Source: an uncultured Neokomagataea sp. | GTDB lineage: Bacteria > Pseudomonadota > Alphaproteobacteria > Acetobacterales > Acetobacteraceae | Assembly (NCBI RefSeq): GCF_946476835.1 | Contig: NZ_CAMKWA010000010.1 | Span: 1 to 64,000 of the forward strand | Reading direction: 5' to 3' | DNA: 64,000 nt | Shown here: positions 1-64,000 of the stretch, one piece after another | Layout: every line of letters begins with the position of its first letter | Position numbering within the stretch: position 1 is the first letter of the stretch | Translations under genes and position numbers: made by a program | The notes under the pieces: generated by a model | The model's input: the letters and a program-made list of their open reading frames with translations, nothing else | What the model was told of the DNA's origin: nothing | Databases searched by the model: none

Positions 1-54
1 GAGGTGCTTGTGGGGGATAACCCCGTGGAAGTTCGAGTCTTCTCGGCCGCACCA
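1..54 (+). tRNA. tRNA-Leu (anticodon GAG), 3' part only
   Basis: The window opens inside this tRNA. Bases 1-3 read GAG in the anticodon position, followed by the 3' half of the anticodon stem (GCTTG), a long variable arm (the class II type seen in Leu and Ser tRNAs), a T arm with the loop TTCGAGT, the 3' acceptor strand CGGCCGC, a discriminator A and an encoded CCA at 52-54. The T stem is GGAAG with CTTCT. The 5' half lies before the window, so the anticodon assignment depends on the loop alignment and cannot be checked against the full cloverleaf. Confidence 0.88.
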
Positions 55-75
55 TCACTCTTTTGATTGAGTGAT
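54..75 (+). terminator. Short hairpin just after tRNA-Leu
   Basis: ATCACTC (54-60) and GAGTGAT (69-75) form a perfect 7-bp stem with an 8-nt loop, starting on the last base of the tRNA CCA end. The following sequence is A-rich rather than T-rich, so it is not a textbook intrinsic terminator; it may end the transcript or protect or process the tRNA 3' end. Confidence 0.3.
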
Positions 76-245
76 GAACAAAAATCAAAAATAAAAATTT
101 AGTTTCTTTTCCCCGAAAGGGGAGCATTATTCTCTGCCCTAGTATTGCCAGAGTTCTCTTGCACTATTATGCCAATTAGAGATGGCCACCGCGTTATTTG
201 TTGTAGCGTGCGGGTATTTTCTCTTTGGTTGACGTGCGAGGTTTT

Positions 246-1118
246 GTGATCAAGCCACTAAAAAAAGCAGTTCTTCCTGTAGCAGGTCTGGGAACGCGCT
301 TTCTTCCAGCCACTAAAGCAATGCCCAAAGAGATGTTGCCGGTTGTTGATAAACCGCTCATCCAATACGCTATTGATGAAGCGCGTGCCGCTGGGATTGA
401 AGAGTTTTGCCTCGTTACAGGCCGTGGTAAAGATAGTCTGATTGACTATTTCGATATTGCCTATGAACTTCAGGCGACTTTGAAGGAACGCGGTAAGATT
501 TCTGCGCTTGAAGCATTGGCACCAAGCAGCATGGAACCAGGGTCGTTTGTTGCAGTTCGTCAGCAAGAGCCGTTGGGTCTTGGGCATGCTATTTGGTGTG
601 CGCGCTCCTTCATTGGCGATGATCCTTTTGCTATTTTGCTGCCTGACGACATCGTTAAGAGCGAGAAGAGTTGCGTAGCGCAGCTGGTCGAAGCGTATAA
701 TCGAACTGGTGGCAATGTTGTTGCTGTTAGTGAAGTCCCCCGTGAGCAGACAAACCGCTATGGTATTCTGGATGTCGGCGCTGATGATGGTAAGTTGGTT
801 GAAGTGAAGGGCTTGGTTGAGAAACCAAATCCAGAAGATGCGCCATCTAACTTGTCCATTATTGGGCGTTATGTGCTGACGGCAGATGTGATGAAGCATC
901 TTTCTAAGCTTGAGCGCGGCGCAGGCAATGAAGTGCAACTCACGGATGCTATGGCCAAAACAATTGGTGACGTTCCGTTTCATGGTTTGCGCTATGAAGG
1001 CACACGTTACGATTGTGGTGACAAGGCTGGTTTTTTGGAAGCGCAAATTGCGTTCTCTATTGAGCGTCCCGACCTTGGGGATGCAGTTAAAGAGTTCCTG
1101 AAGAAATATACCGCATAA
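246..1118 (+). CDS. galU: UTP--glucose-1-phosphate uridylyltransferase
   Basis: Makes UDP-glucose from UTP and glucose-1-phosphate in the cytoplasm, feeding polysaccharide, cellulose-type polymer and lipopolysaccharide synthesis. The 290-residue protein has the nucleotidyltransferase signature GLGTRFLPATK at about residues 14-24, followed by MPKEMLPV, and the VEKP sugar-binding motif near residue 190; length is normal for bacterial GalU. I chose the GTG at 246 (protein begins MIKPLKKAVLPVAG, the usual family N-terminus), with AGG at 239-241 upstream; an in-frame TTG at 225 would add seven unconserved residues. It stands alone behind the tRNA and is closed by a clear terminator. Family identity is secure. 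Confidence 0.96.
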   Translation: MIKPLKKAVLPVAGLGTRFLPATKAMPKEMLPVVDKPLIQYAIDEARAAGIEEFCLVTGRGKDSLIDYFDIAYELQATLKERGKISALEALAPSSMEPGSFVAVRQQEPLGLGHAIWCARSFIGDDPFAILLPDDIVKSEKSCVAQLVEAYNRTGGNVVAVSEVPREQTNRYGILDVGADDGKLVEVKGLVEKPNPEDAPSNLSIIGRYVLTADVMKHLSKLERGAGNEVQLTDAMAKTIGDVPFHGLRYEGTRYDCGDKAGFLEAQIAFSIERPDLGDAVKEFLKKYTA

Positions 1119-1138
1119 CATTTGGTCATGTGATGATG

Positions 1139-1176
1139 AAAAAGGTGGTTTCCGCTTGCTGGGAACCACCTTTTTC
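1139..1176 (+). terminator. Rho-independent terminator of galU
   Basis: GGTGGTTTCC and GGGAACCACC form a 10-bp stem (one G-T pair) flanked by an A-run on the 5' side and TTTTT on the 3' side, starting about 20 bases after the galU stop. The symmetric A/T flanks would allow it to work on either strand, but only galU ends here. Confidence 0.9.
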
Positions 1177-1198
1177 TTATTTGGGGGAAGATGTGGCT

Positions 1199-1384
1199 AT
1201 GATCGGTAAGGTGTACCAGTCATTTTTAGAGCCGGGTCAAATGGTCAAGCATCCAGACTATCCTGAATGGGGCTGGGGGCAGGTTCAATCGGCTATTGCT
1301 GAGCGCGTAACGGTGACGTTTGAGCATCAGGGTAAAGTTTTGATTGACGCAACGCGTGTGCATTTGGATGCCGTTGATCCCTAA
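1199..1384 (+). CDS. DUF3553 domain protein
   Basis: Small 61-residue cytoplasmic protein beginning MIGKVYQSFLEPGQMVKHPD, with the PEWGWGQVQS core and a C-terminal strand ending VHLDAVDP that I recognise as the DUF3553 family of alphaproteobacteria. The family is of unknown function; its size and beta-rich pattern resemble small SH3-like or CarD-like folds (inference). The start at 1199 is supported by a strong ribosome site GGGGGAAG at 1183-1190, eight bases upstream. The preceding terminator hairpin lies just before this site, so the gene probably has its own start of transcription or relies on read-through. The ComF gene follows at once. Confidence 0.8.
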   Translation: MIGKVYQSFLEPGQMVKHPDYPEWGWGQVQSAIAERVTVTFEHQGKVLIDATRVHLDAVDP

Positions 1385-1400
1385 AATTACATCCACCACG

Positions 1401-2162
1401 ATGGCGTTAGGGCAAAAAATACGCCGTGCATGTTTGGATGTCGTCTTTCCTCCGTGCTGCGATGTGTGCGGCGTTGATGTGGAAGGAGAAGGCGCATTTT
1501 GTGCAGAGTGTTTTGCAAAAATGCGTCCTATTATAAAGCCTTTTTGCGGCCAATGCGGTGTACCTTTGGCGGCTCAGGGGTTCGCAGATCAGAATGGCAT
1601 ATGTGTGGCTTGCGCCAGCGTTGCGCCGCCTTGGAGCCGAACACGAGCAGCGTTTGTTTATGACGACTGGTCACGACAGCTCATTCTACCTTTAAAATAC
1701 GCTGATAGAACAGAAAATGCGCGCATTTTGGGGCGTGAAATGTGGCGTGCTGGACAAGATATTCTGAATGATGCCGCGTTTTTACTTCCGGTGCCGGTGC
1801 ATAAACAAAAATTACGTCATAGACGGTATAATCAAGCGGCACTTTTATCGCGGTTTTTGAGCAAAAAAAGTGGTATTCCGTCCTTGCCTATGGCGTTGAG
1901 GCGTATTCGAAATACGCAGCCTTTGGCGCGATTAGGCAGTCGTGAGCGTGCGGTGGAAATAGAAGGAGCTATTGCTCTTTCGTCCCGTTATGCCGAGCGC
2001 TTAAGAGGCCATCCCGTTGTTGTGATTGATGATGTGCTGACAACAGGTGCTACAGTGAGTGCCTGCACTCAGGCTTTGCTGGCAGCTGGTGTCAGCCGTG
2101 TTGATCTGTTGGTTGCGGCCCGGGCAGGAAACATGGAAGAAGATAGGCAGAATGTAACATAA
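1401..2162 (+). CDS. comF: ComF family phosphoribosyltransferase-like protein
   Basis: Protein of about 253 residues with the ComF layout: an N-terminal zinc-ribbon region with paired cysteines (CCDVCG, CAEC, CGQCG, CVAC within the first 75 residues), then a PRTase fold with the HRRYNQA motif and the PRPP-binding loop VVVIDDVLTTGAT near residues 207-219. ComF proteins are linked to DNA uptake in naturally competent bacteria, but homologues occur widely in non-competent species and the substrate is unknown. ATG 1401 is preferred; an in-frame ATG at 1368 inside the DUF3553 gene would add 11 residues, and neither start has a good ribosome site. grxC follows 13 bases after the stop. Confidence 0.88.
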   Translation: MALGQKIRRACLDVVFPPCCDVCGVDVEGEGAFCAECFAKMRPIIKPFCGQCGVPLAAQGFADQNGICVACASVAPPWSRTRAAFVYDDWSRQLILPLKYADRTENARILGREMWRAGQDILNDAAFLLPVPVHKQKLRHRRYNQAALLSRFLSKKSGIPSLPMALRRIRNTQPLARLGSRERAVEIEGAIALSSRYAERLRGHPVVVIDDVLTTGATVSACTQALLAAGVSRVDLLVAARAGNMEEDRQNVT

Positions 2163-2175
2163 GTGTTGAGAGATT

Positions 2176-2436
2176 ATGCCTAAGATTGAAATTTATACGC
2201 AGCCTTACTGCCCATTTTGTGTGCAGGCTGTTGCGTTGTTAAATGCCAAGGGTGTGGCATTTCAGGAAATTAATGCTCCTCACGGAACGCCTGAGCGCGC
2301 GGAATCGATGGAGCGTTCAGGGCGCCGAACAGTGCCGCAAACCTTTGTGGACGGTCAGCCGCTTGGTGGATGTGATGATTTGTTGGCGTTAGAACATTCA
2401 GGGCGTTTGGACGCTCTGTTAGGGCTAACGGCATGA
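2176..2436 (+). CDS. grxC: Glutaredoxin 3
   Basis: 86-residue thioltransferase with the dithiol active site CPFC at residues 12-15 in the usual TQPYCPFC context, the cis-proline segment TVPQTFVDG near residue 53 and the glutathione-binding GGCDDL at about 64-69. It reduces protein disulphides and glutathione mixed disulphides in the cytoplasm. The arrangement comF-grxC-DUF is common in alphaproteobacteria. It shares an ATGA overlap with the next gene (start 2433, stop 2434-2436), which implies coupled translation. Confidence 0.94.
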   Translation: MPKIEIYTQPYCPFCVQAVALLNAKGVAFQEINAPHGTPERAESMERSGRRTVPQTFVDGQPLGGCDDLLALEHSGRLDALLGLTA

Positions 2437-2912
2437 TATTGATGCGCGCTTTTCGGGGGGTGTTGGCGGGTACGCTGGCATTCCTTTCGGTTGAGGGGGC
2501 TGCATATGCGGCGTCCCCTGCGCTGGCGCCTGTAGGGGTGGAAGGGCTGTGGCTGTCTCAAGATAAAGACGGAATCTTTGAGATTAAACCGTGCGGTGGT
2601 GGTCTGTGCGGTTGGCTCGTAGGGTTGGATTATACGGATCACGTGCCACGGGATGTGATGGGGCGTTCTGAATGTCGCTTGATGATGATGACCGACTTTG
2701 TGCCGTTGGATGAAAAAAAATGGCAAGGCCATATTTTGGACCCACGTACGGGGCATACTTATCAGGCTCGTATTTGGAATGAGGGGGCGCAAGTCCTCAA
2801 ATTAAGGGGGTTCGTTTTAGGGGTGCCCTTATTGGGGGAGACGCAAACATGGACGCGCTATGAGGGGCCAGCTGTAGACACAGAATGTCATATGGTAAAA
2901 ATGTCTCAATAA
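2433..2912 (+). CDS. Exported DUF2147 family protein
   Basis: 159 residues with an N-terminal signal peptide (hydrophobic stretch to about residue 27, likely cut after AYAA) followed by a DUF2147 domain: GLWLSQDKDGIFEIKPCGGGLCG, with the Cys-Gly-rich loop, and the LRGFVLGVPLLGETQTW core typical of this lipocalin-like family. DUF2147 proteins are periplasmic and of unknown function. Translation is coupled to grxC by the ATGA overlap at 2433. No terminator is seen before the downstream lactonase gene, which has its own strong ribosome site. Confidence 0.82.
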   Translation: MILMRAFRGVLAGTLAFLSVEGAAYAASPALAPVGVEGLWLSQDKDGIFEIKPCGGGLCGWLVGLDYTDHVPRDVMGRSECRLMMMTDFVPLDEKKWQGHILDPRTGHTYQARIWNEGAQVLKLRGFVLGVPLLGETQTWTRYEGPAVDTECHMVKMSQ

Positions 2913-2995
2913 TATATAATTTTTTAATATTCAGTGCTTGTGCCATGATGTGGCAGCTTTGGCAGAGCTCATGATAAAAAGGAGCACCGTTTTTT

Positions 2996-4273
2996 ATGCG
3001 TAACCCTGTCTCTCGTCGCGAATTTGCGTTTGGTATCGCGGCTGGTACGGCTGTGATTGGTTTGACAGGTACTGTTTGTGCTGCCGATAACACGGCAACA
3101 GAAACAACGCCTGTTCCGCCGCCGCCGCCTAAGCCAGTGTCAAAAACGATTTGTTTTGTTGGCGGTTATACCAAGCATGGGCCACCGGGTGGCGCTGGAA
3201 ATGGGCAGGGGATTGCTGTCTTCGAAATGGACCGTGTAACGGGGGCATTGGTCCCTGTGACGACGTTCACGGATATTGCTAGCCCTTCTTTCATCACGCT
3301 TTCAGCAGATCACCGTTACCTCTACGCACTAAGTGAAATTAGTGATTACGATAAGAGTGGGAACGGCTCTCTTACGGCGTTCGAGGTAAACCAGCAGACG
3401 GGGTCTTTGCGTAAAATTAACAGCGTTAGCTCGTGTGGTTCTGTGCCGGCTCATTTGAGCGTCCATCATTCGGGACGCTATGTGATGGTTGCGAACTATG
3501 TGGGCGGTTCAGTTGCTGTATTCCCGATTCGGGCTGATGGCTCTTTGGGAGCCGCGACGGATGTTGTCCATAATTCTGGACCGCGCCAGCCAGATCGGGC
3601 GGCAGATAATCCGCAAGGGAATTTTGCTGTTTCAGATCATTCCGGGCCTCACCCGCACATGATCCGTTCTGATCCTTCAGGGCGTTTTGTGTTGGTGGAT
3701 GATGCTGGTCTGGACCGGGTGTATGTGTGGACGTTGAACTTAACGACTGGGAAATTGGAGCCCGCAAAAACACCATATTACGATATGGAACCCGGATCAG
3801 CTCCGCGCCATCTTGAGTTCAACCATACAGGGCGCATTGTTTATAATCTGTGTGAACAAGACTCAAAAATTGTTGTTTCCACTTTTGATCCTGAGACGGG
3901 TGCGCTGAACAATATCCAGACAGTGAGCACAGTGACACCGCACTTCCGGGGGTCGACGCTTGCGGCGGAAATTCTAATCTCTGCGAGCGGTAAGTATGTT
4001 TATGCGTCGAATCGCTTAGGTGATTCCTTGGCTGTATTTGCTATTGGTGATGATGGCACGCTGACGCTGCAAGATGAGGTGTGGATGCATGCTGATTACG
4101 GGCGTGCGATGATGTTTGATCCATCCGGAACATTCCTGTTCTGTGCAAATCAGCGTTCCGATGCAGTAACGGCCTTCAAAGTTGATAAAGATACAGGGCA
4201 ATTGGCATTCACCAATCATTTCACGCCGATTGGTAGCCCGACGACGTTTGCATTTATGGATACGAAAGTCTGA
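2996..4273 (+). CDS. Tat-exported lactonase-type beta-propeller (6-phosphogluconolactonase family)
   Basis: 425-residue protein. The N-terminus has a twin-arginine signal (SRREF at residues 5-9, then a hydrophobic stretch ending about VCAA), and the rest is a seven-bladed propeller with repeated units such as RYLYALSE, GRYVMVANY, RFVLVDDAG and KYVYASNR, the pattern of the Pgl/YbhE lactonase family. Known relatives hydrolyse 6-phosphogluconolactone in the cytoplasm; export suggests the substrate here is an extracytoplasmic lactone, for example sugar lactones from periplasmic dehydrogenases (inference). A strong AAGGAG site at 2979-2984 supports the start. A terminator follows. Confidence 0.83.
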   Translation: MRNPVSRREFAFGIAAGTAVIGLTGTVCAADNTATETTPVPPPPPKPVSKTICFVGGYTKHGPPGGAGNGQGIAVFEMDRVTGALVPVTTFTDIASPSFITLSADHRYLYALSEISDYDKSGNGSLTAFEVNQQTGSLRKINSVSSCGSVPAHLSVHHSGRYVMVANYVGGSVAVFPIRADGSLGAATDVVHNSGPRQPDRAADNPQGNFAVSDHSGPHPHMIRSDPSGRFVLVDDAGLDRVYVWTLNLTTGKLEPAKTPYYDMEPGSAPRHLEFNHTGRIVYNLCEQDSKIVVSTFDPETGALNNIQTVSTVTPHFRGSTLAAEILISASGKYVYASNRLGDSLAVFAIGDDGTLTLQDEVWMHADYGRAMMFDPSGTFLFCANQRSDAVTAFKVDKDTGQLAFTNHFTPIGSPTTFAFMDTKV

Positions 4274-4295
4274 TTGTTTCAGTGTTATAATCATG

Positions 4296-4327
4296 AAAAA
4301 GGCGCCCTGTTTGTGGCGCCTTTTTTT
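4296..4327. terminator. Bidirectional terminator between lactonase gene and ubiG
   Basis: AAAAAGGCGCC and GGCGCCTTTTTTT form a stem with an 8-nt loop and long A- and T-runs on the two sides, placed between convergent genes that end at 4273 (plus) and 4332 (minus). Confidence 0.92.
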
Positions 4328-4331
4328 GTGG

Positions 4332-5099
4332 TTAGTCTTTGGTGAAGATCGTGATGTAATTAATGCCTGTATCACGTGTGGTTCGCCATTTAGGGGGTAT
4401 ATAGGACATACCGGCGAGATCAGTCATGCGTAGGCCAGCATTGCGCCCCATGCGCGCTAATTCTTCTGGCTTAATGAATTTTTTCCAATCATGTGTGCCG
4501 ATAGGCAGAAGGCGTAAGAGGTACTCTGCGCCGAATTTGGCGAAAGCGTATGAGCGGGCTGTACGGTTGAGCGTGGAGACCGCAATCATCCCTCCGGGAA
4601 GCGTAAGATCAGCCAAAAGTTTTAGAAAGGCTTGTGGATCTGTGACGTGCTCAATGACTTCAAGGGCAGAAATGACATCAAATTGCTGCCCTTCTTCCAC
4701 GAGGGTCTCAGCACTGCCATTACGGTAAGAAAGTGCAGCGGCACTCTCGGGTAAGGGATGTTCTGTGAGATGTGTTTTCGCAGCTTCGATCCCTGCGGCA
4801 CTGGCATCTAGGCCAAGAGTATTGAACCCGAGTTTTGCAAAAGCTTCACTTGCCAGACCAGCACCACATCCGATGTCTAGAAGGGACAAGCGTGCGCCAC
4901 GAGCTGTTTGTAGCGGGGCGATACGTTCTGCGACCCATTCCGTGCGAAGGGGGTTCATTGCGTGGAGGGGGGCCATGGGGCCGCGCGGGTTCCACCAGTC
5001 ACGGGCGAGTGCGCTGAAATGCGCGATTTCGTCTTCTGAAACGGAGTGTTGGGTGGGTTTTGGGGTAACTGTAGAAGAAAAATCGTTCTCAGAAGCCAT
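4332..5099 (-). CDS. ubiG: Bifunctional ubiquinone O-methyltransferase
   Basis: 255-residue class I SAM-dependent methyltransferase with the UbiG N-terminal signature (HFSALARDWWNPRGPMAPLHAMNP starts near residue 28; key WW and PLH residues present), the SAM-binding LLDIGCGAGLASE near residues 73-85, and the later ALEVIEHVTDP segment. UbiG performs both O-methylations in ubiquinone synthesis at the inner face of the membrane. It is transcribed divergently from lysC, a common arrangement in alphaproteobacteria. Identity is secure; length is normal. Confidence 0.95.
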   Translation of the reverse strand: MASENDFSSTVTPKPTQHSVSEDEIAHFSALARDWWNPRGPMAPLHAMNPLRTEWVAERIAPLQTARGARLSLLDIGCGAGLASEAFAKLGFNTLGLDASAAGIEAAKTHLTEHPLPESAAALSYRNGSAETLVEEGQQFDVISALEVIEHVTDPQAFLKLLADLTLPGGMIAVSTLNRTARSYAFAKFGAEYLLRLLPIGTHDWKKFIKPEELARMGRNAGLRMTDLAGMSYIPPKWRTTRDTGINYITIFTKD

Positions 5100-5275
5100 G
5101 GGAATGATCCTTATTGGCTGAAGTCCAGTCTAGATTGGCTGGACGCAGCGGGACGAGAGAGGTATGTGGACCGGCGGGTTTGTTGAAGAAAACCATTTGG
5201 ATTATTTCAGCATGTTCTTTCCGATGCCAGACCCGCGCGCGCAATGCCAGACCATCACCTGGAGTTCTGAACGCG

Positions 5276-6601
5276 ATGTCCAAGACTGACACGCCTGTTT
5301 TCGTTTCTCATACTGATACGATGTCCCCCTCGATTAAAAGCGGCGAGGCGATGGGTAAACGCAAAACAATCGTCATGAAATTTGGCGGTACGTCAGTTGG
5401 CACGATTGAGCGCATTCGTGTTGTGGCGGAGCGTGTGAAGGCTGAGGTTGAGCGCGGGCACCGTGTTGCCGTTGTTGTATCTGCTATGTCCGGTGTGACC
5501 AATCGTATGGTTGGTTATTGTGCGGAACTCGACACAATGGCGGACCCGCGTGAGTATGATGCGGTTGTTGCGTCAGGTGAGCAAGTCACAAGCGGTCTCG
5601 TCGCGATTGCTTTACAGAAGCTTGGTGTGCCTGCACGCTCTTTCCAAGGGTGGCAAATTCCGCTCAAGACCGATGATGCGCACGGTAAAGCATCCATCGA
5701 AGGGGTTGAAGGCGCTGCTTTGGAGCAGAGCTTGTCTGAGAATATCGTGCCCGTGATTGCCGGATTCCAGGGGATCGCCCCAGATCACCGTATTGCGACG
5801 TTGGGGCGTGGTGGATCTGACACATCAGCGGTTGCTGTTGCTGCGGCTATCCGTGCAGATCGTTGTGATATTTATACCGATGTCGATGGTATTTATACGA
5901 CAGACCCGCGCATTGTGCAGCGTGCGAAGCGTCTGGACCGTATTACCTATGAAGAAATGCTCGAATTGGCTTCAGTTGGAGCCAAGGTATTGCAGACCCG
6001 CAGTGTTGGGCTTGCAATGCGTGAAAATGTACGTGTGCGCGTCCTCTCATCCTTTGCGGAAACAGATGATGAGAGTGGATCGTTAGTGGTGAATGAGGAC
6101 GAACTGATGGAAAAGGAACTCGTAGCGGGTATCGCTTACTCGCGTGATGAAGCGAAGATTTCGGTTCGTCGTATCCCTGACCGGCCCGGTATTGCAGCGG
6201 CAATTTTTGGCCCCCTCGCGGCGGCAAATATTAATGTTGATATGATTGTGCAGAGCATCGGTGCGGATAGCCTGAACAATATGACCTTTACGGTCGGCCT
6301 CAGCGATGAAGAAGCAGCACGTGCCGTGCTTGAACAACAACGCTCTGAAATTGAGTGGGGTGAAATTCAAACATCGCGCAACGTGACAAAGATTAGTGTT
6401 GTCGGGGTTGGGATGCGCTCCAACGCGGGTCTTGCTGCAACAATGTTCCGCACGCTTGCTGAGCGTGGGATCAATGTTCAGGTTATTTCGACCAGCGAAA
6501 TTAAAATCTCAGTTCTTATTGATGCAGAATATACAGAATTGGCCATGCGCGCATTGCACACGGCTTATGGACTGGACAAAAAAGAGGAACCTAAGACGTG
6601 A
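5276..6601 (+). CDS. lysC: Aspartate kinase
   Basis: Phosphorylates aspartate as the first step toward lysine, threonine, methionine and diaminopimelate. The kinase core opens with VMKFGGTSVG, followed by GRGGSDTSAVAVAAA and DVDGIYTTDPR; two C-terminal ACT domains (around VAGIAYSRDEAKISV and KISVVGVGM) provide feedback control by end products. I took ATG 5276 (GGAG at 5261-5264), giving 441 residues; ATG 5351 would give 416, nearer the usual length, so the first 25 residues are uncertain. An open frame further upstream is not conserved-looking. The stop overlaps the GTG of the next gene by four bases (GTGA). Confidence 0.95.
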   Translation: MSKTDTPVFVSHTDTMSPSIKSGEAMGKRKTIVMKFGGTSVGTIERIRVVAERVKAEVERGHRVAVVVSAMSGVTNRMVGYCAELDTMADPREYDAVVASGEQVTSGLVAIALQKLGVPARSFQGWQIPLKTDDAHGKASIEGVEGAALEQSLSENIVPVIAGFQGIAPDHRIATLGRGGSDTSAVAVAAAIRADRCDIYTDVDGIYTTDPRIVQRAKRLDRITYEEMLELASVGAKVLQTRSVGLAMRENVRVRVLSSFAETDDESGSLVVNEDELMEKELVAGIAYSRDEAKISVRRIPDRPGIAAAIFGPLAAANINVDMIVQSIGADSLNNMTFTVGLSDEEAARAVLEQQRSEIEWGEIQTSRNVTKISVVGVGMRSNAGLAATMFRTLAERGINVQVISTSEIKISVLIDAEYTELAMRALHTAYGLDKKEEPKT

Positions 6602-7638
6602 ATGCCACAAGTAACGCCCGTGAGACGCTGCAAAAACTCTGGCAGCCCGGCTGCGATTTCTTAGGCAGTGATGTCGCCATTCTTGGCGGTGCGATGTCTT
6701 GGGTGAGTGAGCGTAACCTTGTTTCCGCGATTTCAAATGCGGGTGGTTTTGGTGTGATTGCGTGTGGCGCAATGACACCAGAGCGCCTTGAGGAAGAAAT
6801 TGTTGCAACGCAAGCGCTGACGAAACGTCCCTTCGGTGTGAACCTTATCACTATGCATCCTGAACTGGAGCGCCTGGTTGATGTGTGTTTGGCGCATGGT
6901 GTGACGCATATTATTTTGGCCGGCGGCGTGCCAAGCAGCGCTATCATTCGCCGCGTGCGTGATGGTGGGGCGCGTGCTGTTGGGTTTGCGCCAGCTTTGG
7001 CGCTGGGTAAGCGTTTGGTCAAGATGGGCATTGAGGCGCTTGTGATTGAAGGGTCTGAGGCTGGTGGGCATATTGGCCCCGTGTCTTTGACGGTTCTGGC
7101 ACAAGAAATTTTGCCGCATATGCGTGACGTTCCAGTATTCGTGGCAGGCGGTTTGGGCCGTGGTGATGCGGTTGTGTCTTATCTTGAGCAGGGCGCTTCA
7201 GGTGCGCAGTTGGGTACGCTTTTTGCTGCGTCTCAAGAGAGCATTGCCCATGAGAACTTTAAGAAATCATTCCTGCGCGCCAATGCACGTGATGCCTTGA
7301 CCTCGGTTCAGTTGGATGAGCAGTTCCCTGTGATTCCGGTGCGTGGTTTGGCAAATGCTGGAACGCGTGAGTTCTTAAAGCATCAGGCTGAAGCGATTCG
7401 TGCGTTCCAAAGTGGTGAGAAAAGCAAAGAAGACGCACAGCTATCGATCGAACATTTCTGGGCAGGTGCATTGCGCCGCGCAGTGGTTGATGGTGATGTT
7501 GAAAATGGCTCTGTGATGGCAGGTCAGTCCGTCGGTATGGTGAAGGAAATTCGCCCGGTTGCTGATATCATCAAGGGCTTGGTTGATCAGGCGGTTGAAG
7601 CGATTGAAAAACGCGAGCAGCGTATCCACGTTTCTTAA
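6598..7638 (+). CDS. Nitronate monooxygenase family FMN protein
   Basis: 346-residue TIM-barrel flavoprotein of the 2-nitropropane dioxygenase / nitronate monooxygenase family: LGGAMSWVSERNLVSAISNAG near the N-terminus, FGVNLIT, the phosphate-binding EGSEAGGHIG near residue 150 and FVAGGLGRGDAV. Characterised relatives oxidise alkyl nitronates; some are enoyl reductases of the FabK type, so the substrate is not certain. The GTG start overlaps the lysC stop, so the two are almost certainly cotranscribed; nothing in aspartate metabolism explains that link. Confidence 0.87.
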   Translation: MNATSNARETLQKLWQPGCDFLGSDVAILGGAMSWVSERNLVSAISNAGGFGVIACGAMTPERLEEEIVATQALTKRPFGVNLITMHPELERLVDVCLAHGVTHIILAGGVPSSAIIRRVRDGGARAVGFAPALALGKRLVKMGIEALVIEGSEAGGHIGPVSLTVLAQEILPHMRDVPVFVAGGLGRGDAVVSYLEQGASGAQLGTLFAASQESIAHENFKKSFLRANARDALTSVQLDEQFPVIPVRGLANAGTREFLKHQAEAIRAFQSGEKSKEDAQLSIEHFWAGALRRAVVDGDVENGSVMAGQSVGMVKEIRPVADIIKGLVDQAVEAIEKREQRIHVS

Positions 7639-7689
7639 GTCCGTTACCGTTTGATGTCCTCGGTTTGATAGCCTTGTTTGAACAGGTTT

Positions 7690-9009
7690 ATGCCCATGCC
7701 CACTCCCTCCTTTGATCGTATGCCGCTTCGTTCTGACCAGCCGAGTGTTGGTACGGTGTTGCGTCATCGCCGTGAGGAGTTGGAGTGGCAAATCGAGGAT
7801 GTGGCACAGTGGCTGCGCATTCGGGTGCGACTGCTGGTGGCGTTAGAGGCAGATGATTTTGCTGCGTTACCCGGTGAAGCTTATGCTGTTGGTTTTGTGC
7901 GTGCGTATGCACAAGCGATGCAACTTGATGCCGCGGATTTAGTCACCCGTTTTCAGCGCGATTACCGTCGTATTGCAGGCGCGAAGACAGAGCTTGTTTT
8001 CCCGCAGGCGCAGGGGGAGCGAGGCCTTCCCCTTGGCTTGTTGATTGGGGCAGGGTTTGTCTTGGTCGTGATGGCCTATGCGGGCTGGTATCATTTTTCA
8101 TCTCATGATGAACCGATTGCAAAGCAGGTGCCATCTTTGGCAGCATTGATGCCGAACACGCCGCATTCGGTTATGACGTCACCGCAAGTTGCGTCCGTGA
8201 TGCCAGGAAGAGCACCTGCGGAAGAAAAACAAGCGGCTGTTGCTATGCCGTCGACACAGGCACCCAGCATGGGTGAAGCGCCCCCGGCGCCTGTGGTCGC
8301 TCCGCCTGTGAAGGAGCCGCCATCAGCCGTGCATGATGCTAATGCGCCAACGGCTGTTCAGGTAGCGCCTATAACAGAAAAGTCAGAAGAGGCTATGCCT
8401 CCGGAGAGTAGGTCTCCAGAGAATACAGCACCAGAATCATTGACGTCTGACTCAGAAAAAACGGATATAAAAGCACCGTTAGTCGCGGCAAATACCGTTT
8501 TGGAAGGCCAGATGGCGGTGCATGTCATTGCGCCTGTTTGGGTGCAAATTGCAGATCATACGGGACATGTCTTGGTGTCACGCGTTTTATCACAGGGTGA
8601 AACGTGGGTTGGTGATTCTGCCGGGGGTCCGTATCGTGTGTCAGTAGGCAATGCTGGTGGCGTTGTCTTTATGACGCATGATGTGGTGAGCGCTCCTTTG
8701 GGGCGGAATGGGGCAGTGCGCCGTAATATATCCGTTACGACGGATGCCGTGCAGCAGGGTGCTTTTGGGCATGGTACATTGCCGGCGGCAATACCCGTGC
8801 CAGCTGAAGATGGCGGCGCTGATAAGGCTATTCTACCGGTTACTGTGCCATTATCGCACGGGTTGACAACGGTGCGAACGTCACATGTAGCGCCTATGGT
8901 GAAGAAGGCCCCGGCACAAGAGCCTAAACACGATGTGACAACAGATGAACTCAATGCGCGCCAACTAACGGGGCAATCACCGAGCGGTGATGCATCATTA
9001 GGCCATTGA
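7690..9009 (+). CDS. RodZ-like protein: helix-turn-helix, one membrane helix, DUF4115
   Basis: About 439 residues. An N-terminal HTH_25 domain (residues about 20-85: VGTVLRHRREELEWQIEDVA to AYAVGFVRAYAQAM) is followed by a single membrane helix near residue 115-135, a long Pro/Ala-rich linker, and a DUF4115 beta domain (MAVHVIAPVWVQIADHTGHVL, about 275-340), then about 100 low-complexity residues. RodZ ties MreB filaments to the membrane for rod shape. The order resembles the alphaproteobacterial rodZ-ispG-hisS arrangement. Start: ATG 7690 or 7696; AGG at 7684-7686 favours 7696 by spacing. No mreB is in the window. Confidence 0.85.
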   Translation: MPMPTPSFDRMPLRSDQPSVGTVLRHRREELEWQIEDVAQWLRIRVRLLVALEADDFAALPGEAYAVGFVRAYAQAMQLDAADLVTRFQRDYRRIAGAKTELVFPQAQGERGLPLGLLIGAGFVLVVMAYAGWYHFSSHDEPIAKQVPSLAALMPNTPHSVMTSPQVASVMPGRAPAEEKQAAVAMPSTQAPSMGEAPPAPVVAPPVKEPPSAVHDANAPTAVQVAPITEKSEEAMPPESRSPENTAPESLTSDSEKTDIKAPLVAANTVLEGQMAVHVIAPVWVQIADHTGHVLVSRVLSQGETWVGDSAGGPYRVSVGNAGGVVFMTHDVVSAPLGRNGAVRRNISVTTDAVQQGAFGHGTLPAAIPVPAEDGGADKAILPVTVPLSHGLTTVRTSHVAPMVKKAPAQEPKHDVTTDELNARQLTGQSPSGDASLGH

Positions 9010-9108
9010 TCTGGAATAAATCATCATCCGCCTCTAAAATGGTCGGACGATTGAAGAAAACGCAGAACCTGACAGGCCCGGTCTGGTCCGGGCACGAAGA
9101 GGATTAAC

Positions 9109-10254
9109 ATGAGCAGCTACCGTCCGTATCAGTACATTGAGCGTCGTAAGTCGCGTCAAATCCACGTTGGTAAGGTTGCCGTGGGTGGTGATGCACCGAT
9201 TTCTGTACAGACGATGACCAATACGCTGACATCGGATGCACAAGCGACGATTGAGCAAATTCGTCGTGCTGAGTTGGCAGGTGTCGATATTGTTCGTGTT
9301 TCGTGTCCAGATGAAGCCAGCACGGCAGCATTGAAAGAGATCGTGCATGAAGTGAATGTGCCGATCGTCGCGGATATTCACTTCCACTATAAGCGTGCTC
9401 TTGAAGCTGCGCGCAATGGCGCAGCGTGTTTGCGTATTAATCCGGGTAATATCGGTAGTGCAGAGCGTGTGCGTGAAGTGGTGAACGCAGCACGTGAACA
9501 TAACTGTTCTATTCGTATTGGTGTGAATGCGGGCTCTTTAGAGCGCCATTTGCTTGAAAAATATGGTGAGCCAAACCCTGAAGCGTTGGTTGAGAGTGCT
9601 TTGGAGCACGCCAAAATCCTTCAGGATCATGATTTCCATGAGTTCAAGATCAGCGTTAAGGCGTCTGACGTGTTCATGGCGGTTGCAGCCTATCAGCAAC
9701 TGGCAGATTGTTGTGACCATCCGTTGCATATTGGTATTACGGAAGCAGGCTCTAAGCGTGCAGGTACGGTGAAGTCTTCGATCGGCTTGGGCAACCTGCT
9801 CTGGGCTGGCGTGGGTGACACGATGCGCGTGTCTTTGTCGGCAGCGCCGGAAGAAGAAGTGTTGGTTGGTTGGGATATTTTGAAGTCCCTTGGCCTGCGT
9901 CACCGTGGTGTGAAGATTATTTCATGCCCGTCTTGTGCGCGTCAGGGCTTTAATGTGGTTGAGACGGTTCAAACGCTGGAAGACCGTTTGCAGCATATTA
10001 AGACACCTTTGACGTTGTCGATTATCGGCTGTGTTGTGAATGGTCCGGGTGAAGCGTTGATGACGGATCTTGGCGTTACGGGCGGTGGTCAAGGCCGTCA
10101 CATGGTGTATTCAGCCGGTAAGCAAGATCACACGATGCCAGCAAAAGATATGATTGAGCATATCGTTGAGCTGGTTGAGAACAAGGTTGCAGCTATTGAA
10201 GCCGGCAAGGTTGAAGCCACAACGGCTAAGCAGATGGACCCGGCGAGCGCATAA
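9109..10254 (+). CDS. ispG: 4-hydroxy-3-methylbut-2-en-1-yl diphosphate synthase
   Basis: 381-residue [4Fe-4S] enzyme of the MEP isoprenoid pathway (also gcpE), converting ME-cPP to HMBPP. N-terminal signature [20 protein letters not shown] then [11 protein letters not shown]-barrel segment [12 protein letters not shown]; cluster ligands in [10 protein letters not shown] (near residue 273) and [10 protein letters not shown] (near residue 309). A good AGAGGA site lies 9 bases before the ATG. A perfect 6-bp GC hairpin (9076-9093) sits about 15 bases upstream in the 5' leader. The stop overlaps the hisS start (TAATG). Confidence 0.97.
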
Positions 10255-11507
10255 TGGCTGGTGGCATGACAGGATTACAACCGCCACGCGGGACGCATGA
10301 TCTGATTGGTGAGACGATGCGGCGGCATCGTCATGTGGTGCAAACGGCAGCGAAAGTTCTGGGGACTTACGGGTTCGAGGAATGGAGCACACCGATTTTT
10401 GAGGATACGCGCGTTTTCGCGCGGACATTGGGCGAGGCGTCTGATGTTGTGTCCAAAGAAATGTACAGCTTTGAGGACCGTGGGGGCGACAGTATTACGC
10501 TGCGCCCGGAAAATACGGCATCAATCTGCCGTGCGCTGGTGACAAATGGCTTAACGCAGTCCTTGCCGCAAAAGGCATGGTATAATGGGCCGATGTTCCG
10601 TTATGAGCGGCCGCAGAAAGGGCGTTATCGGCAGTTCCATCAAATCGGTGCCGAGCTGATTGGTGCTGATGGCCCTCTGCGCGATGCTGAAGTTATTGCG
10701 ATGGCTTTTGATGTCTTGAAGGCATTGGGGCTGGCGGATGATGTCATACTGGAACTGAATACGCTTGGTGATGTTGCCTCACGTCAGGCTTGGCGTGATG
10801 CATTGGTTGCGTATTTCCGTAAGCATGTTGACGCATTATCCGATGATAGCCGGACGCGCTTGGACGTGAATCCATTGCGGATTTTGGACAGTAAAGCGGC
10901 TCAAGATCGGGCATTATTGGATGATGCTCCGCGTTTTGCAGATTATTTGAATGAAGAATCCCAGCGTTTTTGGGATGAGCTGCGTGCTCATCTTAATGCG
11001 TTTGGTGTGCCGTTCACGGAAAACCCGCGTATTGTGCGTGGTCTGGATTACTACTCCCATACTGCTTTTGAATTTGTAACGACGAAGCTTGGTGCGCAGG
11101 GGACTGTGCTGGCCGGTGGTCGTTATGAAGGGCTGGTGGCGCAAATGGGTGGCCCGGAAACCCCTGCGATTGGCTGGGCAGGTGGCATTGAGCGTTTAGC
11201 GTTGCTGTTGGATGATGTTCCAGCCGTGCCTGCTGGTGTTGCCATCGTACCAATGGGCGATGCCGCTGTACAAAAGGCAGCATCTTTGGTGCGTGCTTTG
11301 CGTCAGGCTGGGCAGAGGGCTGAGATTGAAACACGCGGTAATATGAAAAAACGTATGGAACGTGTTGTTAAATCTGGTGCGTCTCATGCTGTTGTTCTGG
11401 GGGATGACGAAGTTGCACGCGGCGTTGTGCAATTGCGTGACCTGACGGCGCGTGAACAGCGCGAAGTTGCTTTTGATGACGTTGTACAGAGCCTGACTGG
11501 AGCCTAA
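10254..11507 (+). CDS. hisS: Histidyl-tRNA synthetase
   Basis: 417-residue class II aminoacyl-tRNA synthetase. Motif 1 region PPRGTHD at the N-terminus, motif 2 [17 protein letters not shown] near 119, histidine-binding [13 protein letters not shown] near 262, motif 3 [13 protein letters not shown] near 307, and a C-terminal HGTP anticodon-binding domain with [15 protein letters not shown]. Start ATG 10254 overlaps the ispG stop by one base; ATG 10266 is an alternative that loses four residues. It is translationally coupled to ispG and followed two bases later by prfA. Confidence 0.97.
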
Positions 11508-11509
11508 TT

Positions 11510-12571
11510 GTGGCTGTTGATGACAGACTCGAGCGGATCGTCGCTCGGTCCGATGAACTTCAAGCTCTGATGGCATCGGGAGAGGCAACGGGGGAGGCTT
11601 TCACACGCCTTTCCCGTGAATATGCTGAATTGGAGCCAGTTGTGGCGTCCATTCAAGCGTATCAAACCGCTGTGGAACAAAAAGAGGGTGCGGAAGCTCT
11701 TCTCGATGATCCTGAAATGCGTGAGTTGGCGCGTGCTGAGTTAGATGAATTGCACGAAACTCTACCTGCGTTAGAGCATGCTTTGCGTTTGGCGTTGCTG
11801 CCGAAAGATGAAGCGGATGAGCGGAGTGCTATTCTGGAAATTCGTCCGGCTGCTGGTGGTGATGAAGCCGGACTTTTTGCGGCAGAAATGTTCGACGCGT
11901 ATCGTCGTTTTTCAGAGCGTAATGGTTGGCGCTTTGAGGTAATGGAATATGCGGAGAGTGAGGTTGCAGGCCTAAAAGAAGGTATGGCAACCATCTCTGG
12001 GCGTTCTGTTTTCGCGCGTTTGAAGTATGAATCCGGCGTACATCGTGTGCAACGTGTGCCGGCGACGGAAAGCCAAGGGCGTATTCATACATCGACGATT
12101 ACCGTTGCGGTTCTGCCGGAAGCAGAAGAAGTTGATGTGACGATCAATGATGATGATCTGCGCATTGATGTGTACCGTGCATCGGGCGCGGGTGGTCAGC
12201 ACGTGAACAAGACCGAAAGTGCGGTGCGGATCACACATATTCCGAGTGGTGTTGTGGTGGCGATGCAAGAAGAAAAGAGCCAGCATAAGAACCGCGCAAA
12301 AGCGATGAAGATTTTGCGTGCACGGCTCTATGAAGCGCAGCGTGCTGCGGCTCATGCAGAACGCGCGCAAGACCGTCGCTCTCAAGTCGGGACCGGGGAT
12401 CGTTCGGAGCGTATTCGGACGTATAACTTCCCACAGGGCCGGGTGACGGAGCACCGTATTAATCTAACGCTGTACAAGATTGATCGGGTTATGGCGGGTG
12501 AGTTTGATGAGGTGATTGACGCCTTAACACGTGAAGAACAGACAGCGCTTCTGGCTGATCAAGGCTATTAA
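11510..12571 (+). CDS. prfA: Peptide chain release factor 1
   Basis: 353 residues, reading UAA and UAG stops and triggering release. The anticodon-like PAT lies in [17 protein letters not shown] near residue 185, and the catalytic GGQ in [12 protein letters not shown] near residue 230, the target of PrmC methylation, whose gene lies just downstream. GTG start at 11510 with GGAG at 11499-11502. The gene is normal length and forms the end of the ispG-hisS-prfA run. It is convergent with a small minus-strand gene only two bases away, with no terminator hairpin visible between them. Confidence 0.97.
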
Positions 12572-12573
12572 AT

Positions 12574-13041
12574 TTAGCTGTTAGGCAGTGCACAGACGAG
12601 TGCCGGACCGCGATGATGTGTTGCGGTCATGGCATCGTCGTAATCGACGAGGAAGAAGTCGGTGAAGTGTTGTGTCCCGACGGCTTCAAGAAGGTGGCCT
12701 TCAGGGTGATGTAAAGTCCCCGCGCTGCTGACGCTGTGTGTCTCTGGGTGGCCGTTATGGAGAATGGTAATTTCTCCACAGAGTGCGTAGTTCATGCTTG
12801 TGCGGCCCAAAGGCATGGTAATCGTCTGTGTTTCGTCCGTGTGTGATAGGTTGAGGCGAAACGTTGCGACGAGTTTTCCTTCTAAATATAAGCGCGATAT
12901 TTCAGAGATTTCCTCGGGTGCTTTGGTATCATGGACCTGAAAATTCGGGGCCGTTTGAGCATGTAGTGGTGATACGATGCTTCCAATAACGCTGCCGCCA
13001 AGAAGCATTAAGAACGGGAAGAGGGTGGTACGGTGCGTCAT
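12574..13041 (-). CDS. Small exported protein of unknown family
   Basis: 155 residues (ATG 13041; an ATG at 13050 is possible). A signal peptide is visible (hydrophobic FPFLMLLGGSVIGSIVS, likely cut after LHAQ or HAQT). The mature part has no family I recognise; it contains two cysteines (in YALCGEITIL and PALVCALPNS) that could form a periplasmic disulphide, and beta-strand-like alternation (LYLEGKLVATFRLNL). It sits between prfA and prmC, overlapping their spacing on the opposite strand, which interrupts the usual prfA-prmC adjacency. Base composition looks like its neighbours. Real coding is supported by the signal peptide and its fit between flanking stops. Confidence 0.65.
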   Translation of the reverse strand: MTHRTTLFPFLMLLGGSVIGSIVSPLHAQTAPNFQVHDTKAPEEISEISRLYLEGKLVATFRLNLSHTDETQTITMPLGRTSMNYALCGEITILHNGHPETHSVSSAGTLHHPEGHLLEAVGTQHFTDFFLVDYDDAMTATHHRGPALVCALPNS

Positions 13042-13062
13042 GGGCATCATCCTAGCAAGGTT

Positions 13063-13944
13063 ATGAGTACAGTGATTTCAAAAAACACTTTATTGCAAGA
13101 TGCATCTCATCGCCTGGAAGGTGTGGGTATAGAAGATGGGCGCTTTGAAGCGCGGCATTTATTATGCTGGGCGTTAGAATGTGATCTAACCGGTTTATTC
13201 ATGTGCACGGACGTTGCTCCGGAGGTGCAAAAGCGTTTTGAAGATGCGCTTCAGAGGCGGTTGGCGCGGGAGCCTCTGGCTTTTATTACGGGAGAGACGG
13301 GGTTTTGGACGCTGGATTTGTACACGAACCCCGCTACTTTGATTCCGCGTGGTGATAGTGAAGCATTAATTGAGGCGCTTTTGGCGCAGTCTCTGCCGCG
13401 TGATCGTTCCTTGAAAATCTTAGATTTGGGGACAGGTACGGGGTGTTTGCTTCTTTCTGCGTTGAGTGAATTTCCGCAAGCGTGGGGCTTGGGGGTGGAT
13501 TTGGCGCCTGATGCGGCGAAATTGGCGCGGCGGAATGCGGAGCGGAATGGATTGGCGCAGCGTAGTGCCTTTATGGCTGGGGATTGGGTATCTGCGCTCT
13601 CTGGGCAGTTTGATGTGATTTTTAGTAACCCTCCTTATATTGAAAGCGATGATATTGCGGCTTTAATGCCTGAAGTTGCTCAATATGAGCCGCGCCGTGC
13701 GCTTGATGGTGGGCATGATGGATTGGATGCCTATCGCTTGCTGTGTCGTGCTTTGCCTTCGCTCTTGGTTGAGCAGGGGTTGGTAATTTTTGAAATGGGT
13801 ATAGGGCAGATTGATGCGGTTTCGTCCTTTGCAGCCCAGTGTGGTTTGAAAGAAATCGCACGACATAATGATTTAGGGGGTATTGCGAGGGCACTTGTTC
13901 TGCAATTTGACGGGAAAAGCGTTGGCGCGCAGAGGGTTTTCTGA
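13063..13944 (+). CDS. prmC: Release factor glutamine N5-methyltransferase
   Basis: About 293 residues. Methylates the Gln of the GGQ motif of release factors. The N-terminal helical domain (ARHLLCWALECDLTG) is followed by the SAM-binding LDLGTGTGCLLLSAL near residue 122 and the catalytic NPPY in FSNPPYIESDDI near residue 192, both diagnostic. Start chosen at ATG 13063 (MSTVISKN); an in-frame GTG-led extension to 13033 overlaps the divergent exported gene and is less likely. The position two genes after prfA matches the partner relationship. Confidence 0.94.
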   Translation: MSTVISKNTLLQDASHRLEGVGIEDGRFEARHLLCWALECDLTGLFMCTDVAPEVQKRFEDALQRRLAREPLAFITGETGFWTLDLYTNPATLIPRGDSEALIEALLAQSLPRDRSLKILDLGTGTGCLLLSALSEFPQAWGLGVDLAPDAAKLARRNAERNGLAQRSAFMAGDWVSALSGQFDVIFSNPPYIESDDIAALMPEVAQYEPRRALDGGHDGLDAYRLLCRALPSLLVEQGLVIFEMGIGQIDAVSSFAAQCGLKEIARHNDLGGIARALVLQFDGKSVGAQRVF

Positions 13945-14161
13945 TACTGTACGGAGGTACCGAGGGTTTAGGATGCTATTTTTTAAAATAGGCTCCATTC
14001 CGTCGGCTTCTCCTGTCGCCCGTCATTTGGTTTGACCGGCGGTGAATGGACCGGCCAGTTTTATCTGGCCACAGCAAGACAGACATACGTCTTTTCGGCA
14101 ACGGCGGCATTGCTTTGGATGCAAAGTGGTGACTGCCCTCAGGAAAGTGCATCACAGTTCG
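13945..14161 (+). other. 217-base gap with hairpins upstream of the DUF4167 gene
   Basis: No gene is convincing here. Two neat hairpins are visible: GGCCAG (14053-14058) with CTGGCC (14065-14070) and CTTTG (14113-14117) with CAAAG (14122-14126). Neither is followed by a T-run. A 20-codon reading frame from ATG 13973 has a nearby purine stretch but nothing else in its favour. The region may be the promoter and a structured leader of the DUF4167 gene. Confidence 0.35.
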
Positions 14162-14683
14162 ATGAATATGAAGCGTATGAGAGGCCGGCACCATCGTTCG
14201 GGCGGCGGCGGAGCCTCCCGCAACAATGGGAATGCCCAGACCCCCTTAAATCGCAACCATGTGTTCGAGAGTAACGGCCCAGATCTTCGGGTGCGTGGTA
14301 CGGCACAGCAGCTTTTTGAAAAATACCTTCAGCTTGGTCGTGATGCGACGGGAACGGGTGACCGTATTCTGGCTGAGGCGTATTTCCAGCATGCGGAACA
14401 TTATTTCCGTATTCTGAATGCGATGAATCAAGCTGCTCAGCAGAGTCAGCAAGAGCGCAATGAGCGTCAGCAGCAACGTCAGCGTGCGTATGAAGAGCGC
14501 CGTGAGATGTCTATGCGTGACCGTGATATGCGCCATGAAGATGAGCAGCCTGGTCAGCAGCACCGTGGCGAAGGCGAGCAGCAGCATTATGCTCCTCAAC
14601 AGCAGCAACATCATCCAGAGCAGCGTGCGCATCGTCATGATGGCCATGCTTCAGAGCGTGAGATGCAGGCACCTGCTGAATAA
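14162..14683 (+). CDS. DUF4167 domain protein
   Basis: 173 residues starting MNMKRMRGRHHRSGGG: a basic Gly-rich N-terminus, then the conserved DUF4167 core (GPDLRVRGTAQQLFEKYLQLGRD, then AEAYFQHAEHYFRILN, residues about 45-90) and a long tail rich in Gln, Arg, His and Glu that is probably disordered. The family is alphaproteobacterial, unknown in function, and is often found downstream of prmC as here; the basic N-terminus suggests nucleic-acid binding (inference). The ribosome site is weak at the chosen start; ATG 14168 or 14177 would also retain the core. Confidence 0.82.
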   Translation: MNMKRMRGRHHRSGGGGASRNNGNAQTPLNRNHVFESNGPDLRVRGTAQQLFEKYLQLGRDATGTGDRILAEAYFQHAEHYFRILNAMNQAAQQSQQERNERQQQRQRAYEERREMSMRDRDMRHEDEQPGQQHRGEGEQQHYAPQQQQHHPEQRAHRHDGHASEREMQAPAE

Positions 14684-14706
14684 TTTACGTTTGTTTAGCG
14701 AATGTT

Positions 14707-14739
14707 AAAAAAACCGGCCGTTATAGGCCGGTTTTTTTA
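14707..14739. terminator. Bidirectional terminator after DUF4167 gene
   Basis: AAAAAAACCGGCC and GGCCGGTTTTTTT with a 6-nt loop: a 6-bp GC stem extended by A/T runs, between convergent genes. Confidence 0.92.
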
Positions 14740-15939
14740 TGCCTTGTTGTGGGGTTTGAGGCCGAGCATGTGAAGCATGTCAGCAAGGGTGGTACGTAAA
14801 ACAACAGGGCTATGGGAGTGTGTAATCATTGCGAGGCCCTGTTGTGAGGCTTCATGCCAGCTAACGTCATCTATCAGCAGGGATGAGCATAATTGGACGA
14901 AATCTACTGTTGTTTTGGCGATGCAGTGTTGTGTGAGGTGAGGGGGGAAATTCATGCCCTCGGCGGCGATTTCCGTCATGACACAAGGGATGCCCGCTGC
15001 GAGACTGGAGACAACTTTTCCTTTTGCGCCAGCGCCAAAACGTAACGGGGCTACAGTGAGTCGTAGGGTACTTAATGCGGCATCGAGGTCTGGAATATGG
15101 CCGTGTATTTTGAGATTGGGTGAGGTGTGTGTGTAGAGGTCGGCTGGTGGATTTTCTCCAATGATGTGAAAAATGAGGTTGGGGTGCCGCGAGTGTAACG
15201 CGGGCCAGATATTTGAAAGAAAAAATGTAACAGCGTCAGCATTGGGGCGGTGAGAAAAATTGCCAATAAAACCGATATCTTTCCGGTTGTTGAGTGACGT
15301 TTGAGGTGGTGCTGGGCGTGTTAGGGGGATGTAGTGGATGCGAGCTTGTGGTGCGAGGTTTTGAGCAATGGTGACTTCATGTTGTGAGAAAAAGAGAGTG
15401 GCATCGCAGAGTTGAAGAAGTTGGGTCTCCTGCTTTTTCGTTGCATCTGGGGTGAGGGTTTGTACGGCTTTGGGGGATGTTAGAACTTCGCGTTCTTCAC
15501 GCAGAAAATGCAGATCATGCGGCAGGAAAATGAATTTCGCATGAGATAAATAGGTTTTGAGTGTTTCAAAGAAAGTGCCACCACAGCAACTGCGGGCAAT
15601 GATGCAGGCGGAGGCGGAGGCATTGCTTAGAGCTGCAAGGCTTTCCTGAATACCGGTATGCTCTGTCGGTGGGGAAGCTCCGGAGGGAGAAAAGCAGCGT
15701 ATTCCGCGCGATGTTAAGGGGGTGTCTGGGGTGGCGTTGCGCTGTTCTGGGGATTGAAAAAAGCGCCCTAAGGCTACGAAACTGACCTTAAAACCTAATG
15801 AGGTCAGGCTATCGATGATTGCTAATGTTTCGACTGAGCCTGCATCGTGGAGTGGACGTGGGAAGTCACAATCGACAAAAACAATATGCTGCTGCCGGGA
15901 TGGGGGTGAAAAGATTTTTTGAAACAGGCGGTGCAGCAT
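14737..15939 (-). CDS. Glycosyltransferase, GT4-like (group 1)
   Basis: 400 residues with a two-Rossmann GT-B layout. The N-terminal half starts IVFVDCDFPRPLHDAGS; the C-terminal half has the donor-binding pattern GFIGNFSHRPNADAV near residue 235, then IIGENPPADL, and AAPLRFGAGAKGKVVSSLAAGIPCV near residue 320, where glycosyltransferase group 1 proteins carry their nucleotide-sugar site. Substrate cannot be told. It overlaps the terminator of the DUF4167 gene and lies 27 bases downstream of another glycosyltransferase on the same strand; the two probably form an operon for an envelope polysaccharide or glycan. An AGGAGG site precedes the ATG. Confidence 0.83.
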   Translation of the reverse strand: MLHRLFQKIFSPPSRQQHIVFVDCDFPRPLHDAGSVETLAIIDSLTSLGFKVSFVALGRFFQSPEQRNATPDTPLTSRGIRCFSPSGASPPTEHTGIQESLAALSNASASACIIARSCCGGTFFETLKTYLSHAKFIFLPHDLHFLREEREVLTSPKAVQTLTPDATKKQETQLLQLCDATLFFSQHEVTIAQNLAPQARIHYIPLTRPAPPQTSLNNRKDIGFIGNFSHRPNADAVTFFLSNIWPALHSRHPNLIFHIIGENPPADLYTHTSPNLKIHGHIPDLDAALSTLRLTVAPLRFGAGAKGKVVSSLAAGIPCVMTEIAAEGMNFPPHLTQHCIAKTTVDFVQLCSSLLIDDVSWHEASQQGLAMITHSHSPVVLRTTLADMLHMLGLKPHNKA

Positions 15940-15966
15940 GGTGACCCTCCTATGTGAAGGGTAAGT

Positions 15967-16836
15967 TTACAGAGCGCCTAAAAAACGTTCAGGCACATGC
16001 CACAGTGCCTCCCCGCTGATATGGAGGTCAAGCCGGTATCGTTCATGATGGCGAGGCAAGGTGCTGTCGGTTACGGCGTTTAAGTACTGGCGGAGTTGTG
16101 GGGTGTCGAGGGTTAGCGAGCACGGTATGACCGGAAGGCCGGCCATGGAGCGCAGCATATTTTCCCAATCCTGGTCCTGTAAGCGTTGATGTTGTCCGGC
16201 ATGCTCGGAGCACCAAGCTTGTGTACGTGTGCGGTGCAGGCGCTCAAGCCCAGCGTTGAGGTCCGCGTAGCGTGTATGGAAAAGGAACAGTGGAGCATTG
16301 AATTGTGGGGGTGCTTCCGCATGGCAGTGAAAGCCGGGTGCCCATGTAATGGGAGTGCGGATTAAAACAGGCTTGCACATGGCACTGGAAAACCGAGCAT
16401 GGCGCCGTTGAGATAAAAGTGGATGGCTGTTGTCTAAAGGTTTTTCATGCTCTGGGCGATGGATGAGATCTAAGCCAATCGCGGTGACAACGGGGCATGT
16501 ATTGGTTTGAGCAAAATGCGTTAGTGATGGGTGTAGCGCCGGGTCTGCGATTAATAGTTCATCCACATCAACGTAAATGACGCTTTCGTACCAAGAGAGA
16601 AGGCTGGCACAGAATTGGTTGATGAACTTTGTGCGCTTTTCATCATCTTGGGGCGAGCGTGGGATGTGGATGCGGTTGAAGTCGCCGATATGATCGGTTG
16701 AGCCGTCATCGGAGCCGTGATCAATGATATAGCAGGCGGAAGGCCCAACATCGCCCCCGTAATGACGGCACCATACGGGAAGATGGTGCGGTTCATTGTA
16801 GACCATGGTGACGATGGCAAGTGGTGCTCTCGACAT
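15967..16836 (-). CDS. Glycosyltransferase family 2-like protein
   Basis: 289 residues. Begins LAIVTMVYNEPHHLPVWCRHY, then IIDHGSDDGSTDHIG (GT-A donor fold, near residue 37) and the metal-binding DVDE in VIYVDVDELLIAD near residue 90. This matches the Glyco_tranf_2_4 / GT92-type group of proteins used on polysaccharides. Substrate unknown. It is the first gene of a probable two-gene unit with the downstream GT4-like gene and lies just beyond the tRNA-Met gene on the same strand. Confidence 0.78.
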   Translation of the reverse strand: MSRAPLAIVTMVYNEPHHLPVWCRHYGGDVGPSACYIIDHGSDDGSTDHIGDFNRIHIPRSPQDDEKRTKFINQFCASLLSWYESVIYVDVDELLIADPALHPSLTHFAQTNTCPVVTAIGLDLIHRPEHEKPLDNSHPLLSQRRHARFSSAMCKPVLIRTPITWAPGFHCHAEAPPQFNAPLFLFHTRYADLNAGLERLHRTRTQAWCSEHAGQHQRLQDQDWENMLRSMAGLPVIPCSLTLDTPQLRQYLNAVTDSTLPRHHERYRLDLHISGEALWHVPERFLGAL

Positions 16837-16872
16837 TTTGGTCCATGATTTAATATAATTTGGGAAGAGGAA

Positions 16873-16947
16873 TGGTAGCGGTGGACGGATTTGAACCGCC
16901 GACCAAGGGATTATGATTCCCCTGCTCTACCACTGAGCTACACCGCC
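16873..16947 (-). tRNA. tRNA-Met (anticodon CAT, elongator type)
   Basis: Read on the minus strand: acceptor GGCGGTG with CACCGCT, D arm GCTC-AGTGGTA-GAGC, anticodon arm GGGGA-ATCATAA-TCCCT with CAT in the centre, short variable loop, T arm GGCGG-TTCAAAT-CCGTC, discriminator A and encoded CCA (16873-16875). The body resembles alphaproteobacterial elongator tRNA-Met. A CAT anticodon could also belong to a lysidine-modified tRNA-Ile; the acceptor and anticodon-stem sequences favour Met. Confidence 0.92.
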
Positions 16948-17124
16948 ATTCCATGAAAGCCAGCTTGTGACCGGCTTCGAGGCGGGTTTCTAAGGGGTTA
17001 GAGGTTGTATGTCAACGGAGATATTACAGAAAAATGCATTTTTTTGGTCGTATTTTCCTAATGACTGCTGTCTGATAGAAGCGCAGTCCTTCTTTCCCTC
17101 TCGTCTCTAGGAGCTTTACGCCCC

Positions 17125-18318
17125 GTGACGCAGCATTTTGTCAGCGTACTTTTCACTATTCGCTCGTATTTTTTCTGGCTTCCGCCAGCGCTTGTTTCTG
17201 TTTTGATGCTGGCGTTGGTGGGGGGATTGGCGTTTTATGCCGGGAATGTGGTGACCTCGGTGTTACTGCGTATTCCTGGGCCTAAAAGTGCCGAGTTGAT
17301 CCGTAAGATCGTTGGTGCGTTGCGCCGGCCGACCCGTATTATTACGGCGCTTGTCGGTATGATGACGACCTTGCCGACGGTTTCGGGATTCTCCGAAAGC
17401 AGCGCGGAAAATATTGGTCTCTTTTTCCAGTTCGTGCTGGTGCTTACGCTTGGATATGGCGTGATTATTGCGTTCCGTCTGATGACGGAAGCGTATTTGA
17501 CGCGTATTTCATCACGTGAACAGACGGATGATATCACCATTCGGACACATCAAACGCAAATTCGGGTTTTGCGGCGTTTGATTGAAATTTTGGTGGGTAT
17601 TGTCACGGTTGCGTCGGCATTGATGCTGTTTCCTTCCGTGAAGCAATATGGCGTGTCTTTGTTCGCATCGGCTGGAGCGGCGTCACTTGTCGTTGGTTTG
17701 TCAGCGCGTGGATTGCTGACAAACCTGATTGCTGGCGTACAAATTGCGATTACTCAGCCAATCCGGATGGAGGATCTGGTCATTATCAATGGTGACTGGT
17801 GCTGGGTGGAAGAAATTAACGCGACTTATGTTGTGCTACGTGTGTGGGATTGGCGCCGTCATATTGTGCCGATTTCTTACTTTTTGGAAAATCAGTTTGA
17901 AAATTGGACGCATAATTCAGCGGCTATTATCGGCGTTGTCTTTTTGTGGTTGGATTATGAAGCGCCGATGGATCGTATTCGTACCATGCTAGGAGAGGTG
18001 ATCAAAACATGTCCCTTATGGGATGGAAAAGTGTTTGATGTGCAGGTGGCGGATTGTAACGATAAGACGATGTCGATCCGTATTATCGCCAGTGCTCGTA
18101 ATGCGCTGCAAAGTTGGGATTTGCGGTGTGATATTCGTGAGAAGATCATTGCGCGGATTAAAGAGGAGTGCCCTGAGGCACTTCCACGTATGCGCTATGC
18201 CATGATGCCGCCATCTCCAACAGGAGAAGGGATGATGGATAATATGATTTCCCCACCCATCGCGCGGCCACCCTCTGGTAGTTACACGGGCCCGACGGGG
18301 CAGTCTGCTGGCTCATAA
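17125..18318 (+). CDS. Mechanosensitive ion channel, MscS family
   Basis: 397 residues. About four hydrophobic segments (near 14-37, 70-90, 95-120, 150-175), then the pore-lining helix SAGAASLVVGLSARGLLTNL near residue 180, rich in small residues as in MscS TM3, and the beta domain (QPIRMEDLVIINGDWCWVEEI). MscS channels open on membrane tension to release solutes in osmotic downshock. The GTG start at 17125 has AGGAG at 17109-17113, a long spacing. The C-terminal tail (after MRYAMMPPS) is Pro/Ser-rich and variable. It ends at an 8-bp hairpin that includes its stop codon. Confidence 0.9.
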   Translation: MTQHFVSVLFTIRSYFFWLPPALVSVLMLALVGGLAFYAGNVVTSVLLRIPGPKSAELIRKIVGALRRPTRIITALVGMMTTLPTVSGFSESSAENIGLFFQFVLVLTLGYGVIIAFRLMTEAYLTRISSREQTDDITIRTHQTQIRVLRRLIEILVGIVTVASALMLFPSVKQYGVSLFASAGAASLVVGLSARGLLTNLIAGVQIAITQPIRMEDLVIINGDWCWVEEINATYVVLRVWDWRRHIVPISYFLENQFENWTHNSAAIIGVVFLWLDYEAPMDRIRTMLGEVIKTCPLWDGKVFDVQVADCNDKTMSIRIIASARNALQSWDLRCDIREKIIARIKEECPEALPRMRYAMMPPSPTGEGMMDNMISPPIARPPSGSYTGPTGQSAGS

Positions 18319-18327
18319 AGCCAGCAG
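18305..18327. terminator. Hairpin over the stop codon of the MscS-type gene
   Basis: CTGCTGGC (18305-18312) and GCCAGCAG (18320-18327) form a perfect 8-bp stem with a 7-nt loop that contains the stop codon. It lies between convergent genes, but neither side has a T-run, so it is at best a weak or factor-assisted terminator. Confidence 0.4.
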
Positions 18328-18338
18328 AAACGGGTTAT

Positions 18339-19889
18339 TTACTGATGTGGGATGTCACGCATGGTAGAATTGTGGCGTCCATAATGGCGGTATGTGAGTA
18401 CGCCGAGCAGTACATACCCACCTAATAAGCCAAGAGGGACAGGGTTTCCGTGCAGAGTGGCGCGGACAAGATCTGCAACGAGCGGCCCGGTCATGATGAG
18501 GCTAAAGAGGATGCCAAGGGATGGTACAGTCCCGATCCAGAGGCCTTTAATGATGATACCGCCGAGGGGAACGCTAAAAGGGCGTTCGATGTCTGGGCGT
18601 GTGTTTCGCTGCCAAATGACGGTGAAGCACACAATACCAAAGGCGGCTGCGGTTCCTATGGAGACAAGGTCGCTGATGATATCAATTGGCATTGTGGCCG
18701 TCATAATCGCGACGATAATACCCAGAATGATGGAGCCATAGGCCGGGGTGCGATAGCGCGGGCTAACAAGGCTAAAGATTTTTGGAATAAGGCCATCACG
18801 TCCCATGGTGAGCAGGATGCGTGATTGTGCGTAAAGCATGCCCATAAGAACGGAGCAAAGGCCCACTGTTGCGCCGATATTAATAAAGAAAGAAAGCCAT
18901 GGTGTGTGCATGGCACGAACGGCAATGGCTAAGGGGTCTGCCACATCAAGTTGTTGGTATGGAACAACGCCGATCAAGACGAAGGCAACCACAACGTAAA
19001 TGACGGTGCAGATAAGAAGGCTACCGATAATGCCTATGGGCACGTCTCGCGTTGGGTTTTTTGCTTCGGCAGAAGCGGTTGAGACGGCCTCAAACCCAAC
19101 ATAAGCGAAAAAGATAACGGAAGATGCGCGGAATATGCCCGGCACGCCAAAATGAAACCCGCCGGTATAGGCTGGGAAGAAGGGGTGCAGATTAGCGGGG
19201 TTGATCCATCGTATGCCAAGGAGGACAAAAACGAGCAAAACGCCGACTTTTAGTGCGACAATCAACGTATTGACCCGCGAGGATTCTTCTACGCCACGTG
19301 CGAGCAGAAGGCTGATAAGAATTACGGCGCAGAAGCCGATGAGGTCTGCTTGCCAACCTGCGGCGATTAACGTGCCATCTGAACCGGGGACGGGTTGTAA
19401 GGTGGCGTGGCTGAGATAAGCCGGAATATGTACGCCGGTCAGGTCTAGAAGGGATGTCATATAACCCGATAGCCCCGCAGCAACGGCGGTACAGGATATG
19501 CCATATTCCAAGAGCAAGAGCCATCCGACGACCCATGCGGCTTTTTCGCCCATTGTGATGTAGGCGTATGAATAAGCGGATCCGGAGACCGGTAGTGTGG
19601 AGGCAAGTTCACCATAGGCTAGGGCGGTAAATAGGCATGCGAGCGCGGCAATAACGAATGAGACCATGACGGATGGGCCTGCAAACTCAGCAGAGGCCGT
19701 TCCGATGGTGACGTAGATCCCGGCACCAATGACGGAACCGATTCCGAGCATGACAAGTTGTGTCGCGGTGAGGCTGCGTTTCAGGCCATGCGTGTTGTTT
19801 TCATGCATGATCTGTTCGAGGGTTTTACGTCTGGCCGAGGAAGTGGCCACACCGTTTGATTTTGAGCTGGAATGTATCGGTTCTGACAT
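18339..19889 (-). CDS. Amino acid permease, APC superfamily
   Basis: 516-residue membrane protein with about 12-13 hydrophobic segments. The first helix carries the APC motif GIGSVIGAGIYVTIG near residue 50, followed by SGSAYSYAYITMGE and FFAYVGFEAVSTASAEAKNP near residue 270, the pattern of cationic/general amino-acid transporters of the YfnA/CAT type. Imports amino acids across the inner membrane; substrate cannot be fixed from sequence. Stands alone, convergent with the MscS-type gene. Confidence 0.9.
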   Translation of the reverse strand: MSEPIHSSSKSNGVATSSARRKTLEQIMHENNTHGLKRSLTATQLVMLGIGSVIGAGIYVTIGTASAEFAGPSVMVSFVIAALACLFTALAYGELASTLPVSGSAYSYAYITMGEKAAWVVGWLLLLEYGISCTAVAAGLSGYMTSLLDLTGVHIPAYLSHATLQPVPGSDGTLIAAGWQADLIGFCAVILISLLLARGVEESSRVNTLIVALKVGVLLVFVLLGIRWINPANLHPFFPAYTGGFHFGVPGIFRASSVIFFAYVGFEAVSTASAEAKNPTRDVPIGIIGSLLICTVIYVVVAFVLIGVVPYQQLDVADPLAIAVRAMHTPWLSFFINIGATVGLCSVLMGMLYAQSRILLTMGRDGLIPKIFSLVSPRYRTPAYGSIILGIIVAIMTATMPIDIISDLVSIGTAAAFGIVCFTVIWQRNTRPDIERPFSVPLGGIIIKGLWIGTVPSLGILFSLIMTGPLVADLVRATLHGNPVPLGLLGGYVLLGVLTYRHYGRHNSTMRDIPHQ

Positions 19890-19930
19890 GATGTGTTAAT
19901 GTGCCGAGAAAGGCGCCTCCTGGGAAGGGT

Positions 19931-20773
19931 TTAAAGAGCGATCAGAATAACGGCGAGAACGCCGAAAGCGATGCAATAAAAGCCGAATGGTGTAAGAGAC
20001 CAGCGGTCATGGTTGTGAAAAAGGCGCAGCATAGCACGTGAGCAGATCCATGCGGTGATGGCTGCGACGATAGCGCCAATAATGCATTGTTGGATGAGGT
20101 CATGGCTCAGTGCGATATGCCGTGATTGCCATGCTTGATGGACAGTGGCGGCGAGAACAACCGGCTGGGCCATAAGAAGAGAGAAGCGTGCCGCAGATCC
20201 ATGGTTCAGGCCGCGAGATAAGCCGCCAGCCATGGTTGCACCAGAACGGGAAATGCCGGGGAAGAAGGCAAGGCACTGCGTTAAGCCGATGGTGATGGCG
20301 TCTTTTGCGTTCAGATCGGCCAGATTACGTGGCGGTGCGTTTTTCTTTGCTCGGTTGAGAAGGTCTGTTCCAATGAGCAGAAGTCCGTTGACCACGAGAA
20401 AGCCAGCCGCAGCGAGTGGTGCGCCAAAAATGGCACGCAGGCGATGTTCAAACCCAGCACCAATGAGGACGGCGGGAATGGTAGCAATTACCAAGAAAAC
20501 TAAGACCCGAATGGAATCTTCTTGCTGTTGAGCGCCGAGCCGTCCGGTGGCACCGCGGAGAAGGTGTTTCCAATCTTGCCAAAAGACGCTGGCTAACCCC
20601 AGTAGGGTACCGAGATGCAGCATTGTGAGGAATGGTAAGAAAAACGGGGCGTGTTCGTCCAACGGCCAATGAAGAATGGCCGGAAGCAAGACGGCATGCC
20701 CGAGGCTGCTGATCGGAAAGGGCTCAGTAATACCTTGTATGGCCGCAAGGATAATTGCTTGAAGCAGGGTCAT
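19931..20773 (-). CDS. uppP: Undecaprenyl-diphosphate phosphatase
   Basis: 280 residues, polytopic membrane protein (BacA family) that recycles undecaprenyl diphosphate to the monophosphate carrier used for peptidoglycan and polysaccharide synthesis. Motif 1 is QGITEPFPISSLGH (residues 13-26), matching the (E/Q)xxxE plus Ser and His pattern; motif 2 is FPGISRSGAT near residue 170. Start at the ATG complementary to 20771-20773, with AGGAA upstream; a longer frame upstream is non-conserved. It diverges from the MlaD-like gene across a 184-base gap. Compared with the common TEFLPVSSTGH, the TEPFPISSLGH variant is unusual but keeps the key Glu, Ser and His. Confidence 0.92.
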   Translation of the reverse strand: MTLLQAIILAAIQGITEPFPISSLGHAVLLPAILHWPLDEHAPFFLPFLTMLHLGTLLGLASVFWQDWKHLLRGATGRLGAQQQEDSIRVLVFLVIATIPAVLIGAGFEHRLRAIFGAPLAAAGFLVVNGLLLIGTDLLNRAKKNAPPRNLADLNAKDAITIGLTQCLAFFPGISRSGATMAGGLSRGLNHGSAARFSLLMAQPVVLAATVHQAWQSRHIALSHDLIQQCIIGAIVAAITAWICSRAMLRLFHNHDRWSLTPFGFYCIAFGVLAVILIAL

Positions 20774-20957
20774 AGAGATTCCTGATGCAGGAAGGCTACC
20801 GTTTCTGGCGGCTCTGTGCTTGATAGCAGATGAAGAGCCGCTGTTTGCCTTATGGGGACGAGGCGCGCAACCTTTAGCACGTTTATAAGCGTACGGAACG
20901 TACCTATTATTGAGGTGCGGTCGGGGCGTTTGATGAAGATTGGAGAGCAACGAGGCA

Positions 20958-21422
20958 ATGGCAGGAAAGACGCAAAAGCGCGGGAGCGCTGTTCTGGCAA
21001 GCAGCGTTGTTATTGCGGCGGCGGGTGGCTTTTTATTTTACAGCGCTGCGCTGTATCGTGGTCCCGTTGATCATGGCAAGGTTTTACATGCCCATTTTAA
21101 TTCAGCCAATGGGCTGCGCGTGGGGGCAGATGTTGATCTGGCCGGGGTTGCGGTTGGTCGTGTTCAAGCGATTCGACTAGACCCTGTGAGTCAAATGGCG
21201 GATGTGACGTTTACAGTGGATGCTGCGTTGTCTTTGCCACAGGATACGGCCGCGGGTATTGGTGCTCCGTCCATGACATCTGACAATGCATTGCAGTTGA
21301 AGCCAGGCCATGATGCCAGAGCATTGGATGCGGGAGGGCTGATTCAGGATACTCAGGATCAGCTGTCCTTAGAGCAGCAAGTGAGTAATTATATTTTTGG
21401 CGGTGGTGGGCTCGGTCAATAA
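20958..21422 (+). CDS. MlaD/MCE domain protein
   Basis: 154 residues: a membrane anchor near residues 13-32 (SAVLASSVVIAAAGGFLFY), then a single MCE domain beginning KVLHAHFNSANGLRVGADVDLAGVAVGRV. This is the size and form of MlaD, the periplasmic subunit of the Mla phospholipid transport system. The usual partners mlaF and mlaE are not next to it. Start ATG 20958 (MAGKTQ); GAGG at 20952-20955 is close, GGAG at 20942-20945 more distant. It is followed only 15 bases later by the convergent ATP-grasp gene with no clear terminator. Confidence 0.85.
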   Translation: MAGKTQKRGSAVLASSVVIAAAGGFLFYSAALYRGPVDHGKVLHAHFNSANGLRVGADVDLAGVAVGRVQAIRLDPVSQMADVTFTVDAALSLPQDTAAGIGAPSMTSDNALQLKPGHDARALDAGGLIQDTQDQLSLEQQVSNYIFGGGGLGQ

Positions 21423-21437
21423 TGATCCTGCGGTGCA

Positions 21438-22508
21438 TTAATCATTGATCGGGTAAGACGCTAATAGGCGGCGTTGGCGCAGCCATGCACGGAGCATGGT
21501 GAGTGGGCTGGCAGGTTTCCATCCATGTTTGCGGTTATAAGCACCGATCCGGAAGGCTGCACCATAATGTTCGATCTGGGCAGCATAGGCTTCACGTAAG
21601 TTGGTGGTTGGATCCCAGATGTGAATGGCTTCTGCCCCGAGGCCATTAATTTCAATAATCCGTAAGCCTTCGCCGCGCTTGAGTGCATCAATGGAGGACA
21701 CTTTGGCGTCAATACGACCAAAGTGAAAGTCTGGAACGTCTTTTAGTAATGTATCGAGTGCATTGGTAAGTTCGGGCGTGATGTCTTTGTGGCCATTGTG
21801 AAATATGGAACCTTTGCAATAATTTCCAGCGAAGACGAGTGGGAAGACTTCCCCTTTTTCTAAAACTGTAAGTGCCTTTTTGCCTAAGCGCTGTAGGTAT
21901 TGATGAGCGGTATCATGAAATTCGGTGGAGTGGTGTAGCAATTCTGCGATATTTGAGTGGCCATCTCCAATGAGAGAGGGGGACGTCTTATAGGTTAGTG
22001 ATGAGATGTATCCTTTAGGCGCATCTGGCGGACGAATATAAAAGACGCCGACTTCGATGGGGTCCTTGATTAATTCTTGGACCATGAGGTCAATATGGTC
22101 AGGGTAAAGCGTGAGGGCCGTTTGTAAATCTTCAGCTGTAGGAATGCATTTTACGCCGGTGCCATTACAGCCAATATCGGGTTTGATTACGACGGGAAAT
22201 GATAGGCCAAGTTTAGCGATGAGTTGCGTGGCGTGGCGATATGCGTGTGGGCCAGATGGAAAGACGGCGTAAGGCGCAATAGCGCGAGAGGCATGTGGGC
22301 CAGCCATGTTTAGAATGGCCGACTTACTTTCACCGCAGAGGCCGCCTGTTTCAATACGTGGGTTAGCGGCAGTTGCAATGCCGAGATGGCGGTAGCGAAG
22401 GCCCATTAAAACCCAGTAAAAGACAATAGGCGTATAGAGGACGACATTGGCTGATAAGCCGATGCGCGATAAAATTTTTTGCGTTGTATGGCGTTTTAAC
22501 AAAGGCAT
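21438..22508 (-). CDS. ATP-grasp domain protein, D-Ala-D-Ala ligase-like
   Basis: 356 residues. A hydrophobic N-terminal stretch (VVLYTPIVFYWVLMGLRY, residues about 22-39) may hold it at the membrane. The ATP-grasp core shows FPVVIKPDIGCNGTGVKCI near residue 103, LMVQELI near 140, and a Mg-binding LRIIEINGLGAEA near residue 300. Automatic annotation often calls such genes D-alanine--D-alanine ligase, but the overall sequence is not that of Ddl, and the substrate is unknown. It lies three bases after the DedA gene on the same strand, so the two are very probably cotranscribed and may act on the same envelope component (inference). Confidence 0.75.
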   Translation of the reverse strand: MPLLKRHTTQKILSRIGLSANVVLYTPIVFYWVLMGLRYRHLGIATAANPRIETGGLCGESKSAILNMAGPHASRAIAPYAVFPSGPHAYRHATQLIAKLGLSFPVVIKPDIGCNGTGVKCIPTAEDLQTALTLYPDHIDLMVQELIKDPIEVGVFYIRPPDAPKGYISSLTYKTSPSLIGDGHSNIAELLHHSTEFHDTAHQYLQRLGKKALTVLEKGEVFPLVFAGNYCKGSIFHNGHKDITPELTNALDTLLKDVPDFHFGRIDAKVSSIDALKRGEGLRIIEINGLGAEAIHIWDPTTNLREAYAAQIEHYGAAFRIGAYNRKHGWKPASPLTMLRAWLRQRRLLASYPIND

Positions 22509-22511
22509 TTT

Positions 22512-23072
22512 CTAGGGCTCGGTTTTTTGTAATCGGGCAATAAGGCGGCCCATGAAGGCAATAGTGAGAACAAGTCCGATTAATCCAACCCACCGCCATT
22601 GAGACTGAAAGCTGAGCAGCCATGTGCCGATGGAGCGTGATACCTCGAACAAAAGAGTTGTCCAGACCATCGTTGCGCCGATGACGGTGATGGCAAAGGG
22701 TAGGAGCGGGGCGCCGAAGTAACCACAAGCGGTATAAAGTGGCAGGCGTGCCCCTGGTATAAAGCGAGAAAGGGCGACGGCCTTGACGGTGTTGCGTGCG
22801 AACCAGCTTTGAGTGTGAGTGGAAAGGCGCAAAAAGCGCCGTAACCATGGCCAGCGTGCAGCAGCAGCGCCAAGGCCATAAAGGCCGAGATCACCGACGG
22901 AGACGCCAACCCAGAGGGCTGCAAGGGCGAGATGTGTGTTCACAGCGCCTAACCGCGTTGCGAGCGCCGTCATAACGGTCGCGGCATCTTCGAGCACAAA
23001 GGTTGCGCCTATAATGGATGTCGCTTTTACCCATTGAGACTGGGCCGCTAGGAGCGTGATAAAATCGCTCAT
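22512..23072 (-). CDS. DedA/VTT family membrane protein
   Basis: 186 residues with several hydrophobic segments and the VTT-domain signature: EDAATVMTALATRLGA, GDLGLYGLGAAAARWPWLRR near residue 60, and the FARNTVKAVALSRFIPGARLP segment near 90 with the conserved R-F-x-P-G-x-R. DedA family members are needed for membrane homeostasis and several act as lipid-carrier flippases, including undecaprenyl phosphate. It heads a two-gene unit with the ATP-grasp gene. Confidence 0.86.
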   Translation of the reverse strand: MSDFITLLAAQSQWVKATSIIGATFVLEDAATVMTALATRLGAVNTHLALAALWVGVSVGDLGLYGLGAAAARWPWLRRFLRLSTHTQSWFARNTVKAVALSRFIPGARLPLYTACGYFGAPLLPFAITVIGATMVWTTLLFEVSRSIGTWLLSFQSQWRWVGLIGLVLTIAFMGRLIARLQKTEP

Positions 23073-23230
23073 CAGTTAGGTGGGGGTGAAGAGAGGAAAG
23101 TCATGCGGCTCCGGTGTTGCATGGTCCGGCTCTGACCGCAAATGTCCTTTTTAAGATGCAGCTTTAAGAAGGCTGGTAGGATATAGTTGGGGTTGCTAGC
23201 ATTACTTTGTCATCCCGCCCTGCTGGAGTT

Positions 23231-24217
23231 ATGATTTTCGTGCTGAAGAGACGTTCTGTTATTGTGTCTGGTGCTGCGGCATTGGGGGCTGTTGGGTTGG
23301 TTCGCTCAGCGCAGGCAGCGGATTATGGGGCTTTCTTGTCCGGGGTCCGGGCTGAAGCGCTGGCAATGGGATTATCGCCCTCGATTGTGAGCCGTGCTTT
23401 GGCGCAGACGCAGCAACCGAATCCTAAAGTCTTAAAGCTCGACCATCATCAGCCTGAGTTTACCCTGACATGGGCGCAGTATCGTGACCGTGTCTTGCCC
23501 GTAACGCGCTTTGATAAAGGGCGTGATTTGTACGGGCAGGTTAGCGCAACTATGTCTCCTATTAGTACTCGGTTTGGGTGTGATGACCGGGTTGTGATGG
23601 GGATATGGGGAATCGAATCGGGGTTCGGCGCACATACGGGGACATTCTCGGTGGTTGATGCGCTGGCAACGCTGGCGTTTGACGGGCGGCGGTCATCTTT
23701 CTTCCGTGGAGAGTTGCTGAAAGCCCTACAGATTCTTAATGCGGGTGATATTGCGCCGGAAGCAATGCTTGGTGGGTATGCGGGCGCTATGGGGCAGGCG
23801 CAGTTCATGCCAAGTGCGTATTTGCGTTATGCGGCCGATGGCGATGGAGACGGGCGGCGTAATATCTGGACGTCTGAGCCAGATGTTTTTGCGTCCATTG
23901 CTAATTATATGGGGCGTTGTGGTTGGGTGCCAGACGAACCATGGGGGCAAGAAGTCACGCTTATTGAAAGCATTCCAGCCGAAGAGATGGGGCGTCAAAA
24001 TACGCGCAGCCTGGGTGAGTGGATGATGCAGGGCGTCCGCCGGAAAGATGGTGAGCCATTCTCACGCATGGATGTGCGCGGGGCGCTGTTGCAGCCTGAT
24101 GGGCCGGGCACACAAGCTTTTATGGTTTACCATAATTTCAACGTGATCCGTCGGTACAATCCTTCTGATTTTTATGCATTGGCTGTTGGTTTGTTAGGGT
24201 CTGGCATTGCGTCTTAA
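23231..24217 (+). CDS. Lytic murein transglycosylase, MltB/SltB type
   Basis: About 328 residues. A signal peptide (KRRSVIVSGAAALGAVGL to AQAAD) with a weak twin-arginine look is followed by a family GH103 domain: MGIWGIESGFGAHTG, holding the catalytic Glu near residue 133, AMGQAQFMPSAYLRYA near 190, and DGDGDGRRNIW. It cuts peptidoglycan to 1,6-anhydro-muropeptides in the periplasm. Start ATG 23231 (GGAG very near) or GTG 23240 at better spacing. Its last bases overlap the start of the RlpA gene by 11 bases. Confidence 0.9.
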   Translation: MIFVLKRRSVIVSGAAALGAVGLVRSAQAADYGAFLSGVRAEALAMGLSPSIVSRALAQTQQPNPKVLKLDHHQPEFTLTWAQYRDRVLPVTRFDKGRDLYGQVSATMSPISTRFGCDDRVVMGIWGIESGFGAHTGTFSVVDALATLAFDGRRSSFFRGELLKALQILNAGDIAPEAMLGGYAGAMGQAQFMPSAYLRYAADGDGDGRRNIWTSEPDVFASIANYMGRCGWVPDEPWGQEVTLIESIPAEEMGRQNTRSLGEWMMQGVRRKDGEPFSRMDVRGALLQPDGPGTQAFMVYHNFNVIRRYNPSDFYALAVGLLGSGIAS

Positions 24218-25070
24218 GGTTTGGTTTGGGGGTGTGCTGTGTATGATGGTGGCGGGCTGTCATCGTGCGGCTCCACCGGAAAAAATACCAGTTGTGCATC
24301 CGCACTATACGCTGAGTGCCCCTTGGCAGGTGGGTGGACACTGGTTCTATCCTTCTGAGCGTTATGACCTGCAAGCAACCGGATTGGCGACGGTTGAAAA
24401 TGCAGCTTCTGTCGCAGGCATGACGGCAGATGGTGAAATGTGGCGCGCTGACGGAATGACAGGCGCTATGCAGGACGTACAACTGCCAATTATTGTGACG
24501 GTCCGTAATCTTCTGAATGGGCGTAGTGTTTGTATACGCATCAACGATCGCGGACCTGCACGTGTGGGGCGTTTGATCAGTGTTACGCCGCGTGTGGCAT
24601 CTCTGCTGGCGATGCAGGGCGATACGCCTGTGGCTGTGATAGAAGATGAGACTATAACGCATGCGCTAGATGCGGCACTGGGCGGCCCAACGTTAGATGT
24701 TCAGGCTGCTCCCTTAGCGGGTGTGCGGGCGGAAGCGCTGGATGGAAAAAGCGCAGGGCGTATATATGGCGCTGCGGTGGGCGGTAATGCTGTAGCGGCG
24801 CCTTCTGTGATGGAGGAATTGCCGCAGAAATGGGTGCAATCGTCTTCAGGACCAACAGATATGTTTGTCGAGTTGGGGCGTTTTCAAAGTCAAAATGCAG
24901 CGCATATGGTTGTGCAGCGTTGCGGTGGGTATGTGCTGCATGTGCCAGCGCGTGATGGTTTGGTATGGAATGTGCGTTTAGGGCCATATAGTACGCAGGC
25001 ATCTGCGGATAAGGCACTGGACCAAAGCCTCGCTTGCGGGGTAGAGGGCGCACGGATCGTTATAGAATGA
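24207..25070 (+). CDS. rlpA: RlpA-like lipoprotein with SPOR domain
   Basis: 287 residues. The start must be TTG 24207 (AGGG at 24196-24199, spacing 7): it gives a proper lipoprotein signal peptide ending in the lipobox VAGC at residues 15-18, whereas the first ATG (24243) would leave none. A double-psi beta-barrel domain follows (SERYDLQATGLATV, then RINDRGPARVGRLISV near residue 110), and the C-terminal 75 residues are a SPOR domain (DMFVELGRFQSQNAAHMV). RlpA acts at the division septum on denuded glycan strands. ATGA overlap with dacA. Confidence 0.87.
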   Translation: MRLKVWFGGVLCMMVAGCHRAAPPEKIPVVHPHYTLSAPWQVGGHWFYPSERYDLQATGLATVENAASVAGMTADGEMWRADGMTGAMQDVQLPIIVTVRNLLNGRSVCIRINDRGPARVGRLISVTPRVASLLAMQGDTPVAVIEDETITHALDAALGGPTLDVQAAPLAGVRAEALDGKSAGRIYGAAVGGNAVAAPSVMEELPQKWVQSSSGPTDMFVELGRFQSQNAAHMVVQRCGGYVLHVPARDGLVWNVRLGPYSTQASADKALDQSLACGVEGARIVIE

Positions 25071-26371
25071 AACACCGGGTAAAGAACCAAATGGATATCC
25101 GGCAGATGATGAGACAGGGTGGACACAACGTGCAGACAAGACGTTCCTTAATCGCCGGCGTTGCCGGTTTTGCTGCCTGCACGTCTTTGACGGCACCTAT
25201 GGTGGCTTTGGCACGGCCACATCGCCACGCAGCGGCACCACGACGTGTTGAGGCTCAGGATGAAAGCGGTCCGGATGGTGTGTCTATGGCATCGCCTGCC
25301 AATACTCCGTTGGGACCTGTCGATACGGTAGCGCGTTGGGCGTATATTTTTGATTATACAACGGGCGCTGTGCTGATGGACAAAGCATCGGGTGAGCGTA
25401 TGCCGCCGTCGTCCCTGACGAAAATGATGACGGCGTATATTGTATTCGGGATGCTCGCATCTGGGCGTTTGCGGTTGGATCAGCAATTGCCGGTGAGTGA
25501 GAAGGCTTGGCGCACGCAAGGCTCTAAAATGTTTGTGCCGTTGGGGCAGACGGTGAGCGTTGAAGATTTGATCCAAGGTATGGTGATACAGTCTGGTAAC
25601 GATGCGTGTATCGTTCTGGCAGAAGGCGTTGCGGGTTCGGAAGAACGCTTCGTCGCATTGATGAATGAAGAGGCGCCAAAGATTGGTTTGACCAATTCTC
25701 ACTTCATGAATGTCACTGGATTGCCAAGTGAAGGGCATTATATGTGCGCGCATGACGTGGCGATGGTAGCGGGTCACTTGGTGCGTGATTATCCGCAATA
25801 TTACCATTTCTTTGGTGAACCAGAGTTTACGTTCAATAAAATTCGCCAAGGAAACCGTAACGTCTTGGTGGCTAAGGGCCTCGCCGATGGTTTGAAGACA
25901 GGCCATACGGATGCCGGCGGTTTTGGTCTTTGTGCCAGTGCGGATCGTAACGGCAATCGTATCATTATGGTGATTAATGGTACATCTTCGAGCAATGAGC
26001 GCGCGCATGAGGGGGAGCGTTTGTTTGCGTGGGCTTTTGCTAATTTTGAGAATGTAACGCTGTTCCGCCGTGGGCAATTAGTGGATCAGGCGCCTGTTTG
26101 GATGGGCGAACACCGTACGGTGTCTCTTGTTGCGCCGTCAGATATTACCATGACATTGCCTTTGGGCTGGCAGCAGCGCTCTCAGGTGAGCGTTGATTAT
26201 GCCTCTCCGATCATGGCGCCTGTAGTGCAGGGACAGAGCTATGGGGCGTTGGTGTTTTCTGCGCCTGGTATGCCTGATACGCGCTTGCCGTTGGAAGCTG
26301 GAGAAACTGTAGCAAAACTGGGCATTGTTGGGCGTGCTATGGCGCGGTTAGGTCATGGGCCGGCCAATTAA
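25067..26371 (+). CDS. dacA: D-alanyl-D-alanine carboxypeptidase
   Basis: Trims the terminal D-Ala from peptidoglycan pentapeptides (PBP5/6 class). All three serine penicillin-binding motifs are present: SSLTKMM (SxxK, near residue 110), SGNDA (SxN, near 175) and KTGHTD (KTG, near 275), followed by a PBP5-type C-terminal beta domain. The N-terminus carries TRRSLIAGVAGF, a twin-arginine-like signal. The protein is 434 residues from ATG 25067, which overlaps the rlpA stop (ATGA); ATG 25091 would shorten it by eight. tmk starts two bases after its stop. Confidence 0.93.
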   Translation: MKHRVKNQMDIRQMMRQGGHNVQTRRSLIAGVAGFAACTSLTAPMVALARPHRHAAAPRRVEAQDESGPDGVSMASPANTPLGPVDTVARWAYIFDYTTGAVLMDKASGERMPPSSLTKMMTAYIVFGMLASGRLRLDQQLPVSEKAWRTQGSKMFVPLGQTVSVEDLIQGMVIQSGNDACIVLAEGVAGSEERFVALMNEEAPKIGLTNSHFMNVTGLPSEGHYMCAHDVAMVAGHLVRDYPQYYHFFGEPEFTFNKIRQGNRNVLVAKGLADGLKTGHTDAGGFGLCASADRNGNRIIMVINGTSSSNERAHEGERLFAWAFANFENVTLFRRGQLVDQAPVWMGEHRTVSLVAPSDITMTLPLGWQQRSQVSVDYASPIMAPVVQGQSYGALVFSAPGMPDTRLPLEAGETVAKLGIVGRAMARLGHGPAN

Positions 26372-26372
26372 G

Positions 26373-27008
26373 ATGTCTGGATTATTTGTTACGTTAGAAG
26401 GTGGTGAAGGGGCAGGGAAGTCGACGCAGGCGCGTCGACTCTCTGCTGCATTGCAAGAACATGGTTATGAAACGCTTCTAACACGTGAGCCGGGCGGCAC
26501 GCCGGGAGCTGAAGCGCTACGTAATGTCTTGCTGCATGGTGAAGCCGCTTTGTCATGGCGTGCAGAGATTTTGACGCTTCTGGCGGCGCGGTGTGATCAT
26601 CTTGATACCGCAATTAAACCTGCTCTGGAGCGTGGTGCGATTGTGATTTGTGATCGTTTCCATGATTCCACGCTAGCGTATCAGGGATATGGTGTGGGTG
26701 AGGCTTCACCTGAACGGCTGTCTTTTATTCAAGAGGCACGACGTTTTGTCGCTTGTGACCCGGATGTAACGTTGCTTCTAGATTTGCCGCGGGATGTAGC
26801 GCGTTTGCGTTTGCAGGCTCGTGGTGGAGCGGGGGACCGTTATGAGGATCAGCAGGATGCGTTTCATGAGCGTGTGCGTGAGGGGTTTGCGTATGTTGCG
26901 CAGGCGGAGCCTGAGCGTGTGCAACGGATTGACGCAGCAGCCGAGCCAGAGCGCGTGACGCAACGTCTGGTGTCTGCCGTGTTGAGTGCGTTGTCTTCGC
27001 GTTCATGA
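26373..27008 (+). CDS. tmk: Thymidylate kinase
   Basis: 211 residues. Phosphorylates dTMP to dTDP. P-loop LEGGEGAGKSTQ at residues 8-19, the DR motif in VICDRFHDSTLAYQGYG near residue 92, and a lid rich in basic residues (LQARGGAGDRYE). Start chosen at ATG 26373 (MSGLFVTLEGGEG, the family's usual beginning); ATG 26355 would add six residues and overlap dacA. The stop overlaps the holB start (ATGA). Confidence 0.96.
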   Translation: MSGLFVTLEGGEGAGKSTQARRLSAALQEHGYETLLTREPGGTPGAEALRNVLLHGEAALSWRAEILTLLAARCDHLDTAIKPALERGAIVICDRFHDSTLAYQGYGVGEASPERLSFIQEARRFVACDPDVTLLLDLPRDVARLRLQARGGAGDRYEDQQDAFHERVREGFAYVAQAEPERVQRIDAAAEPERVTQRLVSAVLSALSSRS

Positions 27009-27946
27009 CTGTAGGAGCCGCGCTTTTGGAGCCACGCCACGCGACGTGTGTTTATGGGCATGATGTTGCGCGTGCAGCGTTTCAGGAAGCTTTGAAGGCA
27101 GGGCGCTTGCATCATGCATGGTTGCTGCATGGCCCCGCAGGGATTGGGAAAGCGACTTTAGCGTTTCATTTGGCGCGTGTTTTGTTGAAGGGTGAAAACC
27201 TTGATAGCCCTGCTGGGCGGCGCATTTCTGCAGGAACGCACGGCGATCTTTTGGTGATTGCACGTGCTAAGGACGAAAAGCGCGGGCGGCTACGGTCAGA
27301 AATTACGGCCGCAGATGTTCGGCCAGTGCAGGATTTTTTGCACCACACGGCAACGGAAGGTGGTTGGCGTGTTGTTATTGTTGATGGTGCTGAATTTCTA
27401 AATCGTTTTGCTGCGAATGCGTTGCTGAAAATTTTGGAAGAACCACCTCAGAATACGGTTTTGTTCTTAACCAGTGCGGCCCCCGGTGCATTGTTACCGA
27501 CAATTCGGAGCCGCTGCCGCCTTTTGGCTTTAACGCCTTTGCTCGATGTTGATATGCGGCGTGTCCTGCCTGATTTAACGGCGGAGCATATGGCGCGGGC
27601 TCAGGGAGCGCCTGGGCGTGCTCTTTTTCTGGCAACGGATAAAGATGGATCAATTGCAGATTTATCCAGAAAAATACTGCAAGGTCAAAGGCTTAATACA
27701 GATCTCTTAACACAAATTGAGCGGGCTGTTCGTGATGCGGACGGTTTCGCATTGTTGTGTGATTTGCTAGGCGAGGGATTAGCAGATCAGGCGCGCCATG
27801 CGGCACGTCAGGGCGAAGTGTTTCAGGCTGAAGTATTGGCGCGGCATTTTACGGAATGTGAGGCGCTGAGACGAGAGACTGAACAGATGAACCTTGATAA
27901 GGTGCAGGCGATCCGCCAAGTGGTTCAGATCCTCGCGGGAAACTAG
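27005..27946 (+). CDS. holB: DNA polymerase III subunit delta'
   Basis: 313-residue clamp-loader subunit. AAA+ fold with P-loop-like LHGPAGIGKATLAFHLARVL near residue 41, a sensor segment ILEEPPQNTVLFLTSA near residue 143 and the SRC motif in IRSRCRLLAL near residue 168. The order tmk-holB-metG is a standard alphaproteobacterial block. The start overlaps the tmk stop by four bases. Confidence 0.92.
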   Translation: MTVGAALLEPRHATCVYGHDVARAAFQEALKAGRLHHAWLLHGPAGIGKATLAFHLARVLLKGENLDSPAGRRISAGTHGDLLVIARAKDEKRGRLRSEITAADVRPVQDFLHHTATEGGWRVVIVDGAEFLNRFAANALLKILEEPPQNTVLFLTSAAPGALLPTIRSRCRLLALTPLLDVDMRRVLPDLTAEHMARAQGAPGRALFLATDKDGSIADLSRKILQGQRLNTDLLTQIERAVRDADGFALLCDLLGEGLADQARHAARQGEVFQAEVLARHFTECEALRRETEQMNLDKVQAIRQVVQILAGN

Positions 27947-27977
27947 GGTTGGTTTCGCGCGTGTAGACAGAAAGATA

Positions 27978-29540
27978 ATGGCAAGACGAATGAATATGAC
28001 GCGGCGCTTCACGGTTACGACCCCAATTTTTTACGTTAATGGCGCGCCGCATATCGGGCATGCCTATACCTCAATTGCTGCGGATGTTTTGGCGCGCTTT
28101 CATCGCTTGAAGGGCCATGACGTTTTATTCGTGAGCGGCACGGATGAGCACGGTCAGAAAGTCGCGCAAACGGCAGAGGCGCAGGGCATGGATGCCCAGT
28201 CTTATGCTGATGGTGTGTCTGCATCGTTTCGCCAGATGCAAGATGACATGGCAGTTTCAAGCGATCTCTTCATACGGACAACGTCAGACGTGCATAAACG
28301 CGCTGCGACGGCCCTGTGGGAGCGGGTGGCTGCAAATGGTCATATTTATCTGGGCGCGTATGAGGGGTGGTATTCTACGCGTGATGAAGCCTTTATCGTG
28401 GAAGACGAACTGGTTAAAAAACCAGATGGTACGATGGTTGCACCATCTGGTGCACCTGTCGAGCGTGTAAAGGAACCTTCTTACTTCTTCCGTCTGTCTG
28501 ATTTTGAAGACCGTTTGTTGAAGTTGTATGAAGAAGAGCCTGACTTTATTGGGCCACACGGCCCTAAGCGTGAGATCGTTAGTTTTGTAAAGCAAGGTCT
28601 GCGTGATTTGTCGGTATCACGGACCAGCTTCGACTGGGGCGTGCCTGTTCCGGGTGATCCGAAGCATGTGATGTATGTCTGGTTTGACGCATTGGCGAAC
28701 TATCTGACCGCAACGGGTTTTCCTGATGCCGATGCTGACCGGGCAGGGTATTGGCCTGCAGATCTGCATATTGTTGGGAAAGAAATTGCTCGTTTCCACT
28801 GTGTGTATTGGCCTGCTTTCTTGATGGCTGCTGGTTTACCCTTGCCAAAGCGCGTGTTTGCTCACGGCTGGTGGACCGTTGAAGGCGAAAAGATGAGTAA
28901 GTCTTTGGGTAATGTTCTAGACCCGAAGGCGCTGGCTGATGAGTTTGGGTTGGATGCGTTGCGCTTCTTCCTGATGCGTGAAGTGCCGTTTGGTGGTGAT
29001 TCTAATTTTAGCCGCCGTTCAATGATCACGCGGACCAATGTCGAATTGGCAAATGATTTAGGAAATCTTTGTCAGCGTACATTGAGCCAAATTGCACGCA
29101 ATTTGGGTGGCATTTTGCCACAACAAGGAGCGCGTACGGAAGATGATGACGCTATTTTAGCGGTGGCTGCTGCGCTGCCAGAAGTGGTTTCGGAGCAAAT
29201 GGAGCGTTTGGCACTGAATGAAGCTCTGGAAGAAATCTGGAAGCTTATCCGTGCCGCGAACTCTTATATTGATCGTCAGGCACCATGGGCGCTGAAAAAG
29301 ACAGATACGGACCGTATGGCGGATGTGCTGCGCGTGTTGGTAGACGTGATCCGGACCATTGCAACCTTGTTGCAGCCTTATATGCCAACGACGATGGACC
29401 GTATGTTGACGCAACTTGGCGTGGCAGAAGATGAACGTACAGTTGCTGCACTGGCTACGGCTTTGCCGGCGGGGCGTGAGTTGCCAAAACCACAAGGGTT
29501 GTTCCCGCGTTTTGTTGAGGCTGAAGGCAAGGATTCCTGA
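27978..29540 (+). CDS. metG: Methionyl-tRNA synthetase
   Basis: About 520 residues, class I synthetase. HIGH motif as PHIGHAYTS near residue 21, the catalytic KMSKS in GEKMSKSLGN near residue 303, and an anticodon-binding helical domain. It lacks the C-terminal dimerisation domain of longer MetG proteins. Starts possible at ATG 27978, 27990 or 27996; all keep the core (TTPIFYVNGAPHIGH). Within the coding region, 29108-29120 carries an exact copy of the 13-bp repeat found upstream of the POT transporter gene (see findings). The stop overlaps the tatD start by one base. Confidence 0.96.
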   Translation: MARRMNMTRRFTVTTPIFYVNGAPHIGHAYTSIAADVLARFHRLKGHDVLFVSGTDEHGQKVAQTAEAQGMDAQSYADGVSASFRQMQDDMAVSSDLFIRTTSDVHKRAATALWERVAANGHIYLGAYEGWYSTRDEAFIVEDELVKKPDGTMVAPSGAPVERVKEPSYFFRLSDFEDRLLKLYEEEPDFIGPHGPKREIVSFVKQGLRDLSVSRTSFDWGVPVPGDPKHVMYVWFDALANYLTATGFPDADADRAGYWPADLHIVGKEIARFHCVYWPAFLMAAGLPLPKRVFAHGWWTVEGEKMSKSLGNVLDPKALADEFGLDALRFFLMREVPFGGDSNFSRRSMITRTNVELANDLGNLCQRTLSQIARNLGGILPQQGARTEDDDAILAVAAALPEVVSEQMERLALNEALEEIWKLIRAANSYIDRQAPWALKKTDTDRMADVLRVLVDVIRTIATLLQPYMPTTMDRMLTQLGVAEDERTVAALATALPAGRELPKPQGLFPRFVEAEGKDS

Positions 29541-30325
29541 TGACGGGTTTGATCGACACGCATTGCCATTTGGACCGTCTGACAGATGTGGATGAAGCGT
29601 TGAACTTGGCCCGAGAGCACGGTCTCTCGGGGATGATCACGATCGGCACACGTTTTTCGGAAGCGTCAAAGCAAATTGGTCTGGTCGCGTATGATCGGCC
29701 TGATCTGCGGGTGTGGTGTGCAATTGGTACGCATCCGGACCATGTGCTGGAAGAGCCGCAAATCACAGTGGCTGATATTGTGGCGCGGACGAATGAGCCC
29801 GGTGTCGTTGCAATTGGGGAGTCTGGCCTCGACTATTTCCATGGTGAAGAGGCGGTGCGGCCTGCACAAGCAGCGTCTTTTCGGACGCATATTGCGGCAG
29901 CGCGTGAAACGGGGCTGCCTCTTGTGATTCACACGCGCCAAGCGGATGATGACACGATTGCGATTTTGGAAGACGAAAGCGGGAAGGGGGCGTTTCCGTT
30001 TCTCATCCACTGTTTTGCTTCAGGGCCGAAATTGGCGCGAGCGGCTGTGGCTTTGGGCGGATATGTCAGCTTCTCAGGATTACTGACATTTCCTAAATGC
30101 GCTGAAATTCGTGAAGCAGCGCGTGAAGTGCCGGAAGATCGGCTTTTGGTGGAAACGGACAGTCCTTTTTTGGCACCAGTGCCCAAGCGTGGCAAGCCAA
30201 ATACGCCGGGTTATGTGAAATATACAGCCGAATGTCTTGCGCGTGAGCGTGGGGTGTCGTTGGATGAGATCACAGCACTAACAACGGCAAATGCACGTCG
30301 TTTATTCCGGAGGATAGCCCCGTGA
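29540..30325 (+). CDS. TatD family metal-dependent DNase
   Basis: 261-residue amidohydrolase-fold protein with IDTHCHLD at residues 5-12, AIGESGLDYFHG near 90, LVIHTRQADDDT near 130, IHCFASG near 155 and LVETDSPFLAPVP near 200, giving the metal ligands of the TatD/YcfH family, which have 3'-5' exonuclease activity on DNA. Position right after metG is the usual place. The start overlaps the metG stop and the stop overlaps the next gene (GTGA). Confidence 0.92.
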   Translation: MTGLIDTHCHLDRLTDVDEALNLAREHGLSGMITIGTRFSEASKQIGLVAYDRPDLRVWCAIGTHPDHVLEEPQITVADIVARTNEPGVVAIGESGLDYFHGEEAVRPAQAASFRTHIAAARETGLPLVIHTRQADDDTIAILEDESGKGAFPFLIHCFASGPKLARAAVALGGYVSFSGLLTFPKCAEIREAAREVPEDRLLVETDSPFLAPVPKRGKPNTPGYVKYTAECLARERGVSLDEITALTTANARRLFRRIAP

Positions 30326-31152
30326 AGATTACGGTTCTCGGTTGTGGTGGCTCAGCAGGTGTTCCCATGCTTGGTGGTGTGGAGGGCGCCCTGACAGGGT
30401 TATGGGGGCGCTGTGACCCTCAAAACCCACGCAACCGTAGAACACGGTCTTCTATCGTTATTGAAGGGGATGAGCCGTATTATCCAGAAACTATGGATGG
30501 TGCCGGTGACGGTGGCTTTCGTCTTTTAGTAGATTCAGGACCGGACTTTAGAAGTCAGATGCTGGATCATGGGCTGAGCCGGATTGATGCCGTGTTGTTT
30601 ACGCATCCTCATAGTGACCATACGAGTGGTTTGGATGAATTGCGTTCGATTAATCGTGTTTTGAAGGCCGCTTTGCCGCTTTATGCGCGACAAGATGTGC
30701 TGGATGAACTCAAGCAGCGTTTTGAATATGCATTCACGCCATGGACTGGGCCCGGATACTTTCGGCCAGTTTTTGATGAGCACTTGGTGCATGCAGGGGA
30801 TACGCTCTCTCTACCGGGGCTGCAAGCTCAGTTGTTTGAGCAACGTCATGGCAAGATCACGACTGTGGGCATGCGTTTAGGTGATTTTGCTTATTGCACG
30901 GATGTCGAAACTCTTTCGGAAGAGGCACTAGCGGTGCTGGCAGGGGTTGATACCTGGCTTGTCGATTGTTTCCAGTACAAAGAGCATCCGGCCCATGGTT
31001 GGTTGGAGCGTGTTTTGGAATGGCGTGAGCGTATTGGTGCGCGTCGTACGGTTTTGACGCATATGGGGCCAGAGATGGATTACGCGACGTTATGTCGTGA
31101 TCTCCCGCAGGGTGTTGAGCCTGCTTACGATGGTATGGTGATTACACTCTAA
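30322..31152 (+). CDS. MBL-fold metallohydrolase, PhnP-like
   Basis: 276 residues. Begins MKITVLGCGGSAGVPMLGG, with the metallo-beta-lactamase metal motif THPHSDHTSGLDELR near residue 93 and later THMGPEMDY near 250. This resembles the PhnP/RNase Z-like group of cyclic phosphodiesterases; in alphaproteobacteria it regularly follows tatD, but its substrate is not established. GTG start at 30322 overlaps the tatD stop. It ends the long plus-strand run; no clear terminator follows. Confidence 0.87.
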   Translation: MKITVLGCGGSAGVPMLGGVEGALTGLWGRCDPQNPRNRRTRSSIVIEGDEPYYPETMDGAGDGGFRLLVDSGPDFRSQMLDHGLSRIDAVLFTHPHSDHTSGLDELRSINRVLKAALPLYARQDVLDELKQRFEYAFTPWTGPGYFRPVFDEHLVHAGDTLSLPGLQAQLFEQRHGKITTVGMRLGDFAYCTDVETLSEEALAVLAGVDTWLVDCFQYKEHPAHGWLERVLEWRERIGARRTVLTHMGPEMDYATLCRDLPQGVEPAYDGMVITL

Positions 31153-31386
31153 TTGCTAAGGAATTGGTGTGTTTTCGTGAGAAAATGGCCGATTTCTTAT
31201 ATATCAGTTGGCATAATATATATTATACGACAAACCTCGGTCTGAAAAATATACCCTTTCCTCGGCGTATTCCATTACATCTGTCCGTGCATACATTCGT
31301 TATGGTTGCATGCAGATATTCATTTTGGTCGTATAGTTTCAGAATTGAGCTGTTTATCGGCTTGGTTTGGTTGGAATAGCGAATTA
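31153..31386 (+). other. AT-rich intergenic stretch, no gene seen
   Basis: This stretch lies between the MBL hydrolase gene and the repeat array. Short reading frames exist but none has a convincing start or family. It is clearly richer in A and T than the flanking genes. Apart from the AT palindrome noted separately I see nothing definite; it should contain the promoter of the transporter gene. Confidence 0.4.
31213..31226. repeat. 14-bp perfect AT palindrome
   Basis: ATAATATATATTAT reads the same on both strands, inside an AT-rich patch (31195-31230) that stands out from the surrounding sequence. It could be a promoter -10 zone, a DNA-bending site or a regulator site; nothing decides between these. 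Confidence 0.5.
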
Positions 31387-31563
31387 ATGGCATTTTGCCA
31401 TGATGATGATGTTGTTGTGGGTCGTATTGGCAATTTAGGACAAAATGCCATAACGCCATAAATGGCAAAATGCCACGGGATGATTTATGGCATTTTGCCA
31501 TTCGCGCAAAAGTGATTTGTGGCATTTTGTCCTAATTGAGGGTTGTGGCACTTTGCCATTTAT
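31387..31563. repeat. Array of six TGGCATTTTGCCA-type repeats with nested inverted repeats
   Basis: Copies of the 13-mer TGGCATTTTGCCA (or close variants, either orientation) begin at 31388, 31438 (inverted), 31463 (inverted), 31488, 31520 and 31546; distances between starts are 50, 25, 25, 32 and 26 bases. 31388, 31463 and 31488 match exactly; 31546 has one change; 31438 and 31520 share the ending GTCC. Arms pair: 31435-31450 with 31520-31535 is a 16-bp perfect inverted repeat, enclosing 31461-31475 with 31488-31502, a 15-bp perfect inverted repeat with a 12-base loop. The copies at 31458-31476 and 31545-31563 are inverted with 18 of 19 matching. The array ends about 84 bases before the likely TTG start of the transporter. 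Confidence 0.9.
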
Positions 31564-31646
31564 CTCCCCTCCCTCTTTACCTCGCTGTGGGTTCCACCTA
31601 CGGACATGCTCTGCATGTTTTATCCCTGCTGGACCGAGGAACTCCC

Positions 31647-33047
31647 TTGAGCGAATTACCAATTGAAGGTGTGACGGCAGAACGCCGCGCTACACCTATG
31701 ATGACGACTGGCCCGCAATTGTTTGGCCATCCATTGGGTTTGTGGTTCTTGATTGCTACAGAAGTCTGCGTTGCGTTTTCGCAGTATGGGTTGCAGTCCA
31801 TTTTTGTCTTGTATTTGACCAATGCATTGTTGCAGCCAGGGCACATTGAGCATGTGGTCGGTTTTGGTGCTTTGGCGGCCTGCGTAAAAGCCATTTACGC
31901 ACCAATTGGCACGAAAGCGATGGCTGCGGGGATTACGGGCCTTTTTCTCACACTGATTTTTGCTGTTCCCTTGTTAGGTGGCATTGTCGCGGACCGGCTA
32001 TTGGGGCGGACACGGACCATCATTTTGGGTGTGGTTTTGCTCACCTGCGGGCACTTGCTCATGTCTTTCGAGTGGAGTTTTGTGTTTGCATTGGTGTGCT
32101 TGATTGCAGGCTTTGGTGCTGCTGGCGGCATGAAGGCGCAAATCGGTGCTTTGTATACGGTTGATGACCCTCGCCGCTCCGAAGCGTATCAGTATTTTCA
32201 ACTTCTCTTTCAGACCGCCCCCATTGTTTCACCGCTTATCTGCGGTGCTTTGGCTGCATATGCTTGGCACTGGGGCTTTTTGGCCGCAGGTTTGGGAATG
32301 TTGGTAGGTATGGTGATTTATTTGGCTGGCCTGAAATGGCTACCGACTGAAGCACCACTCAAAGAGCATAAAACAATACGTGTATCTTTGACGCGACAAG
32401 AGCGCCGTTCTGCGATTGGGCTAGTTTTGATTTTGCCAGTTTTAGCGTTGGCCGCCCTGCCCAACCAGGAAATTTTTGACGGCTATATGCTTTGGGCGCA
32501 AGAGCATTATCAACTCAAACTGTTTGGTTGGGATTTCCCGGTCAGTAGTCTTATTTCGTTAGATGCCGTGATCGGCACGTTAACGGCTATATGGGTGCTG
32601 GCTTTTTGGCGCTGGTATGCACGTTTTTGGAAAGATCCGGCTGAGATTACCAAAGTCGCTATTGGGACAATTATTGCGGGGTTCGGGCCTTTATGTCTCA
32701 TTGTCGGGGAAAGCTTTTCTCCCGGTACCCATGCGTTAAGTCCATTATGGGGCATTGCTTTTCATACGTTCAATGACATTGGTTTTGGTATGAATTATGC
32801 CATTGGTATGGCGATGTTCTCACGCGTTGCACCTGCGAGTTTGAATACCATTTTGGTCGCAGCTTTTGTGCTTCATCTTGCCGTGGCGAATTTGATTGTT
32901 GGCAAGCTTTCCACGTTGATTGACCGTATTCCAGACTTAACGTTTTGGTGGTTACATACGGGAGCAGCATTTGCCGGAGGGGCGGTTCTGCTTCTATGCG
33001 CGATTTTCTTTAAGGATGTGTTTGATCCTACAGGGAAAGACGCTTAA
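31647..33047 (+). CDS. POT/PTR family transporter (peptide/MFS type)
   Basis: 466 residues with about 14 hydrophobic segments. The first helix region ATEVCVAFSQYGLQSIFVLY aligns with the POT signature, and GGIVADRLLGRTRTIILG with the loop between helices 2 and 3; later segments (YQYFQLLFQTAPIVSPLICG) also fit proton-dependent oligopeptide transporters. The family's ExxERFxYYG motif is degraded: E39 is kept but E-R is V42-A43 and the first Tyr is Gln, so coupling may differ. The start is TTG 31647, with AGGA at 31637-31640 and good spacing; upstream in-frame starts would run through the repeat array. A strong terminator follows. Confidence 0.85.
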   Translation: MSELPIEGVTAERRATPMMTTGPQLFGHPLGLWFLIATEVCVAFSQYGLQSIFVLYLTNALLQPGHIEHVVGFGALAACVKAIYAPIGTKAMAAGITGLFLTLIFAVPLLGGIVADRLLGRTRTIILGVVLLTCGHLLMSFEWSFVFALVCLIAGFGAAGGMKAQIGALYTVDDPRRSEAYQYFQLLFQTAPIVSPLICGALAAYAWHWGFLAAGLGMLVGMVIYLAGLKWLPTEAPLKEHKTIRVSLTRQERRSAIGLVLILPVLALAALPNQEIFDGYMLWAQEHYQLKLFGWDFPVSSLISLDAVIGTLTAIWVLAFWRWYARFWKDPAEITKVAIGTIIAGFGPLCLIVGESFSPGTHALSPLWGIAFHTFNDIGFGMNYAIGMAMFSRVAPASLNTILVAAFVLHLAVANLIVGKLSTLIDRIPDLTFWWLHTGAAFAGGAVLLLCAIFFKDVFDPTGKDA

Positions 33048-33054
33048 GCCAGTG

Positions 33055-33086
33055 AAAACCCCGCTCTTAACAGAGCGGGGTTTTTT
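33055..33086 (+). terminator. Terminator of the POT-type transporter gene
   Basis: AAAACCCCGCTC, a 6-nt loop, then GAGCGGGGTTTTTT: an 8-bp GC-rich stem plus A/T extension. It lies between convergent genes and would serve the minus-strand antiporter gene as well. Confidence 0.94.
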
Positions 33087-33087
33087 A

Positions 33088-35658
33088 TTAAGGTTTGGGA
33101 TGAATGAGGTGCTTAATATCTTGGGTTGGTGCCAGTCGGCTCCCCCCTTCTCTATGCACGACATAAGCTTCCAACGTGCCCTCAGAACGCATATTACTCC
33201 GTGTTAGAACGGTACGGCGTACGATAGGATAGTGGCGGACTATTTTTTCAAAAATGGGGCGTGGGATAGCTAAAAGATGCCCAAACTGTAGGGAGCGTAC
33301 AGTCCCGGGAATACGGCTGTCTTCCAGAACAGAGGTGGCGCCGATAAGGTCACCGCTGCCGAAGAGAATATCTTGTTCGCCTAAATGAGCTTCTGCCAAA
33401 CCCGCCACTTGAGCGTAAACCACTTTAGGGTTTTGGCCGCGGCGGAAGAGTACCTCTCCGGGGGAAACAAACTGAAGAGAGACACGCCGGGAAAGTTTGT
33501 GCAAGACAGCATCTGGCACGCCGTTAAAAGCAGCAAAGGCACGCAGGCGTTGCTCAATCCCGCTTTTTAGGTTGAAACGTAGAGGTGTATTGAGGCGTTC
33601 GCGGCGTGTTTCGATATCGCGGTGGAGTTCCCGGTGGACTTCTTCTGAAATAAGGTTATCCGATGCGAGCGCGCCGTATTCTTCATCTTCAAGGCGCAGT
33701 GCAATCTGCCGCAAAATGCGGCTTTCGAGCGCTTCTGAATAGCCTGAATAATGTAGTCGCAGGGTTTCGAGGGCATCATCAAGGAGTTTACGCTGGCGGC
33801 CCAATACTTCCGAGACGATTTCCGTGATACGCGGGCCCAAGGTAGGCTCTAAACGTTGACGTACGAAGCGCTGTAAAGAAAGTGATACGAGATGTGCGAT
33901 AATGAGCATCTCGAAGCGCTCCATCATGCAGGCGATGAGCGGTTGATCAATATGTAAATGGCTATGTAGTGCTTGTGCGATGCGAAAGCGGAGTGTGGGT
34001 TTCAGGCGCTTTTTCAGTGCGCGGACATAGCCATAGCGCCCTTCTAGATGGGCACCATCAGCCATGGATTCCGCCGTGCGGAGTAGTGTTTCCATCACGC
34101 GGCGTGAGAGGCCTTGGATACGAAAAAGGTCTAACAGTAAGGAGCGCTCTTGGTTGGCGAGGGTAATGAGTGCGATGTTAACGCGTGCGCGGTCCCCTAG
34201 AACAGTTTCAAAATTATTGGCTGCCCTCTCCCGCTCAGCGCGTTTTTCGATACGACTGATAACGCCATCGCGGGTTTTCTCGCTAAAGCCTAATTCATCG
34301 GACATCTGGCGCGTGCGCTGCGCGACTGTGCCGAGGCCAATGGCGAGAATCTGCTGACGAATGGCTTGGTCAACGGGTGAAAGTTGATCGAGTTTTAAGA
34401 ATAGCACTAAAGAACGTAGTGTTGTTCCGTTGACTAGCAATGTGATGAGGACAAAGCCGGTCGCAATGATCCCTATGAAATGGGCGACGGGGCTAGAAAC
34501 GCTTTGGTTCTCGGTAACAGCCAGCGCCAAAGCGAGGGTAATTGCGCCGCGTAGCCCCCCCCAGACCATGGTGAGTTTAAAAGGGGTTGGCACGGCTGGG
34601 GAAAGCTTGGTGACCGCTAAGAGTGGGAGCATGCCGAAGACAACGGCACCGCGTGCGAGTAGTCCTGCAATAGAGGCGATGAGAATTAAGACGCAATCCC
34701 AGCGGGTCATGCCAATCATGAGGCGTGGTACCAGCATTGCTGCGAGTAAAAACACGAGGGAGCCAGCCCAATAGACCAGTTGTTCCCACATTTCGTTCAG
34801 TGAACGCCATACTTGCGGACGAAAGGTTGATGGGCCGTAGGCGGAGATGGTCAGGCCTGCTGCTGCTGTTGCTACAACGCCAGAAAAACCGAGTAACTCA
34901 TCGCATAGAATATAGACCGTATAAGGTAAGGCCAGAGTAAGGGTGATTTCGGCAGCGGCGGAGCCGCCGAGGCCAGCAATGAGCAAAAGCGTCAAGCGTG
35001 CGAGGCTGATACCGACAATAATGGCACCACCAAAAGCGGTTAAGAACTCCAGAGCCGCATCGCCTAGTTGGATATGGTGATGTGCAGTTTCTGCCGTGAG
35101 GAGAATGGTGAAAATAGCGATGGCGGCAGCGTCATTGAGGAGGGCTTCCCCCTCAACCAAGCGTGTGAGGCGCGATGCGGCACCGATTTCACGGAAAATT
35201 CCAGCCACGGCAGAAGGGTCTGTCGTGGCGACGATGGAACCGAGGAGCAAGCAAACCACTAAGCTTTGCCCCGCGAAGGGGTAAAGTGCGAGCCCGATTG
35301 TTGCCGTGGAGACGATCACTGCAACGACAGCGAGAAGCAACACGGTGGCTGTTTCTTGAGCAAGGCGTCGAACATCAATGCCCATTGCGCCGTGAAAGAC
35401 AAGAATGGGCAGAAAAATCAGCAGAAAGGCTTCACTATTAATAGGAAAATAGATGAGGGCTTCGGCCGCGCCATCCAGCAAATCTGTTGCCGATGAACGA
35501 ATGATGAGCGAAGCCGTGCCGCCTAAGATAATCCCAGCAAGAGCAAGAAGAACAGCCTCAGAAATGACGAGCTTTTTCGCCAAAGGTTGAATGAGGCTGA
35601 CAATCGTGAGCAGGAACGCGAGCGCGAGAAGAATGGCTGCGAGCCCAGTCACCATCAT
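33088..35658 (-). CDS. CPA1-type Na+/H+ antiporter with C-terminal cyclic-nucleotide-binding domain
   Basis: 856 residues. The first 430 form a 12-helix Na+/H+ exchanger domain with LLIFLPILVFHGAMGID near residue 75, GSIVATTDPSAVAGIF near 140 and EGEALLNDAAAIAIF near 170 (the ion-binding Asp residues). A long helical cytosolic region (about 430-700, many Arg/Glu) leads to a cNMP-binding domain near 715-820 (VSPGEVLFRRGQNPKV, GDLIGATSVLE). The layout resembles SOS1-like exchangers, in which the tail gates ion exchange. The PGEVLFRRG-type strand is kept, but I do not see the full phosphate-binding cassette, so real nucleotide binding is uncertain. Likely role: pH or salt homeostasis. Confidence 0.88.
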   Translation of the reverse strand: MMVTGLAAILLALAFLLTIVSLIQPLAKKLVISEAVLLALAGIILGGTASLIIRSSATDLLDGAAEALIYFPINSEAFLLIFLPILVFHGAMGIDVRRLAQETATVLLLAVVAVIVSTATIGLALYPFAGQSLVVCLLLGSIVATTDPSAVAGIFREIGAASRLTRLVEGEALLNDAAAIAIFTILLTAETAHHHIQLGDAALEFLTAFGGAIIVGISLARLTLLLIAGLGGSAAAEITLTLALPYTVYILCDELLGFSGVVATAAAGLTISAYGPSTFRPQVWRSLNEMWEQLVYWAGSLVFLLAAMLVPRLMIGMTRWDCVLILIASIAGLLARGAVVFGMLPLLAVTKLSPAVPTPFKLTMVWGGLRGAITLALALAVTENQSVSSPVAHFIGIIATGFVLITLLVNGTTLRSLVLFLKLDQLSPVDQAIRQQILAIGLGTVAQRTRQMSDELGFSEKTRDGVISRIEKRAERERAANNFETVLGDRARVNIALITLANQERSLLLDLFRIQGLSRRVMETLLRTAESMADGAHLEGRYGYVRALKKRLKPTLRFRIAQALHSHLHIDQPLIACMMERFEMLIIAHLVSLSLQRFVRQRLEPTLGPRITEIVSEVLGRQRKLLDDALETLRLHYSGYSEALESRILRQIALRLEDEEYGALASDNLISEEVHRELHRDIETRRERLNTPLRFNLKSGIEQRLRAFAAFNGVPDAVLHKLSRRVSLQFVSPGEVLFRRGQNPKVVYAQVAGLAEAHLGEQDILFGSGDLIGATSVLEDSRIPGTVRSLQFGHLLAIPRPIFEKIVRHYPIVRRTVLTRSNMRSEGTLEAYVVHREGGSRLAPTQDIKHLIHPKP

Positions 35659-35788
35659 AATGTTGTTCTCTCCGCCTCTATGTGAATATGCCGTACACCC
35701 TACATGGGCCCCAGTATGGTGGGGAAGTCTTGTTTGCAGGAGATCACGTCAATTCCGGGGCAAGACTGTGTTAGAATGTATATGTGCG

Positions 35789-36409
35789 TTAAAGTGCTTC
35801 GTCTGCTGCTTTTAACCAACGCTGAACTTGGGTTTCAGGTTCATCATGGCGAATAAAATTACTGACGGCTGAGACACTATCCGCACCGGCTTTCAAACAT
35901 TCCGGCATGCGCTCTAGTGTAATGCCACCAATGGCGACCAAGGGTGTCGTGCCGCAGAGGCTGCGCCATTCGCTCACTTTGGGGACGCCTTGAGGGCCAA
36001 AGGCCATTTTCTTGAGTTTGGTTTCCCAAATTGGGCCAAGCGCAACATAATCGGGTTTGCAGGCTAAGGCGCGTTCTAACTCAGGGTAAGAATGGGTTGA
36101 GAGGCCAAAGGCGATATTTGCAGCGCGAAGAGCATCGAGGTCAGCAGTATCCAGATCTTCCTGGCCGAGATGGACCCATGGATAACCAAGTTCGAGAGCG
36201 AGTTCCCAGTAATCGTTTAACACGAGCGTGACGTTATGACGGGCAGCTAAGATTAAGCCCTCTTCAGCTTGTGCGCGGAGGTCTTCAGTGGACAGATCCT
36301 TCAGGCGTAATTGGATAAACCGTGCGCCGGCACCGCCAAGGCGTTCAACCCAACGTGGATGGTCGACAATAGGGTAAATGCGTGATGGTAAAGCAGATGA
36401 GGTATTCAT
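35789..36409 (-). CDS. thiE: Thiamine phosphate synthase
   Basis: 206 residues, TIM barrel joining the thiazole and pyrimidine halves of thiamine. [10 protein letters not shown] near residue 30, [13 protein letters not shown] near 60, [10 protein letters not shown] near 75, [11 protein letters not shown] near 120 and LVAIGGI near 155 match ThiE, although the YVALGPI loop and the C-terminal [12 protein letters not shown] differ somewhat from well-studied enzymes. Last gene of thiO-thiS-thiG-thiE; its start overlaps the thiG stop (ATGA). Confidence 0.9.
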
Positions 36410-37185
36410 TCGACAGCAAGCCCCCGGGCAAGACCAAGTGTTGGGGTGGATGGAACGGCCATATCGCGTTCTTCAATCGGTTGTGCTGCATAGCCAGCTA
36501 AGCCAGCATCACAAGCAAGGCGGAAAGCCTCGCCCATGCGTACGGGATCGCCAGCTTTTGCGACAGCTGTATTGATAAGAACGGCATCAAAACCGAGTTC
36601 AAATGCCATGGCAGCATGTGAAGGGCGGCCAATCCCCGCATCAATGACCATGGGAATTGTTGGGAAATGGGCACGTAAGGCTCTAAGGCCGAAGATGTTA
36701 TTAAGGCCGCGGCCTGACCCAATGGGGGCGCCCCATGGCATCAGTACTTCGGCACCAGCTTTCAAGAGGCGTTCGGCTGTGACGAGGTCTTCTGTGGTAT
36801 AGGGAAAGACTTTGAAGCCATCTTCTGTGAGGATGCGTGTGGCTTCAACAAGGCCAAAAACATCAGGTTGGAGTAAGTCCCCCTGCCCGATGACTTCGAG
36901 TTTTACCCAGTCGGTCCCAAAAACTTCACGCGCCATATGTGCCGTTGTAACCGCTTCACGGACGCCATGGCAGCCAGCCGTATTGGGCAGGATATGGACC
37001 CCGAGGCTTTTTACCAAAGACCAGAACGCCTGTCCCGCTTGGGCGCCAGCGGCTTCTCTGCGCAACGATACGGTGACGACGGAGGCTTTTGAGGCTTCGA
37101 CAGACTGTGCCAGTAAGGCGGGGCTGTCATATTGTGCTGTGCCAAGCATGAGGCGTGAGGCGAGTTGTGTCCCGTAAAATTCCAT
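36406..37185 (-). CDS. thiG: Thiazole synthase
   Basis: 259 residues. Builds the thiazole phosphate ring from DXP, dehydroglycine (from ThiO) and sulfur carried on ThiS. The Schiff-base lysine is K95 in [17 protein letters not shown] at 12-20, LPNTAGC near 66 and the phosphate-binding [13 protein letters not shown] and [13 protein letters not shown] near 180-205 complete the family pattern. Sits between thiS (three bases upstream) and thiE (overlap). Confidence 0.96.
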
Positions 37186-37188
37186 CTC

Positions 37189-37386
37189 TCAGCCTCCCTG
37201 CATCGGTGCGAGGACCTCAAGCGAGGCCCCTTCCATAATGGTCACGGTATCACGTTGGCTGGCAGGTATGAAGGTGCCGTTCAATGCGGTGGCAATACGT
37301 GCGCCGCCATAGCCCAGTTCGTTCAGGATGGTCGCGAGAGTGGTGTTCGTAACCTCACGCTGTTCATCATTGACTAGGATACGCAT
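37189..37386 (-). CDS. thiS: Sulfur carrier protein ThiS
   Basis: 65-residue ubiquitin-like protein ending in Gly-Gly (PMQGG), the C-terminus that is adenylated and thiocarboxylated. MRILVNDEQREV at the start and VATALNGTFIPASQRDTV-like central strands (here IATALNGTFIPASQ) are typical. It feeds sulfur to ThiG, encoded immediately downstream. The activating enzyme ThiF is not in the window. Confidence 0.94.
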   Translation of the reverse strand: MRILVNDEQREVTNTTLATILNELGYGGARIATALNGTFIPASQRDTVTIMEGASLEVLAPMQGG

Positions 37387-37411
37387 AATGAAAAACTCTC
37401 CTCAGGCCGTA

Positions 37412-38392
37412 TTACGCGGCAGTATCGAAGACAATATCACAGATTTGTTGCGCCCGATGGGGGGATAAAAGAAAGCCATGGCGATACATGCCGTTTAGAG
37501 CAATATGGCGTCCATTGTGGCGGATACGAGGGACGTTATCGTCAAAAGCGGGGCGACGGCCTGCATTGGCTTCAAGGATTTCGGCATCGGCAAAAGCGGG
37601 GTGCAGGGTATAAGCGGCATTGAGGAGGTCCGTGATCGAGCGGACGGTCATGCCTCGGTTATCATCGCTTTCAATCATGGTTGCCCCGACCATGAAGACT
37701 TTGTCTTCACGTGGTACAATATAGATGGGGATACGTGGATGCAGCATGCGGACTGGGCGGTGTAGCGTGACGTCGAGGCAGCGTAGTAGCAGCATTTCAC
37801 CACGCACGCAGCGTAGGCGCGCTTTCAAATCTGGATCATGGTCCTGAGCATCAATACCGGTGCAATCAATGATCCAGTCAAAATGTGTATTGTCTGATTC
37901 TGGGCCGTCGAGAATGAGGGTGTGCCCTTGTGCGGTGAGGCGCTCAGCTAATGTAGTTAGTGCTTTACGGGCATCTACATGGGCTTCAGAGGGAAAGTAT
38001 AAAGCGCGCTCAAACCGTCCTATTAGGTCAGGCTCTAATGCGGCGATGCGTGGGCCTTGGATGGTTTCAAAATGGCTAGTCCGGCGTCCAAAGCGTGCGA
38101 GTTCGGGGGTATCCCGTGCGGGAGCGACGACGAGGCTTCCGTTATGGGTTGTGCTGGGGACATGGGCGCTCCACCAGGCAATGGAGTTGGCGCTATCACG
38201 TGTGACTTCTTCTGGCGCGGCTTCTGCTTCGCACCATGGAGTAAGCATCCCGCCAGCCTGCCATGACGCCCCTGCCCCAATCCGTCCTGCTCGATCGTAA
38301 AGAGTAATATCTGCGCCGCGATCTGCGAGAGAGACAGCGGTGACCAGACCGGCCACACCGGCACCACGAACGAGAATTTTGGGCTTTGTCAT
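37412..38392 (-). CDS. thiO: Glycine oxidase
   Basis: 326-residue FAD-dependent amine oxidase that turns glycine to dehydroglycine for thiazole synthesis. FAD-binding VRGAGVAGLVTAVSLADRG at about residues 8-26, GAGASWQAGGML near 40, and the C-terminal RPAFDDNVPRIRHNG and GMYRHGFLLSPHRA segments fit ThiO. Start: the ATG at 38390-38392, with a perfect AAGGAG site eight bases upstream; a GTG three codons further upstream is less well placed. First gene of the thiamine operon, preceded by a structured leader in which the ribosome site is part of alternative base pairing. Confidence 0.93.
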   Translation of the reverse strand: MTKPKILVRGAGVAGLVTAVSLADRGADITLYDRAGRIGAGASWQAGGMLTPWCEAEAAPEEVTRDSANSIAWWSAHVPSTTHNGSLVVAPARDTPELARFGRRTSHFETIQGPRIAALEPDLIGRFERALYFPSEAHVDARKALTTLAERLTAQGHTLILDGPESDNTHFDWIIDCTGIDAQDHDPDLKARLRCVRGEMLLLRCLDVTLHRPVRMLHPRIPIYIVPREDKVFMVGATMIESDDNRGMTVRSITDLLNAAYTLHPAFADAEILEANAGRRPAFDDNVPRIRHNGRHIALNGMYRHGFLLSPHRAQQICDIVFDTAA

Positions 38393-38396
38393 AAGG

Positions 38397-38496
38397 TGCA
38401 CTCCTTAATGCAGGATTGCGCGCTGCTTCATTAAACAGGCCGCAAGGGCGTTCTGACACTGGGTTGTAAGATGGTCAGGAGCGCAATCCTAGTGCA
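38397..38496 (-). promoter_or_regulatory. Structured leader of the thiOSGE operon (candidate RNA switch)
   Basis: On the minus strand, TGCACT (38491-38496) pairs with AGTGCA (38397-38402), and AGGATTGCGC (38481-38490) pairs with GCGCAATCCT (38412-38421): nested 6- and 10-bp perfect stems around a 59-base interior. The interior contains CTGAC...GTCAG, a possible 5-bp hairpin. The AAGGAG ribosome site of thiO lies at the 3' edge, between and partly within the stems. An alternative pairing, GCGCTCCT with AGGAGTGC (one G-U pair), would cover the ribosome site and exclude the stems. I could not fit the TPP-riboswitch consensus (CTGAGA and the conserved P4/P5 part), so this would be another kind of switch. 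Confidence 0.62.
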
Positions 38497-38910
38497 ACAT
38501 TTAGTGAGGCTTTGAGAGTGAATGTGTGTTGGGGTAGATCAAAATATCATAACGTCCAATTTTGTGTGTTTCGGATGGCGCGCCAAAACTATGCAGAATA
38601 TCGGTTTTGGGGAAGGTTTTTTCAGGTTGAGGCAACAGAACAAAGAAGCGTTTTTCGGTTCATGTGTTTCAGTCAAAGCCCGGTTGGATATGAAAAAAGG
38701 GATTAATATGCCCTGAGCGTCTCATGCGCAGTGGTGCCGATATTTATGACCCAATTGCTGGCATGTGGTGAAATGGCTTTCTATCGCTTTAGTTTGAAAG
38801 TTACCTTTTAACGGTGTTCGGAGTTAAAAATACTTTTCCGCCTGCTGTGGCCATAATTGTGCCAATGATAACATGCTGCCTGGTTGTTGGAGCGCACAAA
38901 GCGGCTCCTT
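38497..38910. other. Gene-free stretch between thiO leader and the YdiJ-type gene
   Basis: No convincing gene. Several short plus-strand frames exist (up to about 68 codons) without ribosome sites or recognisable products. GCTCC (38904-38908) with GGAGC (38916-38920) makes a short hairpin at the very end of the minus-strand dehydrogenase gene, possibly its terminator, without a T-run. The thiO promoter should lie in the left part of this stretch. Confidence 0.4.
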
Positions 38911-41877
38911 TTAGGGGAGCATCTCTGTATTCTGGAGTGCTTGTGTCAGCCATTCAATCGGGTGCAGAGGGCGGCTTCCTGTATAGCGTTTCGTCTGGCA
39001 ACGGCAGGAATATCCTGTAGCAAGAACAGGGTTTTTCGTGTGCTGAGCCCAGTTTTGTTGGAAAATTTCGTGTGAGAGAGCCGCATTCTCAGCTTCATGA
39101 CCAAAGAGGCCGGCCATCCCACAGCACCCTGCTTTCCCTGCTGTAGCGGAAAGTCCGAAGAACGCGAGAATAAAGCTCCAATCCGCAGCGCTTTGCGGAC
39201 GAGCTCCTTGTTCGGTGCAGTGCGGCAAAATGGTGACGCGCTCTTGCGGTAAGGTTGTTTGAGGCGTGATGTGTTTATTCTCAATGGCGTTGCGTAAAAA
39301 TGCTTCCAGCGGAATGACCTCTGGGATCGGGAGCATACCTTTAAGGTGCGTGTACTCTTGTGTGAACATGAGGCCCGTGGCGGCATCCACTGAAATGATT
39401 GGTATACCGGCCTGGCTGAGTTGATGAAGGCTGGCTACAGCTCGCTCTGCTGTTTTGGTAAAGCCATGCGTAAAGCCGCGTACGTGGCGGGCTTTCCCAT
39501 TGTTTAAGACGGGTGAAAGACGCGCCTCAAAGCCGAGGGTAGAAAGTGTAGAATATGCGGCTTCTAAAACGCTACCATCAAAGCTTCCGGTAAAGGAATC
39601 TTGTAGAATGATAACGGCCCTTGGATTGGTTGCTGCTTTTTGGAGCCAATGCTTTGTGACGCGTTTATAGCGAAAGCGGCGGGTCGGCCTAAGAGATGGC
39701 AGATCAACGAGGCCAATTTTCTTAATAAGTGTTTTAGAAACAATATTTTGCATGCCTATATTGGCAAGCGGCGCCACCATGCGTGCAAGCTGAAGTAAAG
39801 GTTCAAGCGCATAGATCACATGATCGCGGAGCGTACGGGCATGTGTGGCATAATAAGCATGTAAAAAGCGCGAGCGCATCGAAGGAATGTCCACTTTAAT
39901 GGGACATTGTGTGGCGCAGGCTTTGCAGGACAAGCAAGTATCGAGGGCTGACTTCACCTCTTCTGTCAGGCGCGGTAATAAAGCGCGATCTGGTGCATGA
40001 TCGGGCAGCGAGCGTAAACGTGCCCAACTGCGGAGCAATGTTGCTCGCCCTTTGGGGGATTGTAGTTTGTCCCCTGTTGCTTTGTAGGACGGACACATTG
40101 CTTGGTCTGGCTCTTGGTTAAAGCATGCTCCGTTTCCATTACAACTGACAGCCGCACCGTAACGGCGACGGGCGGCGGGCGTCAGGTCAGCATCAAAGGC
40201 ACCTTTGAAGGGCACGGCATCGATACGCTCAACGGGATATTTTTCGCCAGAACGGGCAAGTTTTCCTCGGTTAAAAAGACCTTTAGGATCAAAGGCTTGC
40301 TTGATATCACATAAGGCATTGTAGAGTGTTTCACCGAAGTAGAGCGGTGAAAACTCGCCGCGGTAACCTCGGCCATGCTCGCCCCAGATGAGGCCTCCGT
40401 AACGGCGTGTTAGAGCAACGACATCATCGGAAATATGCCGGATGAGTTTGCGGTCACGTTCGCTCGTCATGTCCATATAGGGGCGGACATGGAGGCAACC
40501 CACATCTGCATGGCCAAACATACCGTAGATTAGGCCGTGCCGGTCCAAAATTTCACGGAATTCAGAGACGAATGCGGGCAGGTTTTCTGGTGGAACGGCT
40601 GTATCTTCTACAAACGCAATGCCTTGTTTGTGCCCTTCTGGGCGCCCTAGAAGGCCAACAGATTTTTCACGTAATGTCCATAACTGCCCAATAATTGATG
40701 GGTCAGAAACTGTTTTAAAATCAATGATATCGTCGTTTGATTTCGCAAGTAGAGAGAGTGCTTTCTGTCTTTGAGTTTCGAGCGTTTCAGCATCGTCACC
40801 AACAAATTCAACAAAGCTCATTCCCTTGACCGGTCGCACTGCCTGTGTGCCGAGAACGGCCTCTAAGGTGGACCATATGACGTCTTGGGAAGCCCGTGCG
40901 AGGACCTTATCATCCAGCACTTCGATGGCAGCGGGGTCGGCATCTAAAAGTGCTTGAACATTGTGCAGGGCATCTTGAAAATGACCATAGCGGATGACCA
41001 ATAAGGTGCGGAGTTTCGGGAGGCGTTTAACGCGAAGGGTGGCTTGTTTGGTAAGGGCTAAAGTACCTTCAGATCCAGCCAATAAGCGGATGAGGTTTAA
41101 GCCGCCCTGCCCGTCTGTAAGCTTTGTTAGATTATATCCCGTTAAGCCACGGTTCATATCCGGAAAGACGCGCTGGATTTCTGCCGTATGTTCCGTGACA
41201 ACGTGCTGAACAGCACGGTATGCAGCCCCAGCGCGATTGCGTTGGGTGGATAAAGCTTTGATATCATGTGCTGATTGGGCGCTGATGGTGAGGTCGGAAC
41301 CATCGGAGAGTGTGACGTCGAGAGATTGGATATAATCTGATGTGCGTCCGTAAATACGGGAGCCTTTGCCTGAGGCATCTGTGGCAATCATGCCGCCGAG
41401 TGTGGCGCGTGTCGCTGTAGAAACTGTGGGGGGGAAGAAAAAACCGTGCGGCCGTAAAAAAGCGTTGAGCCGCGCTAAGATGACACCAGGTTCAACGGTG
41501 ACAGTTTCGGTTTGCGCATCAAAATGAATAATGGATGTGAGGTGCCGTGCAACATCGACCACGACCCCCGGCGTTAAAGATTGGCCATTTGTGCCGGTGC
41601 CGCCCCCACGAATGGTAAGGGTCAGGTCAATGTTTTGGGCGGCGTTAACAGCTCGGTTAAGGTCATCTGTTGTCTTGGGGTAGATAACGGCCAGAGGCAG
41701 TCTTTGGTAGATGCTGTTATCGGTTGAACCGACTAAGCGGGCCGCAATGCTGTCTGTAATCTCACCGGTAAATCCCTGCGTTTCGAGCGCAGATTTATAC
41801 GCGTTCCAGCGGTTTAAGTCGTCAGAGGCAAGTGTGAGACGGCTGGTATTGTTTGAGATATAGGACGCATCACCCAT
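38911..41877 (-). CDS. ydiJ: YdiJ-type FAD and Fe-S dehydrogenase (D-2-hydroxyacid type)
   Basis: 988 residues, fusing an FAD-binding (vanillyl-alcohol-oxidase type) domain, a C-terminal FAD-linked oxidase domain and an iron-sulfur/CCG domain. TIRGGGTGTNGQSLTPG near residue 88 and GSEGTLALTKQATLRVK near 280 bind FAD; CNGNGACFNQ near 595 and CLSCKACATQCPIKV near 660 are Fe-S ligands; the C-terminal KAGCCGMAGLFGHE holds the CCG motif. E. coli YdiJ oxidises D-2-hydroxyglutarate; D-lactate or glycolate are alternatives. Length matches YdiJ. Stands alone, downstream of glmS. Confidence 0.87.
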   Translation of the reverse strand: MGDASYISNNTSRLTLASDDLNRWNAYKSALETQGFTGEITDSIAARLVGSTDNSIYQRLPLAVIYPKTTDDLNRAVNAAQNIDLTLTIRGGGTGTNGQSLTPGVVVDVARHLTSIIHFDAQTETVTVEPGVILARLNAFLRPHGFFFPPTVSTATRATLGGMIATDASGKGSRIYGRTSDYIQSLDVTLSDGSDLTISAQSAHDIKALSTQRNRAGAAYRAVQHVVTEHTAEIQRVFPDMNRGLTGYNLTKLTDGQGGLNLIRLLAGSEGTLALTKQATLRVKRLPKLRTLLVIRYGHFQDALHNVQALLDADPAAIEVLDDKVLARASQDVIWSTLEAVLGTQAVRPVKGMSFVEFVGDDAETLETQRQKALSLLAKSNDDIIDFKTVSDPSIIGQLWTLREKSVGLLGRPEGHKQGIAFVEDTAVPPENLPAFVSEFREILDRHGLIYGMFGHADVGCLHVRPYMDMTSERDRKLIRHISDDVVALTRRYGGLIWGEHGRGYRGEFSPLYFGETLYNALCDIKQAFDPKGLFNRGKLARSGEKYPVERIDAVPFKGAFDADLTPAARRRYGAAVSCNGNGACFNQEPDQAMCPSYKATGDKLQSPKGRATLLRSWARLRSLPDHAPDRALLPRLTEEVKSALDTCLSCKACATQCPIKVDIPSMRSRFLHAYYATHARTLRDHVIYALEPLLQLARMVAPLANIGMQNIVSKTLIKKIGLVDLPSLRPTRRFRYKRVTKHWLQKAATNPRAVIILQDSFTGSFDGSVLEAAYSTLSTLGFEARLSPVLNNGKARHVRGFTHGFTKTAERAVASLHQLSQAGIPIISVDAATGLMFTQEYTHLKGMLPIPEVIPLEAFLRNAIENKHITPQTTLPQERVTILPHCTEQGARPQSAADWSFILAFFGLSATAGKAGCCGMAGLFGHEAENAALSHEIFQQNWAQHTKNPVLATGYSCRCQTKRYTGSRPLHPIEWLTQALQNTEMLP

Positions 41878-41901
41878 CGTAGTTCCCCCCGAGGCGGATC
41901 G

Positions 41902-41938
41902 TTGAAACCCGCCCAGGTGGTGTACGGTCGGGTTTCAA
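41902..41938. terminator. 10-bp inverted repeat after glmS
   Basis: TTGAAACCCG (41902-41911) and CGGGTTTCAA (41929-41938) are perfect complements with a 17-base loop, six bases beyond the glmS stop on the minus strand. It lacks a T-run, but its placement suggests transcription termination after glmUS. Confidence 0.5.
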
Positions 41939-41944
41939 TCTTAA

Positions 41945-43771
41945 TTATTCGACCGTAACAGACTTGGCTAGGTTACGTGGTTGATCGACATCTGTGCCTT
42001 TAAGTAGCGCGACTTCATATGCCAGCATTTGCACAGGGATAGCATAAAGAATGGGGATTACGAACGGATCAACATCGGGAAGCACAACAATATGTTCTGC
42101 TATGCCTTCGAGTTGTTGAGCTCCCTTCTTGTCCGTGAACGCTAAGACACGTGCGCCACGGGCTTTCGCTTCTTGAAGGTTGGAGGCTGTTTTATCGAAC
42201 AAGATACCCGATGGGGCAATAGCGACGACGGGGACCGTACGATCAATCAAGCTAATCGGGCCATGCTTAAGCTCTCCGGCTGGGTAAGCCTCTGCATGGA
42301 TGTAGCTAATTTCTTTTAACTTCAATGCCCCTTCATGTGCGATGGGTGTGCAAATGCCACGCCCCAAATACAGAACATCCCGTGCCTCAGCGACGATACG
42401 CGCCATGTCTCGGATGGCATCGCCTCGTGTGAGAGCCTCTGCTGCGCGTGAAGGTAGGTCTAGCAGGCTAGAGGTTAAGCTCTCTTCACGTTTGGTATCA
42501 ATCACACCGCGAGCGCGGGCGAATTCAATAGAAAGAGCTGCAAGAACAGAGAGTTGTGCAGTGAATGCTTTGGTGGATGCAACGGAGATTTCTGGCCCTG
42601 CCACCATGCCGAGCACAAGGTCACTCTCACGTCCCATGGTTGAATGTTCGACATTCAACACGGAAACAATCTTTTGTCCGGCGTCTTTTAGGCGGCGTAG
42701 GACGCCCAAAGTATCGGCTGTTTCGCCAGATTGGGAGATGAACAGCGCAACGCCATCTTCAGCTAAGGGTAAATCGCGGTAACGCAGCTCAGACGCTACA
42801 TCAATATCCACGGGTAAGCGGGCTAAAGATTCCAGCCAATAACGCCCGACCATACCGGCATAAAAGGCAGATCCACAGGCTGAGATGGTGAGGCGTGGAA
42901 CTTGTGCTGGATCGAATGGTAAGGATGGCAGAGCAATGGTTTTTGCGGCGGGATCTGTGATGCGCTGCAAGGTTTGCCCGATCGCCACGGGATGCTCGTG
43001 CAGTTCTTTTTCCATGTAGTGACGGTAGCCGTCTTTACCGACCTGCCCTGCCATGAAGGCCACGTTGTGCACGGGGCGCGTGATCACATCGCCTTCAGCA
43101 TTATAAAGTGTCACATCCTCGGGGGTCAGAACGCACCAATCCCCATCTTCGAGATAGCTGATACGGCTGGCAAGTGGTGCAAGTGCCAAGCTATCGGAGC
43201 CAAGGAAGGTTTCACCATCACCATAGCCGACGCCTAATGGAGCGCCATGCTTGGCACCAATGAGCAGGCCATCATGATCTTTGAAAATCATGGCGAGGGC
43301 ATAAGCCCCCTCTAGCCGCTTGAGGGTCGCAAAAGCAGCTTCACGAGGGGCTAAACCAGTGTGCAGATAATGATCGACCAGATGCACAACGGTTTCGGTA
43401 TCTGTGTCGGATAAGAAGACGCGCCCTTCGGCCTCAAGTTCGGCTTTCAGTTCGGCAAAGTTCTCAATAATGCCGTTATGCACGACAGCAACGCGGTCTG
43501 TTGCGTGGGGGTGTGCATTATTGGTGGTCGGAGCACCATGGGTGGCCCAACGCGTGTGGCCAATGCCGGTAATGCCTTGTAGTGGCGTTTCCTCAAGCAC
43601 TGTTCCCAGATTATCGAGCTTTCCGGCCGCGCGGCGGCGGTCGATTAGGCCGTCATCATTGAGTACGGCAATGCCGGCTGAGTCGTAACCACGATACTCA
43701 AGGCGGCGGAGTGCTTCAAAAACGATTGGAGTAGCTGGCTTATGCCCGACAACACCGCAGATACCGCACAT
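41945..43771 (-). CDS. glmS: Glutamine--fructose-6-phosphate aminotransferase
   Basis: 608 residues. Makes glucosamine-6-phosphate, the first step to UDP-GlcNAc. The start must be the ATG at 43769-43771 so that the nucleophile Cys follows directly (MCGICGVVG); two extra upstream residues in the open frame would block it. Glutaminase segments HTRWATHGAPT and GNxxN-type loop are followed by two SIS domains (SACGSAFYAGMVGR near 300, ISQSGETADTLGVL near 345) and the C-terminal LAKSVTVE. Start overlaps the glmU stop (TGATG), so glmU-glmS are cotranscribed. No glmS ribozyme is seen. Confidence 0.97.
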   Translation of the reverse strand: MCGICGVVGHKPATPIVFEALRRLEYRGYDSAGIAVLNDDGLIDRRRAAGKLDNLGTVLEETPLQGITGIGHTRWATHGAPTTNNAHPHATDRVAVVHNGIIENFAELKAELEAEGRVFLSDTDTETVVHLVDHYLHTGLAPREAAFATLKRLEGAYALAMIFKDHDGLLIGAKHGAPLGVGYGDGETFLGSDSLALAPLASRISYLEDGDWCVLTPEDVTLYNAEGDVITRPVHNVAFMAGQVGKDGYRHYMEKELHEHPVAIGQTLQRITDPAAKTIALPSLPFDPAQVPRLTISACGSAFYAGMVGRYWLESLARLPVDIDVASELRYRDLPLAEDGVALFISQSGETADTLGVLRRLKDAGQKIVSVLNVEHSTMGRESDLVLGMVAGPEISVASTKAFTAQLSVLAALSIEFARARGVIDTKREESLTSSLLDLPSRAAEALTRGDAIRDMARIVAEARDVLYLGRGICTPIAHEGALKLKEISYIHAEAYPAGELKHGPISLIDRTVPVVAIAPSGILFDKTASNLQEAKARGARVLAFTDKKGAQQLEGIAEHIVVLPDVDPFVIPILYAIPVQMLAYEVALLKGTDVDQPRNLAKSVTVE

Positions 43772-45120
43772 CAGCACTGCTCCTTCTTTTTACGTAAAGC
43801 GGCCATAGTTTCGCGGCCGCGTTCTGGTTTTTCGGATTGGCGTGCACGGCCGAAAGCCATAGCCCCGGAGGTCACGTCATCTGTAATGACACTACCGGCG
43901 GCAATGAGCGCTTCATCACCGATGGAAACGGGCGCAACGAGAATGGCATTTGAACCAATAAAGCCTCGTGCACCAATGGTTGTACGATGTTTGAAAACGC
44001 CATCATAATTGCAGGTAATCGTCCCTGCCCCAATATTGGTAGCGTCTCCGATGCTGGCATCACCTAGATAGGTCAAGTGATTGGCTTTGGCGCCAGCGCC
44101 AAGCGTTACGTTTTTCAGCTCAACAAAGTTGCCAACATGACTTCCGGCTTCACACACTGTGCCGGGGCGTAGGCGTGCATAGGGGCCAATGGTGGCGCTG
44201 TCTTCAACCGTGCAACTCTCAAGGTGAGAGAACGCCCGGATCACGACATTCGAACGGATTGTAACACCGGGGCCGAAAAAGACGTTTGGCTCAATAACGA
44301 CATCGGATTCAATGACGGTATCAGCACTGAAAAAGACTGTTTCTGGGGCCACGAGTGTGACACCATTTGCCATGGCCGCTGCACGCAGGCGTTGCTGCAC
44401 GCTTTGCTCAACACGTGCAAGTTCTGCGCGGGAATTAACGCCGGCGAGTTCTGCCTCATCCGCGACGACACAGCTAACAGTACCTTCTGCGGCAGCAAGC
44501 GCTACAACATCGGTAAGATAATACTCATTCTGGGCATTGTTGTTGTTAATGCGTCCCAGCCAACGTCGCAGGTCTGTCGCGGAGGCACAGAAAGCACCAG
44601 CATTGCACAGGCCAATGCTGCGCTCTGCGTCTGTTGCATCTTTATATTCGACAATGCGTTGAACAGAGCCATTCTCTTCGATCACGCGGCCATAACGCGC
44701 AGGATCAGTTGGGCGCATGCCTAGCATGGCAAGCGCTGCGCCTCCTTCTTGGCGGGTACTGAATAGGCGGTGCAGTGTAGTGCTGGAAATAAGCGGGTTA
44801 TCGGCGTTAAGAATAATGACATCCCCATCACCGAATAAAGGTTCTGCTACTTGTGCGGCATGGCCTGTACCCAGACGCTCGGTCTGCGTGACGGTTGCGT
44901 GGGGATGAACGGCTTTTTCAAGCGCGGGCATATCCGGGCCAACGACGACGACAACACGGTTTGCAACCTGCTGTACGGTATCAATCAGGTGATTGATCAT
45001 CGGACGGTTCGCAAGGCGATGAAGGGCCTTCGGAAGGCGTGATTTCATCCGCGTTCCGAGACCTGCCGCGAGAATGATAGCTGTCAGGGGGCGTGTTTGG
45101 GAGGGGGGCGTGCTGCTCAT
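43771..45120 (-). CDS. glmU: Bifunctional GlmU (acetyltransferase / uridylyltransferase)
   Basis: 449 residues. The N-terminal domain has AAGLGTRMKSRLPKALH near residue 18 (UDP-GlcNAc pyrophosphorylase), with LNADNPL near 100. After about residue 230 there is a left-handed beta-helix of hexapeptide repeats (VIEPNVFFGPGVTIRSNVVI and onward) with the acetyltransferase site near 340-370 (NHLTYLGDASIGDATNIGAG). Together it turns glucosamine-1-phosphate to UDP-GlcNAc for peptidoglycan and lipid A. Normal length; upstream of and overlapping glmS. Confidence 0.97.
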   Translation of the reverse strand: MSSTPPSQTRPLTAIILAAGLGTRMKSRLPKALHRLANRPMINHLIDTVQQVANRVVVVVGPDMPALEKAVHPHATVTQTERLGTGHAAQVAEPLFGDGDVIILNADNPLISSTTLHRLFSTRQEGGAALAMLGMRPTDPARYGRVIEENGSVQRIVEYKDATDAERSIGLCNAGAFCASATDLRRWLGRINNNNAQNEYYLTDVVALAAAEGTVSCVVADEAELAGVNSRAELARVEQSVQQRLRAAAMANGVTLVAPETVFFSADTVIESDVVIEPNVFFGPGVTIRSNVVIRAFSHLESCTVEDSATIGPYARLRPGTVCEAGSHVGNFVELKNVTLGAGAKANHLTYLGDASIGDATNIGAGTITCNYDGVFKHRTTIGARGFIGSNAILVAPVSIGDEALIAAGSVITDDVTSGAMAFGRARQSEKPERGRETMAALRKKKEQC

Positions 45121-45228
45121 GTTCTCATCCGGGTATCCAACCTCTTGCCTGACGTCAATTTCTTGAACGATATCTGGCCATCACTTCAGGTTGCCGATTG
45201 TTGCATGGTGTTGAAGGGGGCGGTGATC

Positions 45229-48502
<3,274 letters not shown>

Positions 48503-48563
48503 TCACTGTAAATCTTGTGAGACAGTATAGCCGTTCCCCCCGATCTAGGCCAGAGCATCCGTG

Positions 48564-49667
48564 TCAGCTGGGAAGAACTAGGCCGTCTTTCACGGATAAA
48601 AATGCAGCATGATCATGAAGGGCCTTGAAAGAATGGTGATCTGTGCCGGTCATAAGGACCAGTGATTGGCGATGCTTTAGGGTTTCCAGCAATGCATCTC
48701 GGCGTGTTTCGTCCAAATGCACTAAGGGTTCATCAAGCAATAATGCCGGGGCTTGGCCGCGTAGGCTGGTGATGAGATCCGCATGAGCCAGAATAATGCC
48801 TGTGAGCAGTGCGCGTTGTTGGCCGCTGCTAGAGAGGTGGGCGGGTCGCGCTGTGGCTTTGTCAGAAAGTAATAAATCGGCACGATGTGCGCCATGTGAG
48901 GTTAAGCGTTGCTCACGGTCTGTTATGCGAGATGCTTTAAGCTGTGCGCGTAGTGTTTCTTCAACCTTTAAGGCGGGAGTTGTTTTAAGGTGTTCAGCAA
49001 TGCTGCAATCAAGGCCGAGGTAGCATTCTGGGAAAGCGGCATGATGATTTGTCTGAGCATTCATATGTTCAATGAGGGCTAAGCGCGCAGCTGTTGCCGC
49101 CGTGGCATGGCGGGCGATGGAATCTTCAATGGCGTTGAGCCAGAGGTCTGCATGGGGTTGTTCTTGTAGGACGCGGTTGCGGCTGGAGACAGAGCGGTCA
49201 TGCGCGGTGATTTCGCGGGCATGATCAGGCGTCAGAGCAATGACTAAGCGATCAAGAAAGCGCCGCCGGCCACTGGCTCCCTCTTGGAAAAGCCGGTCCA
49301 TTTGTGGTGTGAGCCATACGCAGCTGAAATACGGCGCGATAGCAGTTTGGGAGCGTACGGGGCGGCCATCAATATGAAAATTGCGGCGTTGTTCGGCCTG
49401 CTTGGCACCTGTGCCGATACGGATTTGCTCGCCATGATCGCCGCTGAGTATGGCGGCGATACCCCACTCCTGAGCATGTGTACGGCAGAGTTGTGGGAGC
49501 GGTGAGCTGCGTAATCCGCGGCCTGGTGACAGGAGCGATACAGCTTCAAGAAGATTGGTTTTCCCTGCCCCATTAGGGCCAGTGAAGACCGTAATGGGGT
49601 GAGATGGTGTCCAGTTTGCGCGTGTGTAGTTGCGAAAATCTGTTAGCGTGAGGCGTAGTAAGTCCAA
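48564..49667 (-). CDS. recF: DNA replication and repair protein RecF
   Basis: 367 residues of the SMC-like ATPase group. Walker A GPNGAGKTNLLEAV at about residues 30-43 right after LRLTLTDFRNY, and the ABC-type signature and Walker B near the C-terminus (HLSSSGQQRALL, then PALLLDEPLVHLDE). RecF helps load RecA at gaps. Starts nine bases after the dnaN stop. Confidence 0.96.
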   Translation of the reverse strand: MDLLRLTLTDFRNYTRANWTPSHPITVFTGPNGAGKTNLLEAVSLLSPGRGLRSSPLPQLCRTHAQEWGIAAILSGDHGEQIRIGTGAKQAEQRRNFHIDGRPVRSQTAIAPYFSCVWLTPQMDRLFQEGASGRRRFLDRLVIALTPDHAREITAHDRSVSSRNRVLQEQPHADLWLNAIEDSIARHATAATAARLALIEHMNAQTNHHAAFPECYLGLDCSIAEHLKTTPALKVEETLRAQLKASRITDREQRLTSHGAHRADLLLSDKATARPAHLSSSGQQRALLTGIILAHADLITSLRGQAPALLLDEPLVHLDETRRDALLETLKHRQSLVLMTGTDHHSFKALHDHAAFLSVKDGLVLPS

Positions 49668-49676
49668 TGCAGATTA

Positions 49677-50801
49677 TTACACCCGCATTGGCATTAGAAC
49701 GTAGAGCGCTGCTGGGAAGCCTGTGTCCCGTACCAAGGTTGGGGCAGAGCTATCCGCGAATGCGAACTCAACTTCAACGTCAATTTGATCCGTAATATCG
49801 GTCAAGTAACGTGCTTGGAAGCCGATCTCGATGGGGGGCGCGTCGTAGGTGACGGTGTTCTCATCCAACTCTTCCTGAGCCACGCCTTGATCAGGGCTAA
49901 TGGCTGAGAGTGTCAGCAAGTTGGTGGTGAGAGAGATTTTGATAGGGCGTGAGCGCTCCGTACTGATGGCGGCAACGCGTGCGACAGAAGCTGCGAAATC
50001 TTTCTTGCCAACGCGGAGCAGGCGGTCATTCCCTTTCGGGATAACGCGCTCATATTCTGGGAAGGTGCCGTCGATCAGTTTGGATGTCAGTAGAACAGGC
50101 CCTGCCCCGAACTGAATGCGCGTGTCAGACAGGGAAATTTCAATATCGGCAGCGCCTTCATCCAGCAACTTACGCAGCTCATTGATGGTTTTGCGCGGGA
50201 TAATAACGCCCGGCATGGACTGCGCACCTTCAGGAACATCGGCCTCAACGCGTGCAAGGCGGTGCCCATCGGTGGCAACGGCGCGTAATGTGGCTGTTGG
50301 GCCTGTACCGGCTACGTGGACGTAGATACCGTTCAGGTAATAACGCGTTTCTTCTGTGGAGATCGCAAATTTTGTGCGGTCAATCAGGCCTTTAAGCGTT
50401 GCCGCAGGAATGACAAAGCGGTGCGGTAGGTCACCCGCAACCATAGCTGGGAAGTCATCAACGGGCAGAACGTTCAAGCTCGTTGCAAAGCGGCCAGCGC
50501 GCAGCCCCAGCGGTGCATCACTTTCGGGGTGGCTGAACTCGATGGCTACACCGTCGGGCAGTTTACGGACGATTTCGAATAACACGGATGCCGGTACGGT
50601 TGTGGAGCCGGGTGTTGGCCCTTCGGCAGCGACTTCTTCAACGACCGCAATTTCCATGTCGGTTGCCGTTAGGCGCAGTATCCCATCGGCAAAGTTCAGA
50701 AGAACGTTTGCCAAAATGGGAATGGTATTCCGCTTTTCTGCAACGCCATGAATATGAGCGAGAGCACGTTGCAAGAGAGTGCGGTCAACCGTGAATTTCA
50801 T
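49677..50801 (-). CDS. dnaN: DNA polymerase III beta clamp
   Basis: 374 residues forming the sliding clamp. MKFTVDRTLLQRALAHIHGV at the start, three repeated clamp domains (RKLPDGVAIEFSHPE, DGTFPEYERVIPK and so on), and the C-terminal hydrophobic end with LYVLMPMRV. Follows dnaA by about 108 bases, with a terminator-like hairpin between them, so it may have its own promoter. Confidence 0.98.
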   Translation of the reverse strand: MKFTVDRTLLQRALAHIHGVAEKRNTIPILANVLLNFADGILRLTATDMEIAVVEEVAAEGPTPGSTTVPASVLFEIVRKLPDGVAIEFSHPESDAPLGLRAGRFATSLNVLPVDDFPAMVAGDLPHRFVIPAATLKGLIDRTKFAISTEETRYYLNGIYVHVAGTGPTATLRAVATDGHRLARVEADVPEGAQSMPGVIIPRKTINELRKLLDEGAADIEISLSDTRIQFGAGPVLLTSKLIDGTFPEYERVIPKGNDRLLRVGKKDFAASVARVAAISTERSRPIKISLTTNLLTLSAISPDQGVAQEELDENTVTYDAPPIEIGFQARYLTDITDQIDVEVEFAFADSSAPTLVRDTGFPAALYVLMPMRV

Positions 50802-50869
50802 TGTCTTTTTCCAGTGGATCAGCGGAAGGTCCAGAATGCCTTCTGTCTAGCAGAACGGCTAGCGCTGGG

Positions 50870-50900
50870 AAAGAGAGGCCGGGCTGGAATTGCCCGGCTC
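50870..50900 (-). terminator. Hairpin after dnaA
   Basis: GCCGGGC (50878-50884) and GCCCGGC (50892-50898) form a perfect 7-bp stem; on the minus strand the 3' side runs into a pyrimidine stretch CTCTCTTT. Lies ten bases past the dnaA stop. Probably reduces transcription into dnaN. Confidence 0.6.
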
Positions 50901-50909
50901 TATAAGTGC

Positions 50910-52328
50910 TTAGCCTTCAAGCATACGGCGCAGAAGTTCAACATCTTCTGCGAATGAAGGGTCTTGTTCCATTAATTCAGCAACACGATTAACGGCGTGC
51001 ATGACAGTCGTATGGTCGCGGTTACCAAATTTACGGCCAATTTCAGGCAGTGAACGGCTGGTGAGTTGCTTGGCTAAGAACATGGCAACCTGACGTGGGC
51101 GTGCAACGGCACGCGCACGACGGGCAGAGGACATGTCTGTCAGGCGGATATTCCAGTGTTCAGCAACCTTGCGTTGGATTTCTTCAATCGTAACGCGGCG
51201 GTCATGTGCCTTCAACATGTCTTTGAGGACATCCTGAGTGCTGTCGAGGGTGACGGGACGGCCAACCAAGTCAGCATGTGCGATGAGGCGGTTTAAGGCC
51301 CCTTCGAGCTCGCGGACGTTGGTTGTGATTTTGTGCGCTAAATATTCCAAAACCTTGGCTGGCACGGTGGTGCCGGAGGCTTTGGCTTTTGCTTCCAAAA
51401 TGGAAATGCGCAGTTCAAATGTGGTGGCGTGAATATCGGCCACCATACCACAACCGAGGCGCGTTCTCAGGCGGTCTTCCAAGCCGGATAGATCAGACGG
51501 GCTTTTGTCCGCGCTGACAATGATCTGGCGGCCCGCATCAACCAAGGCATTAAACGTATGGAAGAACTCTTCCTGAGTGTTGTCTTTGCCGATGAGGAAC
51601 TGAAGGTCATCAATCATCAGGACATCCACAGAGCGAAGCTGCTCTTTGAATTCCATGGTAGATTGTGAGCGGATCGCCGCAATAAAGCGGTACATGAACT
51701 TCTCTGCGGACATATAGGCCACTGAGACGTTACCGGTTTTGGTAAGTTCAGAGCCGATAGCGTGCATGAGATGCGTTTTACCAAGGCCAACGCCACCATA
51801 CAGAAATAAGGGGTTAAACCCGGGGCTGGATGGTTTTTCAGCAACGCGGCGTGCGCAGGCGTAGGCAAACTCATTTGGCTTACCAACGACAAAACTGTCG
51901 AAGGTGAAACGAGAGTCTAATGGCGCAGCAAGATCGCTGCGGACTTCTGGCGGAACGTCAGAAGCGCCCTGCTCTCCCGCTGCTGCGGTGCTATCGGTGT
52001 TGGGTGAAGATTGTGTGTCAGAGGTGCTCTCAGCCATTCCACGGCGTACGAGAAGCTCGATGTGTTGCACTTTTGGATATTCTGTGCGCCACAGAGACTT
52101 CAAACGTTCTTCGTATTGGCTGCGAACCCAGTCACGCAAAAAGCGTGAAGGGAGGAAAAGAGTCAGTTCGTCGTCTTCAAGTGGTCCGAGAACGATTTGG
52201 CGTAGCCATGTGCCGTATTCGGCCTCACCGACTTCACTCTTCAGTTTGTCGCGGACAATTTGCCAAGCGGCTTCAAGAGCGTGGTCGAAGGAGGCATTGG
52301 CGTCCAGATATTGTGCGTTTTCCACCAT
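50910..52328 (-). CDS. dnaA: Chromosomal replication initiator DnaA
   Basis: About 472 residues from ATG 52328 (an AAAGGAGGG ribosome site is just upstream; a GTG one codon on gives better spacing). Domain I near the N-terminus, a short linker rich in Ser/Thr/Ala, AAA+ domain with Walker [14 protein letters not shown] near residue 180 and Walker [12 protein letters not shown] near 240, and a C-terminal DNA-binding domain with RNHTTV-type loop (here [15 protein letters not shown]) that reads DnaA boxes. Family and domain order are unambiguous. Confidence 0.98.
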
Positions 52329-52603
52329 GATCCCTCCTTTCATTCTATGACCGTAGTTTTAAGACGGCGTCGTGCAGTGCTCAACGCCTGTGGCGTAGGA
52401 GCAAGAATTTATAACTTTGTTATGCGGGGCGCTTTTTTATACGGAGTGCGGCCTAGTATGGTTAGGTCACGATTTCCGTGCGCTGATCTACTGATTCGTA
52501 TCCTTTCAGGGTATGCCTGATGATGGCACGAAGCAAGCATGAAGAGCGGGTTCAATACGCTATTCTGATAATGTGATCACAAGCCGCAAAAGCTAAAAAA
52601 TCC
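52329..52603. other. Region upstream of dnaA, no gene and no DnaA-box cluster seen
   Basis: Contains the dnaA promoter region and, at its left end, the dnaA ribosome site. I searched by eye for TTATCCACA-type boxes on both strands and found none, so this is unlikely to be oriC. A 10-residue-scale AT patch (52405-52440) may be promoter sequence. No open frame is convincing. Confidence 0.45.
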
Positions 52604-52638
52604 CAAAAAAAGAACGCGCCCCCATACAGGGGCGCGCC
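52604..52638 (-). terminator. Terminator of rpsT
   Basis: On the minus strand GGCGCGCCCC-TGTAT-GGGGGCGCG is followed by TTCTTTTTTT: a strong GC stem and T-run about 27 bases after the rpsT stop. Confidence 0.93.
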
Positions 52639-52664
52639 TTACACATCAGGTCCTGCCTGAAAGC

Positions 52665-52934
52665 TTAGGCTGTCGCCAGAGCCTTGATGCGTGCTGACAA
52701 GCGAGAGAGCTTGCGGCTGATGGTGTTCTTAGCCACTACGCCCTTGCCTGCTGCACGCTGCATTTCTGGCTGTGCTGCGCGGAAGGCTTCTGCAGCTGCG
52801 GTCTTATCGCCGCTCAGGATTGCGCTTTCGACTTTCTTAACGAAGGTACGCATACGGGAAACGCGAGCAACGTTACGAACGCGGCGCTTTTCGTTTTGAC
52901 GGATGCGCTTACGGGCTGAAGCTGTATTTGCCAT
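52665..52934 (-). CDS. rpsT: 30S ribosomal protein S20
   Basis: 89-residue basic helical protein: [18 protein letters not shown] at the start, then [18 protein letters not shown], and a C-terminal [16 protein letters not shown]20 binds 16S rRNA early in 30S assembly. Lies between dnaA and mutM, as in many alphaproteobacteria. Confidence 0.97.
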
Positions 52935-53028
52935 GGATCTTTCGGTTTCGGTTCTAAGGTGTCTCAGAAAATGATTGGCGGGGTCTACTCCGCCTAGCGA
53001 GATACGTCAAGTATTTTACACAGATTGC

Positions 53029-53037
53029 TGTGGATAA
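53029..53037 (-). promoter_or_regulatory. Single perfect DnaA box
   Basis: TGTGGATAA on the plus strand, that is TTATCCACA on the minus strand, lies between rpsT and mutM, in the space upstream of rpsT. A single box is not an origin; it may tie the rpsT/dnaA region to DnaA level, or be chance. Confidence 0.5.
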
Positions 53038-53042
53038 GCCGG

Positions 53043-53873
53043 TTATTTTTGACAGGATGGGCAGTAAAAGGTGGAACGTCCGGACTGAACGAGCCGCTCT
53101 ATGAGGGTTGTGGTGCAGTGGCGGCATGGCTCGTTTTCGCGCCCGTAGACGTGGTGTAGGTCTTGATATCCGCCACGTGTTCCGTCGGCTTGAACATAAT
53201 CACGCAAAGAAGAGCCGCCGGAGGCAATGGCAGCGTCTAAAATGGTACGGATGTTCTGCGCGAGTGATTCGGCTTCTGCCTCTGTCAGGCTGCCTGCTGT
53301 GCGGGTGGGGTGGATTCGAGACTGGAAGAGTGCTTCGCAGACATAAATATTTCCCAAGCCCGCGATAAAGCCTTGATCAAGGAGTGCTGTTTTGATGGGG
53401 GTACGTTTCTTGAGAAAAATCTCTTGAAGATACTGTCCGGTCAGGGCGTCGGAGAGAGGTTCTATGCCCAGTTTATGCAAGAGCATGTGCTGCTCTTCAT
53501 CTGGTGTTGGGACAAGGTCAACAGCGCCGAAACGTCGTGGGTCCACGAATCCGATGCGGGTGCCGCCATCACTTTCAATGACAACGTGCTCATGGCGTGG
53601 TGGTGCGGTATTTTGTCCCCTCACCCCAATAAGCATGCGGCCTGACATGCCAAGGTGGAATAAAACGCTCCAATTATTTTCGAGGCGCATCAGAATATAT
53701 TTCGCGCGTCGACGAAACGAAATAACGGTTTGATGGAGCATTTCTTGCTGAAGATTGGCAGGAAACGGCCATCTAAGGTCGTGGCGATTGAGGGTAACCT
53801 GCGTGATGCGCTGCCCCTCTAGGGCGGTACGCAAACCACGCATGACGGTTTCAACTTCGGGAAGCTCTGGCAT
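53043..53873 (-). CDS. mutM: Formamidopyrimidine-DNA glycosylase
   Basis: 276 residues, removes 8-oxoguanine and Fapy lesions. N-terminal catalytic MPELPEVETVMRGL (Pro2 and Glu3), FRRRAKYILM near 52, PIKTALLDQGFIAGLGNIY near 160, and a C-terminal zinc finger (ENEPCRHC and YCPSCQK). Next to ubiE on the opposite strand with only 30 bases between the starts. Confidence 0.97.
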   Translation of the reverse strand: MPELPEVETVMRGLRTALEGQRITQVTLNRHDLRWPFPANLQQEMLHQTVISFRRRAKYILMRLENNWSVLFHLGMSGRMLIGVRGQNTAPPRHEHVVIESDGGTRIGFVDPRRFGAVDLVPTPDEEQHMLLHKLGIEPLSDALTGQYLQEIFLKKRTPIKTALLDQGFIAGLGNIYVCEALFQSRIHPTRTAGSLTEAEAESLAQNIRTILDAAIASGGSSLRDYVQADGTRGGYQDLHHVYGRENEPCRHCTTTLIERLVQSGRSTFYCPSCQK

Positions 53874-53903
53874 GATGGCTCACAACGTTATATCGATTGC
53901 TCC

Positions 53904-54704
53904 ATGACCGATAGAGCCCATGACGCTGCTGCGTTCACTTCTGCTGCTGATCCGAGCTTCGATCATGCGGAAGATACCACTGATTTTGGCTATCGTAGCG
54001 TGCCGCGCGCGCAGAAAAAGACGATGGTTCGTGAAGTGTTTGAGAGTGTTGCCGGTAAATATGACGTCATGAATGATGTCATGTCACTCGGCATTCACCG
54101 TGTTTGGAAACGTATTCTTATTAGCCAATTGAACCCACGTCCGGGTTTGAAGCTGCTGGATTTGGCTGGTGGCACGGGTGATATTACATTCGGCTGGGCG
54201 CGTGCGGGCGGTGGCCCTGCTATTTTGTCTGACATTAACCCTGCCATGCTGGATGTGGGCCGTGACCGTGCCATTAAAGCGGGCCTGATCGGTCAAGTGG
54301 AATGCTGCGTTGTCGACGCGGAATCCATCCCCCTGCCCGATCGTTCGGTAGATCGGGTCACGATGGCATTTGGTCTGCGCAATTGTACGGATAAAAACGC
54401 CGTGCTGCGTGAGGTGCGTCGCGTATTGAAGCCGGGTGGCCGCTTCTTCTGCTTGGAGTTCTCGCGTGTTGAGGTCGCTGCTTTGGCGCCGATTTATGAT
54501 GCGTGGTCGTTCAAGGTTTTGCCTCGTATGGGCAAGGTGGTTGCCGGGGATGCTGAGAGCTATCAATATTTGGCTGAAAGTATTCGTATGTTCCCAGATC
54601 AAGAGACACTTGCGCAGATGATGCGTGATGCGAGGCTTGAGCAGGTGAAGTATCAGAACCTCTCGGGTGGCATTGCGGCCATTCACTCAGGCTGGCGTCT
54701 GTAA
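53904..54704 (+). CDS. ubiE: Ubiquinone/menaquinone C-methyltransferase
   Basis: 266 residues. C-methylation step of ubiquinone synthesis. FESVAGKYDVMNDVMSLG near residue 45, SAM-binding LLDLAGGTGDITF near 84, and the C-terminal NLSGGIAAIHSGWRL are diagnostic. The extra ~35 N-terminal residues before VPRAQKKTMV are unconserved-looking; the ATG 53904 is the first start. Two bases separate its stop from coaBC, a place where ubiB commonly sits. Confidence 0.97.
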   Translation: MTDRAHDAAAFTSAADPSFDHAEDTTDFGYRSVPRAQKKTMVREVFESVAGKYDVMNDVMSLGIHRVWKRILISQLNPRPGLKLLDLAGGTGDITFGWARAGGGPAILSDINPAMLDVGRDRAIKAGLIGQVECCVVDAESIPLPDRSVDRVTMAFGLRNCTDKNAVLREVRRVLKPGGRFFCLEFSRVEVAALAPIYDAWSFKVLPRMGKVVAGDAESYQYLAESIRMFPDQETLAQMMRDARLEQVKYQNLSGGIAAIHSGWRL

Positions 54705-54706
54705 TA

Positions 54707-55888
54707 ATGAAACGTGTTCTGCTGATCGTTGGGGGTGGTATCGCTGCGTATAAGGCGCTGGATGTTATCCGCCTTTTGCGTGCGGAGGGCGTATCAGTCC
54801 GCCCGGTTATGACCAGCAGTGCAAAAGAATTTGTTACACCATTGAGCTTAGAAGCGTTGGCGGGAGAGCGTGTGCATGACACGCTCTTCGCACCGACGCA
54901 GGAAAGCGAAATTGGGCATATTCGTCTCGCCCGTGATGCAGATGTGGTTTTGGTGTGCCCGGCTTCAGCAAATCTTATGGCGCGTATGGCGCACGGGTTG
55001 GCTGATGATTTGGCCACCACATTGCTGCTGGCGACGACAGCGCCGGTTATCGTAGCGCCCGCTATGAATGTGCGCATGTGGGAGCACGCTGCGACGCAAG
55101 CGAGTCTTGTCCAGCTTAGAGAGCGTGGCGTGCAGTTTGTCGGGCCTGATAGTGGCAGTATGGCGTGTGGCGAAGTGGGTATGGGGCGGTTGAGTGCGCC
55201 AGAGTCTATTTGTCGTGCTGTATTGGCCGTTATGAAACGAGATAACGCTTTGCAGGGAAAGCGTGTTTTGGTCACGGCAGGGCCAACACGGGAGCCTCTG
55301 GACCCGGTCCGGTTTTTATCGAATCATTCATCGGGAAAACAAGGCTATGCCATTGCGGAGGCATTAGTCGCACGTGGTGCCGATGTTGTGCTCGTAAGTG
55401 GCCCTGTTTCCTTACCGGCTCCGCGTGGTGTGACCCGTATATCGGTTGAAACGGCGGATGAGATGTTGAGTGCCTGTACTCAAAATCTCTCGGTGGATGC
55501 TGCAATTTGTACGGCTGCTGTGAGTGACTGGCGTGCAAAGGCAGCGGCAGATCAGAAGATTAAGAAGACTGGTGCCCCACCGGTCCTTGAGTTGGCTGAA
55601 AATCCGGATATTTTGGCCAGTATATGCCGTCATGAGCAGCGCCCAGCTTTGGTCGTCGGCTTTGCGGCAGAGACAGAAACAGTTTTGCAGCACGCTACGG
55701 CAAAGCGCCTTCGTAAGGGCTGTGATTGGCTCGTGGCGAATGATGTTAGTACAGGCGTGTTCGGTGCAGACCATAATCGCGTGACGTTGATGACTGCGAG
55801 CGGTGCAGCAGAATGGCCGCAAATGAGCAAGCGCGCTGTTGGTGAGCGGCTTGCGGAAGAGATTGTGCAGTTCTTCAACCTTCCATAG
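54707..55888 (+). CDS. coaBC: Bifunctional CoaBC (PPC decarboxylase / PPCS)
   Basis: 393 residues for coenzyme A synthesis. The CoaC half (1-185) has [32 protein letters not shown] near 85, [10 protein letters not shown] near 116 and the Cys in [13 protein letters not shown] near 150. The CoaB half starts near 186 ([20 protein letters not shown]) with [13 protein letters not shown]. Cytoplasmic. Follows ubiE directly and precedes dut. Confidence 0.96.
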
Positions 55889-55918
55889 CGGTGCCACTTC
55901 AGGGTAAAAGGTTGGATT

Positions 55919-56374
55919 ATGACTTCAGAACCAATTGATGTTGCGATCACGCGCCTCCCCCATGCGGAAGGCTTGCCGTTGCCCTCTTATGCCACGCAAG
56001 GCGCTGCGGGCTTTGATTTTTTAGCAGCCGTTCATGAGCCGTTGACGATTGAACCGGGCGCACGTGTCCTCGTACCGACGGGGCTCTGTGTGGCGCTCCC
56101 CGCTGGATATGAATTGCAGATCCGCCCGCGTTCGGGCTTAGCACTGAAACATGGAATTACGTTGCCGAACACGCCCGGTACTATTGATGAAGATTACCGT
56201 GGTGAAGTGCGGGTGATTGTGATGAATGCGGGCGCGGAGCCATTTGTTGTTGAACGTGGCATGCGGATCGCTCAGGGTGTTTTAGCGCCTGTTGTGCGGC
56301 TGCGTTGGCAAGCGGTTGAGACACTTGATGAAACAGCACGTGGCACGGGTGGTTTTGGCAGTACTGGTCAGTAA
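55919..56374 (+). CDS. dut: dUTP diphosphatase
   Basis: 151 residues. Hydrolyses dUTP to dUMP, keeping uracil out of DNA. The five trimeric dUTPase motifs are visible: [10 protein letters not shown] near residue 30, [12 protein letters not shown] near 66, [14 protein letters not shown] near 82, [13 protein letters not shown] near 110, and the C-terminal [10 protein letters not shown]. Ends the ubiE-coaBC-dut run. Confidence 0.96.
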
Positions 56375-56503
56375 TTCGCAGGCCAAGAACATAAGGCGAT
56401 AACAAGGCAGAGTGATGGATCAACCCGTTGTCATGTTAACGGTGTATAAGAAGCCCTCTTGGGCTGGTCATTGCTTTGCTGCGCGCGTTCAAGGATGCGC
56501 GTC

Positions 56504-58147
56504 ATGGCGGTAACCTCTCTTACTTTGCCGCTGCGCGTTTTGCGTCGCTGGCAACAGAGGACCAGTGCATTGGAACTGGCTCTCCTCATTCTCATGGTTG
56601 CGCTGGCACTGGTTCTCACGCCTGAGCACGTGCGGCCAGTTCATTTTTCTGGCTATGTCTCGGATACGGGTACGTTAGGGCGTAATATTGGTCTGACGTT
56701 CCTCCGTGTCATGGCAGTGTTCGTTTTTGGTATTCTCCTGTCTTTGTTGCTCTCAGGATTGGCGTGCCGTCTCCGTTGGTTCAGGCGGATATTGATACCG
56801 CTTTTGTCAGTGGCGCGCGCAATACCGGGACTAGGGCTGATTGGTCTGATGGCGTTTGTTTTGCCGTCAGGTTGGGCAATTATTGCGGTTGCTGTTTTCA
56901 ATATGCTCTGGCGTGTCACGACGGCGATTATGGACGGGACAGATAATGTCCCTCCTGCGCTGGATACGGTGGCGCGGGGCCTTGCTATGACGGCGTGGCA
57001 GCGTTTTTGGCGAGTAAGCTTTCCGTTTTCTATCCCTCTAGCCGCTGATGTGTTTTCGCGTTCTGTGCCTGGTGTATGGTTTCGCCTTTTAGGGGCCGAG
57101 GCAGGTCTCTGCTTCATCGCTGGCGGGCGTGGCAATGGGGTGGGTGCTTATGCATTGGCACAGGTCCTGGCGGGGCGGTGGAGTGCGCTGCTGTATGCTC
57201 TTTTGGGCTGTGTCGGGCTTATTATCCTTATTCAGCAGATCTGTGTTGCTCCCTTGCTGGGATGGGCTGAGCGGTACCGGGTGGATAGCGGACGTGTTGA
57301 AGCAACGGTGCCGCGCTCTTGGTTGCTGCGCTTGTGGCGGAATAGGCCGCTCCTTAGTCAGTTCAGCGAAGCGGTGCATGAGCGTATGGCCGCCATTGGG
57401 AACTGGCGTCTGGGTGGAGCATCGCGTGAACGTAGTGTTGAAATGCGGATTGATCGGCAGCATTTTCGTGCTGTTCTTCCGGGTTTGGCTGTCGCGTTTT
57501 TTGGTGCGGTTCTGCTGCGGCATGTCCCGTCTCTTCCTGTACGCGTTGCCGTTATGGAAATGGGTCTGACCTTTATTCACGTTTCTGTGGCTTTGGTATT
57601 GTGCCTGATGGTTTGGTTGCCAGTCGGGCTTGTCGTGGCTTCTTATCGCTTAAAAAATGGGCGCATTGAGCGGGTGGTAATGAACAGTTTGGTCTTGTTC
57701 CCCGTTATTTTGCTGTATCCGTTTTTTGACCTTTTGGGACTGACAAACCCAATCGTACTGTTGTGTTTGGGAGGGTTGGGCCTTTATGGGCGAACAGTTC
57801 TTGATGCTGTGCGGGCCATTCCCGCCCCTTTGGTGCAAACGGCGCAAGGGCTAGGTGTTAAAGGTTTTTTGCTGTGGAAACGTTTGGTTCTTCCAGCGAC
57901 GGTGGCGGATATTGCGGGTGGTCTTTTGCTCGCGGTGGCACCGCTGTGGAACGCCGTCATTGTCGCGGAATCCTTGGCGTCATCAGGGCATGGGTTGGGC
58001 CGTGCGTTGGTTGCGGCTGTATTGGTCGGTGACCTTCATGCGCAGATCTTACTTTTAATGTTGCTGACTCTGCTTTCCATGCTGTTTGATCGTCTGATTC
58101 TTCAGCCCCTCGCGGTGTATGCCGCCCAGAAATATGCGTTCCGATGA
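56504..58147 (+). CDS. ABC transporter permease with two permease domains
   Basis: 547 residues. Two complete halves, each with several membrane helices and an EAA-type loop: TVARGLAMTAWQRFWRVSFP near residue 160 and VQTAQGLGVKGFLLWKRLVLP near 460. This is a fused pair of nitrate/sulfonate/taurine-type permeases. Start ATG 56504 with AAGGA at 56489-56493; a GTG-less longer frame upstream is unsupported. The ATPase gene overlaps it (ATGA). No periplasmic binding protein is seen nearby. Substrate unknown. Confidence 0.85.
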   Translation: MAVTSLTLPLRVLRRWQQRTSALELALLILMVALALVLTPEHVRPVHFSGYVSDTGTLGRNIGLTFLRVMAVFVFGILLSLLLSGLACRLRWFRRILIPLLSVARAIPGLGLIGLMAFVLPSGWAIIAVAVFNMLWRVTTAIMDGTDNVPPALDTVARGLAMTAWQRFWRVSFPFSIPLAADVFSRSVPGVWFRLLGAEAGLCFIAGGRGNGVGAYALAQVLAGRWSALLYALLGCVGLIILIQQICVAPLLGWAERYRVDSGRVEATVPRSWLLRLWRNRPLLSQFSEAVHERMAAIGNWRLGGASRERSVEMRIDRQHFRAVLPGLAVAFFGAVLLRHVPSLPVRVAVMEMGLTFIHVSVALVLCLMVWLPVGLVVASYRLKNGRIERVVMNSLVLFPVILLYPFFDLLGLTNPIVLLCLGGLGLYGRTVLDAVRAIPAPLVQTAQGLGVKGFLLWKRLVLPATVADIAGGLLLAVAPLWNAVIVAESLASSGHGLGRALVAAVLVGDLHAQILLLMLLTLLSMLFDRLILQPLAVYAAQKYAFR

Positions 58148-59457
58148 TCCAGCCACTTATTCGCCTCCATGAATGCAGCCAAACTTATGACAAGGACAGC
58201 GCGACGGAACTCGTTGTGTTGGACCAAGTTAGTTTTGAAGTGCGGGAGGCTGAAATTGTTGGGCTTCTAGGGCGCTCGGGGTCTGGAAAGTCGTCTCTGT
58301 TCAAGATTATGAGCGGACAGATGGCTCCTGCGAAAGGCGAGGTTTTTTGGCGTGGCGTACGCGCTAAAGGCCCTTTGCAGGATGTGGCAACGGTTTTTCA
58401 ATCTGGTGCATTATTCCCGTGGCTAACATTGCGTCAAAACGTTGAACTAGGACTGGAGGCGCGCCGTGTCCCGCGCGCACAGCGTGAAGATTATACGGAT
58501 GATGCGCTCGAAGTGATGGGGCTTGAAGGGTATGAAAATGCCTATCCTAAAGAGCTGTCCGATGCCGTAGGGCAGCGTGTATCGTTTGCTCGGGCTTTGG
58601 CGCTGAGGCCAGAAGTGCTGCTCTTAGATGAGCCATTTTCTGAGTTGGATATGCTCAGTGCTGAAAATTTGCGGACTGATTTGATCGAGTTGTGGTCTGA
58701 ACGGCGTTTGCCGTCTTTGCGTGCCATGGTGCTGGCCACGCATGGTATTGAAGAAGCGGTTTTGATGTGTGACCGGATTTTGATTTTCTCATCTAGTCCG
58801 GGGAAAGTGACGCATGAAATAGCGGTTCCCTTCCCGCACCCACGGAACCGTGAAGATGCAGATTTTCGTTTATTCGTGGATCAAATTTATAGTTTGATGA
58901 CCCGCCGTGCGCCGATCGTGTCGGAAGTGGATAATGCCCCGGCGCATACCGCTATGCCGGCCCCTTCTGTGCAGATTGTCTTACCCGACTTGCCCGTTGA
59001 GGTATTGGTAGGACTTATGGAGGTACTGGGGGCAGATCCGCTTTTTGGGCGTGCAGATCTACCCGAATTAGCTAAACGCTTGCAGATGACCCTGGATGAG
59101 TTGTTGGCACTTGGTGAATCGTTGCAGCGTTTAGAGTTGGCAGAGTTGGAAGATGGAGACATCCTGTTAACGGATGGTGGCCGGGCATTTGTTGAAGGTG
59201 ATGGTGACGCACGCCGCGATACAATGCGGACGGCCCTTTTGCACCATATTCCGTTGTTGCGTTCTATTCGTTCAACCTTAGATGAGCGCCCTGCCCATAC
59301 GGTAGATGCGGCGCGTTTCCGTAAGGAATTGGAAGAGGCGATGTCTCCCGATTATGCACGGCAAACGCTCAGTACCGCTATCGGCTGGGCACGTTATGCA
59401 GAACTTTTAGATTATGATGAAGAAGCTGATCGATTTTATCTCGATGATGAAGAGTAG
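58144..59457 (+). CDS. ABC transporter ATPase with C-terminal AAA-associated domain
   Basis: 437 residues. ABC domain with Walker A LGRSGSGKSS near residue 40, Q-loop VFQSGALFPWLT near 85 and Walker B EVLLLDEPFSELD near 160. The signature region reads ELSDAVGQRVSFARAL in place of LSGGxxQR, an unusual degeneration. Residues after about 265 form an extra domain (LPVEVLVGLMEVLGADP, winged-helix-like) of the AAA_assoc_C type found in nitrate/sulfonate-family ATPases. Translationally coupled to the permease gene. Confidence 0.85.
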   Translation: MIQPLIRLHECSQTYDKDSATELVVLDQVSFEVREAEIVGLLGRSGSGKSSLFKIMSGQMAPAKGEVFWRGVRAKGPLQDVATVFQSGALFPWLTLRQNVELGLEARRVPRAQREDYTDDALEVMGLEGYENAYPKELSDAVGQRVSFARALALRPEVLLLDEPFSELDMLSAENLRTDLIELWSERRLPSLRAMVLATHGIEEAVLMCDRILIFSSSPGKVTHEIAVPFPHPRNREDADFRLFVDQIYSLMTRRAPIVSEVDNAPAHTAMPAPSVQIVLPDLPVEVLVGLMEVLGADPLFGRADLPELAKRLQMTLDELLALGESLQRLELAELEDGDILLTDGGRAFVEGDGDARRDTMRTALLHHIPLLRSIRSTLDERPAHTVDAARFRKELEEAMSPDYARQTLSTAIGWARYAELLDYDEEADRFYLDDEE

Positions 59458-59496
59458 TAGCATTTTCCAGATAACAAAATTTATGATTATCGGTAC

Positions 59497-60474
59497 ATGA
59501 ATATTATAATGAGACGGATAATATTATTATCTGCTGTATTTTTAGTGGGTGTTTTAGGCAGTGGTTCGGCCTCTCCGCGTCATGAGGGATTCACAGTTAC
59601 CGTTTTAGGTGCACATGGTGGTTTGGAAGATGGGAACCTTAGTGCGTATTTAGTTCAGCTGTCGGGTGATCAAGGTGGTATTCTTTTAGATGCTGGTACG
59701 GTGCTGCATGGATTGCAGGTTGCGTGGCACAAGAAGGTGCTGGATCAGCCCAAAAATGTTTTGGAAAAAACAATTCGTGGCTATGCAATTAGTCACGCTC
59801 ACATGGATCACATTGCAGGTTTGATTGCTGTTTCACCTGAGGATACAGCAAAGCCGATTTATGCACTTCCGTCGGTCATTATGGATATGACGGATCATGT
59901 GTTTAATAATCATATATGGCCGAACATGGGAGATTCTGGTTCAGAGCCACGTGTAGGACGTTATCATTACAGCCCGCTCGTATCTGGAAAATCTGTGCCT
60001 GTTGTCGGGACAGAAATGCGTATTACGGCTTATCCCCTCGGCCATGGTGGAGTAGAATCAAGTGCATTCCTGCTAGAGACGACAGGCGGAGCGATTTTAT
60101 ATTTGGGGGATACAGGGCCAGATACTGTGGAGCCAGGGTATCATTTGCATGTTCTTTGGCAGGGCATTGCCCCGATCCTACGCATGCACCGCTTAATGGG
60201 CATTATGCTCGAGTGTTCTTATGATGATAGTCGGCCGCGTAAGATGCTGTTTGGGCATCTTACGCCTAGCTGGTTTATGGCCGAGTTGCATGATCTGCAA
60301 ACAGTCTCAGGTATGAACCTTCATGGGATGCGGGTCATTGTGACGCATATGAAACCTTCTCTTCAATCCCCTGATACGAGTACGTCAGTTATCATGGGAG
60401 AATTGAAAGAAAAGAATGACCTTGGTGTAAAGCTCATCCCTGCCCAGCAAGGGCAGGTTATTCACGTGCCTTAA
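59497..60474 (+). CDS. Exported class II cyclic-nucleotide phosphodiesterase-like MBL protein
   Basis: 325 residues. A signal peptide (IILLSAVFLVGVLGSGSA) is followed by a metallo-beta-lactamase-like domain with SHAHMDHIAG near residue 98, LYLGDTGPDTVEP near 205 and VIVTHMKPS near 285, the pattern of class II 3',5'-cyclic-nucleotide phosphodiesterases (PDE1/CpdP). It would act in the periplasm, where cAMP breakdown could be for nucleotide salvage or signalling (inference). ATG 59497 or 59509; ribosome site weak. AT-rich upstream patch. Confidence 0.82.
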   Translation: MNIIMRRIILLSAVFLVGVLGSGSASPRHEGFTVTVLGAHGGLEDGNLSAYLVQLSGDQGGILLDAGTVLHGLQVAWHKKVLDQPKNVLEKTIRGYAISHAHMDHIAGLIAVSPEDTAKPIYALPSVIMDMTDHVFNNHIWPNMGDSGSEPRVGRYHYSPLVSGKSVPVVGTEMRITAYPLGHGGVESSAFLLETTGGAILYLGDTGPDTVEPGYHLHVLWQGIAPILRMHRLMGIMLECSYDDSRPRKMLFGHLTPSWFMAELHDLQTVSGMNLHGMRVIVTHMKPSLQSPDTSTSVIMGELKEKNDLGVKLIPAQQGQVIHVP

Positions 60475-60475
60475 C

Positions 60476-60494
60476 GGTCTTGGATCTCAAGACC
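60476..60494. terminator. 7-bp inverted repeat between convergent genes
   Basis: GGTCTTG (60476-60482) and CAAGACC (60488-60494), loop of five bases, two bases after the phosphodiesterase stop. No T-run; a weak terminator at most. Confidence 0.4.
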
Positions 60495-60520
60495 AAGTGT
60501 ATGCGTGGTGATAGAGCCTG

Positions 60521-61060
60521 TCATTCTGCTTTCAATCGGTCACGATAAAGCTTGCGAGCTTTAGCCACTTTGGGTGCGACTACAGCTGCGCAATACGCAG
60601 TTTGTGGATTTCGCGCGAAGTAGTCGAGGTGTTTTGCTTCTGCAGGCCAGAAGGTAACCGTATCTTCGATTGATGTAACGATGTCGTTAGGCCAAAGCCC
60701 CTGCTGCGTAATGTCATCACGAATACGGCGAGCTACAACTTGTTGTTCCGGTGTTCCGAAGATGACGGAGCGGTATTGCGTACCGACGTCATTGCCTTGC
60801 CTGTTTAATTGTGTCGGATCATGTGTTGTGAAGAAAACTCGCAGAATATCATCGAGTGAAATTTCTGTGGGATCAAAGATCACATTGACGACTTCGGCGT
60901 GCCCTGTTTGTCCTGTGCAAACGGCTTCATAGCTTGGGTTAGGAACATCGCCACCAGCATAGCCCGGATTGGCTGAGATCACGCCGCGAAGGCTAGTATA
61001 AACGGCTTCTACGCACCAAAAGCATCCGGCCCCAAGGAGAATGGAAGAAGTTTCAGCCAT
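60521..61060 (-). CDS. msrA: Peptide methionine sulfoxide reductase A
   Basis: 179 residues. Reduces methionine-S-sulfoxide. The catalytic Cys is in GAGCFWCVEAVY at residues 11-22; GYAGGDVPNPSYEAVCTG near 34 and HAEVVNVIFDP near 54 match the family. No signal peptide, so cytoplasmic. Upstream and separate from the AEH-type hydrolase gene, with a hairpin between. Confidence 0.95.
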   Translation of the reverse strand: MAETSSILLGAGCFWCVEAVYTSLRGVISANPGYAGGDVPNPSYEAVCTGQTGHAEVVNVIFDPTEISLDDILRVFFTTHDPTQLNRQGNDVGTQYRSVIFGTPEQQVVARRIRDDITQQGLWPNDIVTSIEDTVTFWPAEAKHLDYFARNPQTAYCAAVVAPKVAKARKLYRDRLKAE

Positions 61061-61091
61061 AGTTTAACGCACCTTGTATGAACGGAAGGGT

Positions 61092-61116
61092 GAGACCTCC
61101 CATATAGGGAGGTCTC
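61092..61116. terminator. Perfect 10-bp inverted repeat after the AEH-type gene
   Basis: GAGACCTCCC (61092-61101) and GGGAGGTCTC (61107-61116), loop ATATA. It is 30 bases past the end of the minus-strand AEH-type gene and upstream of msrA. Strong stem, no T-run. Confidence 0.55.
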
Positions 61117-61145
61117 TTAGCACTTACACCCAGTGATAGGGAAAA

Positions 61146-63077
61146 TTAATGTACGACAGGCAGCCAAACAGCGCTGGCGTGGTCTCCGCCCCGGTAAAGG
61201 GTTTCTGTCGCGGCTTTGTAGTCTTTGGGTTGTGCGGTGAAGATATTGGGCACAAAGGTTTGCGGATTACGATCATAGAGTGGGAACCAGCTTGACTGGA
61301 CCTGCACCATGATCCGGTGTCCTTTTTCAAAGACGTGGTTCACTGCTGGAAGAGTGAAACGGTAATTTTGTACCTGACCTGCAGGAATAGCGGATGGTTG
61401 GCTCACACTTTGGCGGTAGCGGCCACGGAAAATATCCATGGATACGGGCAGTTCATACCCACCCATTTCTGGACGATCAGGTGTTTGTGCAGGTTGTACG
61501 TCGATGATTTTAACAACGAAATCTGCATCACTCCCAGTCGTTGCAGCATATAGATCGGCAGTAGGGACGCCGGACACCTGCACAGGCGCATCAAGAACCG
61601 GCGTTTCGTATGTCAGAACATCTGGGCGCGCTTCGGCAAAGCGTTGGTCTTGCAGTAGCCATGCCTTCCAGCGTGGATCTTCGCCCATGACATAAGGACG
61701 GGGCAAGAACGGCACGGGATGAGATGGGTCGGAAACATAGCTGTCAGATCCCGGGAGTGTTCGGGAGAATGAGAGGCCATGGTCGGGCTGGAGATATAAG
61801 CGTGTGCCGTATTGTGGGCATGTGGTGCCGCATTCTGGCAACCAGTTGCGGAAGTGGTTCCAGTGATTTTCACCCGTATTATAGATGATTGCTTCGTCTA
61901 GCTTCGGGTCTGCACCACCTTTGAGGTAATGATCAAAGAATGGGCGCATCACATTGGCACGGTACCAAAGAGCTGTGTCGCCATTGAAATGCAATGGACC
62001 AAGCGTAGACCCGTCATAGTTTACACCGCTATGGCGCCATGGCCCCATCACGAGCACATTGGGAACTGTTGGGTGCGTGGCCTTTAGAGCAAGCCAAGAG
62101 TGTATTGCACCCCACATATCCTCTTGATCCCAGAGCCCCTGCTCCCAGATCGTCGGTACTTTGAGAGGGTTTTGCGTAATAAGCTTGTCCAGCGCTTGAT
62201 CTTGCCAGAAGGCATCATAAGCAGGATGTGCTTTAAGGCGCTGCCAAAATGGGAAATGATCTAAGCCAACACGTGTTGCAAATGCACCGGCAGAGCCATC
62301 TTTAAGAAATTCGGTGTAATCGTCTGACTCTGTACGCGGAATGGTTGGCCCATTGCCTGGGACACTCATTTGCATGGTGAAATAGTCGAAGCTGGCTTGG
62401 CGGAATGCGCCATAATGGAACCAGTCATCGCCCATCCAGCCGTCAACCATAGGGCTTTCAGGTGCTGCAACTTTAAGGGCAGGATGAGGATGAAGCAGCG
62501 CCATCACAACGGTCCATCCTTCATAGGAAGAGCCGGTCATGCCAACTTTGCCATTGCTCTCTTTAATATTCTTTACCAGCCAATCAATCGTATCCCACGC
62601 ATCGGTTGTGTCATCGGTCTTGGTGGGGTTTAGCGGGCCGATAGGCGGACGCGTCATGATATACGCACCTTCGGAACCATATTTGCCGCGGATGTCTTGG
62701 AAGACGCGGATATAGCCTTCATCCACAAAGACACCATCACCTTGTGGGCATAATGCACGCATGGTGGGAGCATTGGGTACGCGGTTTAGGCGCCCTGATG
62801 CGTTATAGGGGGTCCGGGTTAACAAAATGGGGGCGTTTTTAGCGCCTTTGGGAATAACGATGACGGTATGCAGTTTCACGCCATCCCGCATGGGGACCAT
62901 GATCTCGCGGCGAATGTAATCTTGCCCGTCCGTTGGGAGCTTGGCCTGGGGGGGAATGTCATTCCCTGTCTGGACCATGTCCGCTGTGACAGGGGCTGCA
63001 TGCAGGGTCGACAATGCGGTGCCGGACAGGCCAAGCAGTCCGATTGTCGCGCAGAGCCGTGATAATGAGCGTTTCAT
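61146..63077 (-). CDS. Exported alpha-amino-acid ester hydrolase-type CocE/NonD hydrolase
   Basis: 643 residues. Signal peptide (LCATIGLLGLSGTALSTLHA), then an alpha/beta-hydrolase with TGSSYEGWTV (nucleophile Ser184, followed by Tyr185), GDDWFHYGAFRQ near 225 with its acidic cluster, VMGPWRHSGVN near 345, and a C-terminal jelly-roll (CocE) domain. These match bacterial alpha-amino acid ester hydrolases, which hydrolyse and synthesise beta-lactam side-chain esters; one studied enzyme comes from an Acetobacter. The natural substrate is unknown. Exported; not clustered with beta-lactam genes. Confidence 0.87.
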   Translation of the reverse strand: MKRSLSRLCATIGLLGLSGTALSTLHAAPVTADMVQTGNDIPPQAKLPTDGQDYIRREIMVPMRDGVKLHTVIVIPKGAKNAPILLTRTPYNASGRLNRVPNAPTMRALCPQGDGVFVDEGYIRVFQDIRGKYGSEGAYIMTRPPIGPLNPTKTDDTTDAWDTIDWLVKNIKESNGKVGMTGSSYEGWTVVMALLHPHPALKVAAPESPMVDGWMGDDWFHYGAFRQASFDYFTMQMSVPGNGPTIPRTESDDYTEFLKDGSAGAFATRVGLDHFPFWQRLKAHPAYDAFWQDQALDKLITQNPLKVPTIWEQGLWDQEDMWGAIHSWLALKATHPTVPNVLVMGPWRHSGVNYDGSTLGPLHFNGDTALWYRANVMRPFFDHYLKGGADPKLDEAIIYNTGENHWNHFRNWLPECGTTCPQYGTRLYLQPDHGLSFSRTLPGSDSYVSDPSHPVPFLPRPYVMGEDPRWKAWLLQDQRFAEARPDVLTYETPVLDAPVQVSGVPTADLYAATTGSDADFVVKIIDVQPAQTPDRPEMGGYELPVSMDIFRGRYRQSVSQPSAIPAGQVQNYRFTLPAVNHVFEKGHRIMVQVQSSWFPLYDRNPQTFVPNIFTAQPKDYKAATETLYRGGDHASAVWLPVVH

Positions 63078-63232
63078 AATGTTTAGTTACTCCTCATAAA
63101 ATCGAGTGATTCTGCGTCGATCATTTCGCTGCGGCAAGGGGTTTTACGAAGGCTTTGCATTTCTTTCGTGGACTGGCGTTTTTGTGTTTGTTTCGCTATG
63201 GAATGGGACAATTCTTGTTAGGAAAGTCTTTC

Positions 63233-64000
63233 ATGCCTGCTTATCGTTCCCGTACCACGACACATGGCCGTAACATGGCGGGTGCCCGTGCCCTTTGGCG
63301 GGCTACTGGCATGCAGGATGGAGATTTCGGTAAGCCGATTATCGCCATCGCCAATTCATTTACGCAGTTTGTTCCCGGCCATGTCCATCTGAAAGATATG
63401 GGAGCGTTGGTTGCTTCTGCTGTGGAAGAAGCGGGTGGCGTGGCAAAAGAGTTTAACACCATTGCGGTGGATGATGGGATTGCGATGGGGCATGGCGGGA
63501 TGCTGTATTCCCTGCCCTCGCGCGAGCTCATTGCGGATTCTGTTGAGTATATGGTGAATGCTCACTGCGCGGATGCGATTGTGTGCATTAGCAATTGTGA
63601 CAAGATCACGCCGGGCATGTTGATGGCGTCTCTGCGTTTGAATGTTCCGGTTATTTTCGTATCCGGTGGCCCGATGGAAGCCGGTAAGCTGAATGGCCCG
63701 TCGATTAATCGCAAGCTGGACCTTGTTGATTCTATGGTGGCAGCAGCGAACCCGAATGTGACGGATGAAGAATCTGCCGCGATTGAGCGTTCTGCTTGCC
63801 CGACATGTGGTTCATGCTCTGGGATGTTTACGGCTAACTCCATGAACTGCCTGACGGAAGCCTTGGGTTTGTCCTTGCCGGGTAATGGTTCATTGTTGGC
63901 GACCCATTCTGATCGTCGTGAGTTGTTTTTGCGTGCAGGCCGCGAGATTGTTGGCTTGGCGCGCCGTTACTATGAGCAAGATGATGACCGGGTCTTGCCC
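63233..64000 (+). CDS. ilvD: Dihydroxy-acid dehydratase, N-terminal part (runs off the window)
   Basis: 256 codons are visible, beginning [19 protein letters not shown] at ATG 63233, with TTAGGAAAG nine bases before it. [33 protein letters not shown] near 122 and [17 protein letters not shown] near 188 are the Fe-S-binding signatures of IlvD/Edd enzymes. IlvD dehydrates dihydroxy-isovalerate in branched-chain amino-acid synthesis; the related Edd dehydrates 6-phosphogluconate, but the [17 protein letters not shown] form and N-terminus favour IlvD. The C-terminus is beyond the window. Confidence 0.94.

Follow-up and report, generated by a model that had tools for sequence, protein, structure and literature searches.

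The six palindromes upstream of a POT-family gene in the window (the whole 64-kb, Neokomagataea-type stretch of DNA analysed here, from a 2.44-Mb genome in 33 contigs) probably constitute, with a likelihood that we place at about 0.7, the operator cluster of an autoregulated, domesticated phage-type XRE repressor, whose regulon, resembling that of a gene transfer agent (GTA), would include the POT gene. The same core and spacing, TGGC-N5-GCCA, occur at the POT array, at the gene for the XRE protein and at a separate phage-type cassette, and the presence of the motif at all three places, its conservation and its fit with the presence of XRE are documented at the level of sequence.

The palindrome array in the window

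The palindromes start at 31388, 31438, 31463, 31488, 31520 and 31546, with start-to-start spacings of 50, 25, 25, 32 and 26, and recomputing the positions returned the six copies and the spacings of the original prediction. Predicted operator copies 1 (31388-31400, TGGCATTTTGCCA) and 3 (31463-31475, TGGCAAAATGCCA) match TGGC-N5-GCCA exactly, and copy 4 (31488-31500), which again reads TGGCATTTTGCCA, is the complement of copy 3. Copies 2 (31438-31450, GGACAAAATGCCA, the complement of copy 5) and 5 (31520-31532, TGGCATTTTGTCC) are degenerate on one side each, with GGAC and GTCC replacing TGGC and GCCA, and copy 6 (31546-31558, TGGCACTTTGCCA) has its end 88 bp upstream of the POT start codon. The longer pairings that had been claimed for this region, of 31435-31450 with 31520-31535, of 31461-31475 with 31488-31502 and, at 18 of 19 positions, of 31458-31476 with 31545-31563, hold as well.

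Four exact TGGC-N5-GCCA sites fall within the 171 bp of the array, and the 64-kb window holds seven, against a mean of 2.2 and a largest value of 6 in 100 shuffles. The remaining three are isolated, at 29108 (inside metG), 45301 and 49130. The metG site (29108-29120) is an exact TGGCATTTTGCCA that lies at the same place in genome G001 and is probably a coding chance. Matches to TGGCANTTTGCCA are ordinary in number, both in the window with up to two mismatches (14 versus 10.8 expected) and in the genome with up to one mismatch (24 versus 23 for the reversed control); RTGGC-N5-GCCAY occurs at 27 places in the window's own genome versus 12 for the control. The array is unusual by its clustering, which is far beyond chance, and loose-match numbers are not enriched. 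Copy spacings of 25-26, 27-28, 32, 36-42 and ~100 bp were met across the arrays compared, a variety that does not sustain the earlier argument from near-constant spacing to cooperative binding. Adjacent copies are exact inverted complements of each other in 9 of 47 unique pairs, against 2.2 in shuffles (p 0.0002), a result that depends on curation of a hand-made set with related members (four spurious sites excluded, five kinds of two-mismatch copies kept, six masked copies added). This excess among neighbours, which the operator reading does not explain, may stem from inverted duplication.

Conservation of the array at the POT promoter

The POT/PTR2-family peptide transporter gene (31647-33047, plus strand, with a probable TTG start after GAGGAA) encodes a protein matching PF00854 (E 2e-12) and TIGR00924 (E 6e-30, below the cut-off of that model). 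Orthologues are present in all 26 genomes of the genus, those at loci G022 and G001 being 97% identical, and the array stands at the orthologous promoter in 25 of them, G005 being the one without. Each of these 25 genomes carries three to six palindromes, three to five of them exact TGGC-N5-GCCA sites; since a direct DNA match to the window array is found in only 8 of the 26, it is the motif that has been kept and not the spacers. Beyond the genus, 17 POT loci were inspected among the 20 genomes with a POT match, and arrays are seen in two further genera, represented by G127 (five exact sites) and G097 (six exact sites of seven). The other 15 loci show no exact site, and six of these show one or two sites when one mismatch is allowed.

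The distance from the last operator to the POT start codon is 76-89 bp (sd 4.3) in 23 of the 25 genus arrays, G013 and G023 being omitted since their start codon was not found. A block, TCTTTACC (31574-31581, plus strand), is conserved 12-17 bp past the last operator in most genus genomes, the automatic pick being off in G011 and G013. Between the phnP-like gene and POT, no sigma-70-type promoter scored above chance, the one weak match lying on the opposite strand. The right half of the last operator (TTGCCA), which the TTTACC block follows, was considered as a -35 box, a role that is not claimed for it, TTGCCA being kept in only 19 of 25 last copies. Immediately before the POT ribosome-binding site, a short inverted repeat (31585-31630) reads ACATGC-TCT-GCATGT in the window and CGCAGG...CCTGCG in Gluconobacter-like members.

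A 29-bp dif-like Xer site with an 11-6-11 layout (AGTTGGCATAATATATATTATACGACAAA, 31206-31234, plus strand) lies between the phnP-like gene and the array, ~150 bp upstream of the latter. A site with up to four mismatches to that of the window accompanies POT in every one of the 26 genus genomes, in one copy each; six of the 26 also have dif-like variants that differ in the centre and lie on other contigs, and these may be plasmid Xer sites. Of the 17 non-genus POT loci, 11 have a dif-like site no more than 530 bp upstream of POT. The distance from this site to the first operator ranges from 48 to 171 bp (sd 25, n=25), and the steadiness of the array-POT distance against the looseness of the array-dif distance indicates that the array belongs to POT and that the dif-like site is a neighbour, not a part of it. 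GC skew offers only fair evidence for a replication terminus at this position: in G011 the skew maximum falls at ~2.3-2.4 Mb and the dif-like site at 0.02 of 2.48 Mb, close by yet some 100-150 kb off (21 samples), and the skew does not change sign across the 64-kb window. Contigs G011:C1 and G005:C1 start at dnaA-dnaN-recF-gyrB, ~20 kb from the dif-like site, and the skew minimum of G011 lies near 1.0 Mb, so that dnaA seems to be far from the origin. A dif site with a different consensus has been claimed for Acetobacter cerevisiae, according to the accessible portion of the source (PMC13209655).

An XRE/HTH gene flanked by the same motif

Among the matches listed, the motif RTGGCANNNTGCCAY led within the genus to a second conserved locus, that of a 130-aa XRE protein (P0001; gene at G000:C6:69623-70012). 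An HTH_3 domain (E 9e-10, 38.9 bits versus a curated cut-off of 23) is the sole domain found in this protein, and its nearest solved structures are the P22 C2 and ICEBs1 repressors, of which P22 C2 ranks first in a sequence comparison with the PDB (E 4e-5). The gene is present in 26 of 26 genus genomes, with 82-100% identity, and was detected in 11 of 150 genomes of the family, corresponding to 8 of 102 genera. A TGGC-N5-GCCA site lies 28-29 bp ahead of the XRE start codon at 34 of 34 loci and another at about -74 at 31 of 34; downstream, at ~+575 to +650 of XRE, at least one site is present at all 34 loci and two at 32. All four flanking sites are found at 29 of the 34 loci and at least three at every one. 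At the loci read, the downstream pair brackets a promoter-like TTGACC-N17-TAATTT that faces the XRE gene; at L137:1990-2040 and orthologous places this element has the palindrome as its spacer, faces the 3' end of XRE and may give rise to an antisense transcript. In a survey of 299 family genomes, the strict double-site pattern was found in four genus genomes and in one other (G261), at a prophage-like place ~1.2 kb from an XRE homologue that is 65% identical to P0001 over 102 aa.

The original prediction had read the repeats as multiple operators of the transporter, to be bound by an unknown regulator, and had named the orthologous promoters of related genomes and a single accompanying regulator gene as the places where the proposal would be decided. 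The repeats are kept at the POT promoter of 25 of the 26 genus genomes and the motif flanks one XRE/HTH gene at 34 of 34 loci, both of which support that proposal. All three genera with POT arrays have XRE. Taking genomes with no match as listed, arrays are present in three of five XRE-positive POT genera versus none of nine POT genera without a detected XRE (Fisher p ~0.03, worked by hand, with genera treated as independent and 17 of the 20 non-genus POT genomes inspected). Two genomes, G071 and G074, have XRE and POT and no array, and G005 has XRE and its sites and no array.

Phage-type genes beside the motif

In all six genomes viewed (G000, G011, G127, G074, G196, G033), XRE is divergent from phage head genes and stands beside an RND efflux operon. 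The cluster spans ~22 kb in G000 (C6:69600-91300; L188, L189) and consists of contractile-tail phage genes, with PHROG matches to small and large terminase subunits, portal, scaffold, major head, tail sheath, baseplate and tail fibre; judged by these matches, G000 carries the complete set of head and tail genes that is expected of a GTA. No integrase or phage replication gene was found among the PHROG matches of the 20 larger G000 proteins scanned. In the five genomes besides G000 the cluster was judged by the likeness of predicted proteins, and the ORF rule missed some head genes in G033 and G074. Gene order places the cluster at one position, with the same RND efflux neighbours, in six genomes that represent at least five genera, which suggests vertical descent at that place. 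The 22-kb cluster is a candidate GTA of acetic acid bacteria. Predicted provirus contigs of 20-22 kb in IMG/VR carry the same XRE and terminase. In a survey from 2007, a phage portal and a further phage protein of Gluconobacter are listed among those specific to the Acetobacteraceae (PMC2241609).

Elsewhere in G000 (C22:5328), a single site follows a -10-like box and is itself followed by an intrinsic terminator and two phage-type genes. In this phrog_3108 cassette, the second gene was found in 33 of 38 genomes searched, and at 28 of the 30 loci inspected in these 33 the exact site lies upstream of the cassette, between a TTG.....TCTATATT-like promoter and an intrinsic terminator. The exceptions are G074, whose site differs by one base, and G149, where XRE was not detected and the terminator stands without a site; in G097 the site directly precedes the second gene. 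The intrinsic terminator that separates the operator from the first gene of the cassette (L209:2030-2089 and orthologues) is also present in the operator-free G149, an arrangement that suggests control by antitermination. No PHROG or Pfam name was obtained for the cassette genes besides phrog_3108, a family of unknown function. In Vibrio phage K303 a gene called holin precedes the homologue, and this position, together with a reading of the sequences, suggests that the function of the cassette is perhaps lysis. Another G000 site precedes the gene of a small membrane protein (C24:9160). A phage-lysozyme gene (P0002, C12:60431), whose ATG has an operator 30 bp upstream, was considered as a member of the regulon and given little weight, since it is present in only 3 of 26 genus genomes.

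Discussion

The arrangement of these sites suggests a regulatory circuit in which a small phage-derived XRE/HTH repressor, whose gene lies apart from the array, would recognise TGGC-N5-GCCA at three places. It would control its own gene and the divergent head-tail cluster through the sites 29 and ~74 bp before its start codon, the separate phage-type cassette (probably for lysis) through the site directly behind the -10 box, and POT through three to seven sites. The XRE protein itself presumably binds these sites and, at the phage-type promoters, would act as a repressor; the cassette site lies over the expected start of transcription and is hence placed as a repressor site would be. The sites flanking the XRE gene point likewise to autoregulation. 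The POT sites stop ~80 bp short of the start codon and the search located no promoter, so that the control of POT may be repression or activation, and the number of sites may provide cooperative or graded control. On this view, a host transporter would have been recruited into the regulon of a GTA-like system.

Why a peptide transporter should be functionally tied to a phage-type cluster is obscure. One version of the repressor model, which we regard as a long shot, would have the repressor turned into a host regulator that ties peptide uptake to the release of phage-like particles. POT would import small peptides and the array would render POT dose-sensitive to the repressor; the imported peptides, or the nutrient state that they report, would then relieve a repressor that has no self-cleaving domain, and peptide supply would decide the making and release of GTA-like particles. 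Arbitrium phages, which make peptide-driven decisions, offer a loose parallel.

Several other explanations of the array address the same observations. The nested hairpins might act in the POT mRNA, as an attenuator or stability element, and the perfect nested stems, a window region that folds better than its shuffles (z -5) and the excess of inverted-complement neighbours all speak for such a leader RNA. When copies were swapped across genomes in random orientation, however, the folding energy was mostly unchanged (mean z -0.65), with an effect at p <=0.05 in 5 of 27 arrays, so that the strong fold is explained by the palindromes themselves and no folding beyond their own is seen. Stem number and nesting also vary between species, at the XRE gene and the cassette the palindrome stands alone or in pairs that are not complementary, and an Rfam search of the array returned no family at gathering score, with a sub-threshold microRNA match only. 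The hairpin-attenuator reading advanced earlier fares worse for these results, and a leader RNA is unlikely. The companion suggestion of a mobile-element remnant falls with the finding that the array is an orthologous fixture and not a dispersed repeat; a mobile palindromic repeat of the REP or MITE type was rejected on the strict double-site pattern, which occurs once in the window's own genome and, outside the genus, in G261 only among 299 family genomes. An array that serves mainly as a sink, in which weak to strong operators reduce the unbound repressor and define the level at which the phage-type switch flips, would make POT irrelevant; the three to seven sites at POT, against two to four at the switch, and the half-degenerate state of some copies would suit this role, for which a fixed spacing to the POT start codon is nevertheless unnecessary, and we consider it quite unlikely.

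The dif-like neighbour raises a different prospect, that the array has a task at the chromosome terminus, where a dif-adjacent protein would take part in resolving dimers or in handling the terminus, and that POT is a bystander. Plasmid Xer sites such as cer do use neighbouring protein-binding sequences, and the dif-like site accompanies POT throughout the genus and at the majority of the other loci inspected. The end of the array tracks POT, however, and not dif (sd 4.3 versus 25), most genera with dif beside POT lack the array, as do the three dif-like sites found in other genera of the family (G026, G033, G034), and the same operators are found at phage-type genes far from dif, all of which makes a terminus function very unlikely. 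Both cer and accessory proteins are named in the accessible portion of PMC5357621. Finally, another regulator with a similar motif might bind at POT, its likeness to the XRE-linked sites being due to chance or descent. The two genomes with XRE and POT and no array (G071, G074) would accord with such a regulator, yet the core and spacing are identical at all three places and arrays occur only where XRE was found, and we deem this explanation highly improbable.

Under the repressor reading, an orphan repeat array acquires a candidate regulator that can be named and a regulon that can be tested. If the reading is true, acetic acid bacteria, which include vinegar, vitamin C and insect-gut organisms, keep a phage-type cluster by vertical descent, with its repressor governing a nutrient transporter. 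Such a system would be a plain example of host physiology brought under phage regulation, and would provide a handle on the inducers of GTA-like systems. A literature search returned no paper on GTAs in Gluconobacter or other acetic acid bacteria, which is not proof of absence, and no Gluconobacter XRE regulator of a peptide transporter; the exact motif was met in print in one unrelated human paper only.

The proposed system shares features with several known ones. As with the cooperative operator arrays of host transporter regulators, several palindromes stand upstream of one gene; unlike in those systems, the regulator seems to come from a phage and otherwise targets genes of phage type. The XRE protein has a weak NCBIfam match to the RstR-type repressors of dif-integrated CTX phages (E 1.5e-8, 34.9 bits versus a cut-off of 80), and a dif-like site lies near the array, but the XRE gene is not at dif and no filamentous-phage genes were seen near the array. 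With the lambdoid and P22-type repressors (C2, 434), the XRE protein shares the HTH_3 fold family, paired palindromic operators and a divergent switch region beside its own gene. It differs from them in that no peptidase domain for RecA-driven self-cleavage was found in it, that the cluster is fixed beside an RND efflux operon in several genera and that operators are also present before a host gene.

The closest comparison is with GTA control in Caulobacter crescentus, where, as described in the accessible portions of two papers, RogA represses the genes of the GTA activators, gafYZ, and GafY/GafZ then switch on the GTA cluster and about 18 accessory promoters (PMC9632790, PMC11150451). In both cases a small HTH repressor stands, or would stand, over a phage-derived head-tail cluster and over accessory genes located elsewhere, and both feature inverted-repeat operators (GGAA-N4-TTCC for RogA) and terminators in the controlled transcripts. 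The differences, to the extent that those portions cover them, lie in the components: RogA has 213 aa and a LexA/CI-like C-terminal domain, whereas the XRE protein has 130 aa and only HTH_3 was found in it; RogA acts on gafYZ, whereas the XRE motif lies directly at phage-type promoters; and the same portions name no peptide transporter in the Caulobacter circuit (PMC9632790, PMC11150451). By this analogy, the XRE system would be similar to that of Caulobacter in its plan and different in its parts.
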